The position numbers and the translations under genes are program-made. From an uncultured Methanomicrobiales archaeon (GTDB lineage Archaea; Halobacteriota; Methanomicrobia; Methanomicrobiales; Methanospirillaceae): a stretch of DNA of 64,000 nt. Location: the NCBI GenBank assembly GCA_903926075.1, contig CAIYHQ010000105.1:1-64000 (forward strand), read 5' to 3'. This document shows positions 1 to 64,000 of the stretch, piece by piece (the first letter of the stretch is position 1; each line of letters starts with the position of its first letter). The notes beneath the pieces are model-generated. The model worked only from the letters and a program-made list of their open reading frames with translations. It was not told the DNA's origin and did no database searches.

Positions 1-741
1 AAATTTTATTCCCTTTTTTCATACGTCTTATCCATACCATTGTAGTGTATAATTAGCGCTACAAGTTAATAAACTTATCGCCTAATATGAAAGTATTTTT
101 TAAAAATAGCCTAATATGTAAGTAATCGCGCAAATGAGAAAAATCAGTAGCGTACCCTAACTCCTTAATTCAGGTTGATAAATTGTAAGTATTATAGCGG
201 GTCTACTTATAGCCCGAATAATTTTTTGAGTTCCTGTGACCAGATGTGGGGAGGCCCAGGTTTTTGCTCGGATTGTAATACGATCGTTTTAAGTTGACAA
301 GACCGATTATTAAGTCATTTCTTCTTTTTATTTTCGACCAAATGTAGCGCATCCAAATTAGAAATATTTAGGTGTTTGAACATTAGACCACCAATTAAGC
401 CATACAATAACAGAACCTATCTTTTCATCCTGCATTACAGGCTTGTTAATTGTCACCTAAAATGGTTCTTTTTCTTTACACTTATATTACTGGCATATTG
501 GGCTAATCTCAACGCATACAACTGTGATGTTACCATTACATCACAGATCAAGGTAGTTATGGTATACATCCAGCATGTGATTATGTTAATCAATATCCGC
601 AAACATTAAGAGAAAATCCTTCCATGTATTCAGAATCTTAGATGATATACTAAGATGAGAAGTGGTAAAGAGTGTGAGAAACGAAAAGGACGAAGAATTG
701 AAGCCGGATTATGTCTTTAGCGTTAGAACTAGGATAAATTA
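1..741. other. AT-rich stretch without a convincing gene
   Basis: No reading frame here has a good start, ribosome binding site and protein-like composition together. The longest frame (376-609, plus) would need a TTG start without a Shine-Dalgarno sequence. A different frame, 528-641, reads as protein-like for 37 codons but has stops just upstream, so at most it is a gene remnant. A short imperfect direct repeat (cctaatatgaaagta at 81-95 and cctaatatgtaagta at 110-124) is the only structure noticed. Confidence 0.5.
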
Positions 742-826
742 CGCCGAGGAAGAGATTTGAACTCTTGAGGTGCAAAGCACCAGCGGCTTTCAAGGCCACC
801 GCCTTCCCGGACTAGACTACCTCGGC
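742..826 (-). tRNA. tRNA-Ser (anticodon UGA)
   Basis: Read on the minus strand the segment folds as a class II tRNA. The 7-bp acceptor stem is GCCGAGG with CCTCGGC. The anticodon stem has a CTTGAAA loop with anticodon TGA (790-792 on the plus strand). A long variable arm (TGGTGC-TTT-GCACC) and a T arm AAGAG-TTCAAAT-CTCTT follow. The discriminator is G, as usual for tRNA-Ser, and CCA is not encoded. It reads UCA and, by wobble, other UCN serine codons. It lies just downstream of the surface-protein gene that ends at 884. Confidence 0.95.
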
Positions 827-883
827 TCTATATATTATGGGTCTTTCTCAATAAAAAAAGTATGTCATTTCAGGGAATTTTTT

Positions 884-2002
884 TTATTTCCCTTTTCTTT
901 CCCTTTCTCTATAAAAAAGAGTAAATGTAGAACAGATAAGGCCAATAACACAAACAAGGGGCGAAAAAGGTGATTGAGTAGTTGGAATTGATGTCTGGGT
1001 CTGGGTACTAAACGCAGATGGTGGTGTAGATAAAAGGTCAATTGATTTTACATTGCCACTAATAGTAATTATTCCAGAGTCCTTGAAACTGTAAGGGTAA
1101 ACCTTGACATATACTGCTGAATCAGATGATTTTATTGGAATTTCTTCAGGGTTCATATCACCGGCAAGGTTAATCTTCTCAATTCCTCCGTTATTTTTTG
1201 AGACTTCAAGAACCCAGTCGATTCCAGATGAGGTAATTACAGTACTGTCAGTGTTTCCAGGTGTAATTTTAAAGTATGCAGGTTGGTCGATAGAAGCCTT
1301 GCCATTAGCTGATACTGTAACGTTCTTTATCGCTTGTGTTTCAGTCTGTATCTCTGTTGTTTCAATCGGTGTTGTCCCTGTGCTTTTATAGGTGAATATT
1401 CCGATTTTTCCTTTATTATCATTTAAAGTTATCAGATACTCGCCAGGAGTTGTAATCGCTATCTGTTTTAAAAAATTTCCAAGATTATCAGTCTCTACAA
1501 ATTCAGGTCCGAAAAGAATTCCGCTTGAACCTTCAACAGTAAGTTCAACTCCATCTCCTTGATTTCCTTTAATTTGTCCACTGATTATCAATTTACCATT
1601 GTAAGGCTGATCAAATGGAGCAGCAAAAGTGACTTCATTGGATCGATCAATAAGTTGCACTATTCTTACTGTCACCGAATCTCCGAGAAATGAATAGGTA
1701 CCCTGGTCAGGGACTTCAACTTTATATTGACCTCTTTCCAGTCCTTTTGTTGGAAAAGATATACTAAATGATTTATTCTCTTGGACCGTCATCGTCTTTT
1801 TTTCGATAAGTGTCGTTGTTGTCTCTGCGCGGGAAAAAACAACATTAATGCTCACACCAACAGGGAGAGTAGTCGTTCCGGTCACAATTACCGGATCACC
1901 TACCTGAACAGAGGAGGGAGTTGAAATTGCTACCTGATATCCCGCAACAGGAAGTGCAAGAAAGACCAGGATGAAGAGGGTAATGATGATGCTATCTTTC
2001 AT
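884..2002 (-). CDS. secreted or surface-anchored protein of unknown function
   Basis: The 372-residue product begins with a typical signal peptide (lysine near the start, then a hydrophobic stretch to about residue 20 ending ALPVAG). The body is rich in beta-prone, Thr/Ser-containing sequence. It has two or three repeated segments resembling the Ig-like domains of methanogen surface proteins. A Ser/Thr/Pro/Gln-rich linker (about residues 330-345) leads into a C-terminal hydrophobic helix and a basic tail (RERERKGK), so the protein is probably exported and held in the membrane by its C terminus. The start is only 28 bp from that of the divergent gene at 2031. A second protein of the same general plan lies at 11526. 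I do not recognise the family. Confidence 0.8.
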   Translation of the reverse strand: MKDSIIITLFILVFLALPVAGYQVAISTPSSVQVGDPVIVTGTTTLPVGVSINVVFSRAETTTTLIEKKTMTVQENKSFSISFPTKGLERGQYKVEVPDQGTYSFLGDSVTVRIVQLIDRSNEVTFAAPFDQPYNGKLIISGQIKGNQGDGVELTVEGSSGILFGPEFVETDNLGNFLKQIAITTPGEYLITLNDNKGKIGIFTYKSTGTTPIETTEIQTETQAIKNVTVSANGKASIDQPAYFKITPGNTDSTVITSSGIDWVLEVSKNNGGIEKINLAGDMNPEEIPIKSSDSAVYVKVYPYSFKDSGIITISGNVKSIDLLSTPPSAFSTQTQTSIPTTQSPFSPLVCVIGLICSTFTLFYRERERKGK

Positions 2003-2030
2003 AAGTACATGATCAACAGAAATACTGATT

Positions 2031-3017
2031 ATGGTTTCTCTGGAAGAAGTCCGACCACTCGCATGCTGGACCGGAACCGATTATTATCAGGGAGAGAATA
2101 TCCCTTCCCTTACTATCATTTTGAAAACCCGTGGCTGTAACTGGAATCGTTGCCTAATGTGCGGATACAGGTTTGAAAGATATAGCGCCGATGAGCTTCT
2201 TGATTTTGAAGCCAAATTAAATGCACAGCTCAACTGGGTTATTAATAATTATCCCTCTTCATCTTATTCAATGGTCAAAATTTATTCCTCCGGAAGTCTC
2301 TTTGACCCTAAAGAAGTTCCTTCGTCATTTTTATCGCGAATCGCATCTGCATTCCGTGGGAAGGTAGTAGTAGTAGAGACCCGCCCTGAATTTATTGAAG
2401 AGAATAAACTGGAGACTTTTATATCTGATATTGATACAGGTGCCTGGGAAACTCCACTTTACTGTGCAATTGGTCTTGAGACTACCAACGATAATATCAG
2501 GGACAAATGCATCGATAAAGGATTTTCAATGTCAGATTTTTTCTGTGCCGCAGAAGAAGCAAGAAAAGCCGGAGCCGGAGTCAAGGCTTATGTCCTGTTA
2601 AAACCCCCATATCTTACAGAAAATGAATCAATTGAAGATTCTGCAAATACAATCAGGGAAGTTGCAAAAATTGCAGAACTTATTTCATTAAATCCATGCA
2701 CAGTACAAAAAAACACAAATGTTGAATTTCTCTGGAAACGAGGAGGTTACCGTCCCCCTTATCTATGGAGTGTTCTTGAGGTTATCAGTCGCGCCGATAT
2801 TTTTGTTACTTGCGATCCTGTTGGTGCAGGTAAAGTAAGAGGGCCGCATAATTGTGGAAAATGTGATACGTCTATAATTGATGGAATCCGCGATTATAAC
2901 CTGAATGGGGATCTCTCTTTAATTGAGGCCCTTCTTGAAATTGAATGTGATTGTAAAGATGAATGGGAATTTATCTGTATGAAAGAGCGTTCTTACTGTA
3001 TGCCTTTGACCCATTGA
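2031..3017 (+). CDS. radical SAM protein of the RaSEA family (archaeosine tRNA modification)
   Basis: The 328-residue protein carries an N-terminal radical SAM cluster motif, RGCNWNRCLMCGY (C36, C41, C44; CX4CX2C), followed by an Elp3-like SAM-binding core. The pattern matches the archaeal TIGR01210 family. In other archaea that family (RaSEA) works with ArcS to convert the lysine adduct of preQ0 at position 15 of tRNA into archaeosine. ArcS and TGT are not in this window, so the partner must lie elsewhere. The C-terminal region is Cys-rich (NCGKCD near residue 280, CDCKDEW near 310), which could bind a second metal or cluster. The ATG at 2031 is the only sensible start and leaves 28 bp to the divergent gene. 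Confidence 0.75.
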   Translation: MVSLEEVRPLACWTGTDYYQGENIPSLTIILKTRGCNWNRCLMCGYRFERYSADELLDFEAKLNAQLNWVINNYPSSSYSMVKIYSSGSLFDPKEVPSSFLSRIASAFRGKVVVVETRPEFIEENKLETFISDIDTGAWETPLYCAIGLETTNDNIRDKCIDKGFSMSDFFCAAEEARKAGAGVKAYVLLKPPYLTENESIEDSANTIREVAKIAELISLNPCTVQKNTNVEFLWKRGGYRPPYLWSVLEVISRADIFVTCDPVGAGKVRGPHNCGKCDTSIIDGIRDYNLNGDLSLIEALLEIECDCKDEWEFICMKERSYCMPLTH

Positions 3018-3023
3018 ATCATT

Positions 3024-4247
3024 TTAAAGTTCAATTCCCAGTTCTTTAGCGAGAATTGGGAGGAAGGTCCCTGCATCACTGACAACACCGATTGCCTGCA
3101 TTGTACCCCTGTCCATAAGTTTTGTTACAGAGGAGGGGTTAATATCGACGCATATCGTTTTTACATAGGATGGAAGACAGTTTCCAACTGCGATAGAATG
3201 CAGAAGGGTCGCAACCATCAGGACCATAGAACAGTCTTTGACATATTCACGAATTTTATCCTGTGCAACAATTGTATCAGTTACAACGTCAGGTAAAGGG
3301 CCATCATCACGTATTGAACCCGCAAGTACATACGGAACATTATTTTTTATGCACTCATACATGATTCCTGAATTTACAATCCCGGTATTCACAGCATTGC
3401 GAATCGAACCTGCCTTTATTATCCGGCTTATTGCGTATATATGATTCTTATGTCCGCCTACGGTTGGTTTTCCAGTTAATATATCCATACCAAGTGATGT
3501 TCCATATAGCGTATACTCAATATCATGCGTGGCAAGTGCATTTCCTGCAAAAACGGTATCAATAAAACCATTTTTTATCAGTTTGGCGAGAGCAGGAGAC
3601 GCTCCTGTATGAATGATTGCAGGGCCGCCTACAATCGCTATCTTCCCATTTTTTTGCTTGATTTCTTTAATCTCTTTAGCAATGTTTGCAATAATTGTCT
3701 GTGTCGGCCTTTCTGACGAGACGTTCCCGTGCATGAATTCAAAATTGCTAAGTTCCCGTGGGCGCTCCGGAGGAGTTATTCTGACGCCCCGCTCTCCGAC
3801 TACAACAAGATCCCCGGTTTTTAACTTTGCCATTGGTATGCATTGTGCCTCATGTTTTGCGGGATTGATAACGATTAAACAATCCATCTCGATATCCTGC
3901 ACAGTAAGTGTATTTCCTTGAAAATTTACAAATGTAGGATGATTGGTGGTTGAGTAAAATCCCTGCGGAACAATCTTATCTCCTTCAGCCGGGACAAGAT
4001 TAATATTTTCCCTGATAAGTATGCGGGCTCCAAACCGGTGTATTTCGGAGAGAATTGCATTGAGTTCTTCCGGTTTTTCTGTTCTTACGATGAGTGACGC
4101 GAAACTTGAATCTGTCTTTTTTTTCCCTATTTCAAAAGTGGTGACTTCAAAATTGCCACCCATATCCATGATCCGGTCGAATACCGAGGTCATTATACCT
4201 GAGTCGATAATATGCCCCTCGAGTTCTATCTCCTGCGAGGCTTCCAT
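3024..4247 (-). CDS. LOR/SDH-domain protein, TIGR00300 family (probable ornithine cyclodeaminase)
   Basis: The 407-residue protein begins with the conserved LOR/SDH module (EIELEGHIIDS, DMGGNFEV, residues 5-40). It continues into a Rossmann-like C-terminal half with glycine-rich turns (IVGGPAIIHTGA, VGGHKNH). This matches the archaeal family TIGR00300, for which a methanococcal member has been reported to act as an ornithine cyclodeaminase (ornithine to proline plus ammonia). That activity is taken from the family and is not visible in the sequence. It is leftward, 73 bp downstream of cobY, and may share its transcript. The convergent radical SAM gene ends 6 bp away. Confidence 0.7.
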   Translation of the reverse strand: MEASQEIELEGHIIDSGIMTSVFDRIMDMGGNFEVTTFEIGKKKTDSSFASLIVRTEKPEELNAILSEIHRFGARILIRENINLVPAEGDKIVPQGFYSTTNHPTFVNFQGNTLTVQDIEMDCLIVINPAKHEAQCIPMAKLKTGDLVVVGERGVRITPPERPRELSNFEFMHGNVSSERPTQTIIANIAKEIKEIKQKNGKIAIVGGPAIIHTGASPALAKLIKNGFIDTVFAGNALATHDIEYTLYGTSLGMDILTGKPTVGGHKNHIYAISRIIKAGSIRNAVNTGIVNSGIMYECIKNNVPYVLAGSIRDDGPLPDVVTDTIVAQDKIREYVKDCSMVLMVATLLHSIAVGNCLPSYVKTICVDINPSSVTKLMDRGTMQAIGVVSDAGTFLPILAKELGIEL

Positions 4248-4320
4248 GCATTATTTTAGGCGTTCTAAGTAGTTATTTCTTCGTGGTTTTTTCAGGGTTA
4301 AAAAGTACTGGAAAAAAAAG

Positions 4321-4941
4321 TTATACGTGTATTTCCCGCAATTTAAAACCCGGTTCTCCCTCATGTGAACGTATGAAATTAAGGTCATCTTGTGTATTGA
4401 CTGAAAAAGTAAGACACGGATCATCGATAATGCAACGGAATTCAATCTGTTCCCGGTCAATAAATTTACCAGTCAGGATATTATGACCTGTGGGACATAT
4501 CTTCTGTTTCTGAAATTCTTCACAATAAGGTGAGTTTCTCGACATTGCCTCATAATGCCTGACTGGAACCCACATTGAACAAGTTTCAACAGATTCCCGT
4601 TGAAGCGATAGATAAAGTGTCTGAAGATGTGAAGGGCTGATGTAGGGATTATCACAAACAAGGGAAATAAAAGCATCTGTTAATTCAAGTTCATGGACTG
4701 CCCACTGTAAATCAGGAATATAACCTGCACCCGGAGCACACAACTCTTCAATGTTATGCGTCCTGCACCAGTTTCTGGTATAAGGGACCGAAGAGCTTGT
4801 AATAATTAAAAATTCGAAATCCGATTCGATACATGTGCTGATAACATATGAGAGGATTGGATTGCCCTCAATTAAGACAAGGGGTTTCTCACCAAGCGAA
4901 AGTCTGGTACCTCTGCCTCCGGCCATTATAATAGCAAACAT
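4321..4941 (-). CDS. cobY: adenosylcobinamide-phosphate guanylyltransferase CobY
   Basis: The 206-residue nucleotidyltransferase has the N-terminal GTP-binding loop MAGGRGTRL (residues 7-15) followed by GEKPLVLIEG. A VCDNPYI acidic motif for metal sits near residue 98. This is the size and pattern of archaeal CobY, the non-orthologous replacement of bacterial CobU, which transfers GMP from GTP to adenosylcobinamide phosphate in nucleotide-loop assembly. Its start overlaps the 3' end of the threonine-phosphate decarboxylase gene by 16 bp, so the two are translationally linked. A MobA-like molybdopterin guanylyltransferase is the alternative, but the cobD neighbour favours CobY. Confidence 0.85.
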   Translation of the reverse strand: MFAIIMAGGRGTRLSLGEKPLVLIEGNPILSYVISTCIESDFEFLIITSSSVPYTRNWCRTHNIEELCAPGAGYIPDLQWAVHELELTDAFISLVCDNPYISPSHLQTLYLSLQRESVETCSMWVPVRHYEAMSRNSPYCEEFQKQKICPTGHNILTGKFIDREQIEFRCIIDDPCLTFSVNTQDDLNFIRSHEGEPGFKLREIHV

Positions 4942-5948
4942 TTTTCTATTGCATTTATCAGTTCTATATTCTCATCGTGAGTCCTGATTCCAATTCGTAT
5001 AAAGTCAATAAGCCCAAATGAACGGCAATCTCTGACTAAAATCCCTTCTTTTTCGAGGTTGGATATAAGATGCGAGGCATTAACTGGATACGAGAAAAGT
5101 ATAAAATTAGTATCGGTTGTTGTCACATCGAATCCAAATTCAAGAAGTATTTTTGTTAGCCACATTCGTTCAGACTCTATTTTAATTCTGGATTCCTTGA
5201 GATTATCGATCTCTCCCAGAGCGCAAATGGCCCATTCTTCGGCATATCTATTTACACTCCAGGGCGAACGGAAACAGTCGACAAATTTTATTATTTCCGG
5301 GTCTGACCTCGCGTATCCTATCCGGAGCCCTGGAACTGAAAACGATTTTGTAAGTGAACGTAAAACAAACAGGTTTTTATTTCTTTCAGTAATAAGACTT
5401 TGATCAGGGTCTGAAAGATCGATAAATGCTTCATCTAGAAATAGAATGATCTCTTTATTATTGCAGAATCTGAGAAGATCAAGGATTTTCTCTTTTGACT
5501 GAAGTTTTCCTGTCGGGTTATTGGGGTTACATAAAAAGATGACATCAGCGTTTTTGTAATCGGTTGTTTTTTTTCCACCTGCAAGAAGAGAGGAAGTTTC
5601 ATACTCGCCAAAAGTAGGGTCAAATGTGAAGAATGAAACATTTTCCTTAAATATATACGTGCAAAACGCTCTCAAAATCTCAATAGAACCATTGCCTACA
5701 GATATTTCGGCTGGACTGCAATTATGTTCCCGGGCTATTCTTTTTTTCAGGCGCAGGTAATTGTTATCAGGGTAATCGTTAAAAAGAACAGGGTTAAATA
5801 AAAAATTAACAGGCGGAGGATATGGATTAAGACTTACACTAAAGTCAAGAAAATTTTTGCCAGATTCCTCACACCTCTCTTTTCTGTGTCCGCCATGCTC
5901 ATTAAAAAGATAATGCGCCTTTATTGTATCTGGTAATTTTCGTCTCAC
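4926..5948 (-). CDS. cobD: threonine-phosphate decarboxylase CobD (class I/II aminotransferase fold)
   Basis: The 340-residue PLP enzyme shows the fold-type I landmarks: CNPNNPTGKL near residue 140, FLDEAFIDLS near 170, and SLTKSFSVPGLRIGY with the Schiff-base lysine near 200. The early HGGHR motif (about residue 19) is typical of cobalamin CobD and less so of HisC. CobD makes (R)-1-amino-2-propanol phosphate for the nucleotide loop, which fits the overlapping cobY. The start is GTG (5946-5948) with no Shine-Dalgarno. A TATA-like element about 28 nt upstream suggests a leaderless transcript. HisC-type histidinol-phosphate aminotransferase is the main alternative. Confidence 0.85.
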   Translation of the reverse strand: MRRKLPDTIKAHYLFNEHGGHRKERCEESGKNFLDFSVSLNPYPPPVNFLFNPVLFNDYPDNNYLRLKKRIAREHNCSPAEISVGNGSIEILRAFCTYIFKENVSFFTFDPTFGEYETSSLLAGGKKTTDYKNADVIFLCNPNNPTGKLQSKEKILDLLRFCNNKEIILFLDEAFIDLSDPDQSLITERNKNLFVLRSLTKSFSVPGLRIGYARSDPEIIKFVDCFRSPWSVNRYAEEWAICALGEIDNLKESRIKIESERMWLTKILLEFGFDVTTTDTNFILFSYPVNASHLISNLEKEGILVRDCRSFGLIDFIRIGIRTHDENIELINAIEKCLLL

Positions 5949-5971
5949 TTATGAATATATTAGCATTTGAA

Positions 5972-5980
5972 GTATTTAGA
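5972..5980 (-). promoter_or_regulatory. probable TATA box of the cobD-cobY transcript
   Basis: On the minus strand the sequence TCTAAATAC is centred about 28 nt upstream of the GTG start of cobD. That spacing would place transcription initiation at or next to the start codon. No Shine-Dalgarno sequence is present between them, which agrees with a leaderless message. This is inferred from position and composition only. Confidence 0.35.
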
Positions 5981-6111
5981 TAGGTTTTTTTTTACTTTTT
6001 AGTAACTGATCCTTTCGTTTTATCATAATATTATAGTGAAACATCAGGATAGCAATTTTTTCGATAGTTATTTAAGGGATTAAGAAAAATTCAATGTATC
6101 TCTTAGGTGGC

Positions 6112-6152
6112 TAATAAATACACATAAGGCTGACTTATGTATGACAGCTGTC
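6112..6152 (+). promoter_or_regulatory. TATA-like element and inverted repeats ahead of cdrS-ftsZ2 (candidate operator)
   Basis: A TATA-like sequence TAATAAATA (6112-6120) is directly followed by the inverted repeat ACATAAG-gctga-CTTATGT (6122-6140). Three bases later comes a perfect 10-bp palindrome GACAGCTGTC (6143-6152). The expected transcription start, about 25 bp downstream of the TATA centre, falls between the two repeats, where a bound repressor would block polymerase. The first gene, 33 bp further on, encodes a ribbon-helix-helix protein, and that fold binds such symmetric sites as dimers. Autoregulation is therefore a reasonable inference but is not shown. Confidence 0.5.
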
Positions 6153-6184
6153 TGACGGGAGTCATATCACTATTGGTACTGACT

Positions 6185-6361
6185 ATGAAAAGAATCACGC
6201 TCAGATTGCCTGACCAACAGATAGCATTGCTTGAAGAACTGGTAAGAAACGGGGAGTTTCCTACCGTGTCAGAAGCAGTGAGGGATGCCGTCCGTGAACT
6301 TCTGCAAAAACGTGCCGGTAGTGTAAAAAAGGAGAGTGAGGATTTCTCACTCAAAGTCTGA
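6185..6361 (+). CDS. cdrS: ribbon-helix-helix regulator CdrS, upstream of ftsZ2
   Basis: The 58-residue protein starting at the internal ATG (6185) reads [20 protein letters not shown]. This is a beta strand and first helix of the ribbon-helix-helix fold, followed by [16 protein letters not shown] for the second helix and a basic, charged tail. An upstream ATG at 6137 would add 16 residues that do not belong to the fold, so 6185 is preferred. In haloarchaea a short RHH protein, CdrS, is co-transcribed with ftsZ2 and controls cell division. The same gene order (16 bp to ftsZ) and protein size are seen here. Inverted repeats just upstream are candidate binding sites. Confidence 0.85.
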
Positions 6362-6377
6362 ACCGAAGGGGTGGATT

Positions 6378-7574
6378 ATGCAGAGTATAATTAATGACGC
6401 GATGAGATACTCAGAAATTGAAAAGAATAGTGCGAAAACCGATGACTACTACTTAGAAGACGATTTTATTGCCCAGGCAAAGATTAAGATAATTGGATGT
6501 GGCGGAGCAGGAAACAACACTATTAACCGGCTCTCGCATATGGGCGTAAACGGTGCTGAGACCATTGCAGTAAACACCGACAAACAGCACCTTGATATGA
6601 TTCAGGCAGATAAAAGAGTCCTTATCGGAAAATCCCTGACAAAAGGTCTTGGTGCAGGAGGGGAACCGGATATAGGCAGAAAAGCTGCAGAAGCGGCCCG
6701 CTCTACTTTTGAGGAACTTCTTGAGGATACAGATCTTGCCTTTATTACAGCAGGTCTGGGTGGAGGAACTGGAACTGGTTCTGCACCTGTTGTAGCTCAG
6801 ATAGCAAAAGAACAGGGCGCAATCGTTGTAGGTATGGTCAGTTACCCTTTCAATCTGGAGAGGGCCCGTCTTTTCCGCGCAGAAGCAGGGCTTGAATCGC
6901 TTGCTAATGCTGCTGATTCAGTCATAGTTCTCGACAATAACCGGCTTACAGGTTATGTTCCAAATCTTGCCCTCGGTCAGGCTTTTTCAGTGATGGATCA
7001 GCTTATAGGTGACACTGTAAAAAGCATTAGCGAGACCATCAGTGAACCCTCTCTCATCCAGCTTGACTATGCCGATGTAAGGGCAATTATGAACAAGGGC
7101 GGCGTTGCAGTAATGCTTGTAGGTGAAAGTAAACAGCAGAATAAAGCAGAAAGTGTTGTCCATGATTGTCTCTCCAATCCAATGCTCGATATAGAATACA
7201 GCGGTGCCACCGGAAGTCTTATTCATATAACTGGTGGAAGCGACCTTACTCTTCAGGACGCTGAAGCAATTGCTACTAACCTCACATATGAAGTGGACCC
7301 AAGTGCGGATGTCATATGGGGTGCACGTATAAGGGACGATATGGAGGGTAAAGTTAAGGTTCTCGCAATAATGACAGGTATAAAAGCAGGCAAGGCAATT
7401 ATAAACCCCCCACCTCATGCCGAACAGATTCGCATAGCCCAACAAATAAGAAATAACGCGACAGGGCCTAAAGTCGGTTCAGTCGGACGAAAGCCAAAAG
7501 CTGTCAGAGATGTTGCAAGCGGCGGCCAAATGATAGATTGGTTTGGGGCCTCTCCAAGTGGAACATTCAGTTAA
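6378..7574 (+). CDS. ftsZ2: cell division protein FtsZ (FtsZ2 type)
   Basis: The 398-residue tubulin homolog contains the nucleotide-binding [13 protein letters not shown] (about residues 41-53) and the tubulin signature [10 protein letters not shown] near residue 128. NTDKQHL, VLDNNRL and LDYADV segments are those of archaeal FtsZ2. It polymerises with GTP to form or constrict the division ring. The start is the ATG at 6378, preceded by GGGGTGG at 6368-6374. A longer frame from 6336 would add a hydrophilic leader overlapping cdrS and is not favoured. The N-terminal extension before the first glycine loop (about 38 residues) and the short C-terminal tail ([11 protein letters not shown]) are typical of the archaeal proteins. 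Confidence 0.95.
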
Positions 7575-7918
7575 GAAAAACATAAAAATTTTTCACACTA
7601 GTTTAAAACGAAATACTTATCTTCTGATATAACGCTTTATTTTATACAATTTCAGATCCGCGAACAGGTATTGCGATTGAGCTTTAGAAGGATCTGAACA
7701 GTACAGGGTGTCGAACAAAGTGAACAGGCAGTCGAACAAATTATATCGAAACTTTTCTGAATTCACCACAGTTCTGACATTTACCAGATTCTTGTTCAGA
7801 TCTAAATTAACTGAATTCCTTTCAGATACGATTACGCTTTATCCACCCCCAGTTTATACTGTGGGCCTTCTAATACCCGCGGAGTTCCTGATTTCGTCCC
7901 AACGAGGTTAGTATTTGC
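7575..7918. other. 344-bp intergenic region with repeated gaaca motifs
   Basis: No gene is supported. A 67-codon frame (7708-7911) has no ribosome binding site and an unnatural composition. The stretch 7658-7740 contains five copies of a gaaca(g/a) motif (gcgaacag, ctgaacag, tcgaacaa, gtgaacag, tcgaacaa). Between 7848 and 7868 an imperfect hairpin (CCCAGT..ACTGtGGG) can form. The region probably holds the end of the ftsZ2 transcript and the promoter of the coiled-coil gene, whose message has a weak purine stretch (acgagg) before the ATG. Confidence 0.4.
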
Positions 7919-8779
7919 ATGTTGAATGACCTGATTGAAAAGAGAAAAAAGATCCTGACGGACTCTGAAGATCATAAAAACAAAAGAAATGAACTGAACT
8001 CAAACGCGAGCAAATGTGCACGTGAAAGGAATACCCTCAATAATAAGACCCGTGAGTATGTAGAGGAAGCACAGAAAAATAAGGAGCTCAGGGACGAGTA
8101 TAATAATAAAGTTCAGTCAACAAAAGACCTGCGTAACCAGTTTAATGATCAGGCAAATTTACTCTTTGATGAAATTGAAGCTTTTAAAAAGGAACACGGT
8201 GGGTCACGTAATCGTGGTTTAAAAGAACTTCAGCGTCAGATAGAGACTCTCGAATTCAGACAGCAGACTGAAGTTTTCACGATTGATAAAGAGCGTGAAC
8301 TTATCGAGAAAATAAAGCAGATGAAAGAGACGATTAAGGACCAGGAAGCTGAACTTGAGCAGAATAAAGAGATAAGAAATAAAATTATCAATGCAAAAGA
8401 GTTGCGAAGGCAGGCATCTGAGCAGCACGCGAAGGTAACTGAATATGCGGAACTTGCTCAAAAACACCATGACTTTATGGTTGACTTTTACAGAAAGGCT
8501 GATGAATCGCGGGAAGCAGCAGATCTATCTCATAAAAACTTTGTAGAAGCACAAGAATCAGCGGATAATGAACATAAATTATTCATAAGCTGTCAAAAAG
8601 AACTGAGAGACTATGATAAGGTCATAAGTGGTCTTAGAAAGAAGACAAAGAAAACAAAGACTACAAAGGAACAGAAGGCAGTAAGGAAAGAAGCAGAACA
8701 AATTTTCAAATTATTCCGTTCAGGTGAGAAACTCACAACTGATGATCTTCTTCTTCTACAGCGCTCAAAGTTAATTTAA
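7919..8779 (+). CDS. archaeal coiled-coil protein (COG1340-like)
   Basis: The 286-residue protein is almost entirely charged and helical, with heptad-like Glu/Lys/Arg/Asn/Gln patterns from residue 1 to about 240. A short interruption near residue 97 (GGSRNRG) probably forms a hinge between two antiparallel coiled-coil halves. A lysine-rich patch (KKTKKTKTTKEQK, about residues 240-252) precedes a compact C-terminal segment ending DDLLLLQRSKLI. This is the layout of the archaeal family COG1340, sometimes wrongly named phosphoserine phosphatase, whose basic segments suggest RNA or ribosome binding. There is no enzyme motif. Its biochemical role is unknown. Confidence 0.8.
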   Translation: MLNDLIEKRKKILTDSEDHKNKRNELNSNASKCARERNTLNNKTREYVEEAQKNKELRDEYNNKVQSTKDLRNQFNDQANLLFDEIEAFKKEHGGSRNRGLKELQRQIETLEFRQQTEVFTIDKERELIEKIKQMKETIKDQEAELEQNKEIRNKIINAKELRRQASEQHAKVTEYAELAQKHHDFMVDFYRKADESREAADLSHKNFVEAQESADNEHKLFISCQKELRDYDKVISGLRKKTKKTKTTKEQKAVRKEAEQIFKLFRSGEKLTTDDLLLLQRSKLI

Positions 8780-8834
8780 ATAATTCATCCTTTTTCGAAT
8801 GCTTTATCATAATAGAGACTCACTCTTAATAGTG

Positions 8835-9974
8835 ATGGAGCCAGGTAAGACTCTTGTACTATGTGTCGACAGGGATGACGACATAGGATACAAGTCAAAT
8901 GTCATAAGCCCGGTGATAGGAAGAGCGGCAGCACTTGATGCGGCTCTTCAACTAGGTCTTGCTGACCCGGAAGATTCTGATACAAATGCAATTTTAGCCG
9001 GTATCAGGATGTTTGATGATCTGGTAAGGGATGGTGAAGACGCTGAAATAGCTATTATCACTGGAGATCACATGAATATGCTTGCCGGTGACAGAAAAAT
9101 AGCTAGTTCATTAGATTATGTGATTACCGAGACCAATGTTACACAGTGTATTGTAATATCAGATGGAGCCGAGGATGAGTTTGTAATTCCTGTAATCCAG
9201 TCAAAAATTCCAATAACAAGTGTCAGGCGTGTTATCGTAAATCAGATGCCAAATCTGGAAGGTACGTATTATATCATTAAAAAAGTTATCAGTGACCAAA
9301 AAATTGCTAGATTTCTCTTTGTTCCGCTTGGTCTTGCCATGCTCCTGTATGCAGCAAGTTATCTTCTGGGTTTTCCACAAATTGCTACAACAATTGTCAT
9401 AGGTGTTATAGGGTTTTATCTGCTATATCGGGGCCTGGGACTAGATGCAAAGATCAGGAACCTTGCAAAATCATTTGAGACTTCACTGACACGCGGGAAT
9501 ATTTCGTTTATGACGTATTTTGGAGCGGTTGTACTTGTCATTATAGGTATTATAATGGGAATTATGACTGTCCTGAAGTATTATTCTCAGGAAAGTACTC
9601 TTGGTGTGTTTGCATATGTCCTGACATTTCTTTATGGTGCAGTTGAATGGGCTACATTTGCCGGTGTTATTGCAACACTTGGTGTGATTATGGACAATTT
9701 CCTGTATGACAGGGAAAATCTAGGTAAAGTGGTAATATTTCCTTTCTTTGTAGGTGCAATGGGCCTTATTGTATACTGCGGAATTGTATATCTGTTAGCA
9801 GTTAGCAGCCTTGGAACTTTTCCAATCACGCCTGATTATGCATTCCAGTATATTACATATGGAACATTTGGAGGAATAATTATCGCATTTACTGGTATTG
9901 TTATCAGGAATAATATCAATAAGAGCCTGGAAAAGCGTGATTCGCAGAACATTATTGATGTAATTGATACCTGA
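8835..9974 (+). CDS. DUF373 family integral membrane protein
   Basis: The 380-residue protein starts with MEPGKTLVLCVDRDDDIGYK, the conserved opening of the archaeal DUF373 family, so the ATG at 8835 is preferred over a frame opening at 8799. The cytoplasmic N-terminal domain (to about residue 155) contains acidic DRDDD and GDHMN segments that look like a nucleotide- or metal-binding core. The C-terminal part has about six transmembrane helices and a conserved amphipathic segment (AKIRNLAKSFETSLTRG) between helices two and three. Function is unknown. It sits between the coiled-coil gene and the redoxin operon and may be transcribed alone. Confidence 0.85.
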   Translation: MEPGKTLVLCVDRDDDIGYKSNVISPVIGRAAALDAALQLGLADPEDSDTNAILAGIRMFDDLVRDGEDAEIAIITGDHMNMLAGDRKIASSLDYVITETNVTQCIVISDGAEDEFVIPVIQSKIPITSVRRVIVNQMPNLEGTYYIIKKVISDQKIARFLFVPLGLAMLLYAASYLLGFPQIATTIVIGVIGFYLLYRGLGLDAKIRNLAKSFETSLTRGNISFMTYFGAVVLVIIGIIMGIMTVLKYYSQESTLGVFAYVLTFLYGAVEWATFAGVIATLGVIMDNFLYDRENLGKVVIFPFFVGAMGLIVYCGIVYLLAVSSLGTFPITPDYAFQYITYGTFGGIIIAFTGIVIRNNINKSLEKRDSQNIIDVIDT

Positions 9975-10010
9975 TATAATGAAGTAAAAAGAAAAAGGAG
10001 ATTAAATTAA

Positions 10011-10292
10011 ATGAAATTTGTCCACGTTGATGGCAGAGATTTTGGAGACGTAAAACTCTACGCACTAAGCACATGCGGGTGGTGTAATAAAACAAAGGCA
10101 CTTTTGTCAGAACTCGGCACAGGATTCTCATATGTTTATGTTGACCTTCTTTCAGAAGAAGAGATGGAAGAAACTATGCATGAAATTGAGAAATATAATC
10201 CAAATGGTTCATTTCCTACCCTTGTCATTAACCATTCACACGGGATTGTCGGGTTTAGGGAGGACGAAATCAGGAAGGCGTTCAGAAAATGA
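10011..10292 (+). CDS. NrdH/glutaredoxin-like redoxin
   Basis: The 93-residue thioredoxin-fold protein has a CGWC active site (C22, C25) after a short beta strand (VKLYALST). The cis-proline loop SFPTLV and the final helix after GFREDE complete the fold. A strong Shine-Dalgarno AAAAAGGAG precedes the ATG. Its stop overlaps the start of the disulfide reductase gene by 4 bp (ATGA). In Methanosarcina a comparable redoxin receives electrons from a ferredoxin:disulfide reductase and supplies class III ribonucleotide reductase, so this pair probably does the same or keeps other thiols reduced. Confidence 0.85.
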   Translation: MKFVHVDGRDFGDVKLYALSTCGWCNKTKALLSELGTGFSYVYVDLLSEEEMEETMHEIEKYNPNGSFPTLVINHSHGIVGFREDEIRKAFRK

Positions 10293-10810
10293 GTGAATCA
10301 TCAGTTAATGAAAGAACAATAAAAAGATATGAAGAATTAAAAAATGACGGAGAAGCGGCGGGATATTATCTCAATTCTGATATGACTATTACATTACCTC
10401 TGATAGAAGGTCTCCTTACCAATGCAGACAGATATTCTTATCCATCATGTCCTTGCCGTCTTGCAACTGGGAAAAAAGATAAGGATATTGACATTATCTG
10501 TCCTTGCGACTACCGGGACAAAGACTTAGATGAATTTGGGTCTTGTTATTGTGGTCTCTATGTGTCACCATTAGTAGCAGAAAAAAAATTACCTATTAAG
10601 TCTATTCCAGAGAGAAGGCATAAAAAAATAGACCAAAGCCTGAAAAGTACAATCACTGATAAAAATCAAGATAACTGTCCTCCTCTCGCATATCCGGTTT
10701 GGAGATGTCGTGTTTGTGGTTATCTTTGCGCCCGTGAAGAGCCTCCAACAGTCTGTCCTATCTGTAAAGTGACAAAAGATAGATTTGAATGTTTTATCGC
10801 AAAAGAATAA
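10289..10810 (+). CDS. ferredoxin:disulfide reductase, FTR catalytic domain fused to a rubredoxin-like domain
   Basis: The 173-residue protein has the ferredoxin-thioredoxin reductase catalytic pattern in its first 110 residues: CPC (54-56), CPC (71-73) and CYC (86-88). These hold a [4Fe-4S] cluster next to a redox disulfide. A lysine-rich linker leads to a C-terminal rubredoxin-like knuckle pair (CRVCGY and CPICK, about residues 139-160) for one iron. This domain order is that of the methanosarcinal ferredoxin:disulfide reductase, which reduces a NrdH-type redoxin. The upstream overlapping gene encodes such a redoxin. In plant-type FTR the last motif is CHC; here the histidine position is tyrosine. 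Confidence 0.85.
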   Translation: MSESSVNERTIKRYEELKNDGEAAGYYLNSDMTITLPLIEGLLTNADRYSYPSCPCRLATGKKDKDIDIICPCDYRDKDLDEFGSCYCGLYVSPLVAEKKLPIKSIPERRHKKIDQSLKSTITDKNQDNCPPLAYPVWRCRVCGYLCAREEPPTVCPICKVTKDRFECFIAKE

Positions 10811-10858
10811 TTTCTGGTATAATTAAGATCTATTCAATATTAAACGCGCTTTACGAAA

Positions 10859-11239
10859 TCAGGCCTTATCTGTCCATAGTCCGTGAATATTACAGAATGA
10901 TCTTACTTTTCCCTCATTTTCTTTCATACAGAAATGGGCTTCAGGCTTTTCTCCAGGGGAAAGTCCCTTTATTTGAATATTATTCCCTGATCTGACTTCA
11001 ATCCATTCTATGTAGTGTTTTTCTTCCATTGGATGAGGAACTTCTCCGACTTTCACTAATATTCCATCTGAATCAAGTTTAATTACAGGAACGTGCTTCT
11101 CTTTTTCGGCTTCGTTTGTTTTCTCAACCTGTTTCACCATTGGTTTTTCACAGCAAATCAGATCTCCTTTACCTTTATGAATAATTTTTATTATATTCCC
11201 ACAAGTTTCACATGAATAAATTTCAAACAATTCTGGCAT
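10859..11239 (-). CDS. dfx: desulfoferrodoxin (two-iron superoxide reductase)
   Basis: The 126-residue protein starts at the ATG 11239 (MPELFEIYSC). An upstream in-frame start at 11275 would add twelve unconserved residues. Its N-terminal desulforedoxin domain has C10, C13 and the C29-C30 pair for the FeS4 center I. The neelaredoxin domain carries the center II ligands in KHVP, HPMEEKHYIEW and CNIHGLW. It reduces superoxide to peroxide without making oxygen. The gene is convergent with the redoxin/disulfide reductase pair, 48 bp away. A second paralog with the same domains lies at 56660. Confidence 0.93.
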   Translation of the reverse strand: MPELFEIYSCETCGNIIKIIHKGKGDLICCEKPMVKQVEKTNEAEKEKHVPVIKLDSDGILVKVGEVPHPMEEKHYIEWIEVRSGNNIQIKGLSPGEKPEAHFCMKENEGKVRSFCNIHGLWTDKA

Positions 11240-11369
11240 TCGCTTATACCTTCCTAAGGATGACATCAAGCTCATCCATACTCTCTATTTTTATCATGAA
11301 TGATTTTAAGGGTATGGTTATCTGCTGAAAATACAAAATCAAAACAGGCTTATTCTTTCAACAGATTAG

Positions 11370-11410
11370 CGGGGCACATGAATATCGAGTTTCTTTATTC
11401 ATATGCCCCG
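11370..11410. other. strong 15-bp inverted repeat / RNA hairpin
   Basis: CGGGGCACATGAATA (11370-11384) pairs with TATTCATATGCCCCG (11396-11410) with one mismatch, across an 11-nt loop (tcgagtttctt). It lies in the 286-bp divergent space between the desulfoferrodoxin gene and the surface-protein gene at 11526, about 115-130 bp from each start. The GC-rich base stands out from the AT-rich surroundings. It could be a structured 5' leader, a small RNA, a bidirectional terminator or a protein-binding site. Sequence alone does not decide. Confidence 0.5.
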
Positions 11411-11525
11411 GTTCTGCCGAGAGTATCAACATTAGCTAGCACTCAACAGAGGAGCACTTACAATCATATACTCATATCTGATTTAAATACTTATTGATTT
11501 GAATATGTGATAGGAAATGTGTGAT

Positions 11526-12812
11526 ATGGTGACTAAGAATTTTCTTGTAATCATCCTCATGATGACATTTGCATTTGTAATAGGTCCAGCTTTCGCAGTT
11601 AAAATAATTTCATCTCCTGACATTATTTACCCTGGAGATGTAATATCCCTTTCAATTGATGAACTAAAAGATAATTCATCTTTTTCACTACTAATTGAGG
11701 GAGACCTCAAGGTCACTCCTGGTAGTGACTTTGCCTTTGAGACAGCTGATTTCAAAATGCCATTTACATTATATAATGGAAGTATTATTACTGAACTTGA
11801 AAATACTGAGTCAAATAAAATCGACGTAAAAAAGGGGGATACAGAAGCCATTAAAAGTGGCAATTCCATTAATGGGAAATATACAAGTAAAAACTCAGTA
11901 AATCTTGAATCAGGGATATATGATTTTATACGCATGGGGGGTAAAGCTCTTCCTGACAAGGATACGGTAATAACAAGACTCCAGATAACAGGAGATAAAA
12001 AAGGCCCTGATAGTTCACAGATTTCATTCCAGTTAAATGGTTTAACATCAGGGAAAGTTGTAATAACTGCAATTGTTGATGGTTTACAGGTTTATTATAA
12101 AACAATTCTTATTGCTGACAGTTCATCAGAAATAGCAACATATTATGCGACTACTGGCATTCCTGAACAAACAGAAATACAAAATAATAATAATAATATC
12201 CAGACAGGGAGTACTAATGATTACACAACTATTTCAGTTAAACCATCAAATTCAGAGGCAATAATAAAATCTATAGCAAATACAAAAGATTTACAAAACA
12301 AATCGTTTACATCATCAACAATAGGAGAATTAAGAAGTGTTCGTTCGCTTGATGGTCTAGTGACAATTATTGCAAATAGTGAGGACTACTTCAGTTTACT
12401 TCCCATTAAACCTGAATCACTTCCCACAAACTGGAATCTCTTAAATTCTGCATATGCAGTAATTCCGGAAGGACGCGTCTTTGAACCACCAGGAAAATTA
12501 TCCTTTAAATTACCTGATGAGTTTGCAAACGGAAGTAGGAAAGATCCGGTATTTATAGCAAAATACGAATCAGGTTCATGGGTGGCACAGAGAAGCAAAG
12601 TGGACCAGGGAAATGTTGAAGTTTCTTGTGATAAAGGCGGGGATTATGCACTAATTTCGATATCAGGAACAAGCACAATTCCAGAAGGGATTATTGAAAC
12701 AGGTACTACAACTCCTGTGAAAGGCAGTATACCTCCCATGGTTCCACTATTCGCTGTATTTATTGCATCAATAACTATGGTGCAAGTCCTAAAGTACAGA
12801 ATCAGGAGGTAA
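11526..12812 (+). CDS. secreted surface protein with C-terminal membrane anchor, unknown function
   Basis: The product (428 residues from the ATG at 11526) has a signal peptide ending near IGPAFA. A long Ser/Thr/Asn-rich ectodomain with several N-glycosylation sequons (NSS, NGS, NKS) follows, with a polar low-complexity NNNNN segment near residue 220. One hydrophobic C-terminal helix and a basic tail (LKYRIRR) close the protein, so it is probably exported and anchored in the cytoplasmic membrane. The ATG at 11526 is preferred over 11517 because of the purine-rich AGGAAATG before it. A TATA-like atttaaatac lies at 11481-11490. The 3' end overlaps the convergent gene by 24 bp. No recognised family. 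Confidence 0.78.
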   Translation: MVTKNFLVIILMMTFAFVIGPAFAVKIISSPDIIYPGDVISLSIDELKDNSSFSLLIEGDLKVTPGSDFAFETADFKMPFTLYNGSIITELENTESNKIDVKKGDTEAIKSGNSINGKYTSKNSVNLESGIYDFIRMGGKALPDKDTVITRLQITGDKKGPDSSQISFQLNGLTSGKVVITAIVDGLQVYYKTILIADSSSEIATYYATTGIPEQTEIQNNNNNIQTGSTNDYTTISVKPSNSEAIIKSIANTKDLQNKSFTSSTIGELRSVRSLDGLVTIIANSEDYFSLLPIKPESLPTNWNLLNSAYAVIPEGRVFEPPGKLSFKLPDEFANGSRKDPVFIAKYESGSWVAQRSKVDQGNVEVSCDKGGDYALISISGTSTIPEGIIETGTTTPVKGSIPPMVPLFAVFIASITMVQVLKYRIRR

Positions 12813-13592
12813 GACCTCATATTCTTTAAAAAAGGAGATAACGAGGTTCAGAGTATTCTTATCAATTATAGAAGTTCTCGTTAGAGATAAAGGTCCATTG
12901 AGTCCTTGTGACAGAATACATAATATTAAACTACAGACAGGGCAAGGGTCCATAGTACAGCATTTTGGCGACTCTTCCCTTACTTTTTTGCATCCATTGA
13001 TTAAAAGATAACCATTCAATACTATAATAATATTGGAACCTTCACGATTTATTACAAAGTCATTGACAAGTTCAAGGTATTCACAGAATAAATCACGCAG
13101 TGCAATGAATACCTCCTTATCGTTACTTGGGATATTCAGTCCTCCTTTTTCAATACAATAATTTAGAATAGGTATCCCCTGAGGATAGACTACAAGTCCA
13201 GGATTTTTTTTGTCTATTTGATATGTATAATCCACGTTTAATGTTTCAATAAATGAATCTGTCACAGGAATAAACTGAGTAATTGTTCCGCCTCTTGTAT
13301 TTGGAGGGAAAAAGATAGAATTTCCCTGAATACCTAGGTCTGACAAAAACCGGCACCTTCCTATTGTCCCTCCGATCGGAAGTAACGAAGTTATGGCAAT
13401 ATCCGGATATTCATCTTTTGAGAGAGAGAAAAAAAGAATAGCTGTGATAAAACAAAATATTCCTGAAATTACGAGAGCGGCGCCAGTTATATCATCATGA
13501 CGTGTGATTCCGGCAATGGTAAGAGTTATGATTGCAACAATAAATAGTATAAGTGCTCCTTTTTGATATTCAGGAGAAAAAATATCTTTCAT
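12789..13592 (-). CDS. membrane-anchored protein with a Cys-rich motif, last gene of the MoxR operon
   Basis: The 267-residue protein has two N-terminal transmembrane helices (about residues 11-31 and 36-57) followed by a cytosolic domain. The cytosolic part contains a cluster of cysteines (C201, C211, C212, C217, C220, C225, including CC-X4-C-X2-C) that could bind a metal or iron-sulfur center. Otherwise it resembles the uncharacterised euryarchaeal proteins found at the end of MoxR/DUF58 operons. The start overlaps the stop of the preceding gene by 4 bp. The 3' end runs 24 bp into the convergent surface-protein gene. Function unknown. Confidence 0.75.
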   Translation of the reverse strand: MKDIFSPEYQKGALILFIVAIITLTIAGITRHDDITGAALVISGIFCFITAILFFSLSKDEYPDIAITSLLPIGGTIGRCRFLSDLGIQGNSIFFPPNTRGGTITQFIPVTDSFIETLNVDYTYQIDKKNPGLVVYPQGIPILNYCIEKGGLNIPSNDKEVFIALRDLFCEYLELVNDFVINREGSNIIIVLNGYLLINGCKKVREESPKCCTMDPCPVCSLILCILSQGLNGPLSLTRTSIIDKNTLNLVISFFKEYEVLPPDSVL

Positions 13593-14056
13593 GCTGACTC
13601 TCCATCTTTGATATATTCGTTTCCATATCGTTTAATAAAGAGAACTCCAAAAAAGAGAGCACAAATCAATCCGAAAAAAAGGAAATCCAGGAAAAGAGAA
13701 TTCACCTGAATAAAAGCGAAACAAAAAGCACTGCCGATTATAGCAAATATTCCTGATTTCCATAAAACATTCCTCATTTCATCCGGCGACTGTGAAAAAT
13801 AATATTGAACTATAATGAGAAAAAGTGTGACAAAACCAATAATAAACATTTTCTCTGATAAGACTATTACTGATGGAACAATCGAAAATATGTTAATTGG
13901 AAATTTTTTAATTTTTTCATTTAAGAGAAATAACGATAAAATAAAAAATAGAATAGATAGAATAGCGGGAAACAATACCGAATAATACCAACCTGATACT
14001 ATAACCCATATCATCAGGAAAAAGTAAAAAATACTATTAAAATAAGAAAACTTCAT
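13589..14056 (-). CDS. small integral membrane protein of the MoxR operon
   Basis: The 155-residue product is almost entirely hydrophobic, with five or six predicted transmembrane helices and short charged loops (NEKIKKF, SQSPDEM). The C-terminal tail (KRYGNEYIKDGESA) is probably cytosolic. The stop of the DUF58 gene overlaps its start by 4 bp and its own stop overlaps the next start, so it is translated as part of the operon. I do not recognise the family. Its place between the DUF58 protein and another membrane protein suggests it belongs to a membrane complex. Confidence 0.75.
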   Translation of the reverse strand: MKFSYFNSIFYFFLMIWVIVSGWYYSVLFPAILSILFFILSLFLLNEKIKKFPINIFSIVPSVIVLSEKMFIIGFVTLFLIIVQYYFSQSPDEMRNVLWKSGIFAIIGSAFCFAFIQVNSLFLDFLFFGLICALFFGVLFIKRYGNEYIKDGESA

Positions 14057-15360
14057 GAAATAACCTCAAATGAATCAATTCTGTATGAAGCCAGTACCCG
14101 TAATATTCCTGGGTTCTTAACTCCTGGTGGAGCTCTTCCATGAACCACGATTCCCCGCTTTTTTGCTTCAGTTATTATCTTTTCAATATGACTAATATCT
14201 CCTTTAAAATCACTAAATAGATAAACACCAGAAGATTTTTGAAGATCAAATATCCGTTGCATCTGTGATTCAAACTGTGTTATTCGCGTATTCTCTCTTG
14301 ATATTATAAAATATTTACTAAGATTTTCATAAAATATTAAATCAGCAGGGTTAATAGAGATACGCAGATTTTCTTCAGTGTTATACTGGTAACGCTTGAT
14401 TCTGACAGAATCAAGAAGCCGATAATCATTATTCTGCCGTCTTAATGGCTTTAAAGCAGATATTATCTCAAGTATTTTTTTCCTGTTTTTTTCAAGTGGT
14501 AGAAAATTAATAAGGTTTGTTCCTGATATTATCAACATTGACCAGGCTTTCCATTCACGTTCTGCATTTGCAATTGCTCCTACTACACCTCTTACAAGGA
14601 TATGATAATCATTTAAAGCGTTTTCATATATATCGGAAGGAATATCAAGAATAATATACGGAGGTGTTCCTGACAAGCCTGAATATAGTTTTATCATGAG
14701 CTTATTGTATTTTGCAGTAAGTTTCCAGTCGATATGGCGATAATCATCTGATGGATTGTAATCGCGAAAACCTCGAATATCACTCCCTTTAAGAAACCCT
14801 TTCCCGTGCCATTCTCTCTCACCTGAAAGACCGGATGAACGGGCAGGGATAAGAATTCCAGTAGGTTCAATATGCAGCACCGGAATTCTAAAATTTTTAT
14901 CTTTTAACACTATAGAATCTTTAAAAAATATACCTTCAAAAATTAATTCCAGCCCTTCAAACCTGACATTTCCGATTGAGTTAATGGAAATACAATAACT
15001 CCATTCACCTGAATTTCGAGAACTTATAACGTTTGAAAAACTTCCATTTTCGAGAATAGAGCCATGAGGAGGGTTATCTTTTATTGTTAATTTATATGGA
15101 CTGTTATTTGCAAAATTTCCCCTTATTATAACATCTACCTTTCCTCCCTGACGAATTATTAGGGGAGAGGCAATTCTTTCAATCGAAATTATTTTTTTTA
15201 TCGAATTTTCTGAATTAATAAACCATATCCCTTCAAGAAAGAGGAAAAGAAGTATCAGAAATGCAACTGCAATAGCAAAAACCGTTGAGTAAAATATTGA
15301 AAATAAAAGAATAAAGGTAACTAAAATGCATATGGCCTGGCCTAGGACTGTAAGTCTCAA
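14053..15360 (-). CDS. DUF58 domain protein (MoxR partner)
   Basis: The 435-residue protein has two N-terminal membrane helices (about residues 8-42), a beta-rich extracytosolic-like segment, and then the DUF58 signature around residues 190-230 (LKGSDIRGFRDYNPSDDYRHIDWKLTAK). A vWA-like C-terminal half follows. DUF58 proteins are regularly encoded beside MoxR AAA ATPases and are thought to be their vWA-type partners in assembling or activating envelope proteins. The start is TTG (15358-15360), preceded by GAGGTG on the minus strand. It begins 3 bp after the MoxR stop. Confidence 0.9.
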   Translation of the reverse strand: MRLTVLGQAICILVTFILLFSIFYSTVFAIAVAFLILLFLFLEGIWFINSENSIKKIISIERIASPLIIRQGGKVDVIIRGNFANNSPYKLTIKDNPPHGSILENGSFSNVISSRNSGEWSYCISINSIGNVRFEGLELIFEGIFFKDSIVLKDKNFRIPVLHIEPTGILIPARSSGLSGEREWHGKGFLKGSDIRGFRDYNPSDDYRHIDWKLTAKYNKLMIKLYSGLSGTPPYIILDIPSDIYENALNDYHILVRGVVGAIANAEREWKAWSMLIISGTNLINFLPLEKNRKKILEIISALKPLRRQNNDYRLLDSVRIKRYQYNTEENLRISINPADLIFYENLSKYFIISRENTRITQFESQMQRIFDLQKSSGVYLFSDFKGDISHIEKIITEAKKRGIVVHGRAPPGVKNPGILRVLASYRIDSFEVIS

Positions 15361-15363
15361 TGT

Positions 15364-16338
15364 TCAGGGCACCTCTATTGAATTTATCATTCTCTTTATG
15401 ACATCGATAATTGAAATACCTGATATTTCAGCTTCCTTTTTCAGGACTATCCGATGAGGAAGAGCATGAAAAGATAACCACTTTATGTCATCCGGAGTTA
15501 CAAACTGCCTGCCCTCTAGCGCCGCAATAGCTTTTGATCCCCTTACAAGAGCAATTGAAGCACGTGAACTTACGCCTAATTCGATTTCAGAATGATTTCG
15601 GGTTGCAATTATTATATCACGAATATAGGCGAGAAGTTTATCTTCGATAAAAATGTCCCTGACTTTTGTCTGAAATTCAATAATCAGTTCTTTATTTAGA
15701 ACAGGCCTTAGTTGAGCTATATAATTTTTCCAATGAAGAATCCCATTTTGTTCACGCCTTATTATCTCAAGTTCTCCTTCTGAATCGAGGTGAGTTATAA
15801 TAGTACTGAACATAAACCTATCTTTTTGCGCTTCTATCAATGGAAAGGTCCCTTCAAATTCATAGGGATTCTGGGTTGCTATCACCAGAAATGGGTCTTC
15901 AAGTAGAATAGTTTCTCCATCAATAGTAGCCTGCTGCTCACTCATGACTTCTATAAAAGCACTTTGAGCACGGGGTGGAAGTCTGTTCAATTCGTCAATC
16001 AGCATAAATTGTGTAAAAACTGGCCCTTTTTTGAAAACAAATTCCTTTCTCTCGGTATCGAAGATCTTGACACCGATAATATCGGCTGGCTGACTATCAA
16101 CTGCACATTGAAACCTTGAAAATGTACAGCCTGAAATATGAGCGAGAGCTTTGACAACCGATGTTTTTGCTGTGCCTGGAAGTCCTTCAATTAAAAGATG
16201 TCCGCCCGACAATAGGCTGATTAAAGCAAGGCCTATCAGTTCATCCTGGTCCACGATAAATTCATTGATTTTCCTGAGAATCTCTATATATTTTTCAGAT
16301 AATTGTGAAAGTTCATCATTTATATTTAATTGTTCCAT
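15364..16338 (-). CDS. MoxR family AAA+ ATPase
   Basis: The 324-residue AAA+ protein has Walker A GLPGTAKTS (about residues 53-61) and Walker B LIDELNRLPP (near 113). The MoxR hallmark SAFIEVMSEQQATIDG and sensor-1 ATQNP follow, and a lid domain (GVSSRASIALVRGSKA) completes the fold. MoxR ATPases act as chaperones that remodel partner proteins, usually DUF58/vWA proteins. The partner here is the next gene, 3 bp downstream. The preceding DUF4350 gene ends 2 bp upstream, so expression is operonic. Confidence 0.93.
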   Translation of the reverse strand: MEQLNINDELSQLSEKYIEILRKINEFIVDQDELIGLALISLLSGGHLLIEGLPGTAKTSVVKALAHISGCTFSRFQCAVDSQPADIIGVKIFDTERKEFVFKKGPVFTQFMLIDELNRLPPRAQSAFIEVMSEQQATIDGETILLEDPFLVIATQNPYEFEGTFPLIEAQKDRFMFSTIITHLDSEGELEIIRREQNGILHWKNYIAQLRPVLNKELIIEFQTKVRDIFIEDKLLAYIRDIIIATRNHSEIELGVSSRASIALVRGSKAIAALEGRQFVTPDDIKWLSFHALPHRIVLKKEAEISGISIIDVIKRMINSIEVP

Positions 16339-16340
16339 AA

Positions 16341-17219
16341 TTAATCCTCGAATTTATATCGCACGAAAAGAAGGCAGATAATCGAGATAAGAATAATTAA
16401 AATCGATTTGTAAATATCAACCTGCTTAATCTGTTCTATAACAGGTATAAACTCATTAGCTTGCGAAAGTCTGGAATTTGACATTAAAATAAGTGTTGTA
16501 TCGCGATATGTCAGTATATTAGTTATCAATGTGATACCAGGGCTACCACTTATAGTGTTCTGCATACTGTTTATGAAAATACTTGGATCTGCAAGGACAA
16601 ATATCTCTCCGTTACCATAGGATTCCTTTGCAAATAGATTATATCGTCCAATGGGTCCGACTCTCGTATTAACGCTTGAGTTAGCAGGTTCAGGCCATGA
16701 GAGAAGAGAAGTATCAATAAGTGCTTCTCCTCCATTTACGTATGACGGTCTATCAAATGAGATTTTATCAATCCCATTAGTAATTCTGGATTTGTTCAAT
16801 GAATATGCAATGAGAGAGGCTGGGTCCTTATAATCTCTGTCAACTCCGGCTAAAGCAAAGGATGAGATTTTAATATGACTGTTCAACAATTTTAAAAGAT
16901 TATTTCCTGTTCCAAAATCGTCTATCAGAAATAAAGAATTTCCATTTTGTAAAAATTTTCTGATTGATGTTGCATCATTATCACTAAAATCCTGTAACGG
17001 GGAGATTATCAATAATGATGAATTTTTCAGGCCTTCAATATTTCCAATAGACGAAATTTCCTTAACATGATACGACTTGGCCTTTTCAAAGAAAATACTT
17101 GTTCCGTTCCAATATGGATTATATCTGCTGAAATCCATCGTTGTCGTAGTGAGATGAATGATAGTAATACTGCCCGTAAGAAAAATAATTATGAGAATTA
17201 CGAGCATAGAAATTTTCAA
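16341..17219 (-). CDS. DUF4350 domain membrane protein
   Basis: The 292-residue protein has an N-terminal membrane helix and a long exported domain. Its DUF4350 features are the FLQNGNSLFLIDDFGTGNN segment near residue 95, resembling a glutamine-amidotransferase-like fold, and FVLADPSIFINSMQ near 205. A C-terminal helix and a short basic tail (RYKFED) finish it. DUF4350 proteins accompany MoxR and DUF4129 proteins in many prokaryotes. The start is TTG (17217-17219), overlapping the previous gene's stop as TTGA, a variant of the usual ATGA coupling. An internal ATG at 17207 is a possible alternative. Confidence 0.8.
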   Translation of the reverse strand: MKISMLVILIIIFLTGSITIIHLTTTTMDFSRYNPYWNGTSIFFEKAKSYHVKEISSIGNIEGLKNSSLLIISPLQDFSDNDATSIRKFLQNGNSLFLIDDFGTGNNLLKLLNSHIKISSFALAGVDRDYKDPASLIAYSLNKSRITNGIDKISFDRPSYVNGGEALIDTSLLSWPEPANSSVNTRVGPIGRYNLFAKESYGNGEIFVLADPSIFINSMQNTISGSPGITLITNILTYRDTTLILMSNSRLSQANEFIPVIEQIKQVDIYKSILIILISIICLLFVRYKFED

Positions 17220-19093
17220 TTGCTCAACTCTCCACTGACAAATAAATAATAAAGCGAATCCAGTAAAACAAGATCAATCAGATTCCCATCCCTTCCGTAT
17301 CTCAAATTTTCATAAACATCTATAAACAGGATTACTGCATCAGAATTGTATCGTCTGGCTAAAAACCAGATTAATTCACGTGGAGTGAGATAGAAGAGTT
17401 TTTCAACTTTATCCGAATCTGTAATATTTAATAAAAGAGCAGATAATAGGTGATGAACTGCATCTCTTGGTTCATTTTTGACTAGTGATTCATAAAGTTT
17501 CATGTGCATCTCAATTGTATCGATATCACGGAAATGCTCTCTCTTTTTTTTATCTGTCTCCTCTTTAATGATTTGAAGTTCTGGAACTTTCAATTCATCT
17601 ATTTTATTTTTTTCTTCAACTTTTACCTGTTCTGGCTTGTTTTCCGGCAATGCCTTGTCAGTTATGGGATTTATAGTTTTTTGAGAGAATTCAGGCTTTA
17701 ATTTATTTTCTTTTGATGCTATCCATTTTTTTCTGAATATAAATACAAAAACAATTATAAAAAATATCAATAGAACAATAAGTATTTGCAATTTGTTGAT
17801 AGATATAAAGCCAATTATCTGGTCCCCTATATTTTTATCAGATTTTCCTGAAATTATTGTTATTTCTCGACTTTTAGAGGGTGAAAGCGGAAAAGATGTA
17901 TTGGAAAATTCCGCTGAGATAATAATCTTTCCTGGTTTGAAGGATTCATTTGTATGAAAGAATCCTTTTTCATCAGTATAGAGAAGTGAAAAATTTTTCC
18001 GGTTTATCTTCAAAGTTATAGGAACATCAATGACTGGTGTCTGACCTGCAAGAAGATTCCCATAAATACTGATATTCCCCTCGTAATTTTTTTCTGCATT
18101 AAGTATAATTTCTGTATCTAATTTCTTGATTGAAAAAAATGAGATGTTAGAAGCGAGAGACTGATATTCAGAAAAGGCAAGATGTGAACCAGGATTTATA
18201 AGATCTACAACATAATCAAAATAATAGTTTCCGTGATCATCGGTAGTTACATTTTGTAAATAGCGACTGTCAACTATTAAATCAACCGATCGGTTCCCGA
18301 CTTCTCCTTTTCCATGCATTGAACCTGAAAAAACAAGCATATCTCCATAATTCCCTTCATTTGGTGAGATTGAAAGAGTTAAAGAATCGAGTGAAAGTTT
18401 TTCCTTTGAGGAAAAAAGGAGATCGTTTGCTCTACTCTCTTCCTCCTGATAAGATTCATCAATATCATTTACAATCGCTGAAAATTCATTATTTGTGTTG
18501 TTAAATTCAGTATTGGATATATTTAGATTTGAGCTGACTTCAGACAAATCCTGATACCCTTGTTTAAATCTTTCATATGAATTTTTAACTCTGTCACGGA
18601 TTGCCTTTCCTTGATAAGAAACAGAATAGACGGTCTGCGGGTCAGATGAGTTATCAACATTTAATGACAATTTCTTTAAATTTTCAAATTCTGATGAATC
18701 TTGATATAAAGACTTTAGATCTTCAATACTTTTTTTATTTTCATTTCTAAATGTTTCAATATCCGTTCCATTAAGGTCGAGATTTACCACTATATTCTCA
18801 AATGAATTTGAAGCAGTTTCAAGGTCCTGAAGAGACTTTTCTGCCTTATTAAAGTCTTTTGCTTTTATCGATAAAACAACAGTTGCGCTTGATCCAAAAA
18901 ATTCATTTATCAGTGGTTCGACCGCATGCTTCTGACTGTCAGAAATTGGAGTGAGTATCAAAAAATCTGAATGCGAAATCGTCCTCTCATTTTCCGGCTT
19001 AGGTGAGAAAAGAATAGTATTTCCTACATATTGAGAGAGAATGATTAAGGCAATTATTCCTGCAATAATTACAAGGAACTTCAGAACTTTCAT
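17216..19093 (-). CDS. large exported protein with C-terminal DUF4129 domain
   Basis: The 625-residue protein starts with a membrane helix (about residues 5-25). A helical extracytosolic region with coiled-coil character (residues 60-220) and beta-rich carboxypeptidase-regulatory/transthyretin-like repeats (about 240-410) follow. A second transmembrane helix (about 430-450) leads into a charged cytosolic linker and the DUF4129 domain. That domain shows its conserved LTPRELIWFL and YENLRYG near the end (about 560-600). In bacteria DUF4129 domains are often linked to transglutaminase-like envelope proteins; no transglutaminase core is present here. It is coupled to both neighbours by 4-bp overlaps. 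Confidence 0.82.
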   Translation of the reverse strand: MKVLKFLVIIAGIIALIILSQYVGNTILFSPKPENERTISHSDFLILTPISDSQKHAVEPLINEFFGSSATVVLSIKAKDFNKAEKSLQDLETASNSFENIVVNLDLNGTDIETFRNENKKSIEDLKSLYQDSSEFENLKKLSLNVDNSSDPQTVYSVSYQGKAIRDRVKNSYERFKQGYQDLSEVSSNLNISNTEFNNTNNEFSAIVNDIDESYQEEESRANDLLFSSKEKLSLDSLTLSISPNEGNYGDMLVFSGSMHGKGEVGNRSVDLIVDSRYLQNVTTDDHGNYYFDYVVDLINPGSHLAFSEYQSLASNISFFSIKKLDTEIILNAEKNYEGNISIYGNLLAGQTPVIDVPITLKINRKNFSLLYTDEKGFFHTNESFKPGKIIISAEFSNTSFPLSPSKSREITIISGKSDKNIGDQIIGFISINKLQILIVLLIFFIIVFVFIFRKKWIASKENKLKPEFSQKTINPITDKALPENKPEQVKVEEKNKIDELKVPELQIIKEETDKKKREHFRDIDTIEMHMKLYESLVKNEPRDAVHHLLSALLLNITDSDKVEKLFYLTPRELIWFLARRYNSDAVILFIDVYENLRYGRDGNLIDLVLLDSLYYLFVSGELSN

Positions 19094-19350
19094 CCGTTTA
19101 TTATCTCCAGAACTTTTCTCACAACAATTATAAAGAAAATTACCACTCCAATAGCTGCTATGTATTTCATTTTAAGTATGTGTGGCGGGCTTACAAATGC
19201 TGAGTCTGAAAGTTCAAGAATGACAAGAAGGCCAATTAGTACAAGCACAAAGAAGATTTCCAGATTCATTGTACGCGCAAGGACCATTATCATTGAAATT
19301 ATATAAATCCAGATAATTAAGGCTACAATCGCGAATATCTTCTTTTTCAC
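19090..19350 (-). CDS. small membrane protein, first gene of the MoxR operon
   Basis: The 86-residue protein has three closely spaced hydrophobic segments (residues 5-25, 32-48 and 62-80) and short charged turns. It starts with GTG (19348-19350), with a GGAG about ten bases upstream. Its stop overlaps the start of the DUF4129 gene by 4 bp. It matches no family that I recognise, but small membrane proteins in this position are usual in euryarchaeal MoxR operons. The divergent gene at 19426 begins 75 bp away, so both promoters lie in that gap. Confidence 0.7.
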   Translation of the reverse strand: MKKKIFAIVALIIWIYIISMIMVLARTMNLEIFFVLVLIGLLVILELSDSAFVSPPHILKMKYIAAIGVVIFFIIVVRKVLEIING

Positions 19351-19425
19351 ATCAATTACTCCGGAGAAGAGAAAACATCTATTCAGATCTGAACAAGGAA
19401 AAGGGAAAAATGTTTATGTAATGGT

Positions 19426-19998
19426 ATGATGTATAGATACAACATGAGCCGGATTCTGGTTGCAGCAATGATTGTATTTCTTCTGATATGCTCAGCACCG
19501 GTCCAGGGTTTCTCTGCAAAGACACTTGCAATTCAGGTACTTGAAAATGGTGATGCACAGGTGAATTTCTCATATGCATTATCATGGATTGAAAATATGG
19601 CAATTTTTTTAAAGATCTCTGACCCTGCGAAACTTTTGTCAGATAGTATTGTGAAGAATTTTGGGAAAGAAGTAACTGTACAATCAGTCCGGAATGACGG
19701 TCTCACTATGACAATTAAGAAACTGGCAGATGTTAAAAAAGAGCAAAACCGTACCACATATAATACACCTGAAATTTCATTAAAAAGTGCAGAAAAGGTC
19801 CTCAATCAATATTGGTTTGCACATCTTATCAATCCTGATTTCTCTCCCAGTCTGACTACCATCACTTTCCCGGATGGATATTCAGTCAGTTACAAAGAAC
19901 AAAGTACAATTCCTGCTATAAACCATGTTGTAAATAATAAAACTATACAACGTTTATTGACCACAAGTGCTACTGTCATAGTTAATCCTAAACATTAA
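19426..19998 (+). CDS. small secreted protein of unknown function
   Basis: The 190-residue product has a signal peptide (MSRILVAAMIVFLL... ending near VQG) and no later membrane helix, so it is probably exported and released or lipid-free. The mature part is beta-rich with a repeated pattern of aliphatic residues and N-glycosylation sequons (NFS, NRT, NKT). An internal ATG at 19444 gives the same signal peptide without the first six residues and is equally possible. It is divergent from the MoxR operon and may be functionally linked to it, but that is only inferred from position. Confidence 0.7.
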   Translation: MMYRYNMSRILVAAMIVFLLICSAPVQGFSAKTLAIQVLENGDAQVNFSYALSWIENMAIFLKISDPAKLLSDSIVKNFGKEVTVQSVRNDGLTMTIKKLADVKKEQNRTTYNTPEISLKSAEKVLNQYWFAHLINPDFSPSLTTITFPDGYSVSYKEQSTIPAINHVVNNKTIQRLLTTSATVIVNPKH

Positions 19999-20044
19999 CC
20001 TAGTTAAGAAGACCTTTTACCTTTTTCTTTCCCACATTTGTAGT

Positions 20045-21367
20045 ATGGACCTTGAGGGATTTACCCGCCGGAAATTGAAAGAGGGAGTACCTGATGCGGT
20101 AATAACAAAAGAACTAGTAAGTGAGATTCTTAATTTCAAAAAGGCTGATAAAACATATGCAGAAAAACTTGCGCAGGCAGTAATTGATGAAGTCCGGTTG
20201 ACCTTGTCGCTTAGTGGAGATCTTTTTTTTGATAACAAATCCGGGGTTACCATGGGTGAGTTTGGCGTAGGATCACGAGGCACTGGTGATTTTTTTACAC
20301 ATAGAAAAATATCAGAAGTTATCGGAAACCAGGGCGCTTGCATTGGAGTCGATGAAATGGATGATGCAGGCGTAGTTAAATCCGGTGATTCATATATTGT
20401 ATGCACTCTTGATGGAATGCACTCCCGCCTCTCTGACTTTCCATTTCTTGCAGCATTCCATGCCACACGTGCCACGCTACGTGATGTTTATGTAATGGGC
20501 GCAAGACCCGTCCTCCTCTTTTCAGATATCCATGTTGCAGATGATGGAGATGTTTCAAAAGTCTTTGATTATACCGCAGGTATAAGTTGTGTAGGGGAAT
20601 TGACCGGAGTGCCTCTTGTAGCAGGTTCAACACTAAGAATTGGGGGCGACATGGTTATTGGAGAGAGAATGACCGGTTGCGTGGGAACAGTAGGTATAGC
20701 ACAACATCTCACTCCAAGGCGTGATGCGACTCCAGGTGACGTTATCCTTATGACTGAAGGGGCAGGGGGGGGAACAATAACTACGGCCGCAATTTATGGC
20801 GGTATGCATGAAGTGGTGGAAAAAACTTTAAACCTGACTTTCCTCAATTCCTGTAAAGCCCTGATGGAAGAACCCTTTTTTACAGGCATTCATGCAATGA
20901 CGGATGTTACGAATGGCGGTCTTCGCGGTGATGCTCATGAACTCTCAAAAACGGCAAAATGCAGGGTAGTCATCGATGACAGGATGGTACGCTCCCTTAT
21001 CGATGAAAAGGTCCTGTATATGCTGGACACATTTGAAATTGATCCCCTGGGTGTCTCTATCGATTCTCTCTTAATTATAGCACCGGATCAGGTAATAGAG
21101 AAAGTACAAGATCTTCTCACCCGGATCGGAGTCAGATCAGAAAAAGTGGGATATATAGAAAAAGGACCTTCAGAGTCAATTCTCGAGAGAGATGGAAAAA
21201 TTATCGATTTTTCTCCGGCATTCAGGGAATCAGCTTATACTCCTGTAAAAAAAGTAGTGGATCAACAGAAAAGAGATTTTGAAGAGATGAAGGATCGTGT
21301 CGAAAAGGCAGCTCTTCAATCAATCGAAAAGAAAAATAAAGTTATCAATATGTTAAAAAAGAGTTAA
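20045..21367 (+). CDS. AIR synthase-related (PurM/HypE-like) protein, COG1973
   Basis: The 440-residue protein has the PurM-superfamily ATP-binding half, with GACIGVDEMDDAG near residue 97 and TLDGMHSRLSDFP, HATRATLRDVYVMGARP around 118-155. The C-terminal AIRS half contains MTDVTNGGLRGDAHEL (near 290) and ends in a charged helical extension. These proteins resemble HypE, SelD and thiamine-phosphate kinase. The archaeal group COG1973 is longer than PurM and lacks an assigned reaction. An N-terminal helical domain of about 65 residues precedes the core. It is a single gene convergent with the methyltransferase gene, with 4 bp between their stops. Confidence 0.8.
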   Translation: MDLEGFTRRKLKEGVPDAVITKELVSEILNFKKADKTYAEKLAQAVIDEVRLTLSLSGDLFFDNKSGVTMGEFGVGSRGTGDFFTHRKISEVIGNQGACIGVDEMDDAGVVKSGDSYIVCTLDGMHSRLSDFPFLAAFHATRATLRDVYVMGARPVLLFSDIHVADDGDVSKVFDYTAGISCVGELTGVPLVAGSTLRIGGDMVIGERMTGCVGTVGIAQHLTPRRDATPGDVILMTEGAGGGTITTAAIYGGMHEVVEKTLNLTFLNSCKALMEEPFFTGIHAMTDVTNGGLRGDAHELSKTAKCRVVIDDRMVRSLIDEKVLYMLDTFEIDPLGVSIDSLLIIAPDQVIEKVQDLLTRIGVRSEKVGYIEKGPSESILERDGKIIDFSPAFRESAYTPVKKVVDQQKRDFEEMKDRVEKAALQSIEKKNKVINMLKKS

Positions 21368-21371
21368 TGTC

Positions 21372-22088
21372 TTATTTTACACCTTTTGCACAGATGTTAT
21401 ATGCAAGATAGGGTAATTTTTCCTCTATAAAAGATTCCATTTTTCTTGCAATGTCAAAGAGCGGGTCGACAAGGCTGATGTGAGCAAAAGAACATCTTTT
21501 AATGGCAATATCTGAATAACCGGCATTTTTAAAAAGCGAATACATCTCCTTTGTTGAATAATAATGTTCACCAAAGGAGCCGACGCCAATTTTTTTAACT
21601 TTAAGAATCTCTCCGATAGAATAGACTGCAGGAAGTCCGGAGGTGAAGAGGTTTTTACCGAGTGTACAGACCGCGAGAGTTCCCCCGGGCTTTAATATTC
21701 TGTAAACCTCGTCAAGCATTGATTGTGGATTATCAAGATAACTAAAGGCGAGAAGACTTGTACAGGTATCAAAAATTTCATCCTCAAACGGAAGGTGATC
21801 AGCGGTCCCTACAACAAAAAAATGGTCAGGTAGTCTTTTTATTGCTCTCTCAATCATTCTTTTTGATATATCAAGACCTGCAGCTTCACCTCGTGTATTA
21901 TATATTTCAGTAAAGAGTCCGGTGCCACATCCTATATCCAGCAAAAAACCTTTACCTGGGATTAGTGAGAGAATCGTATCAGAAATGTGAGTATAGTATA
22001 ATTTTCCTCTTTCTGCATCATAGCGGTTATCATACACTCCTGCAACCTCGTCATAATGCTCTCTTACTTTATGCAGCGCTCTTTTCAT
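21372..22088 (-). CDS. class I SAM-dependent methyltransferase
   Basis: The 238-residue protein has motif I LLDIGCGTGLFTEIY (about residues 48-62), the acidic AGLDIS loop, motif II (FDTCTSLLAFSYLDN) and motif III LKPGGTLAVCTLG near 135. A small inserted lid follows. The substrate cannot be read from the sequence. The closest general matches are UbiE/COQ5-like and small-molecule methyltransferases. Its start lies 20 bp inside the RFC paralog gene, so it is the last gene of a leftward cluster beginning at 27990. Confidence 0.82.
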   Translation of the reverse strand: MKRALHKVREHYDEVAGVYDNRYDAERGKLYYTHISDTILSLIPGKGFLLDIGCGTGLFTEIYNTRGEAAGLDISKRMIERAIKRLPDHFFVVGTADHLPFEDEIFDTCTSLLAFSYLDNPQSMLDEVYRILKPGGTLAVCTLGKNLFTSGLPAVYSIGEILKVKKIGVGSFGEHYYSTKEMYSLFKNAGYSDIAIKRCSFAHISLVDPLFDIARKMESFIEEKLPYLAYNICAKGVK

Positions 22089-23082
22089 TAAAAAACCTCC
22101 TGGCTATATGTGCGACGAGATCGTTCATATGGATATATTCATTATTTGCATGGCACAGCCTGTAATCAGTATCTGCTATAAGGCAGATAAGATGTGGATC
22201 ATAATATTCAAGTTCAATTGATCTTCTGACCAGTTGTAATACCTCTTGTGCGCTATACCCATATTCCAGCATTAATGTCTCAATTTTTCTTCTAGCTGTT
22301 GAATAATCATTATTCATCATGGCTGAAAACGCTGATTCTGCAATAATTATTCCTTTACGGGAGATTAATTTTAATAAGTCCAGAGATCCGCCACGAAACA
22401 AAGCCTCCAGAATAAGTACAGCTTTTCTAAGATCACCATTAGAGGCCCTTGCTATTAATGGAAGAGTATCACCATCAGCTAACAAATTTTGTGGAACAGA
22501 TTCAGAATCGATAATTTCGAGTAGAACTTTTATAATTGTCTCGTCATTATGTGGGAGAAAGAAGAATGGAAGGCACCTTGAACTCAGAGCCGGAATAATT
22601 GCACTTGGATTTGAGGTAACAAAGACAAACCGACAGGTTTTGTATGTGCTTTCCATCATCCGGCGTAATGCCTGCTGAGCATCACGTGGAAGCTTTTCTG
22701 CACCTTCAAAAACGAGTATTTTAAATTCAGTATCAAGAGGCTTTAATCTAGAGAATTCTTTAACTATTTTTTTAAAATTCCATATCAGTGCTTTATCTTT
22801 TTCATATATATGCGAAAATTTTTCTTTATTCTCCAGATATCTTTTTCCCTGTTGGAACATGTCACCAGTTTCTATTATTGTAAGATTTTCTTCTGCATGC
22901 CCACTGTAGAGTTCATTAGCAACGCACTCAATAGTTGTAGTCTTCCCGGTTCCGTGTGATCCTGAAAGAAGTAGGTGGGGGAGTGTCTCTTTTGCAACAA
23001 ATGATGAAAGCCTTGTAGTTATCGCTTCCTGCCCCAGGATTTCCGATAATTTTTGAGGACGGTATTTTTCAATCCAAAGCAC
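22069..23082 (-). CDS. RFC small-subunit paralog with altered Walker B
   Basis: The 337-residue AAA+ protein aligns with archaeal replication factor C small subunits from its [16 protein letters not shown] opening to the C-terminal collar. Walker A GSHGTGKTT (41-49) and the arginine-finger motif SSRC (167-170) are intact. Walker B reads FEGAE (125-129) where the canonical subunit at 31413 has LDEAD, so the catalytic glutamate is glycine. It probably binds ATP weakly or does not hydrolyse it, and could contribute its arginine finger to a neighbour in a mixed clamp loader. The start is GTG with GAGG upstream. It overlaps the phosphopantothenate synthetase gene by 14 bp. Confidence 0.85.
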   Translation of the reverse strand: MLWIEKYRPQKLSEILGQEAITTRLSSFVAKETLPHLLLSGSHGTGKTTTIECVANELYSGHAEENLTIIETGDMFQQGKRYLENKEKFSHIYEKDKALIWNFKKIVKEFSRLKPLDTEFKILVFEGAEKLPRDAQQALRRMMESTYKTCRFVFVTSNPSAIIPALSSRCLPFFFLPHNDETIIKVLLEIIDSESVPQNLLADGDTLPLIARASNGDLRKAVLILEALFRGGSLDLLKLISRKGIIIAESAFSAMMNNDYSTARRKIETLMLEYGYSAQEVLQLVRRSIELEYYDPHLICLIADTDYRLCHANNEYIHMNDLVAHIARRFFNEKSAA

Positions 23083-23800
23083 AATTAAGCCTCGTTATCA
23101 TATTATCTATAGCATTTTGCAGAAAATAAAAATTGTCAAACTCTTCTATTTCAGTCGTATTATTTCTCTCTTTAATCTCTTTAGCATATCTTATTATATT
23201 TGGCAGGGCTCTTGTGAGTTCATCAACAATAGTTAACCGGGCACAACGAGCCGTCCTTGAAAGTGGGTTAAGATCGATTGTAATTACAGTTTTTCCCATC
23301 TCTACAAGCGCCTGGCACCGGTCCCCGTCTTCAAGCGGAACTAATACTACATCTGCTTTAGGTATACCTTCCGTAAAGCATAATGCTCTGTCATGGCTCA
23401 GGGGCAGGTATTTTACAACATTACCTTTGAGAACTGATACTCCCTTACCCTCAAGAAAATTAGAAATTTTTAAAACTCTTTCTTCTGTTCTGTGAAAGAG
23501 ATTGACTTCGACATATGCACCTGTGATTTTTTGGAGTTCTGCAATTGCCTCGGCAGCAAGGGCACAAGTGTTTCCATTTACAGAAATTACAGGTTTATTT
23601 GCTAATATAAGTAAATTAGCAGCAATTTTTTCTGCTATAAGTGCTGATTCTGTCGTTTTTTCACCAATGAGATAATCAAACGCCTCACCCCGGCCGTGAG
23701 CGGTCAGCCCTTCAAGTGAAACAATCCCGGACATTGCACATTTTGAAAGTCTTTCACGGATGATTAGAGATTTGTACCTGGGGTGATCTTTCGGAATCAT
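23069..23800 (-). CDS. 4-phosphopantoate--beta-alanine ligase (phosphopantothenate synthetase)
   Basis: The 243-residue protein is the archaeal phosphopantothenate synthetase (former DUF137). It shows the IPKDHPRYKSL opening, the AHGRGEAFDYLIGE segment near residue 35, SVNGNTCALAAE near 75, and TIDLNPLSRTAR near 180. It joins 4-phosphopantoate and beta-alanine with ATP, the second step of the archaeal CoA route, directly after pantoate kinase. It follows the pantoate kinase stop by 4 bp and its own 3' end overlaps the RFC paralog gene. Length agrees with the family. Confidence 0.92.
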   Translation of the reverse strand: MIPKDHPRYKSLIIRERLSKCAMSGIVSLEGLTAHGRGEAFDYLIGEKTTESALIAEKIAANLLILANKPVISVNGNTCALAAEAIAELQKITGAYVEVNLFHRTEERVLKISNFLEGKGVSVLKGNVVKYLPLSHDRALCFTEGIPKADVVLVPLEDGDRCQALVEMGKTVITIDLNPLSRTARCARLTIVDELTRALPNIIRYAKEIKERNNTTEIEEFDNFYFLQNAIDNMITRLNCALD

Positions 23801-23804
23801 AATT

Positions 23805-24659
23805 TCACATCAGGATCTTAGGTCCGGAGTCTGACATTATCAAGGTCATCGGTTCTCCATACTTTGACAGGATATTCTGCGCATCTGTACCATATGCAAA
23901 TATTCCATGTCCAAGCATCGTCATACTTGCATAAATCCCTCGACTGTCACAATCCCTTAGTACTTCTTTGCAATTGTCTGGGATTAGTCCGCTATTTTCA
24001 GCAAATAAACGAGAGAGCAAAAAAAAATCTTCAGGGGTAGCAGGTTCAGTATAAGGAAAGGCCTCCTTAATTTTTTCGAGTCCTTTCTCACTTGATAATA
24101 CTTCTTTAGTTGAAAGAGCACCCAGTGTTAATGCTGTGATAGGTTTCACGAGGTCAAATGAGCGTTTTACAGATGCATTTATACCCGCTTTCGTTCTCCA
24201 CTCCCTCCCTCCTCCCCTTGATGCAGAGACATCACCAAGACCTGTTTTATTGATAATTTCAATCTCATGGGCAAGTTGTGAAATGGCATTCTCACTAAGA
24301 CCGAGTGAAAAAAGTTCATTCAATGCGATTGCTGTTGCAAGTAATGAAGCAGCAGATAATCCAAAACCAGAATAGAGTGGTAGAAAAGTCTGAGTTACAA
24401 CTGAAGCAGTCACACTAAGTTTCTGCAGAAGGGATTCAATAGTTCTGGACCCGGATATTTTCTCAATACATTTCCCTTCCCTGCAGTTTCGTTCAATTAT
24501 TATCTGGTTTTTATCAGATTTGGTCACAATAGCTGTAACACCCTCACTTATTACTATTCCTGCACCCATACTTCCTGAATCATAGATAGAGTCCCTGAAA
24601 ACCGGACAAAAGTAACCAGAGATATGTCCCGGACAGAATGCGGTTACACTCTTTGCCAT
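23805..24659 (-). CDS. pantoate kinase (GHMP family)
   Basis: The 284-residue GHMP kinase starts with the archaeal pantoate-kinase opening AFCPGHISGYFCPV. The phosphate-binding loop PLYSGFGLSAASLLA sits near residue 95 and the TGLGDVSASRGGG segment near 150. It phosphorylates pantoate to 4-phosphopantoate, replacing bacterial pantothenate kinase. Its start overlaps the end of coaBC by 16 bp, and the phosphopantothenate synthetase gene follows, so three consecutive CoA enzymes are produced together. Confidence 0.92.
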   Translation of the reverse strand: MAKSVTAFCPGHISGYFCPVFRDSIYDSGSMGAGIVISEGVTAIVTKSDKNQIIIERNCREGKCIEKISGSRTIESLLQKLSVTASVVTQTFLPLYSGFGLSAASLLATAIALNELFSLGLSENAISQLAHEIEIINKTGLGDVSASRGGGREWRTKAGINASVKRSFDLVKPITALTLGALSTKEVLSSEKGLEKIKEAFPYTEPATPEDFFLLSRLFAENSGLIPDNCKEVLRDCDSRGIYASMTMLGHGIFAYGTDAQNILSKYGEPMTLIMSDSGPKILM

Positions 24660-25777
24660 AGTTCGTGCGCAATCTCCTCTTTTGTACCTGAAAAATGTTC
24701 TTTCTGTCCTTCTCTCAAAAAGATAACTTCGCCTTTTTTTGCTCCTGGCATTTCAGCACTGTTTCCTACTACAAGACGAACTCCCTTTTGAAGTAGTGAA
24801 ATCCCGTCTTTTACAGGATTTCTACCTAATTTAAATGCAATAACAAAGATCTTATCATTTTGCAGCACTTTGTCAATAATTTTGGGGAACGGGAGGAGGG
24901 TAATGGTAGTTTCGAGTGAACCATCAAGTTTTCCCTCCTTTTGAAGTGGAATAAAGTCAGATATCGCTGCTGCACTGATAAAATAGTCGGGTTGATTTGA
25001 TTCTATCTCTTCCAATACTACATTTTCCATATCTTTCGCTGTAATGATATGTTTATTTTTTATTCCAGGAATTTCCTCTCCATTATGGATAAGTGTAACT
25101 TCTGCTCCAAGACGAAATGCTTCAAGGGAAATTTCCTTTCCCATCGTTCCTGTAGACCGCGTTGTGAGGACCCGGACATCATCGACAGCCTCTTCACATC
25201 TGCCACCGGTAATAAGAACTTTTTTTCCTTTTAATTTTGAATCAGAGAGAATTCTTTCACACCAGATTATAAGAGTACTTTCGCCCGCAACTTTTGCTTT
25301 TCCTTCTTCAAATCTCGGTCCTGCAATAGAAATTCCAAGTGAAGTAAGTGTTTTTAAGTGTGATAAAATAATTTTATTCCGAAACATACTTTCGTGCATT
25401 GCTGGAGCGAGAATTATTGGAATATCACTACCTAACGCAGTAGTTGCAAATGTAGTAACTGGTGTATCATCAATTCCGCATGCTATTTTTGCAATGGTAT
25501 TTGCTGTTGCAGGAGCAATAAGGAGTAAGGATGCGTCACCCCCTTCTCCACAAAACTTTACATGCTCAACATGACCTGAAATCCGGGTAATTGTTGTTCT
25601 CCCTGATGCATAGGTAAGAGAATCAGGTTGAATTATTCTTGTAGCTGCTTCGGTTATAACCGGCTGGACAATTGCCCCTTTACGGCGAAGAGAGTGGATA
25701 AGGCGGACTGTTTCCACAGCAGCTATACTTCCTGTTACACCCAGAACGATAAGTTTTCCTTCCAAAATCCTTGTCAT
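24644..25777 (-). CDS. coaBC: bifunctional phosphopantothenoylcysteine decarboxylase / phosphopantothenate--cysteine ligase CoaBC
   Basis: The 377-residue fusion has an N-terminal FMN-binding decarboxylase domain (GVTGSIAAVETVRLI, LLIAPATANTIAKIACG, and APAMHESMF near residue 125). The C-terminal ligase domain (from about 185) shows VLITGGRCEEAVDDVR, the STGTMGKEISLEAFRLGAEV nucleotide loop and SAAAISDF. It makes 4'-phosphopantetheine from 4'-phosphopantothenate and cysteine with CTP or ATP. It is coupled to the tRNA-modification gene (1-bp overlap, TAATG) and to pantoate kinase (16 bp). Confidence 0.95.
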   Translation of the reverse strand: MTRILEGKLIVLGVTGSIAAVETVRLIHSLRRKGAIVQPVITEAATRIIQPDSLTYASGRTTITRISGHVEHVKFCGEGGDASLLLIAPATANTIAKIACGIDDTPVTTFATTALGSDIPIILAPAMHESMFRNKIILSHLKTLTSLGISIAGPRFEEGKAKVAGESTLIIWCERILSDSKLKGKKVLITGGRCEEAVDDVRVLTTRSTGTMGKEISLEAFRLGAEVTLIHNGEEIPGIKNKHIITAKDMENVVLEEIESNQPDYFISAAAISDFIPLQKEGKLDGSLETTITLLPFPKIIDKVLQNDKIFVIAFKLGRNPVKDGISLLQKGVRLVVGNSAEMPGAKKGEVIFLREGQKEHFSGTKEEIAHELWQRV

Positions 25778-26646
25778 TATATCAGTCTCAGGTCATATGC
25801 CATATGCCAGACATTCGGACCATATTTTTTTACTTTACTCTCGTATATCCTGGCTTTATACCCTGAATCGGTTATAAAATATAAAATTTCATTTATGCTC
25901 TCTCCAATTGTGTGAAGATGAATAATAGATAACTCTCTCGTATGTTTCAAAGCAGACGGTAGAAAATCTTTCCAGTTAAAATGACCTATTATTATTCTGT
26001 CATATAATCCTCTCAAATTTTTTCTCGAGTCTCCACATATAGGATTCACTTCATTCGCAACTTTGTTTATTTTTATATTTTTCAATAGAAATTCGTATGA
26101 TTCTGGGTTAATTTCTATTGCATCGACATTGGCACCTCTTTTAGCAACCGTTATCGTAAAATATCCAATTCCTGCACACATGTCTGCTATTCTCTCTTTT
26201 GGCCTGATTTGAGTAGCGAGCCTCCTCTTCTCAGATCTGTTTCCCTGGGAAAATATCACTTTCATTGGATCGATACAATAAGCGATTCCATCTTCATTAA
26301 TACAAGTAACTCCTGGCACTCCATAAAGAAGCATAACATCCGGAATCCTTTTATCTCCATTGATGGACTGAAGCCAAAGGACCGCTTTAGGGTTTTCCCA
26401 TTCCACCAGATTTTTTATTTCAGTAGCATCAGGTCTTGGACCATGGATAATTATCTGGTCGCCTATCTTTTGGTAACCTCTTCCCTGATATGGTTTTTTT
26501 GGTGCAAGGAGTGAATCAGATTCAAAGCCAGGAAGCACAGGAATATATGCAATATCCTTGTTAACATAAATCCTACGGGAATGGTCAACCCATGGTTCTC
26601 GAGTATTGAGTGAAATATTTTTTTTGGGAATAATTCTTACCTGCAT
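25777..26646 (-). CDS. Trm5/Taw2 family tRNA-modifying enzyme, Taw2-like
   Basis: The 289-residue class I SAM protein has an N-terminal domain typical of Trm5/TYW2 proteins and the SAM motif IADMCAGIGYFTITVAKRG (about residues 150-168). In the motif where Trm5 methyltransferases carry an NLP sequence this protein reads DRIIIGHFN, which is nearer to the aminocarboxypropyl transferase Taw2. It would then add the side chain to 4-demethylwyosine at position 37 of tRNA-Phe. The DPMKVIFSQGNRSEK segment is conserved in both groups. The gene lies between nmd3 and coaBC in one cluster. Confidence 0.75.
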   Translation of the reverse strand: MQVRIIPKKNISLNTREPWVDHSRRIYVNKDIAYIPVLPGFESDSLLAPKKPYQGRGYQKIGDQIIIHGPRPDATEIKNLVEWENPKAVLWLQSINGDKRIPDVMLLYGVPGVTCINEDGIAYCIDPMKVIFSQGNRSEKRRLATQIRPKERIADMCAGIGYFTITVAKRGANVDAIEINPESYEFLLKNIKINKVANEVNPICGDSRKNLRGLYDRIIIGHFNWKDFLPSALKHTRELSIIHLHTIGESINEILYFITDSGYKARIYESKVKKYGPNVWHMAYDLRLI

Positions 26647-26649
26647 TTA

Positions 26650-27693
26650 TCAGCCTACAATGATAGACTCATTTTCGGCGTCTAGGACAAGAACCTGTTC
26701 TCCAATGTTAAAGTGTCTCCACCGCGGAATTTTAAATTCTTTGGTTATACCTTTTTCATTATCCATAAGCCCTAATATGTCACCATCTTCATAGACGACA
26801 ATATAAACATAGGCGTTGTTAACGTTCCCAACCACAGATTCAACATCATCCGATTTTCCCACCCGTATTGAACCATCATTCAGGTCAGTATACCGGAATT
26901 CATTAGAACCGGGTGAGAGGACTTCTGCAAATTTTTTCTTGATTTTTATAATATCTCCTCTTCTCAATAACGGGAGGCGAAAAGAATAAGTTATCCTGTA
27001 AACCGGTATGCCTGCTCTCTCCCCGACAAGTTTGGGATGAGTGGTATATCTTCCTCCCAGGCGGTTTTTAAGCGATTGTATTATTTGTTGGGCAAGATTC
27101 TGGGAACCAACAATAATATCCATTCCTTCTTTATCGATATCTATTGATGCAATAAATGCAAGACGGTTTCCAGCCTCGTGAAGTTCTTTTTCAGTCTCGT
27201 ATGCAATATTTTTCACGAGTTCACTTTCAAACGGGGACAATTGCCTGTCAGTTCCCCTCACCTGGATTATTGCTTCATAATAGCTTCCGCTTATCCGGTT
27301 GCAACGATCACACTGTTCTTTTTTAAAGGTGACTGTTGATCTGAATGGTTCTTCTTTTTCCTTTTTATTTACAGTTCCTTTTACTGAGCCTATGAATGTT
27401 CCCCGGTTTGAGCTTTCCTCGATGAAATTTGATAGTATAATTTCAGGTAAATTTACATTTTTATTGAACTGAATTTGGTGGATTAACTGCTCCCGGCTAA
27501 ACTCAACTGGGTTATGAGTATAATCTTCCCAATGTGACCCAATTTTATATGCTCCGCAGGTCGGGCAGACCGTAATAAAAAAACGTTCAGGTACTATTAC
27601 CCAGTACTCGTGAACAGAGTTGCAATTTGCGCATATTTTTCCATCATTTGATAACTGCCCGCATTTTGGGCAGATTGCATCTTTTATATCCAT
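26650..27693 (-). CDS. nmd3: NMD3 family protein (ribosome assembly)
   Basis: The 347-residue protein opens with zinc knuckles (CPKCGQ, CANCN, then CPTCG and CDRC at about 130), the arrangement of NMD3. A central basic domain and a C-terminal OB/SH3-like region (RRGDIIKIKKKF, VGKSDDVESVVG, GEQVLVLDAE) follow. Eukaryotic NMD3 is an export adaptor of the large ribosomal subunit. The archaeal form is thought to bind the large subunit during assembly or quality control. It follows the DUF424 gene by 3 bp and precedes the Taw2-like gene by 3 bp. Confidence 0.88.
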   Translation of the reverse strand: MDIKDAICPKCGQLSNDGKICANCNSVHEYWVIVPERFFITVCPTCGAYKIGSHWEDYTHNPVEFSREQLIHQIQFNKNVNLPEIILSNFIEESSNRGTFIGSVKGTVNKKEKEEPFRSTVTFKKEQCDRCNRISGSYYEAIIQVRGTDRQLSPFESELVKNIAYETEKELHEAGNRLAFIASIDIDKEGMDIIVGSQNLAQQIIQSLKNRLGGRYTTHPKLVGERAGIPVYRITYSFRLPLLRRGDIIKIKKKFAEVLSPGSNEFRYTDLNDGSIRVGKSDDVESVVGNVNNAYVYIVVYEDGDILGLMDNEKGITKEFKIPRWRHFNIGEQVLVLDAENESIIVG

Positions 27694-27696
27694 AAT

Positions 27697-27990
27697 TTAA
27701 ATCCTGTATACCTGGGCGTGAGGGACTTTATTAATAAAAATACATGAGTTAATATCAATTATTCCTATGGAATTGGCCAATGAAATAACCCGATTACCTA
27801 TGAGATTAAGGTTTGATGCGTGTTCCATGGCATCTATAACTGATTCCTCTGTAGAGATAGTATTACCATAAAAATTTTCAGAAATTGTGATACAAATCTC
27901 CCCATCCCTGATTGTAGTATTAAGAAGTTCACGGTCACATACTGCTACAATATCATTGCCTGATGAAATATTGTGGACCTTCAGGTACAT
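27697..27990 (-). CDS. DUF424 family protein
   Basis: The 97-residue protein shows the DUF424 (COG2412) pattern: MYLKVHN at the start, VAVCDRELLNTTI near residue 15, a central IDAMEHASNLNLIGNRVISLA helix, and HAQVYRI at the very end. The family is found across euryarchaea beside translation genes and has no proven activity. It is the first gene of the leftward cluster with nmd3, the Taw2-like gene and the CoA genes, so the promoter must lie in 27991-28065. Confidence 0.85.
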   Translation of the reverse strand: MYLKVHNISSGNDIVAVCDRELLNTTIRDGEICITISENFYGNTISTEESVIDAMEHASNLNLIGNRVISLANSIGIIDINSCIFINKVPHAQVYRI

Positions 27991-28065
27991 TACTTAACAT
28001 GGGATTTTATAAATAAAAAATTGTAGGAAAGGTACTTATATTATTTTTATAGGTTTCATTGATTA

Positions 28066-28905
28066 TCAAATTTCAATATCTACCCCATATATTGCTGATG
28101 GGGTGGTTGAATGAATTCTGAAAGCGGTTTTTTCAGTCATGGACCCTTCATTAATCATAACTTTTGTAACTCTTGGCACAGATTTAGGCCCGACAACCGA
28201 ACCTGGTCGCGAATTCTCATCCATATAATCACTTTCCAAAGTGAATTCCCTGCCTGAAAGCAGGATCTCTCTGACTAAGTCAGTTTTTGCAATAATGGAG
28301 GGCGAAAGAGGAGTGTTTTTATCGGCATAGTGTTTGACTATCTTTTTTACAGGCATCGAATAATTATTTGCGATATCGATAATATCCTCACACGGACCTG
28401 ACTCTGCATGTATTTGTAAAGCACACCCTAGATCCGTTGCGAGGCTGATTGCATGGGTAAGAATGCGATTAGAAGCATCCATGATGTTATCGGTGACAGG
28501 ATAATGAGGCCTTCCGCTTTTCAAGGCAACTGCAGAGCCGTCCTCCACAAATTGTGCCGCCAGGGTAAGTCCGTCTTTCATAATCTCTTCAGAACGCTGA
28601 AGACTTGTTTCTGAAGAAAGCCAGGATATTTCTGCCGGGTGAATGCCAAGGACAGGATAAACAATTAATCCTGTTTCCCTTATCTCTTCAGCAATGTTCA
28701 GAGTTTCTTCAAAGATTTTTCTATAACTTTCACCATCTACAGGGGAAAATCCAAATGATGAGGAAGGTTTTGAAACAAGGAAGATATGAGTCCCCCCGCT
28801 ATTCAAAAAGTCCTTTGCGGCTTTTAATCCTCTCCCGTTCCTTTTATCGATATGAATATGGTCATCGGTTATTGGAAAAGAATTTGATTTATCTGCCAAT
28901 TTCAA
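28066..28905 (-). CDS. TatD-related metal-dependent hydrolase (COG1099)
   Basis: The 279-residue amidohydrolase-fold protein begins with DDHIHID, the first metal-binding pair. It continues with PVLGIHPAEISW near residue 88, LQIHAESGP near 163, KIVKHYAD near 190 and ESDYMDEN near 222. These correspond to the metal ligands of the TatD/PHP-like TIM barrel in the archaeal group COG1099. The substrate is unknown. The start must be TTG (28905 or 28899), with GGAG just upstream, and lies inside the 3' end of mptD (17-bp overlap). Confidence 0.8.
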   Translation of the reverse strand: MKLADKSNSFPITDDHIHIDKRNGRGLKAAKDFLNSGGTHIFLVSKPSSSFGFSPVDGESYRKIFEETLNIAEEIRETGLIVYPVLGIHPAEISWLSSETSLQRSEEIMKDGLTLAAQFVEDGSAVALKSGRPHYPVTDNIMDASNRILTHAISLATDLGCALQIHAESGPCEDIIDIANNYSMPVKKIVKHYADKNTPLSPSIIAKTDLVREILLSGREFTLESDYMDENSRPGSVVGPKSVPRVTKVMINEGSMTEKTAFRIHSTTPSAIYGVDIEI

Positions 28906-29221
28906 TTATCTCCATAAGGGGGTAATCATCAACCTTTTTTAATTTTGCCTTACAGTTTGCTCCCCCTATTTCAGTTTCTACAACGATATCAAGCATAGTA
29001 CCTGCAATTTCACTATAGCCATACGAATTAGGTTGGATAAGGGAACGATCAATCCTTGCGGTAATTTTTTTGACACCTGGCTGAAGCTTAACACTATTCT
29101 CTATTGCGGCTTCGATATACTCAGCGGTTTCAATAGAGACCGGTGTTCCTACCCACTGGTGATAGAGCGCTCCTAATTTAATTCCTGCTTCGAAAGCTGC
29201 CCGCTCACTATCATTTATCAT
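28889..29221 (-). CDS. mptD: archaeal dihydroneopterin aldolase MptD
   Basis: The 110-residue protein matches the archaeal DUF381/MptD family: an N-terminal helix with AAFEAGIKLGALYHQWVGTPV and a short beta core ending in DYPLMEIIEIG. MptD cleaves 7,8-dihydroneopterin to 6-hydroxymethyl-7,8-dihydropterin and glycolaldehyde in methanopterin synthesis, and is not related to bacterial FolB. It lies 67 bp downstream of mcm and overlaps the TatD-like gene. It is direct support for a methanopterin-using archaeon. Confidence 0.9.
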   Translation of the reverse strand: MINDSERAAFEAGIKLGALYHQWVGTPVSIETAEYIEAAIENSVKLQPGVKKITARIDRSLIQPNSYGYSEIAGTMLDIVVETEIGGANCKAKLKKVDDYPLMEIIEIGR

Positions 29222-29288
29222 AGCTGAAAGAGGGTTATTCTGTAAGTATAAAACACCAGTGAATGTAATGAATGAAAAAAAATGAAGA

Positions 29289-31412
29289 TCAGATCAACCT
29301 TATAGAACCCTTTCGTGGTTCAACAATTTCTCCCGCCTCTTTTAATAAATCAATTTGGTGACTGATATCTTCATGTAAATAACCCAGTTTTGCTACAACC
29401 TTGATAACTTCCTCAATTCTTGCTTTTTCTTCTATATCATACAGTTCTTTGATTGTATTTTTAATATCATGAACAAGGGCACGTTTTCCTTTTGAATATC
29501 CTGTTATAGCCCTGTCCATATCAATAGTTCCTGTTTTTGAATCATATGCTATCTGACGCAGACATTTTTCAACAATATTAACCACTCTTTCTGCATCACT
29601 TCTTTCTATAGTAGAAGATAACCGGATGCGTGCGCTCGCTTCAGCCAGTCTCACCAGTGCTTCAAGCTGGCGTGCAGTCACAGGGACAGGATTTGCAGAG
29701 CTTGAAAAACTACGCAATTTCATGTAATACTCGATTAGAACTATCTTTGCATCTTCGGATATCAAAGGGAAACAATTCCTTTTTGCATATGCAACATATT
29801 TTCTGAAGAGTGAAGGATCAATTTCGGGCATTACCGGTCGTAATTGCTGCTCAATATAATCATCATCCACTCCTGTTATGGGTGAACGTTTATGCTGCTC
29901 TATTACCTCTCCAATTGAATGCGAACGAATAATATGCTCCGCAATAGCATGGTCGAGGATAAGGTTTGGCTTATCCGTCATCACAAATATCAGGTCAAAA
30001 CGGGAGAGGAGAGATGGAGGCATGTTAATCTGTTCCGGGATAGGAACATACTCGTCAAAGCGCCCCATCTTCGGATTTGCTGCCCCAAGAAGGGCACACC
30101 TGGCACGAAGCGTTGCAGTAATACCTGCCTTTGCAACACTGACTGATTGCTGTTCCATAGCTTCATGTAGAGCGCTCCTGTCATCTTTATGCATCTTATC
30201 CATCTCATCAATTGCCGCAACACCCATATCTGCAAGGACAAGCGCTCCGGCTTCGAGAGTCCAGCGTCCATCTCCGAATTCATCCTTCACCGCTGTTGCT
30301 GTAAGGCCGGCAGATGTTGAAGAATGTCCGCTTGCATATATGCCTCTTGGTGACAGCTTTACAACATACCTTAGTAATTGGCTTTTTGCAATACCAGGAT
30401 CACCAATAAGGAGAACATGAATGTCGCCCCTCAGATTTGTGCCATCAGGCATCTCTTTTAGGATTCCTCCAAATACCTGGTATGCAATTGCTTCTTTTGG
30501 CTCTTCATTTCCATAGATAGAGGGAGCTATCGAATTGATTATCTTTTTATAAATAAGAGGGTCTTTAGATAGTTTTATTATCGCTTCTTCATCGCTTTCA
30601 TCAATTTCAACCTCTTCAAACTCTTTTTCGCCTATTTCAATAGAATTGCATTCAACATAGATATCGAAAAGAGTGCTCTTGCCACTCTGGTTTATTTTCT
30701 GAACAGATCTTGGAATTCCATTTATTGTGACCCTGTCACCAGGGGCTAAAAGTCCGGTCAGATCATCGGTTACATCTACATCGATTGTCTGAGGCTGTTC
30801 TCCTCCTCTTAATCCTTCCTGGGACTCCTGGACCCTTAATTTCTGAGAATCAACAAATGTTGAACGTTTATTTACAATTTCAAGTTTTTTAAAATTACAT
30901 CCGTCTGTAGCACATTCATCTGGGTCTATAAATTTTCCATATCCCTGAATTTTATAAGTCAGGTGTCCGGCTGCACACCTGAAAACTGCCTGTACGATTC
31001 TAGGCCTAACTTCAGTAGTTTTTCGGATAATCCCCTCTAAACTGATAAATTTTCCTATATCATCAGACCGGATATTGCGAATTAATAATTTTCGAGGAAG
31101 GTTGATAAAACGAATATTAATTTTATTTTGCTCTTTTTCGTCTTTTGTCTTTATAAGATGATGATTTCTTATTGATGCCTGGATATCGGCAATAACTTTT
31201 CCGGGATTTAGAAGAAGCTCATCTGCAAGCCGGATTCCAGTCTTACCAGAACTTTCAATCTCTTTATAATCAATCGTGAGTGAACATGAAAACGGGTATT
31301 CACGTGAAAGAGTTGCCAACGCCTTTTTGTAGCGTGTGCGTAAAAACCGGCTCCATTCGGCATCTCTATCAGTTACTTCTATGTCCTGGGATTCATCAAT
31401 AAGTTCAGCCAT
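29289..31412 (-). CDS. mcm: replicative DNA helicase MCM
   Basis: The 707-residue protein has the N-terminal MCM domain with a zinc-binding segment (FRCAAGH, then DECATDGC, about residues 147-177). The AAA+ core carries GDPGIAKSQLL (Walker A), LVLADMGVAAIDEMDKM (Walker B), LGAANP (sensor 1) and LLSRFDLIFV (arginine finger). A C-terminal winged helix (GYLHEDISHQIDLL) completes it. It unwinds DNA as a hexamer at archaeal replication forks. The zinc motif has CX3H in its first half rather than CX2C. The gene starts directly after the RFC small-subunit stop, so clamp loader and helicase are co-expressed. Confidence 0.96.
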   Translation of the reverse strand: MAELIDESQDIEVTDRDAEWSRFLRTRYKKALATLSREYPFSCSLTIDYKEIESSGKTGIRLADELLLNPGKVIADIQASIRNHHLIKTKDEKEQNKINIRFINLPRKLLIRNIRSDDIGKFISLEGIIRKTTEVRPRIVQAVFRCAAGHLTYKIQGYGKFIDPDECATDGCNFKKLEIVNKRSTFVDSQKLRVQESQEGLRGGEQPQTIDVDVTDDLTGLLAPGDRVTINGIPRSVQKINQSGKSTLFDIYVECNSIEIGEKEFEEVEIDESDEEAIIKLSKDPLIYKKIINSIAPSIYGNEEPKEAIAYQVFGGILKEMPDGTNLRGDIHVLLIGDPGIAKSQLLRYVVKLSPRGIYASGHSSTSAGLTATAVKDEFGDGRWTLEAGALVLADMGVAAIDEMDKMHKDDRSALHEAMEQQSVSVAKAGITATLRARCALLGAANPKMGRFDEYVPIPEQINMPPSLLSRFDLIFVMTDKPNLILDHAIAEHIIRSHSIGEVIEQHKRSPITGVDDDYIEQQLRPVMPEIDPSLFRKYVAYAKRNCFPLISEDAKIVLIEYYMKLRSFSSSANPVPVTARQLEALVRLAEASARIRLSSTIERSDAERVVNIVEKCLRQIAYDSKTGTIDMDRAITGYSKGKRALVHDIKNTIKELYDIEEKARIEEVIKVVAKLGYLHEDISHQIDLLKEAGEIVEPRKGSIRLI

Positions 31413-32378
31413 TTATGCCTGTGGTGCAGTAATTACGAATCTTGCAATTAATGCTTCCATCTGGATATCACTGTTTGCCCCTTCTGAAAGCCGGAAATCC
31501 GTCTCTCCTATGTGATCAATCATTCTGACTTTCAGGTCTTCGGGAATCTCCCGGAGGACAAGAGACCTGTAACATTGAAAAAGAAGTTCCTGTGGAGCAA
31601 TACCTCTCTCTGATAGAAGGTGCCTGAGAAGTAAACCGGCACCAAGGAAGTCTTTCTTCATACAAAGGTTAAGTAGATCTTCAATCTCTCCTGGGAGAGC
31701 CGTTGCAGTTATAGAGAAAATTCTATCAGAATTAATTTTGTTACCAAGAATGGCCGCTCCCTGAAGAGCATTAATAGCTTTACGCATGTCTCCCTGTGAA
31801 ATATATGTAAGCGCATCAATTGCATCAGGTTCCACAAACAGACCTTCTTTTTTTGCTATATTCATTATCTCCTCATTTATATCCTCGCGAACAAGAGGTT
31901 TGAACCTAAAAATTGCACACCTGCTCTGTATCGGGTCTATTATCTTTGATGAGTAATTGCAGGAAAGGATGAACCTGCACGAAACTGCATAACTTTCCAT
32001 GGTCCTTCGAAGAGCTGCCTGTGCATCCGTTGTAAGTGCATCGGCTTCGTCGAGAAAAAGTATCTTAAAGCTGGATTCACCAAAAGGGGAAGTTCGGGCG
32101 AACTGCTTTATCTGGTTACGTACGACATCAATTCCACGTTCATCAGATGCATTCATCTCCCTGAAGTTCATGTTCCAGTTATCCCCAAAGAGTTCCCTTG
32201 CGAGTGCTATTGCGGTTGTTGTCTTCCCTATGCCGGCATTTCCCGAAAAAAGAAGGTGAGGAAGGTTTCCACTCCTGACATATGACTGGAGTCGCTCAAT
32301 TATCTGGCCCTGTCCGATAATTTCAGAAAGTTTTTGAGGCCTGTATTTTTCTATCCATATCGCATGTGAGTCATCCAT
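31413..32378 (-). CDS. rfcS: replication factor C small subunit (catalytic)
   Basis: The 321-residue AAA+ protein has [16 protein letters not shown], Walker [10 protein letters not shown] (46-54), Walker B LFLDEAD (107-113), sensor 1 SCNYSS and the arginine finger SRC. All are canonical for the ATP-hydrolysing small subunit of the PCNA clamp loader. The large subunit is not in this window. It is the first gene of the rfcS-mcm transcript. An ATATATAT element about 25 nt upstream of the ATG suggests a leaderless message. Compare the degenerate paralog at 22069. Confidence 0.95.
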
Positions 32379-32397
32379 TCGAAAGTCCCCTGGTAAT

Positions 32398-32408
32398 CAT
32401 ATATATTG
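32398..32408 (-). promoter_or_regulatory. probable TATA box of the rfcS-mcm transcript
   Basis: On the minus strand the sequence AATATATATGA is centred about 25 nt before the ATG of rfcS, the spacing expected between an archaeal TATA box and the transcription start. This would place initiation at the start codon and give a leaderless message. No Shine-Dalgarno sequence is seen before the ATG. The 135-bp divergent space also serves the OB-fold gene at 32514. Confidence 0.4.
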
Positions 32409-32513
32409 AAATTCTCTCTATATTTTTTAGACCTCTGAAGACTAATGAATTTTGATCATAAAGGTCAGTTTCTATAAGCTTAATTGTTTTAGAATATAGA
32501 GATTTGAAGATTG

Positions 32514-33278
32514 ATGGTTTGTGCCTTTGAAAGAATATTTGCAAAAGAATTAACTGAGTCTGACCTGATTATTACAAAAAACGGTTATGGCAGGTGTTTA
32601 ATAAGTCCTACTGGTGCTCTCTGCACTGAGATATTTCTATGTGGCACACTTACCGAAATACAAAGTCTCTCAAAAGAAAAAAAAAGGTTAAGATTTACTG
32701 ATTCAACAGGAGTTTTACTTTTGGATTGTACCCAATGTCCTAAAGAGGAACTTGAACTGATAGAACGCTTACCTGTTCCGTCATTTATCTCGGTTACCGG
32801 CTCTCCTGCCTTATATAAAAGGAGAAAGGAAGAAATCATTTTGATTGATGCATTTACAATAAAAAATATTTCTCGACAAATTCGTGATATGTGGACAATT
32901 CGGACTGCCATTACTAGCTTAAAACGGATAAAGGAGTTAGATATAGTAATATCCGGTAAAAATTCCATTATTGGGAAATCTGATTTTATAACTCATTATT
33001 CAATAAAACAAAAAGATCTGCTTATGTATCTACAAATGACAAAGAAGGCACTCCAATCTGTTAAAGAGATACGCATTATCGAGAAAATTGATCCTAAAAA
33101 GTTTCTTTTATCAATTATCTCTGAAAAAGGGGGAAAGAAAGGAGTTGAGTTAAAGGAGTTACTGGACCTTGCACGTATTGAAGGTATAAATGAAGACGAA
33201 GTTCTCAGTAATATTGGATTCCTGATAACTGAAGATGAGATTTACCAACCTCAAAAAGGCCTTTTAAAAATTTTATGA
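32514..33278 (+). CDS. OB-fold single-strand DNA-binding protein, RPA-associated type (COG3390-like)
   Basis: The 254-residue protein has a central OB-fold pattern (CGTLTEIQSLSKEKKRLRFTDSTGVLLLDC, residues about 43-73, and FISVTGSPALYKRR near 90). A helical linker and a C-terminal winged-helix-like segment (ELKELLDLARIEGINEDEVLSNIGFL) follow. This is the layout of the euryarchaeal RPA-associated or RPA32-like proteins. It likely binds single-stranded DNA or a partner RPA. The start is the ATG at 32514. A 4-bp overlap (ATGA) joins it to the metallophosphoesterase and, through that gene, to the Lhr-type helicase. Confidence 0.65.
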   Translation: MVCAFERIFAKELTESDLIITKNGYGRCLISPTGALCTEIFLCGTLTEIQSLSKEKKRLRFTDSTGVLLLDCTQCPKEELELIERLPVPSFISVTGSPALYKRRKEEIILIDAFTIKNISRQIRDMWTIRTAITSLKRIKELDIVISGKNSIIGKSDFITHYSIKQKDLLMYLQMTKKALQSVKEIRIIEKIDPKKFLLSIISEKGGKKGVELKELLDLARIEGINEDEVLSNIGFLITEDEIYQPQKGLLKIL

Positions 33279-34030
33279 GGTTTGAATTTATCGCTTCCGG
33301 ACCGGCACTGGTTATTGATTTAGATATCCGCCTCCTTATTATCACTGATCCTCATTTTGGCATTGAAGCAGACCTCGCAATCCACGGGGTCCACCTGAAA
33401 AGCAGGACTACTGAGCGTCTCGAAAGAATCAAGGAGTGTATAAGAAGTTCAGACGCTGATAGGATGATAATTCTTGGAGATGTCAAACATAATCTCCCTG
33501 TCACTTCGCGACAGGAATATTTTGAACTTCCACTAGTTTTTTCAGAATTAAGAAAATTAATTTCATTTCAGGTTATTCCAGGAAATCATGATACTGGAAT
33601 AGATCGGTTTCTCACTTCTGAAGAAATGTTGCCACGTGACGGTGTTTTAATAAATGATATAGGATTTTTTCATGGTCATACGCTGCCTTCGAAAGAATTC
33701 GAAGGGCACCTGATAATATGTGGACATCATCACCCTTATGCATCAGTTTACGATGAAGTTGGATGTGGACTTAGATCACCGGTTTATCTCAGTTGCAATA
33801 TTTTAAGGGGAAAAAAAGAAGGGAAGAAAGCCGTCAACAATAAAATAGGGACGAGAGCTCTCTTTATGCCATCCTGTAATGAACTTGCAGGTTATGACCT
33901 TGTTGAAGCTCTGAAAAGACCTATTTCTCCAATATCCAGGGCTATTGACAAAGAAAGCGCAGAAATTATTCTCCCGGACGGTTCATTTCTCGGACCAGTC
34001 AGCATTTTAAATGGAGATAAGGATGATTGA
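33275..34030 (+). CDS. metallophosphoesterase, ICC-like (COG1407, PdeM-like)
   Basis: The 251-residue calcineurin-type phosphoesterase shows all metal motifs: DPHFGIE (about residue 27), LGDVKHN (near 68), PGNHD (near 106), HGHTL (near 129) and CGHHHPYAS (near 148). In bacteria relatives (PdeM) are encoded beside an Lhr-type helicase and an ATP-dependent ligase in DNA-damage response. Here the pair phosphoesterase-Lhr is kept, without the ligase. Overlaps with both neighbours (4 bp and 8 bp) show one operon. The substrate is unknown but a nucleic-acid end is likely from context. Confidence 0.85.
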   Translation: MRFEFIASGPALVIDLDIRLLIITDPHFGIEADLAIHGVHLKSRTTERLERIKECIRSSDADRMIILGDVKHNLPVTSRQEYFELPLVFSELRKLISFQVIPGNHDTGIDRFLTSEEMLPRDGVLINDIGFFHGHTLPSKEFEGHLIICGHHHPYASVYDEVGCGLRSPVYLSCNILRGKKEGKKAVNNKIGTRALFMPSCNELAGYDLVEALKRPISPISRAIDKESAEIILPDGSFLGPVSILNGDKDD

Positions 34031-36707
34031 AGGATTGGGAGAGGAAATTCAAAAAACAATCCGGAAACGTGGGTTTGATAAGTTTTCACAAATTCAGAAA
34101 GAAGCGATACCCTGGGTCCTGAAAGGAGAAAATGTTATTATTATAGCTCCCACCGGCACAGGAAAAACAGAAAGTGCAATGATCCCTATCTTTCAAAATA
34201 TGCTTCTCTCAAAAAACCCAGGGTTCCGGGTCCTCTATGTCACTCCTCTTCGTTCTTTAAACCGGGATATGCTCGGCCGGTTACAATGGTGGTGTCATGA
34301 GATTGGTTTGTCTGTCGGAGTCCGTCACGGTGACACAACTCAAAGTGAGAGAAGAAAGCAGGCTCTTTCTCCACCTCACCTTCTAATAACCACACCTGAA
34401 ACAATCCAGGCAATGTTCATGGGTAAAAGATTACGCAACCATATGCAGAATGTGCAGTGCGTTGTTATAGACGAAATCCATGAACTTGCGGGTAATAAAA
34501 GGGGAGCTCAACTTGCTGTAGCATTAGAAAGAATAGCAGAGTATGCCGGAAATTTTCAAAGGATCGGTCTATCGGCAACTGTTGGAAATCCCCCTGAAAT
34601 TGGGAAATATCTCTGTAGTGAGAGACCATTTCAGGTTATTCAGGTGCCTTTGGAAAAAAAGATGAAGATAGATGTAATCTATGGCGGAGATACATTCGAC
34701 CTCCAGGCGAAAACTCTTGAAAACCTGATAGATAAACTGGATTCAACATTAATTTTCGTTAATACCAGGGTTACCGCAGAGGCCCTGGGTCATAAATTAT
34801 TTGAAAGAGGTGATGTCGAGGTACATCATGGTTCTCTTTCAAAAGAAGTAAGAATAGATGCTGAAGAAAGATTCAAACAGGGGTCAATTAAGACCCTTAT
34901 CTGCACCTCATCCATGGAACTTGGTATAGATATAGGACATGTATCTCATGTGGTTCAGTTTGGGTCACCACGTGAAGTATCGAGGTTAATACAGAGGGTC
35001 GGAAGGTCAGGCCATACACTTATGGAAACATCACGTGGAACCATCATTTCAACAGGATTTGATGACCTCTGCGAATCCCTTGTTATAGTTAAAAAAGCAC
35101 TCGCACACCAGATAGAAGATATAGTCATAGAAAATTCTGCAGCTGACGTAATTGCAAATCAGGTGGCAGCCCTTCTTGTTGAATACGGTGAAGAGAACCC
35201 TGAAAGGATAAAAAATATAATTTTACGTGCATCTCCCTTCAAGTTTGACTCAGATCTTATCGAATCCGTTATAAAACAGATGCTTGAAAACCGTCTCGTC
35301 CGAAAAGAAGGGGAAAAAATTCGTACAACTATCCGCGCACGGAAATATCTGGCCTCAAACCTCTCTATGATCCATGATGAGAAAAAAGTACCAATTTTTG
35401 ACATGATATCCCGCAGGACCGTCGGAACTTTCGATGAGTCCTTTGTAATAAGTGAACTTTTTACGGGTGCCGTTTTTATAACAAAAGGGCAACTTTGGAG
35501 AGTTATTTCAATGGACGATGGAAGACTGACCGTTGAACCCGCAAGACATGCAAAAGGGGACCTCCCATCATGGGAAGGTGAACAGATACCTGTACCTTTT
35601 AAAATTGCACGGGAGGTCGGATATATCAGGGCAAAACAGAGTATTGAAGAATATACAGAAGATAAAGGTTCTTTAGAATTTTTCATGAATTTTCTCTCAA
35701 GGATGAAACTTTCTCATTCTCCAGTCCCTGATTGCGGCCATATTGTCCTGGAATATTCTTCTGATGGCGTTTTGCTTCATATTTGTGCCGGACATAAAGC
35801 AAATGAGACAATAGCACGGGTTGTATCAACTCTTATTTCTGCCCGTTATGCAACAACAGTGGGTATTGAGATAGATGCTTACAGGATTTTCCTGAGACTT
35901 CCTCAGGATATTGGATCTGATAAGGTTCTTGAGATTATCGAAGGGACTGAACCGGATCATATAGAAACGATTCTTCAGATAGCATTAAAGCGAACCGCAT
36001 TATATCGCTGGAAAATTGTACAGATAGCAAAAAAATTCGGGGTCATAGATAGTGACGCAGATTATGAACGTATCAGTGTTCACAGGCTGTCTGAACTTTT
36101 TGAGGGAACTATAATTCAGAAAGAGGCTTACAGGGAGCTTTTTTCCAGATATATGGATATTTCATCTGCAAAACAGGTAATGTCTGAAATTAAAAAAGGT
36201 ACAACTAATTTATTGATTGCACCTATTAGCCTCCTTGGAACAGAGGGTTTTTTTTCTTCAAGAGATATGATTCCACCGCCAAGTGAAGAGCATGCAGTTC
36301 TTGCAACATTGAAAAGAAGGCTTGAACAGGAGAGGATAGTACTGGCATGTATGAACTGCAGGGAATGGCGCAGTCATACAGTTGTATCACGTGTTCCGGA
36401 TTCTCCCACATGCCCAAAATGCAATGCAAAACTGATTGCAGCAATAAAACCATATGAAGAAGATTTATTTGACCTGGTTTCACGAAAGAGGCGCCCGGGT
36501 ATAGACCGCATGGCAGAGCAAAAATTAATAAGAAATGCTAATATTGTGCTCTCAAGCGGGAAAAAAGCAGTTACTGCCCTTGCAGGCAAGGGAGTAGGGC
36601 CAGAAAATGCAGCCAGAATCCTCAACACCCTGGCGGATGGTGACGATTTTTATCGTGAGATCCTGAAAGCAGAACGGAATTTTATTAAAAATCACAAATT
36701 CTGGTAA
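34023..36707 (+). CDS. lhr: Lhr-type DEAD/DEAH-box helicase with C-terminal zinc finger
   Basis: The protein (894 residues from the ATG at 34023, which has GGAGATAAGG directly before it; 34011 is a less likely start) has motif I APTGTGKTE, motif II VVIDEIHEL, motif III GLSATVG, and motif VI LIQRVGRSGHT. The Lhr-specific winged-helix and beta-barrel region follows. A C-terminal Cys4 knuckle (CMNC and CPKC, about residues 776-803) is followed by helix-hairpin-helix-like segments (GKGVGPENAARIL). Lhr helicases translocate 3' to 5' on DNA and act in repair. It is the last gene of the OB-fold/phosphoesterase operon. Confidence 0.92.
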   Translation: MIEGLGEEIQKTIRKRGFDKFSQIQKEAIPWVLKGENVIIIAPTGTGKTESAMIPIFQNMLLSKNPGFRVLYVTPLRSLNRDMLGRLQWWCHEIGLSVGVRHGDTTQSERRKQALSPPHLLITTPETIQAMFMGKRLRNHMQNVQCVVIDEIHELAGNKRGAQLAVALERIAEYAGNFQRIGLSATVGNPPEIGKYLCSERPFQVIQVPLEKKMKIDVIYGGDTFDLQAKTLENLIDKLDSTLIFVNTRVTAEALGHKLFERGDVEVHHGSLSKEVRIDAEERFKQGSIKTLICTSSMELGIDIGHVSHVVQFGSPREVSRLIQRVGRSGHTLMETSRGTIISTGFDDLCESLVIVKKALAHQIEDIVIENSAADVIANQVAALLVEYGEENPERIKNIILRASPFKFDSDLIESVIKQMLENRLVRKEGEKIRTTIRARKYLASNLSMIHDEKKVPIFDMISRRTVGTFDESFVISELFTGAVFITKGQLWRVISMDDGRLTVEPARHAKGDLPSWEGEQIPVPFKIAREVGYIRAKQSIEEYTEDKGSLEFFMNFLSRMKLSHSPVPDCGHIVLEYSSDGVLLHICAGHKANETIARVVSTLISARYATTVGIEIDAYRIFLRLPQDIGSDKVLEIIEGTEPDHIETILQIALKRTALYRWKIVQIAKKFGVIDSDADYERISVHRLSELFEGTIIQKEAYRELFSRYMDISSAKQVMSEIKKGTTNLLIAPISLLGTEGFFSSRDMIPPPSEEHAVLATLKRRLEQERIVLACMNCREWRSHTVVSRVPDSPTCPKCNAKLIAAIKPYEEDLFDLVSRKRRPGIDRMAEQKLIRNANIVLSSGKKAVTALAGKGVGPENAARILNTLADGDDFYREILKAERNFIKNHKFW

Positions 36708-36709
36708 AA

Positions 36710-37264
36710 TTACATAATATTTACAAGTTTTTGGTCCAGGAAATCAAGTCCCCTTTTAATATCTTCCATATTTTTTCCACCGGTCAATATTATCTTACCG
36801 GAACTGAAAAGGAGCGCGACTATTTTAGGGTCTTTGATACGGTAAACAAGCCCTGGAAATTGCTCGGGCTCATATTCAATATTTTCAAGATTTAATGTAA
36901 TGACTACTTTGTTAAGGTTGATGTATTTCCCAATATCATAAGAACAAACGATATTTGTGATTGCAACCCTAGGTTCATCATAAGTATTAACTCCTGCCTC
37001 TTTCATCGCAGAGATTATTAATCTAAGCCCTTCGTCAAGAGATTCCTTGTCCCGAATACCGGTAAGAACGACTTTTCCGGATGAAAAAATCAAAGAGGCA
37101 ATCTTTGGTTTCTCTATTCTGAAAACTGCACCAGGAAACCGTTTTGTGTTGAGTTCACAATGAGGGATCTTTTGAGAGATCTCTATTAGGTCAATTGAAT
37201 CTGCAATTGCGCCTGATGCAACAATGTTCTCAATTTTGAGGGTTTCGTATTTTTTCTCCTGCAT
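36710..37264 (-). CDS. tbp: TATA-box-binding protein TBP
   Basis: The 184-residue protein consists of two direct repeats of the TBP saddle: residues about 8-90 (IENIVASGAI, FPGAVFRI, ASLIFSSGKVVLTG) and 98-180 (ITNIVCSYDI, FPGLVYRIKDPKIVALLFSSGKIILTG). Both halves keep the aromatic and LVFSSGK-type residues that insert into the minor groove. It is the general transcription factor recognising the promoters inferred elsewhere in this window. It is convergent with the Lhr gene, with 2 bp between the stops, and transcribed alone. Confidence 0.97.
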   Translation of the reverse strand: MQEKKYETLKIENIVASGAIADSIDLIEISQKIPHCELNTKRFPGAVFRIEKPKIASLIFSSGKVVLTGIRDKESLDEGLRLIISAMKEAGVNTYDEPRVAITNIVCSYDIGKYINLNKVVITLNLENIEYEPEQFPGLVYRIKDPKIVALLFSSGKIILTGGKNMEDIKRGLDFLDQKLVNIM

Positions 37265-37376
37265 CTCTACACTATGTGGTGGAACAGAGCATAATACTAA
37301 TGGATTATCTTTATGTCCGGAGTGTTAGTTCACGTTAAAAAACAGTAAGAAGTTTGAAAAACAAACTCTACAATGC

Positions 37377-39041
37377 ATGACCTCTGACTTGAATATGACA
37401 GACTATGATGAGGCCCGCAGGGACTTCAATATTGAGGTTCCTGAATACTTCAATTTTGGATATGACATAATTGACGACTGGGCGCACAGGCAAAGAAACA
37501 AACTTGCAATGATATGGACCGACCAGAGAGGCAATGAACGTAAATATTCTTTCCGGGATCTAAAAAGCCTTTCAAATATGTCAGCAAACATCATGCTTAA
37601 GTTTGGAATAATGAAAGGTGACAGGGTCCTTTTGATGCTCCCAAGGATCCCTGAATGGTGGATATTTGTTATTGCTCTCATCAAACTGGGTGCAGTTTTA
37701 TGTCCATGCCCTACCATGCTCACACCTAAGGATATCAAATACCGGGTAAATGCCGGAAAATTCAAGATGATAATAACAAATCTTGATAACTCTTCTAAAG
37801 TTGATGAAGTAATCGACGGGTGCCCAACCTTAAGAGTGAAATTTCTTATTGATGGAGAACTTGAAGGATGGGCTAATTATAAAAATGAATTGCTTTACCC
37901 AGCTCCCGTTTCTCATAGAGAAGTAAGTATGCCTGTTAGCAAGCGAACAAAAGCAACTGACCCGATGCTTATATACTTTACATCCGGAACCACGGGAGAG
38001 CCAAAAATGGCGCTCTTAAACCAAAGTTATCCTCTCGGTCACATAATCACTGCGAAATTCTGGCATAATCTCAATGAAAATGATCTGCACCTGACGTTAT
38101 CGGATACCGGCTGGGCAAAGTGTGCCTGGGGGAAAATATTCGGGCAATGGATAGTGGGAGCATGTATCTTTGTCTATGATATTGAAGGTAAATTCAATGC
38201 TACTGAGATACTTCCAATCCTTGAAAGGTATGAAATAACCTCATTTTGCGCGCCTCCGACCATTTATAGAATGCTTATTCTTGCTGACCTTGAAAAATTT
38301 GACTTTAGAGAACTTCGCCACTGTACCAGTGCAGGGGAACCTTTAAATCCTGAGGTTATCCGCGTCTGGAAAGAAGGAACCGGCCTTACCATCTATGAAG
38401 GTTATGGTCAGACTGAGACTGTCTGCTGCGTTGGTTCATTTCCATGTTTCCCGAATAAACCTGGTTCGATGGGAAAACCATCCCCGCTTTGGGATGTAAG
38501 ACTACATGACGATGACGGAAATGAAGTGAAAGTAAATGAAGAAGGCAGACTTGCGATAAATCTTAAACCCCGTCCTGTTGGATTATTTGTTGAATACATA
38601 GACAATGCAACAGCAAATGCAGAATCATTCGTAAACGGATATTATTATACTGGCGATAAGGCATATTGTGATGAAGACGGTTATTATTGGTTCATTGGCC
38701 GAGACGACGATGTCATTAAAAGTTCAGGATATAGAATTGGTCCTTTTGAAGTTGAAAGTGCTCTCCTCGAACACCCGGCTGTTCAGGAGTCAGCTGTTGT
38801 AGGATCACCTGATCTTATCCGTGGTCTTGTTGTAAAAGCTTTTATCGTATTAAAACCAGGATTTGAGCCCTCTGAGAGCCTTATTAAAGAGCTGAAAACT
38901 CACGTCCGCAGGACCACTGCACCCTATAAATATCCAAGAGTTATAGAGTTTGTCCCGGAACTTCCAAAAACCCTTTCAGGGAAGATTAAGAGAAAAGAGC
39001 TGCGTGAGCAGGAGATGAATAGGATGGAGAACCAGGATTAA
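37377..39041 (+). CDS. AMP-forming acyl-CoA synthetase (medium-chain type), copy 1
   Basis: The 554-residue adenylate-forming enzyme has the P-loop-like YFTSGTTGEPKM (about residue 203), GYGQTET (near 340), YYTGDKA (near 423) and IGRDDDVIKSSGYRIGPFEVE (near 440). The catalytic lysine lies in TLSGKIKRKEL near 540. It activates a carboxylic acid to acyl-AMP and then acyl-CoA. The length and pattern fit the archaeal medium- or branched-chain group rather than acetyl-CoA synthetase, but the substrate is not fixed by sequence. A start at the internal ATG 37395 is equally possible and matches the start of copy 2 better. A second paralog follows 54 bp downstream. Confidence 0.88.
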   Translation: MTSDLNMTDYDEARRDFNIEVPEYFNFGYDIIDDWAHRQRNKLAMIWTDQRGNERKYSFRDLKSLSNMSANIMLKFGIMKGDRVLLMLPRIPEWWIFVIALIKLGAVLCPCPTMLTPKDIKYRVNAGKFKMIITNLDNSSKVDEVIDGCPTLRVKFLIDGELEGWANYKNELLYPAPVSHREVSMPVSKRTKATDPMLIYFTSGTTGEPKMALLNQSYPLGHIITAKFWHNLNENDLHLTLSDTGWAKCAWGKIFGQWIVGACIFVYDIEGKFNATEILPILERYEITSFCAPPTIYRMLILADLEKFDFRELRHCTSAGEPLNPEVIRVWKEGTGLTIYEGYGQTETVCCVGSFPCFPNKPGSMGKPSPLWDVRLHDDDGNEVKVNEEGRLAINLKPRPVGLFVEYIDNATANAESFVNGYYYTGDKAYCDEDGYYWFIGRDDDVIKSSGYRIGPFEVESALLEHPAVQESAVVGSPDLIRGLVVKAFIVLKPGFEPSESLIKELKTHVRRTTAPYKYPRVIEFVPELPKTLSGKIKRKELREQEMNRMENQD

Positions 39042-39052
39042 TTTTTTTTTTT
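39042..39052 (+). terminator. T-run, probable archaeal terminator
   Basis: A run of eleven T residues directly follows the stop of the first acyl-CoA synthetase gene. Archaeal polymerase terminates at such U-rich stretches without a hairpin. If active, it would separate the two tandem synthetase genes into different transcripts. Confidence 0.4.
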
Positions 39053-39095
39053 CAAATGAACAAGTTAATGTAATACCAGATATACTTTATCCTGT

Positions 39096-40763
39096 ATGCG
39101 TGAGAGCCATCATAATATGGAAAATTACGAAGAGACGTATAAAGACTTTCAACTTACTGTTCCTGAGTTCTATAACTTTGGTTTTGAAGTCATAGATAAA
39201 TGGGCATTAAAAGACCGCAATAAACTAGCCATGATCTGGGTTAACCAGAAAGGCGAAGAAAAATTTTTCACTTATAGAAATCTGATGAACCTTTCAAATC
39301 AGGCTGCAAATATGCTCCTGAAATATGGGATAAATTATGGTGACCATGTTGCAATTATGTTACACAGGGTACCTGAATGGTGGATCTTTGCAATCGCATG
39401 TATTAAACTTGGTGTGGTTTTTTGCCCATGCCCTACAATGCTCACTCCAAAAGACCTGAAATTCAGGATAGAATCCGCAAGAATCAAGATGATAATTACA
39501 GATGAAGAAAACCATTCAAAAGTAGATGAGATAGCCGGGAGTGGAACTTCACTTTTATGCAAGCTTGTTGTAGATGCAAAAATTGAAGGTTGGGTTAGTT
39601 ACCTCGTAGAACTTGATTACCCTGCTCCCGTATCGCACTATCTTGTAAATCTGCCCGGAATGAAGAAAACGCGTTCAGAAGACCCCATGGTCATATATTT
39701 CACTTCAGGAACTACCGGTAATCCGAAAATGGTAGTACACAACCACACTCTACCCATTGGTCATATTACGACTGGTAAGTTCTGGCTTGATTTGAAAGAT
39801 AATGACCTTCACCTTACATTGGCTGATACCGGATGGGCAAAATCTTCCTGGGGCAAGTTCTTCGGGCCATGGATTCAGGGAACCTGTTCATTCGTTTATG
39901 ATATCAGGGGAAAATTTAATGCTACTGAGATCCTCCCGATCCTTGAGAAATATGAAATAACAACATTCTGTGCCCCTCCAACAATCTATAGGATGCTAAT
40001 TCTTGCAGACCTTGAGAAATTTGATTTCACTGAACTGCGTCACTGCGTAAGTGCAGGTGAACCACTAAACCCCGAAGTAATCAGGGTATGGAAAGAAGGA
40101 ACCGGCCTCACCATCTATGAAGGTTATGGGATGACCGAGATGGTACTTGTCATTGGAACGTTTCCGTGCATGGAGCCCAAACATGGTTCAATGGGGAAAC
40201 CAGCCCCGGGTTGGGTGGTTGAACTTCATGACGATGAATGTAATCCAACTCCGGATGGTGAGATAGGAAGAATGGCGCTTGCCCTCCACCCGCGTCCAGT
40301 AGGGCTCTTTATGTATTATCTCGATGACGATGAAGCGAACCAGGCAGCTTTTGAGGGCGATTTCTTCTATACCGGGGATAAAGCTATCCGTGATTCCGAT
40401 GGTTATTACTGGTTTGTAGGCAGGGATGACGATGTCATCAAGAGTTCGGGTTATCGTATCGGTCCGTTTGAAGTCGAGAGCGCAATCCTTGAGCACCCAG
40501 CTGTAGCTGAAGCCGCGGTGGTCGGTTCACCGGATGTTATCCGAGGCCTTGTTGTTAAGGCATTCATTGTGTTAAAACCAGGGTTCACTCCTTCAGAGAA
40601 ATTGATAAAAGATATCCAGGGGTATGTAAAAAATGTCACAGCTCCCTACAAATATCCCCGTATCATAGAATTCGTTGAAACTCTCCCCAAAACAATATCC
40701 GGAAAAATTCGCAGGAACGAACTTCGCGAGCTTGAGACACGAAAGATAGAATCAAATAAATGA
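39096..40763 (+). CDS. AMP-forming acyl-CoA synthetase (medium-chain type), copy 2
   Basis: The 555-residue paralog is collinear with the upstream gene product and clearly a tandem duplicate, sharing most of its residues. It has YFTSGTTGNPKM, GYGMTEM, FYTGDKA, VGRDDDVIKSSGYRIGPFEVE and the catalytic lysine in TISGKIRRNEL. In the adenine-contact motif the first copy reads GYGQTET and this one GYGMTEM, and the following loops differ, so acyl specificity may differ. The internal ATG at 39117 (MENYEETYKDF) aligns with the internal start of copy 1 and may be the real start. It is followed by tRNA-Leu. Confidence 0.88.
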   Translation: MRESHHNMENYEETYKDFQLTVPEFYNFGFEVIDKWALKDRNKLAMIWVNQKGEEKFFTYRNLMNLSNQAANMLLKYGINYGDHVAIMLHRVPEWWIFAIACIKLGVVFCPCPTMLTPKDLKFRIESARIKMIITDEENHSKVDEIAGSGTSLLCKLVVDAKIEGWVSYLVELDYPAPVSHYLVNLPGMKKTRSEDPMVIYFTSGTTGNPKMVVHNHTLPIGHITTGKFWLDLKDNDLHLTLADTGWAKSSWGKFFGPWIQGTCSFVYDIRGKFNATEILPILEKYEITTFCAPPTIYRMLILADLEKFDFTELRHCVSAGEPLNPEVIRVWKEGTGLTIYEGYGMTEMVLVIGTFPCMEPKHGSMGKPAPGWVVELHDDECNPTPDGEIGRMALALHPRPVGLFMYYLDDDEANQAAFEGDFFYTGDKAIRDSDGYYWFVGRDDDVIKSSGYRIGPFEVESAILEHPAVAEAAVVGSPDVIRGLVVKAFIVLKPGFTPSEKLIKDIQGYVKNVTAPYKYPRIIEFVETLPKTISGKIRRNELRELETRKIESNK

Positions 40764-40820
40764 TTTATCCGTATTTCACCCATACACTTTTTTATCTTTT
40801 GAAGGCTCACAGTGTACGGC

Positions 40821-40905
40821 GCGAGGGTTGCCAAGCCAGGTCAAAGGCGCCAGATTCAGAGTCTGGTCTCGTAGGAGTTCGAGCGTTCGAATCGCTCCCC
40901 TCGCA
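40821..40905 (+). tRNA. tRNA-Leu (anticodon CAG)
   Basis: The segment folds as a class II tRNA. The acceptor stem is GCGAGGG with CCCTCGC and discriminator A (40905). A D arm with GCCAAGCC is followed by the anticodon stem CCAGA and TCTGG enclosing TTCAGAG, anticodon CAG at 40857-40859. A long variable arm and the T arm GAGCG-TTCGAAT-CGCTC complete it. CCA is not encoded. It decodes CUG leucine codons. Confidence 0.96.
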
Positions 40906-41054
40906 TAATTATTAGAAAATTTTAGAAATTTCTATGCATTTTTTTTATTTTGACAAAGGATTTTTGTGTGCACCTTTCACATATCAGATGTACAATAGAG
41001 TCAGATGAATATCGCACATTATGTAATTCACAAAAAACGGGATTGGGAGAAATT

Positions 41055-43808
41055 TTGATAACTAAATGGGTCTACGACTTTAATCTAGGAGATGGGAAAA
41101 ATAAAAAATTGTTAGGCGGTAAAGGTGCAAATCTCTGCGAATTAACGCAGATAGATGTCAATGTCCCACCCGGATTTGTCATCACCACAGAAGCCTGCCT
41201 TTCCTATCTCTCTGATCCTGCAAAAAATTTGCCGGACGGAGTGCTTGATCAAGTCCATGCCAGCCTTGCTGATATTGAAACGAGAACTAAAAAAGTATTT
41301 GGAGGCAGAAATGACCCATTACTGGTATCAGTAAGATCCGGATCTGCAATCTCAATGCCTGGGATGATGGATACCATCCTCAACCTTGGTCTGAACAGTG
41401 AAACCCTGCAGGGTCTTATCACAGAGACAGGAAACGAGAGATTTGGATATGATGCCTATCGAAGATTCATTCATCTGTTTGGGAAAGTAGCTCTGGGGAT
41501 TCCTGAAGAAAAATTTGATACTGAATTTGAGATAGTTAAGTTAAAGGCTGGAGTCAAACAGGATATAGATCTTTCTGCTCATGATCTGAGCGATATTTGT
41601 GAGCGTTTTTTAAATGTTGTCCAGAATTTCACACATAAACCATTTCCACGAGACCCCTTTGAACAGCTTGAAATAGCAATAAAAGCAGTTTTTAACTCAT
41701 GGATGGGTAAAAGGGCAGTTGACTATCGTCGGGAGTTTAAGATAACGCCTGATATGGCAAACGGCACAGCAGTGAACGTAGTTGCCATGGTCTTTGGAAA
41801 CATGGGAAATGATTCTGCAACCGGAGTTGGATTTACCCGGGACCCTGGAACGGGAGAAAATGTCATGTTTGGTGAATATCTCGTTAATGCCCAGGGAGAG
41901 GATGTTGTCGCAGGGATCAGGACACCAAAACCATTTTCAGCCATGGCTGAAGAGATGCCTGGACTGCATAAAGAATTAATGGAGCTTCGCAGGAAACTCG
42001 AAGAACATTATAGAGAGGTCCAGGACTTTGAGTTTACGATAGAGAAAGGAATTCTCTACTGTCTGCAGACAAGAAACGGAAAGATGAACGCAGCTGCACT
42101 TGTCCGAAGTTCTGTAGAGATGGAGAAGACAGGACTTATCAATAAGCGTCAGGCATTGCTCCGAATCCAGCCTGAGATCCTCAATCAACTCCTCTTTCCC
42201 CGTCTTGACCCAAAGAATCACGAAAAACCTGTTGCTAAAGGTCTTCCTGCTTCCCCTGGTGCAGCGGTAGGGATAGCCATCTTTGATGCTGACCGGGCAG
42301 AAAAAATCGGAAGAAAAGGAGAGCGTGTAATTCTCGTAAGAGAAGAGACAAAACCCGAAGATATTCATGGGTTCTTTGCTTCACAGGGGATTCTCACAAG
42401 CCGTGGTGGAAAAACCTCTCACGCTGCCGTGGTAGCACGAGGTATGGGGAAACCCTGCGTATCAGGTGCAGAGGGTATTGATATTGATATTCATCTACGC
42501 CTCGCAAGAGTTGGGGATTATGAATTTAGTGAAGGTGATGTGGTCACCATAGATGGAACCACAGGATCGGTATACCTGGGTGAAATACCCATGATAGAAG
42601 CTGAATTCTCGCCTGAACTCAAAGAAATACTCATCTGGGCTGACGACATCGCACGTCTCAAGGTAATGGCAAATGCTGACACTCCTGAAGATGCAGAGCA
42701 ATCCCTGAAATACGGTGCTATGGGTATTGGACTATGCAGGACAGAACGTATGTTCAATGGCGTAGAAAGGCTTCCTATAATGGTCGAGATGATTATTGCT
42801 GATACCCAGGAAGACCGGAAGGCTGCACTCGGAAAACTCCTTCCTATTCAAAGGGAAGATTTCAAAAGCATATATAAGGTTATGGCCCCCCGACCTGTAA
42901 CTATCCGTCTGCTTGATCCCCCTATCCATGAATTTCTGCCAACTGAAAGACAACTTGTTGAAGAAATAAAAGAGCTGCACAATCTTCGAGACATAATCAA
43001 AGGGATGCAGGTACTTTCTGATGCGGTTGTATTCATGAATCATCACCTTGATGTAAAACCGAAACTTCAGGAACCTACTGATCCTGAACTTGTCGATGCA
43101 GTCATCAATAAAAAAGAGGCGATGCTTAAAAAGGTCAGAGTAATGTATGAAGTCAACCCCATGCTTGGTCACAGAGGTGTCAGACTGGGGTTATCATTTC
43201 CTGAAATCTATGAGATGCAGATTAGGGCAATTCTCGAAGCTGCAGCTGAATGTCAGAAAGCAGGAATCGAAGTTCACCCAGAAATTATGGTTCCACAGGT
43301 TTGTACAGCACAGGAACTGAAACGAGTGAAGGAGTGGGTAGAAGAGATCCGTACCAGTGTTGAAAGCAATTATAATCTCAAACTGGTTTTTAAGTTTGGA
43401 TCCATGCTTGAAGTGGTCAGAGCTTGTATGCGGGCAGACAATCTGGCAGAAGAGGCAGAATTTTTCTCATTTGGAACGAATGATCTTACTCAGGCTACTT
43501 TCTCATTTTCCAGGGAAGATGCTGAGAACAAGTTCCTGCCAATGTACAACATGAGTAATATTCTTCAGGATAACCCATTCGAGGTTCTGGATGTAAAAGG
43601 TGTTGGCAGGCTTATGCAACAGGCAGTCAAATGGGGCCGTATGGCAAGACCTGGGATGAATGTTGGAATCTGTGGTGAACATGGGGGCCATCCGGCATCA
43701 ATTATCTTCTGCCATCAGATAGGGCTCTCCTATGTATCCTGCTCAGGACCTCGTGTCCCTATAGCGAGGCTTGCAGCCGCTCATGCAGTCCTGCTTCATG
43801 GTGATTAA
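41055..43808 (+). CDS. ppdK: pyruvate, phosphate dikinase
   Basis: The protein (about 917 residues) has the N-terminal ATP-grasp part (LLGGKGANLCELTQIDVNVPPGF, SVRSGSAISMPGMMDTILNLG). The phosphohistidine domain follows (GGKTSHAAVVARGMGKP, catalytic His near residue 460). The C-terminal PEP-binding barrel carries GLCRTERMF, GHRGVRLG, FGTNDLTQ and GICGEHGG with its catalytic cysteine. It interconverts pyruvate, ATP and phosphate with PEP, AMP and pyrophosphate, a gluconeogenic entry in methanogens. No ATG lies near the family start. The TTG at 41055 (TTG-ATA-ACT-AAA), preceded by GGGAGA, gives the expected ITKWVYDF opening, so translation probably begins there and not at an earlier TTG (40950). 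Confidence 0.94.
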   Translation: MITKWVYDFNLGDGKNKKLLGGKGANLCELTQIDVNVPPGFVITTEACLSYLSDPAKNLPDGVLDQVHASLADIETRTKKVFGGRNDPLLVSVRSGSAISMPGMMDTILNLGLNSETLQGLITETGNERFGYDAYRRFIHLFGKVALGIPEEKFDTEFEIVKLKAGVKQDIDLSAHDLSDICERFLNVVQNFTHKPFPRDPFEQLEIAIKAVFNSWMGKRAVDYRREFKITPDMANGTAVNVVAMVFGNMGNDSATGVGFTRDPGTGENVMFGEYLVNAQGEDVVAGIRTPKPFSAMAEEMPGLHKELMELRRKLEEHYREVQDFEFTIEKGILYCLQTRNGKMNAAALVRSSVEMEKTGLINKRQALLRIQPEILNQLLFPRLDPKNHEKPVAKGLPASPGAAVGIAIFDADRAEKIGRKGERVILVREETKPEDIHGFFASQGILTSRGGKTSHAAVVARGMGKPCVSGAEGIDIDIHLRLARVGDYEFSEGDVVTIDGTTGSVYLGEIPMIEAEFSPELKEILIWADDIARLKVMANADTPEDAEQSLKYGAMGIGLCRTERMFNGVERLPIMVEMIIADTQEDRKAALGKLLPIQREDFKSIYKVMAPRPVTIRLLDPPIHEFLPTERQLVEEIKELHNLRDIIKGMQVLSDAVVFMNHHLDVKPKLQEPTDPELVDAVINKKEAMLKKVRVMYEVNPMLGHRGVRLGLSFPEIYEMQIRAILEAAAECQKAGIEVHPEIMVPQVCTAQELKRVKEWVEEIRTSVESNYNLKLVFKFGSMLEVVRACMRADNLAEEAEFFSFGTNDLTQATFSFSREDAENKFLPMYNMSNILQDNPFEVLDVKGVGRLMQQAVKWGRMARPGMNVGICGEHGGHPASIIFCHQIGLSYVSCSGPRVPIARLAAAHAVLLHGD

Positions 43809-43861
43809 TCGTTACAGACAAAGTTAAACGAATAAGATAAATCCAGTTATTAAAAAACAAT

Positions 43862-44500
43862 TTACATTTTCTCTTTCTTTTTCTGCAATATTTTTTTAAC
43901 TTTTTTTAACCTGAATATATCTTCACGCTCTCGCTCTTCAATTGTTGTCCTGATGTACCGCCCGGTCTCCTTAAGCTCTGGAATAACAACTTCTTCGAGA
44001 GCATTGACCCTTCTTTTTGTAATCTCAATTTCATGACTGATTTTCCTTAATGCAGTCTCAGTTTCGGCAAGCCCTATCACTAAATCAAGTTCTTTCTCAT
44101 ATGCTTCAGCAGTTTCATCAATGCGGCTTGAAACTCCGATAATACTATATTCTCTCTCAATAACAGTCTTGCGAAAACTCTTTTTTTCTAGAACAGGTAT
44201 ATTGATACCCATAACTTTTCTTCCGTGAATATCGATAACGACACTCCTTTTTGTAGCGAAAGATGCTGATTTTAATGTTATCGTATCGTCAACAGCCCTT
44301 GCTATAAGGAGAGCCCTTCTTGCATCCTCTGCAGTCTTTTCGAGTTCATCACGTGAGCGGGTGGCTGATTCCATGATGAGAAAGAATTCCTGGATCAATG
44401 CATCCATCTTCTGCCTTAGAAGGTCCCGCCCCTGAATTGCGAGTACAACTTGTGAATTGATCTTTTGAAGTTCCATTCGTGTAGGGCTGCACTGCTGCAC
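43862..44500 (-). CDS. atpD: A-type ATP synthase subunit D (central stalk)
   Basis: The 212-residue protein is a long alpha-helical hairpin with the subunit D opening SPTRMELQKI, a helical middle rich in charged residues, and a basic C terminus (RLKKVKKILQKKKEKM). It forms the rotor shaft with subunit F inside the A3B3 head. The start is GTG (44498-44500), preceded by GGAGTGAT, which also contains the stop of atpB. It is the last gene of the operon; no subunit G gene follows. The gene is convergent with ppdK, with 53 bp between the stops. Confidence 0.93.
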   Translation of the reverse strand: MQQCSPTRMELQKINSQVVLAIQGRDLLRQKMDALIQEFFLIMESATRSRDELEKTAEDARRALLIARAVDDTITLKSASFATKRSVVIDIHGRKVMGINIPVLEKKSFRKTVIEREYSIIGVSSRIDETAEAYEKELDLVIGLAETETALRKISHEIEITKRRVNALEEVVIPELKETGRYIRTTIEEREREDIFRLKKVKKILQKKKEKM

Positions 44501-44506
44501 AATTCA

Positions 44507-45898
44507 TCACTCCGATTGGGGCTTATAATATTTCTTTATTAGTTCAGGTTTGATTCGTTTTAATTCGCCCTGTGGGATTGTAGAGAGAAGTTCCCAGGCA
44601 ATCTGCAGTGTTTCCTCTATGCTTCTTCCTATATTTCCCTGTCCTATAAATCTCTTTTCAAATGAATCTGAAAAAGCGAGATAAATTTTATCAAGTTCAG
44701 ATAAAGCATCTTCACCAACAATTGCAGCAAGCCTTCTTGTATCCCTGCCGTTTGCATAGGCTGAATAGAGTTGGTCAGCTACATTCCTGTGATCAATTCG
44801 TGTCTTTCCTTCACCTATTCCAAGATTCATAAGTCTTGAGAGGCAGGGAAGCACATCAATTGGCGGTGATATTCCTCGCCTGTGAAGGTCACGGGAAAGG
44901 ACTATCTGACCTTCGGTAATGTAACCGGTCAAATCCGGGATCGGATGAGTGATATCATCATCAGGCATCGTAAGAATTGGTACCTGGGTAATTGATCCTT
45001 TTTTACCTTTAATTCTCCCTGCACGTTCATAGATAGTTGCAAGATCTGTATACATGTATCCCGGATATCCTCTTCTTCCTGGGACTTCTTCACGTGCTGT
45101 AGAAATTTCTCTCAACGCCTCACAATAATTTGTCATATCGGTAAGAATTACAAGCACGTGAAGGTCATGATGGAAAGCTAAAAATTCTGCAGTTGCAAGA
45201 GCGGAACGTGGGGTTGCTATTCTTTCTACCGTCGGGTCGTCTGCAATGTTTAAGAAAAAAACGACTCTCTCAAGGGCTCCGGTTTTTTCAAATTCGTTCT
45301 TGAAAAAGGCAGCATCTTTATAAGTAATCCCCATTGCGCTAAAAACGACTGCAAAAGATTCATCACTTCCTCTCACCCTTGCCTGGCGGGCTATCTGTGC
45401 TGCCAATGAATTGGCAGGAAGACCGGCTCCTGCAAAAATAGGAAGCTTTTGACCCCTTACAAGAGTGTTGAGAGCATCGATAGCTGAAATTCCTGTCTCA
45501 ATGAAGTCTTCAGGTTTATCCCGGGAATATGGGTTTATTGGATTTCCTGATATTGGAATCCTTGCTTCAGGAATTATGGAGGGTCCATTATCTCTGGGTC
45601 TCCCCATCCCGGTAAAAACTCTCCCAAGCATATCAATCGAAACATCGATTTCTGAAGGTCTCCCAGTAAAACGTACTTTTGTAAGATCGGTGTCGGTACT
45701 GTTTGTTCCTTCAAAAACCTGTATAATTGCGGTCCCTTCCGATATGTCGAGTACCTGGCCGTTCCTTATTTCTCCATCAGGAAGTGTTATGACAGCAGTC
45801 TCGCCATATCCAATATTCAGGACGTTATCTACGAAAAGAAGCGGACCGGATATACCACTAACTGTATTGTAATCAACAGTCACGAGATTAGGCTTCAT
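44507..45898 (-). CDS. atpB: A-type ATP synthase subunit B (regulatory)
   Basis: The 463-residue protein belongs to the non-catalytic B subunits. It has the beta-barrel opening, [26 protein letters not shown] around residue 148 where catalytic subunits have a P loop, [19 protein letters not shown], and [23 protein letters not shown]. The GAGLP sequence cannot hydrolyse ATP, as expected for B. Its start overlaps the atpA stop by 4 bp. Length agrees with the family. Confidence 0.96.
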
Positions 45899-47637
45899 TC
45901 GCGATCGGCCTCCAGACTCCCGATTGATTTATCAATTTCTGCAATAAGATCTTCAATTATTGCGAGGTCTGTCTCTTGCTTCATTCGCGAAATTTTGTCT
46001 TTGACCGGTAGGGCCATCACTTGTTTTAGTTTTACACCTCTCGCTATCGCTTGTGAAAGGGCATCTGAAAATTTAATAATTGTACGAATCATGAGAAATT
46101 GTTTTTCAAGTGAACAATAAGCATCCAATGGGTCAAACGCACTTTGCTGAAGAAAATCTTCCCGTATCATCCGGGCTACTTCAAGAATAGATTTTTCCTG
46201 CTCAGGTAATGAGTCTGCACCCACAAGTTTAACAATTTCAAGAAGTTCGGTCTCTTTCTGGAGTATAATCATGACCTGTTCTCGGAATTTTCGCCAGTCA
46301 CATGAGACATTTTCAGTGAACCACATTTCAAGGTTCTCAAGATAGAGAGAATAGCTTCGTACCCAGTTTACAGAAGGAAAATGCCTTCTGTTAGCAAGAC
46401 CTGAGTCAAGTGCCCAGAACGTTCCTGAAACCCTGAGTGTATTCTGGGTTATTGGTTCAGAGAAATCTCCACCAGGAGGTGAGACTGCCCCGATTATTGT
46501 TATTGAACCAGCACGGGCATCAGGTCCAAGACAACTGACCCTTCCTGCACGTTCATAAAATGCAGCAATGCGGGCAGCGAGATAAGCAGGATATCCTTCT
46601 TCGCCTGGCATCTCTTCAAGTCTTCCTGATACTTCACGAAGTGCTTCACCCCATCGGGATGTTGAATCAGCCATAAGTGCGACATCATAACCCATATCAC
46701 GGTAATATTCAGCCATTGCTACACCAGTATATATAGAAGCTTCACGTGCAGCAACAGGCATATTAGAGGTGTTTGCAATAAGAACTGTCCTTTGTATGAG
46801 TGGGAAACCTGTCCGGGTGTCTATAATTTCAGGAAATTCTTTTAAAACATCGGTCATCTCATTTCCTCTCTCGCCACAACCAATATAGACAATTATCTGG
46901 GTATCCGACCACTTTGCAAGAGACTGTTCTGATACGGTTTTGCCAGTTCCGAATCCACCTGGAATCATTGCAGTGCCACCTTTGGCTACCGGGAAAAGGG
47001 AGTCAAAAATTCTCTGACCTGTAACAAGAGGGAGATTCATATCTAGTTTCTCTTTAAAAGGCCTTCCTTTCCTTACAGGCCATTTGTGTGACAATGTAAG
47101 TGCCTTACCACCCGAGATTCTGCAGACCGGGTCATCAACTGTGAATTTTCCCTCGTTAATCTCTTCAATAACACCTGAAACAAAAGGAGGAACCAGTATT
47201 TTATGTTCGATATGATATTCCTGGACTGTTCCGAGGATGCTACCACCGATAACTTTGCTATTCTCTTTTACGGCCGGAAGAAAATCCCATAGTTTTCTTT
47301 CGTCCAAACCGGAGAGGGTTAACCCTCTTTCTATAAAATCTCCGCTTATTTCAGCAAGGCCCGGGAGAGGCCTCTGAATCCCGTCATATATTGAGGATAA
47401 TAATCCAGGACCAAGTTTTACAGAAAGAGGCATCCCTGTGAGAGAAACAGGTTCACCGACTTTTATACCTACAGTATCTTCATAGACCTGAATTACCGCG
47501 TTTTCATTGTAAAGACGTATAATCTCTCCAGAAAGTTCTGATTCTCCTACTTTTACGACATCATACATCTTTGCTCCTTTCATCTCTTTTGCTACAATTA
47601 CGGGGCCTGAAATTCTCGAGACTTTACCTGTCTGCAT
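45895..47637 (-). CDS. atpA: A-type ATP synthase subunit A (catalytic)
   Basis: The 580-residue catalytic subunit has the P loop GGFGTGKTV near residue 230, [15 protein letters not shown] and [29 protein letters not shown]. The archaeal insertion of about 80 residues that distinguishes A subunits from F-type beta lies before the P loop. It makes ATP from ADP and phosphate at the interface with subunit B. The start ATG lies at the atpF stop, and the 3' end overlaps atpB by 4 bp. Confidence 0.97.
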
Positions 47638-47958
47638 TTATTTCCTCACCACCACGTTGTATCCGATAGCCTTTCTGAGAAGTCTTTCAAGAGATGATAG
47701 CCGGGTTCCTGTCCTCGACCTGAATGGGATTCCAATAATAACCGGCCTGAATGATTTGTCTATCCTGTCCATGAACGGATCTTCGGGAGAAGGCATAAAA
47801 TCTTCATTCACTGCAACAATTCCAGTATCCTCTGATTTAAGGAGTGAAGAAATCACCTTCTTTGCTTCTTCGGGTGAGATTGCAGAAATAACCTCAACTC
47901 CTGCAAGTCTGAAACCAGGTGCTGATTCCGGATCCGTTACAACCACGAATTTATACAT
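47638..47958 (-). CDS. atpF: A-type ATP synthase subunit F
   Basis: The 106-residue protein shows the Rossmann-like subunit F pattern: VVVTDPESAPGFRLAGVEV at the start, then TGIVAVNEDFMP, and PVIIGIPFRS near residue 75. The flexible C-terminal helix that contacts subunit D follows. It is part of the central stalk. Its start lies 8 bp inside the atpC gene and its stop abuts atpA, so it is tightly coupled. Confidence 0.93.
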   Translation of the reverse strand: MYKFVVVTDPESAPGFRLAGVEVISAISPEEAKKVISSLLKSEDTGIVAVNEDFMPSPEDPFMDRIDKSFRPVIIGIPFRSRTGTRLSSLERLLRKAIGYNVVVRK

Positions 47959-49000
47959 ATACTAATTCCTCCCTCACCTGTTCATCAGTGAGACCTGTCT
48001 CTTTACACCATGCAATTATCCTTATATTTGTAACTTCATTGAATTTTTCCCACAAATAGGAAAGTGGAAGTCCGATACTTAAAGGATCATTATATGCACA
48101 ACTGACTCCCTTTTTAACGAGAAAACGGTCTATCTCTCTTTCAAATGCTGAAACTCTGCTTAATAGTATTGAGTCCCTACTTATGTCCTGAAATAGTCCA
48201 TACCCTGTCTTTTTACAATACTCAACAAGATCATCAATTAAATTATTTTCAAGGATTCGTAGAAATTCTATTCTTTTTGTCTGGTTACCTCCTTCAATGT
48301 AAATATGTTCGGCGTCAGCTGGTGAAATTTTATCGCGGGCGAGGATGAGCAGACTTTTTAGGTTTACAAGATCAATTTCCGTTTTAATTAGATCGCGGAG
48401 GATAGAATTGTCATAAGTCTCTTTTGAAAGAAGAGAGAGTGCCCGATCGTAATAGTAGTGATCAAGAGCATATTCCAGAAGAAAAGTTTGCGTACTATCT
48501 TTTATGTCTTTCATTGTCCTTGTTAAAGGAATAGCGTATTTTATTCTCCATGTTGCAAGAAGGTTAATTACTGACCTTACATCTGGTTCACGGTTCAGTT
48601 CAATAAGTGTTGCTTCGTCAAGAGACCCTGCAGGTACAAGGCACTCAAGAACTTCATCAGGACGGGCATGAATCTTTTTTGAGCGTATAATCGTCTTTAA
48701 ATTAGCTATATCCCATTTTGAGAGGAATATTTCGATAAGACTTTCCCACTCCTTCCCTTCAACAAGCGAGAATAGTTTCTGAAAATTTCTTGTAATATTG
48801 CGGCGTAAGGCCTGTTCAACACAATTTATTCCGGAATAAAGGAGACTACTCCTCTCGATGTCTTCCCTGAAATAACTCAGTTCCAGATCATCAATTAAGG
48901 ATTCGATATCCGGGTCATCAATAAGACGAATAATAAAGTCATTGCTTACAATGCGGCTTCGCATACCTCTGACTCTTGCATTTACATATCCCCGGTCCAT
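47951..49000 (-). CDS. atpC: A-type ATP synthase subunit C
   Basis: The 349-residue all-helical protein has the subunit C/d pattern: YVNARVRGMRSRIVS at the start, three related helical bundles, and a C-terminal SYLWEKFNEVTNIRIIAWCKETGL motif. It sits as a funnel on the membrane ring and connects it to the central stalk. It starts 6 bp after the stop of atpE and overlaps atpF by 8 bp. The length is usual for the family. Confidence 0.92.
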   Translation of the reverse strand: MDRGYVNARVRGMRSRIVSNDFIIRLIDDPDIESLIDDLELSYFREDIERSSLLYSGINCVEQALRRNITRNFQKLFSLVEGKEWESLIEIFLSKWDIANLKTIIRSKKIHARPDEVLECLVPAGSLDEATLIELNREPDVRSVINLLATWRIKYAIPLTRTMKDIKDSTQTFLLEYALDHYYYDRALSLLSKETYDNSILRDLIKTEIDLVNLKSLLILARDKISPADAEHIYIEGGNQTKRIEFLRILENNLIDDLVEYCKKTGYGLFQDISRDSILLSRVSAFEREIDRFLVKKGVSCAYNDPLSIGLPLSYLWEKFNEVTNIRIIAWCKETGLTDEQVREELVYV

Positions 49001-49006
49001 ATCATG

Positions 49007-49585
49007 TCACTCTGAAAGCTTTTTGTATATCTCCTCTTTTAAGACCATCTTTGCTTTTTCCAGCCTGGTTTCAAAAGTATTTGAGAATGTGATAGAACTA
49101 TCCTCAGTTGTAAGAATCACTCCTCCACTTGTTTCAATATCGGCAACGACTTGAATTATCTTTGGATCATTCGTAATCAGACTTTTTAAAAGAGATTCAT
49201 CACGTGGGTCTATATGGACAATAAATGGTCCAGGCCCTGAAGAAAGAGATTCGAAAAGAAGTCCGGAGAGTAACTCCGGATATTCTTTATTGTTTCTGAT
49301 ATCTTTCAGACGGTTTCCTGCAATTTCAAAGGCTTTAGTGAAATAATTCTCTTTTTCATTAAGAATACGTGATTTTACTTCTTCACGTGCTTTAAAAAGT
49401 CTGGCATTTCGAAGAATGAAGATCTTCTCATGCATGTTTTGGATATGGCATGCTATGACAGCTTTTGATTGTTCAGAAGCTTCATTTTTAATTTCAGTCA
49501 CTTTGGAGAATGTCTTCCCCATAAGATCCTTGATTCTCTCTTCAGCACTTAGTTCGCATGCATTAAGGAGACCTTCATAGTCCAC
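49007..49585 (-). CDS. atpE: A-type ATP synthase subunit E (peripheral stalk)
   Basis: The 192-residue protein has a long N-terminal helix (residues 10-95, charged, heptad-like) and a C-terminal mixed domain with VADIETSGGVILTTEDSSITFSNTFETRLE, the conserved end of E subunits. It forms the peripheral stalk with subunit H. The start is GTG (49583-49585) with GGAGGT nine bases upstream. It lies 27 bp after the end of atpK. Confidence 0.92.
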   Translation of the reverse strand: MDYEGLLNACELSAEERIKDLMGKTFSKVTEIKNEASEQSKAVIACHIQNMHEKIFILRNARLFKAREEVKSRILNEKENYFTKAFEIAGNRLKDIRNNKEYPELLSGLLFESLSSGPGPFIVHIDPRDESLLKSLITNDPKIIQVVADIETSGGVILTTEDSSITFSNTFETRLEKAKMVLKEEIYKKLSE

Positions 49586-49612
49586 TTTTATACCTCCGAA
49601 AATTAATCGGGA

Positions 49613-49831
49613 TTACTTAACCATGATAATTATCATTGCTGCAACAACAAAACCCAGAATTACCATAGTTTCAGGTATAGCCTCTAACACGATTATTAGT
49701 CCGCTTGTCTCAGGTTTTTCTGCAATTGTACCAGCCCCTGCGGAACCGATCCTTGCCTGTGCAAAACCGGTTCCTAATGCTCCAAGTCCAAATGCAATGC
49801 TAGCTCCAATAGGTATCGCCCAATCTACCAA
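49613..49831 (-). CDS. atpK: A-type ATP synthase membrane rotor subunit K (c subunit)
   Basis: The 72-residue proteolipid forms a single helical hairpin with a polar loop (AEKPET). The ion-binding glutamate is E54 in AIPETMVIL, followed by T55. Q25 in the first helix (GFAQARIG) aligns with the sodium-ligand glutamine of bacterial Na+ c rings. Together these suggest sodium, or mixed sodium and proton, coupling. The start is TTG (49829-49831) behind a perfect GGAGGTGA, giving very strong ribosome loading, as expected for the most abundant subunit. No other in-frame start is available. Confidence 0.92.
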   Translation of the reverse strand: MVDWAIPIGASIAFGLGALGTGFAQARIGSAGAGTIAEKPETSGLIIVLEAIPETMVILGFVVAAMIIIMVK

Positions 49832-49837
49832 GAGTGT

Positions 49838-49845
49838 TCACCTCC
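49838..49845 (-). promoter_or_regulatory. strong Shine-Dalgarno before the TTG start of atpK
   Basis: On the minus strand GGAGGTGA matches the anti-Shine-Dalgarno end of archaeal 16S rRNA perfectly and lies six bases before the TTG start of atpK. It decides the start codon and suggests that initiation is boosted to offset TTG. The same GGAGGTGA precedes atpH at 52203-52210. Confidence 0.7.
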
Positions 49846-49947
49846 AAAATTGATTATCGCTAAACATGAGTTTATATTAAATAAATATTTCTATTTTGTC
49901 ATAGGGCAAAAAAAGATTCGAAATTTAAAAGTCAATTAATGCGTTAC

Positions 49948-51873
49948 TTATTCCTTTTCTTCTGTATTTTTTCTGAAAGGATGGTATTTTTTCCCACCCC
50001 CTTCATAGAATTTTGGAAAAAATTCTACTATATGCAAACGCATTGCATGCATGGAAGGGCTGAACATTGCAAGAATAATATTAAGACTATGAAGAAGAAT
50101 TGTTACAATTACACCTATTATAACTATTCCTATCGCTCCTCCAAGTCTGTTTGCGACAACTGCCAAAACTACTGACGCCATCCCTATCGCCATAATACGG
50201 GAATATGAAAGGATATTTCCAACTGTACTCATGAGTTCAATAGTGCCAAGTACCCCCCCTCCGTATACAATACAGGGCGCCGCAACGATGACTAAAATAA
50301 TTCCCGGGTATAGAAAATCACTGGGTATAACATTCATCAGGGATGTAATTGTAATTATAATGCCGGTAAGGAGGGCAATTACTCCTATTTTTTCTACTAC
50401 ATGTCTCCATTTTAGCGCTCTTGATGCATTAATTATTCCAATTGTTAGTCCCAGGAATACATGAAAAACGCCAATCCCGATACACAAGACAAGAAGCGGG
50501 ACAATTATCTCAATCCTGTTCAATGTAATGCCCCCTATTGTGCAGGGGTGAATCAGGTTATAATTCTCCCCAAGATCGCCAAAAAATTCACCGAAAAGAA
50601 AACCAAAGAAAATCGTAGGTATTGAAGAGATTAAGAGAATTTTTGAGATACTACGCATCCAGTCTGATTTAATAAAGAATTTGTAAAGAATTAATGAAAA
50701 GATAAGAATAACTATCCCATACCCGATATCGCCCACCATGAGTCCAAAAAATATAGGAAAAAATAATGCAAAGAGAGGACTCGGGTCAATTTCATGATAA
50801 TTTGGGGGAGTGACAATCTGCATAAAAAATTCGAAAGGTTTGACAAACCTCGGATTATCAAAAAAAGTCGGAATGTCTTCAATCTTTGCATGTGGAACCG
50901 ATATTGCCTGGAAGATAACCCTGTCACCATATTGCAACTTTAAAATTTCTTTTGCTTTTTTCATATTCTTCTTTGGAATAAAACCCATTATAATAAAAGT
51001 GTAAATTGTCTCCCCGAATTTGTTGTACTCCGTTACTTCGTCAATTATATCTTCAATTATCTGTTTCACAATAAGGAGTTTGTTAAAATACCTTTTTGAG
51101 AGCAGCATGAATTCATTATCTATTGAAATTATCTCCTTTCTTGATAATTCCTTCCGTTTTTCAATAGAAACTTCAATCTCACTAAAAGGCATTCCATGGT
51201 ACTCATCCGGCATTCTAACTTCGTTGACATTCTGAGTATAGATGAAATTATGAACTTCATGGGACAGCCTTTTTGGGAAAACAGTTATTGCTGCAAGTGT
51301 ATTTTCATCAATATCAAACTGAATAAGTTCAGAATAACCTTTTGTAATTTTTTTTAGGTTTTCATCGATAAGGGGAATTACTCTCTCATATTCCCGGTTA
51401 ATGAGAATTACTGATATTTCGTAACCGCGTAATACAGGTAACTGGCTTTCTAATGGTGCTATTTTTTTTATTATTGTCTGGTACCTTTCAAGAGATTCTA
51501 TTAGATGAATAATTTCACTTTTTCTCTCTGAAAAGCTACATGTTGTATTTTCAAGATCTGAAATTAAACTATTTGCATAATCTGCGATATCTTCATGAGT
51601 TTTTGCCCTCGCTTCCTCTTCAAGCAAGCCGTAATCTGAATCCGGGACGGCTATTTTAGGCAATGCAGAGAGGATTCCTCCAAGCTTGATAAGGATTGCA
51701 GAAAAATCAATTATCTTCTCCTTATCAACTTTTCGAATTACACACTCTTTTGGTGAAACACAGTGCGTTACATCTTCCAGATGGACAGTCCCGAGATGGT
51801 ACAGTACATCGACAACACTTCGCAGGTCATTTTTTGGGCCCACTATCTGAATGTAACGCATTTTTTGAAGCAT
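49948..51873 (-). CDS. atpI: A-type ATP synthase subunit I (a subunit)
   Basis: The 641-residue protein has a long cytosolic half (to about residue 340) with coiled-coil stretches that bind the peripheral stalks. The membrane half has seven or eight helices, opening with FALFFPIFFGLMVGDIGYG. The ion-channel helices near the end include SYSRIMAIGMASVVLAVVANRLGG, with the essential arginine, and LHSLNIILAMFSPSMHAMRLHIVEFFPKFY. A second ATG (51861, MRYIQIVGPKND) is an alternative start. The 116-bp gap to atpK is the only long space in the operon. Confidence 0.95.
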   Translation of the reverse strand: MLQKMRYIQIVGPKNDLRSVVDVLYHLGTVHLEDVTHCVSPKECVIRKVDKEKIIDFSAILIKLGGILSALPKIAVPDSDYGLLEEEARAKTHEDIADYANSLISDLENTTCSFSERKSEIIHLIESLERYQTIIKKIAPLESQLPVLRGYEISVILINREYERVIPLIDENLKKITKGYSELIQFDIDENTLAAITVFPKRLSHEVHNFIYTQNVNEVRMPDEYHGMPFSEIEVSIEKRKELSRKEIISIDNEFMLLSKRYFNKLLIVKQIIEDIIDEVTEYNKFGETIYTFIIMGFIPKKNMKKAKEILKLQYGDRVIFQAISVPHAKIEDIPTFFDNPRFVKPFEFFMQIVTPPNYHEIDPSPLFALFFPIFFGLMVGDIGYGIVILIFSLILYKFFIKSDWMRSISKILLISSIPTIFFGFLFGEFFGDLGENYNLIHPCTIGGITLNRIEIIVPLLVLCIGIGVFHVFLGLTIGIINASRALKWRHVVEKIGVIALLTGIIITITSLMNVIPSDFLYPGIILVIVAAPCIVYGGGVLGTIELMSTVGNILSYSRIMAIGMASVVLAVVANRLGGAIGIVIIGVIVTILLHSLNIILAMFSPSMHAMRLHIVEFFPKFYEGGGKKYHPFRKNTEEKE

Positions 51874-51878
51874 GATAT

Positions 51879-52199
51879 TTACTTTCCTGTCACCGTTTCG
51901 ATAATATACGATATAGTACTTTCCAGATTTTTTTCTCCTGATTGCCTTATCTTAATGAGTGTGTCCTCACCCTTCAATTCAAGAATTTTTGCCTTTTCTT
52001 CAATTTTTGATAGTTCCACATCTTCAAATACTGCAGCTTCCTCTTTTCCTTGTTTTTCAGAGGAACTGATCATCAGTGCAGCCTGTTCTTTAGCACTACT
52101 AATCTGAACTTCTGAATCGCTAAAAACATTCATAACTTTTTTTTCAAGTGCTTCTTCCTTTTCTGAAATCTGTTGAAGGAGTGTCTTTTCATTATCCAT
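51879..52199 (-). CDS. atpH: A-type ATP synthase subunit H (peripheral stalk)
   Basis: The 106-residue protein is a single, highly charged alpha-helical coiled coil with alanine/glutamate-rich heptads (KEQAALMISSSEKQGKEEAA) typical of subunit H. It pairs with subunit E in the peripheral stalk. It is the first gene of the operon, with ATG at 52199 behind GGAGGTGA and a TATA-like box near 52275. The next gene, atpI, begins 5 bp after its stop. Confidence 0.88.
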   Translation of the reverse strand: MDNEKTLLQQISEKEEALEKKVMNVFSDSEVQISSAKEQAALMISSSEKQGKEEAAVFEDVELSKIEEKAKILELKGEDTLIKIRQSGEKNLESTISYIIETVTGK

Positions 52200-52202
52200 G
52201 GT

Positions 52203-52278
52203 TCACCTCCTGTCTACTTTTTTGCAGGTAATAATACAATGTAAAGGATCAATTTTAAATATTTAAAAGTATTTATAT
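52203..52278 (-). promoter_or_regulatory. promoter and ribosome binding site of the ATP synthase operon
   Basis: On the minus strand the TATA-like ATATAAAT (52271-52278) is followed by an AT-rich leader. The Shine-Dalgarno GGAGGTGA (52203-52210) lies six bases (from GGAGG) before the atpH ATG. The expected start of transcription, about 25 nt downstream of the TATA element, leaves a leader of roughly 50 nt. No operator-like repeat was noticed. Confidence 0.5.
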
Positions 52279-52351
52279 GGCACTGTCACTATCATATCTT
52301 ATAGTTATATTTTTTTTATGATATTCTAATAACTGGGAAATAGAGAGAAGA

Positions 52352-54040
52352 TCAATCAAATTCGATATTTTTAAAAGATTTTAGATATTCTTTTAGAGAT
52401 TTATGCAATTTTTCAGACTTAACCCAGGAAATATCAATATCATTAATGAGTTTATTAATAATTTTGACATCGTCAGACATCTGTTGAGAAACGGGAGTTG
52501 GAAAAAGGGATATTATACCCAATATAACTGATAGCGGGTTACGTATTGAGTCATTTAATACCTGGAACTGTTCCATATCATATTCAAGTTTTTCTAGATT
52601 TTTTATTGCGACCTCCATTCCCGATTCAACCTGTTCTGTGATATCATGGAGTATAATAAGGAGTGTTGAATCAATTAAGGCAGGATCATGAATAGGAATA
52701 AAAGATATTGATATCCACAATTTTTCATTATTCTTTTCAAAAGATAAGGATATAGTTCTCTTTAGTCCTGTTTTTTGTGTTTCTTCAATAAGGCCTGTTA
52801 TATTTTTTTGGAACTCCTTTGCAAAAAAATTTCTAATATCAAACCAATTCAATAAATCTCCATAATCAGACAGAAGAACTGATGCACGTGCATTTGCATA
52901 ACGGATTGAATAGTCTGGGCCTGCGAGTATTATGCCATCATCTATCCTTTCAGCAAACAGGCGGTACATCTCTGTTTCAGAGTTAAGTGCCTTCTCTTTA
53001 TTTTCTATCTCTGTAAGGAGTTTATTGAAGGAGTAAGCAAGTGAAGCTATTTCATCATTGCCTTTTACACTGACTCTCTCCTGAAAGGAATACATTGCAG
53101 ATATTCGACGGATTTCGACATTAAGAAGGCTGATCGGGCGATAAACAAGGATGTAAAAAAGAAGAAGAAAAAGTGTAATTAATGCTGATATTGTCAGGAG
53201 AACTATAAAGAGGAGTATTATAACCATTTTCAGGCTTTCGTTTGCAACAACCCGGTCCTTTTTCACCTGTACAACGAAATTTTTACCCCCCTTGAGGTCT
53301 TGTAACTGAGTATACAAAGATAAATAATCGGGGTTCTCCCGAATAATTATTCCCTGCCCTATCTGAACGTTCTTAGAATTTTTAAGAAAATTATCAAAAA
53401 GAGGAGTATTATTATATTTGAGTATCTGAAATGAGACTTTTGTTGTATTTTTAATATAATTTAAGAGATTTTCATCAATATTTTTTGATAGAACAAGGGA
53501 GCCAAATGCAGGGCCTGATCCGTCTGACCTTTTAATCGGGAAACTTGAAATGAGAACCAATCCTTCAGGAAGCGGAAGATACCCGGATAATGGCTCATTA
53601 TTGTGAATAGCTTTGTTAAGGAGATTATTCTCTTTCAATGCCCTGATAAGATTTGGGTTTACCTGGACCTCCTTTTTATTTAATAAGTCAACAGACTTCG
53701 TTAAAAATACCGTTCCATTCGAATAAAGTACTATAAAGTCATTTATTCTCATGCTCATAAGGATTTCATTGGTTAAATCAGCACCAATAAACTGTGGATG
53801 GATTCCTAAAAGATAATCATAAGTATCATCCCAGGAAGCCCAGTCTTTTGTAGTCCAGTTAATATATGAAAGTTCGTAGTCGAAGGCATGCATGACTCTC
53901 GTGTTATCGATTCTTACTTCACGGTCTTCAAGAGAAAAAAAACTTGAGGGGAAAATGAAGAAAGAGATGACACCGATAATTATAAAGAAAATTAGAAGGA
54001 TGAGGGTTAATATCATAAAACTTTTATGATCTACCTTCAT
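52352..54040 (-). CDS. CHASE4-HAMP-PAS membrane sensor without kinase ATPase domain, copy 2
   Basis: The 562-residue protein has a membrane helix (residues 10-32), a CHASE4-type extracytosolic domain (NWTTKDWASWDDTYDYLLG near 60) and a second helix (about 275-300). A HAMP linker, a PAS domain (about 365-470, FAERIDDGIILAGPDYSIRYANARA) and a C-terminal helical segment follow. That segment resembles a histidine-kinase dimerisation helix (NDSIRNPLSVILGI), but the phosphorylatable histidine position is Asp, and no HATPase domain follows. It ends with SWVKSEKLH near residue 540, shared with the upstream paralog. It cannot be a classical kinase alone. It overlaps the paralog by 4 bp. Confidence 0.85.
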   Translation of the reverse strand: MKVDHKSFMILTLILLIFFIIIGVISFFIFPSSFFSLEDREVRIDNTRVMHAFDYELSYINWTTKDWASWDDTYDYLLGIHPQFIGADLTNEILMSMRINDFIVLYSNGTVFLTKSVDLLNKKEVQVNPNLIRALKENNLLNKAIHNNEPLSGYLPLPEGLVLISSFPIKRSDGSGPAFGSLVLSKNIDENLLNYIKNTTKVSFQILKYNNTPLFDNFLKNSKNVQIGQGIIIRENPDYLSLYTQLQDLKGGKNFVVQVKKDRVVANESLKMVIILLFIVLLTISALITLFLLLFYILVYRPISLLNVEIRRISAMYSFQERVSVKGNDEIASLAYSFNKLLTEIENKEKALNSETEMYRLFAERIDDGIILAGPDYSIRYANARASVLLSDYGDLLNWFDIRNFFAKEFQKNITGLIEETQKTGLKRTISLSFEKNNEKLWISISFIPIHDPALIDSTLLIILHDITEQVESGMEVAIKNLEKLEYDMEQFQVLNDSIRNPLSVILGIISLFPTPVSQQMSDDVKIINKLINDIDISWVKSEKLHKSLKEYLKSFKNIEFD

Positions 54041-55779
54041 AATTTCTTACCTTTAATATTCGTTTCTGATTTCTCTCTTTCATTCCATTGTTTTATATAA
54101 TATCCTTGTTTGTAATATCTCAAAAGGAAATTGTGGATTTTCTCTGATTTTATCCATGTCCTCTTCATCTCATCTATGATATCACGAATAACCCTTATCT
54201 GAATCTGTATTTTTTCATTATTGGGTGGTTCGTGGAATTCACTAAGACTATCAATTCTTGATAGTGGTATGTTTGTCTCCTGAATAAGATTCTGAAATAT
54301 CTCCAGATTCTCTGAAAATTGAAAAAAACCTTCACTTTTTAATTTTTTCTGGGATTCAATAAATTCTGTAATATCACGGATAATAAGAACGGTCTTGTAA
54401 GCAGTTTCAGTTTCGTCAGCTAGAGGTATAATGGAAATTTCAAATACTGCTTTTTTACCTGAAATGCGGGTATTGATGATCTCTTTATAGATATTTTCAT
54501 AGACTGATCCAGATGACAGAATCTGATTGATTATATCAGGAAGTTTTAATAAACATCCTACTTTAAGGTCCTGGCAAAATATAACTTCATCGGGTTTTTC
54601 TTTGTAAAGATTAACCGCTTTATTAAAATAGGCAATCTTTTTTTCTGAATCAAGGATTATAACAGATGAGTCCATCTGCTCTGCGAGCTCAATGTACAGC
54701 CGCTTACTCATATTGATCTTATTTTCTTCTAAAAAAATTCGTTTTATTACGTCATTAAAAGACTCTGCAAGTTCAGAAATCTCTTTTTCGCCTTCAATTG
54801 AAATTGAAATTTTTAAACTCCCAGTGTCAGACATCTCTTTAATCCGGGCATCAAGGTTGCGAAGTGGATTAATTACCTTCTTTGTAAGGATAAAAAATAT
54901 CAAAAGAAAAGAGAATAAAATAACTAATAAAAGTGAGAAAATAAAAAAATAAATTGTATTTAATGATTCTTTTAATATTGGTCGTGATGAGGTAACCTTA
55001 AGGATATAAGAGATATTTCCGTTCAGGTCTTTTATGGGCAGAAACCCTATGATTTTATCTGAGTCCTCTTGATATATAAGGGTTTGTTCATCCTGACCTG
55101 AAAAGTTTAATACTCTGTCAGAAGGAAAAAGCGATGAAATTTCTTCATAGGTATATCCCTCTACTGTCAAATGAGTCCGGTTGGATAAATACTCGATAAA
55201 ATTATCATCAATATTCCGCAATAAAATAATAGTCCCGGAAGGTTGACCGTTTCCATCTGTAGGATAAATTTTATGGATCAGGGCGATACCATTATAGCTC
55301 GGAATAATGACAAAACCACTTATCATATCATTTAATGGGTCGGCATTGAGAATTGCTGCTTTTTTTTGTAGAAATCCACTTAACTCGTCATCGGTAATGT
55401 TAACTCTGGCAGCATGATTTACAACCCTTGAGTTGAAAATTAATTTTCCGCTATTGTTGAATAAAAAAAAACTATCAAATGTATTATATGAACTTTCATT
55501 TAAATTAGGTTGAAGTGAATCGAGTGAGAAATTCTGTGAATCACCTTTAACGTAATAATACAGGTCATCCCAATAAGACCAGTCAGAACCAGTCCTCTCG
55601 AGGGCGTCAATATCCTCATGGACACTTTCTGAGACCCTCAAAGTATTTAATTCCATATCTTTTGTTTCAAATCCATAATATCCATTTATGAAAAAAAAGA
55701 ATGAAAATAGGAGGATTGCGAAGAGAATGAGGAGAAAAAGAGAACCAATAATAATAAGGGTTTTATGTAATATTTTCAT
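54037..55779 (-). CDS. CHASE4-HAMP-PAS membrane sensor without kinase ATPase domain, copy 1
   Basis: The 580-residue paralog has the same order. An N-terminal helix (8-32) is followed by a CHASE4 domain (ERTGSDWSYWDDLYYYVKG near 62), a second helix (about 280-302) and HAMP (KVINPLRNLDARIKEM). A PAS domain (about 350-460, AEQMDSSVIILDSEKKIAYFNKA) comes next. The C-terminal helical segment (FQNLIQETNIPLSRI) has lost the H-box histidine and ends with TWIKSEKIHNFL near residue 541 and a basic tail. No ATP-binding domain is encoded. The two genes overlap by 4 bp and are probably translated together, perhaps forming a heterodimer. The signal and output are unknown. Confidence 0.85.
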   Translation of the reverse strand: MKILHKTLIIIGSLFLLILFAILLFSFFFFINGYYGFETKDMELNTLRVSESVHEDIDALERTGSDWSYWDDLYYYVKGDSQNFSLDSLQPNLNESSYNTFDSFFLFNNSGKLIFNSRVVNHAARVNITDDELSGFLQKKAAILNADPLNDMISGFVIIPSYNGIALIHKIYPTDGNGQPSGTIILLRNIDDNFIEYLSNRTHLTVEGYTYEEISSLFPSDRVLNFSGQDEQTLIYQEDSDKIIGFLPIKDLNGNISYILKVTSSRPILKESLNTIYFFIFSLLLVILFSFLLIFFILTKKVINPLRNLDARIKEMSDTGSLKISISIEGEKEISELAESFNDVIKRIFLEENKINMSKRLYIELAEQMDSSVIILDSEKKIAYFNKAVNLYKEKPDEVIFCQDLKVGCLLKLPDIINQILSSGSVYENIYKEIINTRISGKKAVFEISIIPLADETETAYKTVLIIRDITEFIESQKKLKSEGFFQFSENLEIFQNLIQETNIPLSRIDSLSEFHEPPNNEKIQIQIRVIRDIIDEMKRTWIKSEKIHNFLLRYYKQGYYIKQWNEREKSETNIKGKKL

Positions 55780-55903
55780 CTCGAAAGTTCCTCATATAAA
55801 CCTGCGGTTATTTTAAAATTTTAAACATTACATATTTTCTTATTAGTATAAAAGAGAAATTATTATAAAACTAAACCTTACTAGATAATACGACTGATAT
55901 TAC

Positions 55904-56389
55904 ATGAAACGAAATACTTTCTATCTCCTTCTGGGTGTGATAGTTATTATTGAGATCCTGGTCCTTGCCTGGTCTCTTGAAAACCATATTGGCCCGATTG
56001 TAGAAATCTCGGTTCTTATCGGAATAATCATTGCCTATGTAGCGAGAAGAAATGTAACTGATATTATTGATGATGAGAGGACGGCAAAGATAACAGAGAA
56101 GGCCGCACTTAAAACATTTCAGATCTTCTGGATAGTTTTCTTTATTTTTTCAACGGGAGCTCTCATGAACATTATAGGTCCACCCCAGGAACCCGCAATA
56201 AGTCACTATCCTCATCCACCACCACCACCAATGTTTCCGTTTCCTACTCCTATCTCAATTCCGCCCTGGCGGGTTTTTGGGTTTGTACAGTTATTGCTGC
56301 TTGCTATGCTGATATTTTTATACGTGGGTTTTCGGATCTATTATGCTCGCAAATTTGGGGAATGGGATACTGATGAAGAACAGGATTAA
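55904..56389 (+). CDS. DUF2178 membrane protein
   Basis: The 161-residue protein has four hydrophobic helices. The conserved DUF2178 segment RRNVTDIIDDERTAKITEKAALKTFQIFW lies near residues 48-77, between helices two and three. A proline-rich loop (YPHPPPPPMFPFPTP) precedes helix four. DUF2178 proteins are common in archaea and usually lie beside a small XRE regulator, as here. The 3' end overlaps the regulator gene by 17 bp, so they form one unit. Function unknown. Confidence 0.82.
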   Translation: MKRNTFYLLLGVIVIIEILVLAWSLENHIGPIVEISVLIGIIIAYVARRNVTDIIDDERTAKITEKAALKTFQIFWIVFFIFSTGALMNIIGPPQEPAISHYPHPPPPPMFPFPTPISIPPWRVFGFVQLLLLAMLIFLYVGFRIYYARKFGEWDTDEEQD

Positions 56390-56591
56390 AGTATTCCGTG
56401 CAATGTATGACCTCACACAGGAGAATCTTGCATCAAACCTGGGGGTTACAAGGCAAACCATCCTTGCAATCGAGAAAGGGAAATATGATCCATCACTTGA
56501 ACTCGCTTTCAGAATAGCCAGGTTTTTTAAAGTGAATGTAGAAGAGGTCTTTCTTTTTGATGAAACCGGGGACAATATGAAACTTCCATAA
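56373..56591 (+). CDS. XRE-family helix-turn-helix regulator
   Basis: The 72-residue protein (start at ATG 56373; a frame opening at 56343 adds ten unconserved residues) is a single HTH domain. Its sequence includes MKNRIKVFRAMYDLTQENLA and SNLGVTRQTILAIEKGKYDPSLELAFRIARFF. This is the group of short XRE regulators whose recognition helix contains TRQTILAIE. It ends with VNVEEVFLFDE. Coupled by a 17-bp overlap to the DUF2178 membrane protein gene, it probably responds to, or controls, that protein. Confidence 0.88.
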   Translation: MKNRIKVFRAMYDLTQENLASNLGVTRQTILAIEKGKYDPSLELAFRIARFFKVNVEEVFLFDETGDNMKLP

Positions 56592-56659
56592 TCTTAAAGC
56601 CTTATGACCTTACATTTAAATTGTATTATGATCTTTAATTCATGAAGGAGGAGAGAAAA

Positions 56660-57028
56660 ATGCTGGAAATATACAAATGTGGAAAATGCCAGAAAACAGT
56701 AATGATAGTAAGTGAAGGTGACGGGACTCTCGTCTGCTGCGGGCAGGAGATGGAAAAGCTCGTTGAAAAGAATAAAGAGCCAGGATTTGAAAAACATGCC
56801 CCGGTTGTTGAAGAAAAAGATGGCGGGATAATAGTAAAAATAGGTTCTATACCTCATCCAATGGAAGAGGCACATTATATAAAATGGATTGAAGTTATCA
56901 CTCCGAAAAACCTTAAAACTGAAGCTTTACTCCCTGGCGAAAAACCAGAAGCCTTCTTTAAGGGAAGCGATACGCACGTTAAAGTACGCGCGTATTGCAA
57001 TGTTCATGGACTTTGGACTACAAAATAA
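56660..57028 (+). CDS. dfx: desulfoferrodoxin (two-iron superoxide reductase), second copy
   Basis: The 122-residue protein has C7, C10 and the C26-C27 pair for center I. The center II ligands lie in KHAPVVE, HPMEEAHYIKW and CNVHGLW. It is clearly paralogous to the protein at 10859. The ATG at 56660 is chosen because AAGGAGGAG lies nine bases before it; the ATG at 56642 would place this site inside the gene. It removes superoxide in the cytosol. The STAS-fusion gene begins 23 bp after its stop and may be co-transcribed. Confidence 0.93.
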   Translation: MLEIYKCGKCQKTVMIVSEGDGTLVCCGQEMEKLVEKNKEPGFEKHAPVVEEKDGGIIVKIGSIPHPMEEAHYIKWIEVITPKNLKTEALLPGEKPEAFFKGSDTHVKVRAYCNVHGLWTTK

Positions 57029-57051
57029 ATTTATTATCTCTTTTTTTTACC

Positions 57052-58338
57052 ATGGAAATCTCTTTTCACAAAGATGATTACATACTCCTTGTCAGTCCAA
57101 CAGGTAGAATCGATGGTTATGGAGCCCAGGAACTAAGACGAGTTATTCTGGACGCGACGAATGATGCAATAAAAGTATTAATCCTAGATCTCTCTCTTGC
57201 TCCCTACATGAGTAGTGCAGGAATTCGAATCCTTCTTGAGTCAAAGAAATTTTTCGAAAAGCGCAAAGGCTTATTAATATTATCTGGTGTCGGCCCTTTT
57301 CCTGAAGAAGTTTTAAGAATGACCGGACTTTTTAAGGTTTTTATAATAACACCGACTCTGGATGAAGCTTATCTGAAGGCAAGGGAATATTCCACAACTT
57401 ATAATAATACCGAAAAGTCCGAAGATGGATTCTCTTTCACAATTCATGAAGGCACAAATGAACCTGCAGAACTCGCGGTAACTGGGAGTCTGGGAAATGT
57501 CCTGCATGCATCTATAAAAAAAGATGATGTGCATGCCGTCAGGTTCAGGGACTGCGACTACTCCCTGGGCCTTGGTGCGCTTGCAGAAAATAGTGAAAAT
57601 GCCCGCACAATCCTTGGCGAGATGATAACACTGCATGGTTCAATGGTGTACGTCCCAACTGACGGACATTTCATTCCCGACTTTTTTACTCCTCTCGATG
57701 ATACAGGATCTATAAAGATTTATACAGGGTTTAATATTGCACTCCAGGGATCATACCAAAAATATATCAGTTTTATCTCTGACAATGCAGAAGGCGTTTC
57801 ACTTTCGAGGATTTATGATACTATTTTCCATCAGGAATCCCTGAAGGAAAATTCGAAAGGGATAGCTGCACTTGCATTGATTGGAATAACAGCAGGGGTA
57901 AGGAGTTCAGGCATCATTCAGTCCCCGATACCTGAAAACAATTTACCTCCCGGTACAACTATTATGGACCCGGATAATTTCAGCACCTGGAATGCATTAA
58001 TAAATGATCCTCTCTTTTCTGGTAATACCCTTGTAAGTTTTGGAATTGGTATTGACCTGACACACGATCTCTCTTCATTTGATGAGTCATCCTTGTCTTC
58101 ACTTTATTATATTCATCCTGCGAATCGGGGGGTTCAGACAATGTATCTTCATAACCATGGGGTTATTTTCAGAGGAGTCCCCTATAATGAGCAGGACACG
58201 CTCAACAATAATATCAAAAGAGTTGTAAAAAAGGGCGAATTTGTTGATATGCGTCACCTGTTGGACGATACGCGTTTTATAAGGGGAATTTGCGGGATTG
58301 CCTATATATCAGGTATATCCAATTTAGCGGAACAATAA
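57052..58338 (+). CDS. STAS domain fused to a large domain of unknown function
   Basis: The protein (428 residues from the ATG at 57052; a frame opening at 56995 lies inside dfx) begins with a STAS domain. This covers residues about 1-105 (SPTGRIDGYGAQELRRVILD, VLILDLSLAPYMSSAGIRILLESKK), the fold of anti-sigma-factor antagonists, and keeps the conserved serine pair at the phosphorylation site. The remaining about 310 residues form a globular region (LGLGALAENSENARTILGEM, TAGVRSSGIIQSPIPE, YYIHPANRGVQTMYLHNHGVIFRG) that I do not recognise. It may be an enzyme or a regulatory partner domain. No kinase or phosphatase partner gene is adjacent. Confidence 0.8.
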   Translation: MEISFHKDDYILLVSPTGRIDGYGAQELRRVILDATNDAIKVLILDLSLAPYMSSAGIRILLESKKFFEKRKGLLILSGVGPFPEEVLRMTGLFKVFIITPTLDEAYLKAREYSTTYNNTEKSEDGFSFTIHEGTNEPAELAVTGSLGNVLHASIKKDDVHAVRFRDCDYSLGLGALAENSENARTILGEMITLHGSMVYVPTDGHFIPDFFTPLDDTGSIKIYTGFNIALQGSYQKYISFISDNAEGVSLSRIYDTIFHQESLKENSKGIAALALIGITAGVRSSGIIQSPIPENNLPPGTTIMDPDNFSTWNALINDPLFSGNTLVSFGIGIDLTHDLSSFDESSLSSLYYIHPANRGVQTMYLHNHGVIFRGVPYNEQDTLNNNIKRVVKKGEFVDMRHLLDDTRFIRGICGIAYISGISNLAEQ

Positions 58339-58815
58339 TAACCGGAGTGGATTCTTTGCTGCAATTTCCTGAGTTGAAAATCTTTCATCAAAGTATGTAA
58401 CCTCAAGCATATCCAATAAGTCCTTTGTTTTGGAAGGCAATGTGGATTTACTTACATCCAGAATGTCAGCAATATCCTCTTTTTTTATATGAGGGTTCTT
58501 TTTTTTATCAAATAGAAAATTCACTTTTGCTATAGCATTAATGATAACAGCAGCCCAGACTTTCGTCGTTCCATTCATTATTGGAGAAGTTTTTTTCCTT
58601 CCAAGCGTGGCAAGCATTGACAAACATAAGAGCCTTAACTCTTCATTTAATTTAAGTGAAGCAAAACGGTTTATTAGCATTGCTATCTCTGCATAACGCT
58701 CTCTGTGGGCTTTTGGAATCTTTAAATAGAATGGGTCAGGATATTCGTAAACTGGACATTCCAGGTCATTAATATCAGGAGATATATTCGTTTCTTTGGT
58801 TTTCTTTGCAGGCAT
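58324..58815 (-). CDS. DUF6398 domain protein
   Basis: The 163-residue protein matches the DUF6398 pattern: ELRLLCLSMLATLGRKKTSPI, WAAVIINAIAKVNFLFDKKKNPHIKKEDIADILDVSKSTLPSKTKDLLDML. It looks like a helical repeat followed by an HTH (cyclin/TFIIB-like). Its start is not preceded by a clear Shine-Dalgarno. The 3' end overlaps the convergent STAS-fusion gene by 15 bp. The family is widespread in bacteria and archaea, with no known function. Confidence 0.78.
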   Translation of the reverse strand: MPAKKTKETNISPDINDLECPVYEYPDPFYLKIPKAHRERYAEIAMLINRFASLKLNEELRLLCLSMLATLGRKKTSPIMNGTTKVWAAVIINAIAKVNFLFDKKKNPHIKKEDIADILDVSKSTLPSKTKDLLDMLEVTYFDERFSTQEIAAKNPLRLLLFR

Positions 58816-58855
58816 AATATATCTATTCCTTTTCTATAAGTGAGGTTATTAAAGG

Positions 58856-60628
58856 TCACATTATTGAATTTTCCGGTTTAGATTCCAGAACTAATCGATC
58901 TTGAGAAATATTAAAGACGCTGAATCCCTGATTACCAATGCAGTAGATAACATGGAGTGAAATATTTACTTCAGGATATTCTGTTTTCAACCCTTGAGCG
59001 TACCCTAATATCTGCTTTGTATCTTCACATTGAAGGGGAAAGGTATCGGGAGTGTACCCGGACTTTGCAAATTCTGTGTTTGAGTAATATTTGAATTCAA
59101 TAACCCACCGTCGCCCGGCAAATTTTTCATTAAATTTCCCTACGAACTCAAGATCACTCCGACCGGCAGGGTATGAACGTTCAATGTTAAATGTAATCCA
59201 CTTTGACAGAAACCTGCTGCAGAGTTCAAAAAAAGTTGTCCTGTAGAAATTTTCGTTAACTTTTGCAAAAACAGCTTCAGGTAGCTGGCTGACATACTCA
59301 CGCCAGTAACCGGCGAAAAGGTCTGCAATATCAGGTTTTACTGTGACAAATCTCTCCATGAATTCTGTATACCGGGTAGAGACATCAATATGGTAGAGAT
59401 CATTAAAGTATTCGATAAATATTTTCTTCATCGAGAGATTAGGAAGAGAGAGGTAAAAATCATCTTTTTTTGTCAGGAGACCCAGATAAAAGAAAGATAT
59501 TGGATAGAAATGAGGTTTGAAAAAGTCGGACATGTTAAACTGTGAAATCAGAGCGTCCTGATCATACAGGATTGTATTCTCCGATGCCAGTTGACTTACA
59601 ATCTTCTCAGTGCTATCCGGGTAAGCACCAGTGATACGTTGTACCCAGGACAAATCAGTCCGAAGGTTCAGATCAATGAGATTGTTTGGAATGGAATTGA
59701 ACCGGCAAAGTTCCCTGATAAAATACATAACCATGGTGGAGTTATAGAGTGCTGCTTCTTGGATTGTACTTACAAAATGATAACCATTATACTGACTTTT
59801 AATTACTTCATTTACTAACTCCCGTGTCTTACTCTCAAATCCATAATCATCGTACACTTGATCAAGTAGAAGGTTCAATTCAGTTTCGGTAAATCCAAGC
59901 ATTCTTTCGAGCTGTGGATGCAGAGTGATGAAATCAGCGATATTATAAGCTGAAGAAAGGTCATCAATTGTAATAGGGAGTATTCCTGTTATGAAAATAT
60001 TTGCAATAGCTCCCGTCTGCCTGCCTGCTTTCAATACCTTAAAGAAAGATTTTAGAAAGCTGTCATCTGCAGTAAGTTCCCGATATAGGTGATCCTGATG
60101 AGTGGTTATAAGATGATTTGCAAAGTTGTCATACTCATCTATGATTACGTAAACAAGTGGTGCTTTGTTTCCTACGAGAGTATCAAGAAAGATTTTTATT
60201 GAATTTGAAGCTGTATCAGTTACATTAACAGAGAAATCTGAGAGGTATTCCGGATACACCATCTGAAGTTGTTGCAGGCTACTAATACATTGCCGGTTGA
60301 AACTCTTTTCTATTCCACTAACCGTTTCATGAGACGGTATTGTAGAGAAGTCGAATTTTAGCACGATATAGGCATTCTGTTTACCTGTAGGGTGATTTCC
60401 AATCCATGTCTGTCCAAATAGTTCACCAAACCGGCAAGATTCTTTCAGGTCATAGTAATATTGGAGCATTGAGCAGAAGAGAGATTTTCCAAATCGTCGC
60501 GGTCGAAGGAAAACCGGATTTGAAATATCCTCCAATTTTGAGATATATTGGGTCTTATCAATGAAATATGTCTTTTTTTCAATAAGTTCGGCATAGTTCA
60601 TGATCCCGTATGGTACCAGCCGCTTCAT
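58856..60628 (-). CDS. AAA-ATPase-like protein with C-terminal PD-(D/E)XK nuclease-like domain
   Basis: The 590-residue protein has the AAA-ATPase_like opening MKRLVPYGIMNYAELIE and YFIDKTQYISKLE. FLRPRRFGKSLFCSML (about residues 39-54) is a degenerate P loop, and VYVIIDEYDNFANHLI near 165 resembles Walker B. The C-terminal PD-(D/E)XK segment is AGRSDLEFVGKF with VIEFKYYSN (near 505-530). Such proteins are very numerous in methanogens and some anaerobic bacteria, often as lineage-specific expansions. They are suspected to be mobile or defence-related, without proof. No neighbour forms a known defence pair. Confidence 0.85.
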   Translation of the reverse strand: MKRLVPYGIMNYAELIEKKTYFIDKTQYISKLEDISNPVFLRPRRFGKSLFCSMLQYYYDLKESCRFGELFGQTWIGNHPTGKQNAYIVLKFDFSTIPSHETVSGIEKSFNRQCISSLQQLQMVYPEYLSDFSVNVTDTASNSIKIFLDTLVGNKAPLVYVIIDEYDNFANHLITTHQDHLYRELTADDSFLKSFFKVLKAGRQTGAIANIFITGILPITIDDLSSAYNIADFITLHPQLERMLGFTETELNLLLDQVYDDYGFESKTRELVNEVIKSQYNGYHFVSTIQEAALYNSTMVMYFIRELCRFNSIPNNLIDLNLRTDLSWVQRITGAYPDSTEKIVSQLASENTILYDQDALISQFNMSDFFKPHFYPISFFYLGLLTKKDDFYLSLPNLSMKKIFIEYFNDLYHIDVSTRYTEFMERFVTVKPDIADLFAGYWREYVSQLPEAVFAKVNENFYRTTFFELCSRFLSKWITFNIERSYPAGRSDLEFVGKFNEKFAGRRWVIEFKYYSNTEFAKSGYTPDTFPLQCEDTKQILGYAQGLKTEYPEVNISLHVIYCIGNQGFSVFNISQDRLVLESKPENSIM

Positions 60629-60736
60629 TGTGTGTAATAGTATGGGTTGTGAATGTTTAATTATTAGGAATAGTTGTCATTCAGGAGACATAGAAAGAGA
60701 TTTACCTCTCCTGATGAGAAAATATTTCGACAGAAT

Positions 60737-62912
60737 ATGCCTATTAAAACAAAGAACTGCAAAATATTCATTCTTTCAATCATTTTAGTATATTTGTCCG
60801 TTTTCACAGTTACTTCAACAGATTTCCAACCAGTATTTCTCGTAAAAATTGCTCTTGCCCTTCCCAATCCATGCGAAATGGTAGCTGGTGACAGCAGGGT
60901 TGTAGAAGTGTTATGGTACAGCGGGCATGATAATCTTATCTTCGATAATTTTACCCTCGTTACCGAGAGAGGACTAATATGGAAAATAACACCTCCTGAC
61001 ATAGCAAAAATCGATAATTATGGAAGACTTGAAACAATACGACCTGGTATAATTAAGATTACTGCAACCTCAACTGCGGATTCTAATGTATCAGAGTCAC
61101 GACTCATTAATATTATCGCAAATTCGTCTCATTCTGATAATTACGTAAAAAGAGTTATAAATTATTCCTTGAGACCTTCAAATCCTGTTGAAAATTTTCA
61201 AAAAATGGTTGAAATGATATCAGGGGACGCGGTAAAAAAAGATAATGATATCCCTGATGAGCAATACAACAAAAAATATAATCTCCCGAATGGGACTCGC
61301 ATCAGGGGCAGCATGGAATGGATCGTCGTGGGTTCCATCAATTACAGATAACGATGGTCTTTGGACAAGTATGTATGGTGCCGGTGAGATGATGCGATAT
61401 GCAGTAGTAAAAGAAAAACGTTCAGGATATAGTCAGGAAGAGATTTTAACCGCAAGAGCCGATGCATTACGTCCATTAAAAGCAGTTCTTCTACTTGCGT
61501 ATATTTCAGGGAGAGAAGGGACGGTAGATGCAAGAATTCGCTACCTGAACAATACAAGAATTGGAAAAGGGAACCGGTTATCAGAAAAGTACCTTTTATT
61601 CAATAAGATCGAAGCAATTGAGAATTATCCTGGCAGCCCTTCAGACTATACTGGGTTTACCGGCGTAGACGCCGGGACAAACAAATCTGGTCAGTACATT
61701 GGTGGTAGTTTTAGATTCTCTCTTGGGCCTGTTTCACCGGACGATTGGGCAATAGATGGCCCCATGGCAACAACTCCAAGAACCCTGAAGGGATTTATTG
61801 CAAGGACTTTTTCCCTCCCGGCTATTGAGGAGACTCCCTATGATGACGGACTCTTTTTTGGCAGAAATCCCAATGGGACACAGAACGTCCTCTCACAGGC
61901 TGACCGTCTGTATGACTACAAACCTGGAGATCATCCAGTAATTAAAGTAGGAAATGCAGAAATTCCAACTATACTAAAGGATGTTCTAAAAGTAAACAAT
62001 AGGACGTATAATTTTACAAATGTTGTATATAAGGGGGACACAAGTACAGATGAGATAATTGGCCACCTTTTCCTTTATAAAATCGCATATGATACCCTTG
62101 ACGACAATAACCCTGAAGAAAAAGAGATCCGGTCTCTTATCCGGGAAACTGTCCGAAATCTGGCTACACATATGGTTGAAAACGGATACCAGCTTGTAGA
62201 TGCAACCGGCCAGGGAACGAAGTGGGGGAAGACTTCTAGAGATTATTTTACAAATGATTTTGCCATAGAAGATAATACACTAAACTCTCTTGTTCTTCTT
62301 GATATTTTCAAAATGGCATATTATATGACAGGAGAGAAGAGATGGCAGGGCGAGTACCTGTTCCTGGCAGATAGTCCTGGATACCGGTATGCAGACCTTG
62401 TAGGCAAATATTGGGAACACTGGAACTGGCTTGCTTCAAATGAAGATAGTGATCCTAAAATCGGAATTTATCGGCTAGATACGAATAAAAACCCTTCTAG
62501 TGAAGAATATTTAAGGCATATCCAGTATTCGCTAAATTATTCGGATGAGGAGATGGCTATTCGTCATCCACTTGACACGCGACGGACCCAGGCATATATT
62601 GCAGGTTCGCGACCGGATGTACTTGATGACTCCGGAATTTCAATCAATCCTCATGTTGTAATTGGAAACAGGACAAGTGAAAGTGATATAAAAAAGGCAG
62701 AAAATAAAATGAACTCAATTATATTTTCAAAGTATGACCCACAACAAATCTACCAGATAATTGCCCTTCCACAAGACGAACGGGCGATGCATAAATTTAA
62801 CGGTCCGACATTTACAGATATTGGAGAGTTTGACCACAATATCATGGAGCCCTCAACAACCTACACACTCCCATTCTGGTTTGGGAGATATCACCATATG
62901 TTGTCTGCGTAG
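60737..62912 (+). pseudogene. frameshifted secreted protein with bacterial Ig-like domain
   Basis: Two overlapping frames together look like one exported protein. The first (60737-61351) has a signal peptide and a BIG2-like domain (LETIRPGIIKITATSTADSN). The second (open to 62912) continues with SGAAWNGSSWVPSITDNDGLWTSMYGAGEMMRYAV and a long helical domain (NTRIGKGNRLSEKYLLFNKIEAIE, YYMTGEKRWQGEYLFLADSPG). The reading shifts by one base, most plausibly at a run of six A residues (61271-61276). After it the first frame soon stops, while the second stays protein-like for over 500 codons. It is either a pseudogene or a sequencing indel. No ribosome binding site is clear. Confidence 0.65.
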
Positions 62913-62931
62913 ATGAGGAGTAAACTTGGGT

Positions 62932-63582
62932 ATGTATCCTGATTTTTTCGGATACCAACGTAATTTACCATATGTTGTTGATCTACTCTGCCCGCAGTAA
63001 GTTTCGATTATTGAGAAAAACGAATATGGTAAAGCAACAATAAGTCGTTCTCTTGATATTCCAATTGTGAAGGAATTATATCTTGATGTAATTCCCCTCG
63101 GGGATCAGTGTTATAGCAATCACTTGGGTAGGATAGACCCGAATTTTCCTTGAAATATTCATTGATGGGGGATCAGATATCCCTGTGATATTCAAAAAAT
63201 TAATCTGCTTAATGTCCTCAATGAGCATAATTCACCTCCACATTGTGTTCTTTTTAGAATTGAAAGTATTCCCCCCGATGAAGTTAATGGAACATGGGAA
63301 ATGCTGGCTAAATCAATTGGTAAAAAAACAACCATTTGTTCAGGAGAAGATGATATCGAATGGGCACTAAATATCTCCCCTCATCTTGATTTCACTAATC
63401 CTTATTCACCAAGTTTAATAAATTTCATTGAAGGTATTGATAAAGTATTAACAAAGGATTGGGGAGCTAAAGTCAATGCATTAACAACTGAATCGGAGAA
63501 TAAATTACACCCTCCCGAAAATCTACAGCGAGACAGTTTATTGTATATCGAATTGAACGTGTATGATCTACAAAGTCATTGA
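62932..63582 (+). pseudogene. decayed gene with three in-frame stops
   Basis: From an ATG at 62932 (GAGGAG at 62915-62920) one frame reads as protein for about 216 codons, interrupted by TAA at 62998 and TGA at 63151 and 63163. It includes VSIIEKNEYGKATISRSLD, PLGDQCYSNHLGRIDPNFP and the uninterrupted last 139 codons (HCVLFRIESIPPDEVNGTWEM, LDFTNPYSPSLINFIEGIDK), ending at TGA 63580-63582. The same frame is kept throughout, so point mutations rather than indels broke it. I do not recognise the family. Confidence 0.6.
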
Positions 63583-63632
63583 TAGGAGGGCATACTTATT
63601 AAATCCAGAAGCACTTTTTTTAGTGTGTAAAT

Positions 63633-63824
63633 ATGGTAGTGGATTTGAGTCAGGTAATTGATATTGGGAATTATTTCAACAATTTCCATACAAATTCAGA
63701 GAAAAATATTAATGAAACGTTACTTCGAAAATATAAAGACGTAGTCAAACACTCACCAGAAGCAACTTCGGTTGAATTCCTTCAGTCTTCGAGAAATCAA
63801 AGATATGAACGCATTGTATATTGA
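63633..63824 (+). CDS. putative antitoxin of a PIN-domain toxin-antitoxin pair
   Basis: The 63-residue product has no recognised DNA-binding fold in its first half. Its second half (KHSPEATSVEFLQSSRNQRYERIVY) is charged and helical and could wrap a toxin. Its stop lies 20 bp inside the start of the PIN-domain gene, the arrangement usual for VapBC-type pairs. The assignment depends on that neighbour. It lies next to decayed genes, so it may itself be a remnant. Confidence 0.45.
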   Translation: MVVDLSQVIDIGNYFNNFHTNSEKNINETLLRKYKDVVKHSPEATSVEFLQSSRNQRYERIVY

Positions 63825-64000
63825 TTCTAATATTTATCTCAATCTTTTTTTCAGAGAAGTTAATCCTAAAACCGGTTTGGAACTTTGGAGAGGTTCTAAA
63901 GTTATCTTTGACCACATTCTCGATAAGGATTCATTTCAAAATCCGATTATATTTTTCATGAGCCTGTTCAATTGTTAAAACATCTGGAATTATGCATTAA
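63805..64000 (+). pseudogene. PIN-domain (VapC-like) toxin, cut by the window edge and probably frameshifted
   Basis: From the ATG at 63805 the sequence MNALYIDSNIYLNLFFREV is the first strand and acidic residue (D7) of a PIN ribonuclease domain. The frame stops at 63976-63978, after about 57 codons. A one-base shift at the five-T run (63952-63956) would continue as HEPVQLLKHLELCI to the window end. This is much more like the helix after the first PIN strand pair than the frame that stops. The gene may be broken or the base lost in sequencing. Confidence 0.5.

Follow-up and report, generated by a model that had tools for sequence, protein, structure and literature searches.

The window analysed here, a 64,000-nucleotide stretch of DNA from an uncultured Methanomicrobiales archaeon, encodes two small subunits of replication factor C (RFC), one canonical and the other a paralogue with an eroded Walker B motif. 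The genes concerned, and the motifs of the paralogue, are the following:

31413..32378, minus strand: rfcS1, canonical RFC small subunit with LDEAD, the partner (480 bits against NF001679, cut-off 303)
29289..31412, minus strand: mcm helicase gene, next to rfcS1 on its downstream side, named by sequence reading
23069..25777, minus strand: coaBC and the genes for pantoate kinase and phosphopantothenate synthetase, all upstream of rfcS2 and in one run with it
22069..23082, minus strand: rfcS2 (replication factor C small subunit 2), 337 amino acids, GTG start
22936..22962, minus strand: Walker A GSHGTGKTT, intact, residues 41-49, placed by alignment with the paralogue
22795..22860, minus strand: RfcS2-specific insert MFQQGKRYLENKEKFSHIYEKD between Walker A and Walker B, residues 75-96, edges approximate
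22696..22710, minus strand: eroded Walker B FEGAE (canonically LDEAD) within KILVFEGAEKL, residues 125-129
22651..22683, minus strand: DAQQALRRMME helix, kept, its Gln, Arg-Arg and Glu almost invariant in RfcS1 and RfcS2
22606..22623, minus strand: degenerate sensor-1 region FVTSNP (LSCNYS in RfcS1)
22573..22584, minus strand: SRC arginine-finger motif SSRC, kept, residues 167-170
22420..22437, minus strand: sensor 2 GDLRKA, arginine kept, residues 216-221
21372..22088, minus strand: methyltransferase gene, sharing 20 bases with the 3' end of rfcS2

At its other end, rfcS2 is overlapped by 14 bases by the phosphopantothenate synthetase gene. The order rfcS1-mcm-...-coaBC-pantoate kinase-phosphopantothenate synthetase-rfcS2-methyltransferase (window positions 21372-32378) is conserved in most full-length Methanomicrobiales loci, and the methyltransferase adjoins rfcS2 in most loci of the order; at Methanocorpusculum loci, neither the rfcS1-mcm end nor the methyltransferase was found within the stretch examined. 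The surroundings of rfcS2 look like ordinary operon packing, and we claim no functional link to coenzyme A synthesis.

By its sequence, the window protein is an ordinary RfcS2, an archaeal subunit that is already known. It scores 329.2 bits against NCBIfam NF009067, the RfcS2 family, above the curated cut-off of 317, and 205 bits against the RfcS1 model NF001679, below the cut-off of 303, and Pfam recognises AAA+, lid and Rep_fac_C domains. The AlphaFold2 model (pLDDT 93.9) finds its best Foldseek matches in RFC small subunits, among which the E chains (Rfc5) rank under the other subunits yet have the lowest rmsd. The TM-scores are near 0.57, probably reflecting differing domain angles, and RFC subunits all score alike, so that position in the ring is not discriminated by them.

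Alignment with the in-window RfcS1, to which the protein is 38% identical, bears out the original prediction that FEGAE stands in place of LDEAD, with the catalytic glutamate replaced by glycine and with Walker A and SRC retained. The corresponding RfcS1 motifs are GNAGIGKTT, LDEAD, IQSRC and GDMRKAI. Relative to these, the Mg-binding aspartate of Walker B has become glutamate, as has the fourth residue of the motif, and the sensor-1 asparagine of RfcS1 (N141) lies opposite Ser157. Sequencing error or chance can be ruled out as the source of FEGAE, because the relatives show this E-G pair more often than any other Walker B state: it occurs in 39 of 155 RfcS2 proteins and is followed by D-N (37) and E-D (32).

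The original prediction had proposed alignment as a check on how general the Walker B change is, and in RfcS2 it proves to be general: among open reading frames collected across the phylum, 150 of the 155 RfcS2 lack an intact D-E pair and five keep it, and all 155 have the arginine of the SRC motif. The intact pair is present in 87/87 RfcS1, a set for which a Walker B beginning with LDE was one of the selection criteria, and an LDE start is likewise found in every small-subunit-type open reading frame assigned to RfcS1 by score alone. With weighting for redundancy, about 18% of the RfcS2 of Methanomicrobiales type retain the glutamate, against 9% of other RfcS2, and in most of the proteins that retain it the adjoining aspartate has changed. 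Columns invariant in RfcS1 but lost in RfcS2 include D110, E111 and D113 of Walker B and N141 of sensor 1, whereas S152-R153-C154, Q120, R124, R125 and E128 are kept (all in RfcS1 numbering), the coupling-helix residues being Q136, R140, R141 and E144 in the window RfcS2. The losses thus fall on the cis ATP site, which has decayed, and the finger-side columns are spared; the diversity of the Walker B replacements (G, D, N, S, C and A) fits relaxed constraint. Across the surveyed proteins, Walker B decay with the finger kept is the rule for RfcS2 and not an oddity. The wording differs by clade, with FEGA or FEDA in Methanomicrobiales, DNAE in Halobacteria-type genomes, and DNAE or DSAE together with SRG in a family (f8) that is probably Methanosarcinaceae. 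The subunit itself was detected at E ≤ 0.001 in each of the 41 genomes examined from the order and family (Methanomicrobiales), with 39 of the 41 over the curated cut-off; in at least one of the two genomes below it, the matches listed were RfcS1-like only.

Several proteins depart from the common pattern. The five RfcS2 with an intact DE are L141 (Methanocalculus by name), L064 and L065 (probably also Methanocalculus, to judge from their grouping with L141 in a first-pass tree), and L124 and L140 (Methanogenium and a Methanoculleus MAG). They are nested among eroded RfcS2 and might represent either reversion or retention, and in L065, L124 and L140 the SRC is replaced by SRS, SRA or SRT. The presence of DE in these few implies that inactivity is no fixed requirement. 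In the window's own family, L063 (genome G019) and L068 (G005) have lost the Walker A lysine (GPSGSGRMS and GPGGSGRMS) and kept the Walker B glutamate, a path of decay opposite to the usual one. The RfcS2 of family f8 (L073-L079) have SRG for SRC, mostly an NSGK-type Walker A and a longer insert. L213 (G049) is a very divergent RFC-like protein with an RfcS2-type insert and SRC kept, in which Walker A is not recognisable (GQKDSVKQN) and Walker B reads LFEAD.

The insert, of about 22 residues, is common to the RfcS2 families examined and absent from RfcS1. Its presence is reflected in the spacing from the Walker A lysine to the Walker B acid, which is 78-81 residues in Methanomicrobiales RfcS2 and at least 79 in the Halobacteria-type proteins vs 56-58 in RfcS1; the exception is L215, a truncated divergent copy in which it is shorter. 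A core of the form D-x-F-x-x-x-K-x-x-[LI]-x-x-D-x-R-F, which in the window RfcS2 reads DMFQQGKRYLENKEKF, is common to Methanomicrobiales, Halobacteria-type genomes and family f8, the name Halobacteria, like the assignment of f8, resting on sequence type and genome size. The AlphaFold2 model and the alignment place the insert after the NASD-like motif and predict it to be helical. No description of it was found in the literature examined, a scope outside which the key biochemical papers lie, and we claim no priority.

Chia et al. 2010 (PMC2880001) could not settle whether RfcS2 had a single origin or several. A careful tree, built without the Walker B and insert columns and replacing the quick first-pass tree, splits RfcS2 from RfcS1 by a branch with 100/100 support that occurs in 200/200 bootstrap trees, with the window protein among the RfcS2; its alignment excludes fragments, the RfcL row L161 and the divergent L213 and L215. 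When halobacterial RfcS1 are joined with RfcS2 in one clade, the resulting topology is rejected in an AU test (p 0.0018, with only two halobacterial RfcS1 rows). The branch and the test favour a single origin, that is, that RfcS2 arose once.

How does such a protein fit into a clamp loader? It is very probable that RfcS2 serves a three-component RFC (three RfcS1, one RfcS2 and one RfcL) as its specialised small subunit in the terminal place, a stator at the E position that has an inactive site and donates an arginine finger. In the ring, RfcL would occupy position A, the three RfcS1 positions B-D and RfcS2 position E, forming four composite sites; RfcS2 would adjoin the last RfcS1 and face RfcL over the clamp gap. 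The SRC arginine of RfcS2 would extend into the adjoining RfcS1 and complete the ATP site there; the site of RfcS2 itself would be left with no finger donor, so that Walker B and sensor 1 would be free to decay, and nucleotide would probably still be bound as a structural ligand, given the intact Walker A. The M. acetivorans RFC complex has RFCS1:RFCS2:RFCL at 3:1:1 (PMC3984812), and Methanosarcina RFCS2 has one RFCS-RFCS binding site only (PMC2880001). In clamp loaders generally the E subunit receives no partner finger for its own site, which in RFC binds nucleotide but is inactive (PMC3331839), and yeast Rfc5, whose site is likewise without a finger, carries D141N in Walker B (PMC3740443).

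The large subunit of the window genome (L083) has an intact Walker A and Walker B (GKPGTGKTS and LLDEAD), reads RKRC where SRC would stand and carries the PIP-like sequence QKTLFDTY at its C-terminus; its pattern is the mirror image of that of RfcS2. The window RfcS2 carries the signature of a non-hydrolysing stator, with the Walker B pair lost and the SRC arginine kept, and we infer both its E position and the loss of its ATPase, although for an E-G pair in which the Walker B acid is glutamate, inactivity cannot be proven from sequence alone. Walker A or SRC mutants of Methanosarcina RFCS2, in work by Chen et al. in 2005, reportedly still loaded clamps in vitro, and the finger of RfcS2 may therefore be non-essential.

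The original prediction had offered either a mixed archaeal clamp loader or an alternative one. The former, with a non-hydrolysing finger donor, fits the sequence evidence and the 3:1:1 complex, and this part we retain. The latter would place RfcS2 in a second loader (Ctf18-, Rad17- or Elg1-like), apart from the replicative RFC, and could appeal to the existence of two small-subunit genes and to the position of rfcS2 about 8 kb from rfcS1, amid other genes. It seems very unlikely, and we have rejected it: profile searches of the assembly, which is ~97% complete, found one RfcL and one PCNA and no further large subunit or clamp, which speaks against a separate loader. Nearly all Methanomicrobiales genomes searched have both RfcS1 and RfcS2, the relative described in the literature forms a single 3:1:1 complex (PMC3984812), and the alternative loaders of eukaryotes swap the large (A) subunit and share the small subunits B to E (PMC8893722).

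It is similarly improbable that RfcS2 still hydrolyses ATP, with an aligned acidic or other residue in the role of the lost glutamate. The intact Walker A and sensor 2 and the presence of E126 at the Walker B acid speak for this, as do the five RfcS2 that keep DE and the few more that keep the glutamate alone, but both Walker B acids vary freely in the family, sensor 1 is lost, and E-position sites of other clamp loaders get no finger in trans (PMC3331839). Nor does the gene look like a decaying duplicate of little function, a reading to which we give hardly any weight even though the branch is long (0.92 changes per column) and the catalytic motif eroded, since the gene is present with intact frames in all relatives searched, the SRC arginine and the coupling helix are invariant, and the insert and the gene order are conserved.

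The terminal finger donor of a mixed loader is thus our preferred reading of RfcS2, and the analysis confirms that the clamp loader of one archaeal group includes a small subunit dedicated to a stator-like role. The RfcS1/RfcS2/RfcL loader would be intermediate between the two-protein archaeal and the five-protein eukaryotic forms, and the survey indicates which residues are freed from constraint once a small subunit has taken a permanent place at the ring's end. It also yields the shared insert and the tree test of a single origin. A more speculative proposal, which we regard as possible but doubtful, is that after a single origin in the phylum RfcS2 converged independently on the solution of delta-prime and Rfc5, its ATP site being dead, its finger kept and its lineage-specific insert serving as an analogue of the E-plug that would contact DNA or PCNA inside the central chamber. 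If true, the clamp-loader stator would have originated independently one more time, in RfcS2.

Comparison with known systems places the window protein closest to its archaeal namesakes. Bacterial delta-prime (HolB) is a terminal, catalytically inactive stator with SRC kept, but it is a different family, the window RfcS2 scoring 53 bits against TIGR00678 with its cut-off of 180.6. Eukaryotic Rfc5 (the yeast name; RFC3 in human), the E subunit of RFC, resembles RfcS2 in its eroded Walker B (INEAN in yeast, with D141N), its kept SRC and an additional segment between Walker A and Walker B. That segment, taken as the E-plug hairpin region, lies before the NASD-like motif, where no such hairpin was found in the window RfcS2; homology of the two insertions was rejected, as they occupy opposite flanks of the motif, one a hairpin and the other predicted helices. 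Nor is Rfc5 the closest solved RFC subunit in sequence, since the best phmmer match is archaeal RFCS (145 bits vs 83 bits for yeast Rfc5), and by this best match RfcS2 is not the orthologue of Rfc5. Archaeal RfcS1, or the single RFCS, shares the fold and domain order of RfcS2 and is its opposite in keeping LDEAD and the sensor-1 asparagine and in having no insert. With archaeal RfcS2 (NF009067, including M. acetivorans RFCS2 and the haloarchaeal second RFC small subunit), the window copy shares the curated model, the place in the tree, the insert, the motif pattern and the co-occurrence with RfcS1 and RfcL, and the wording of Walker B differs between the clades.
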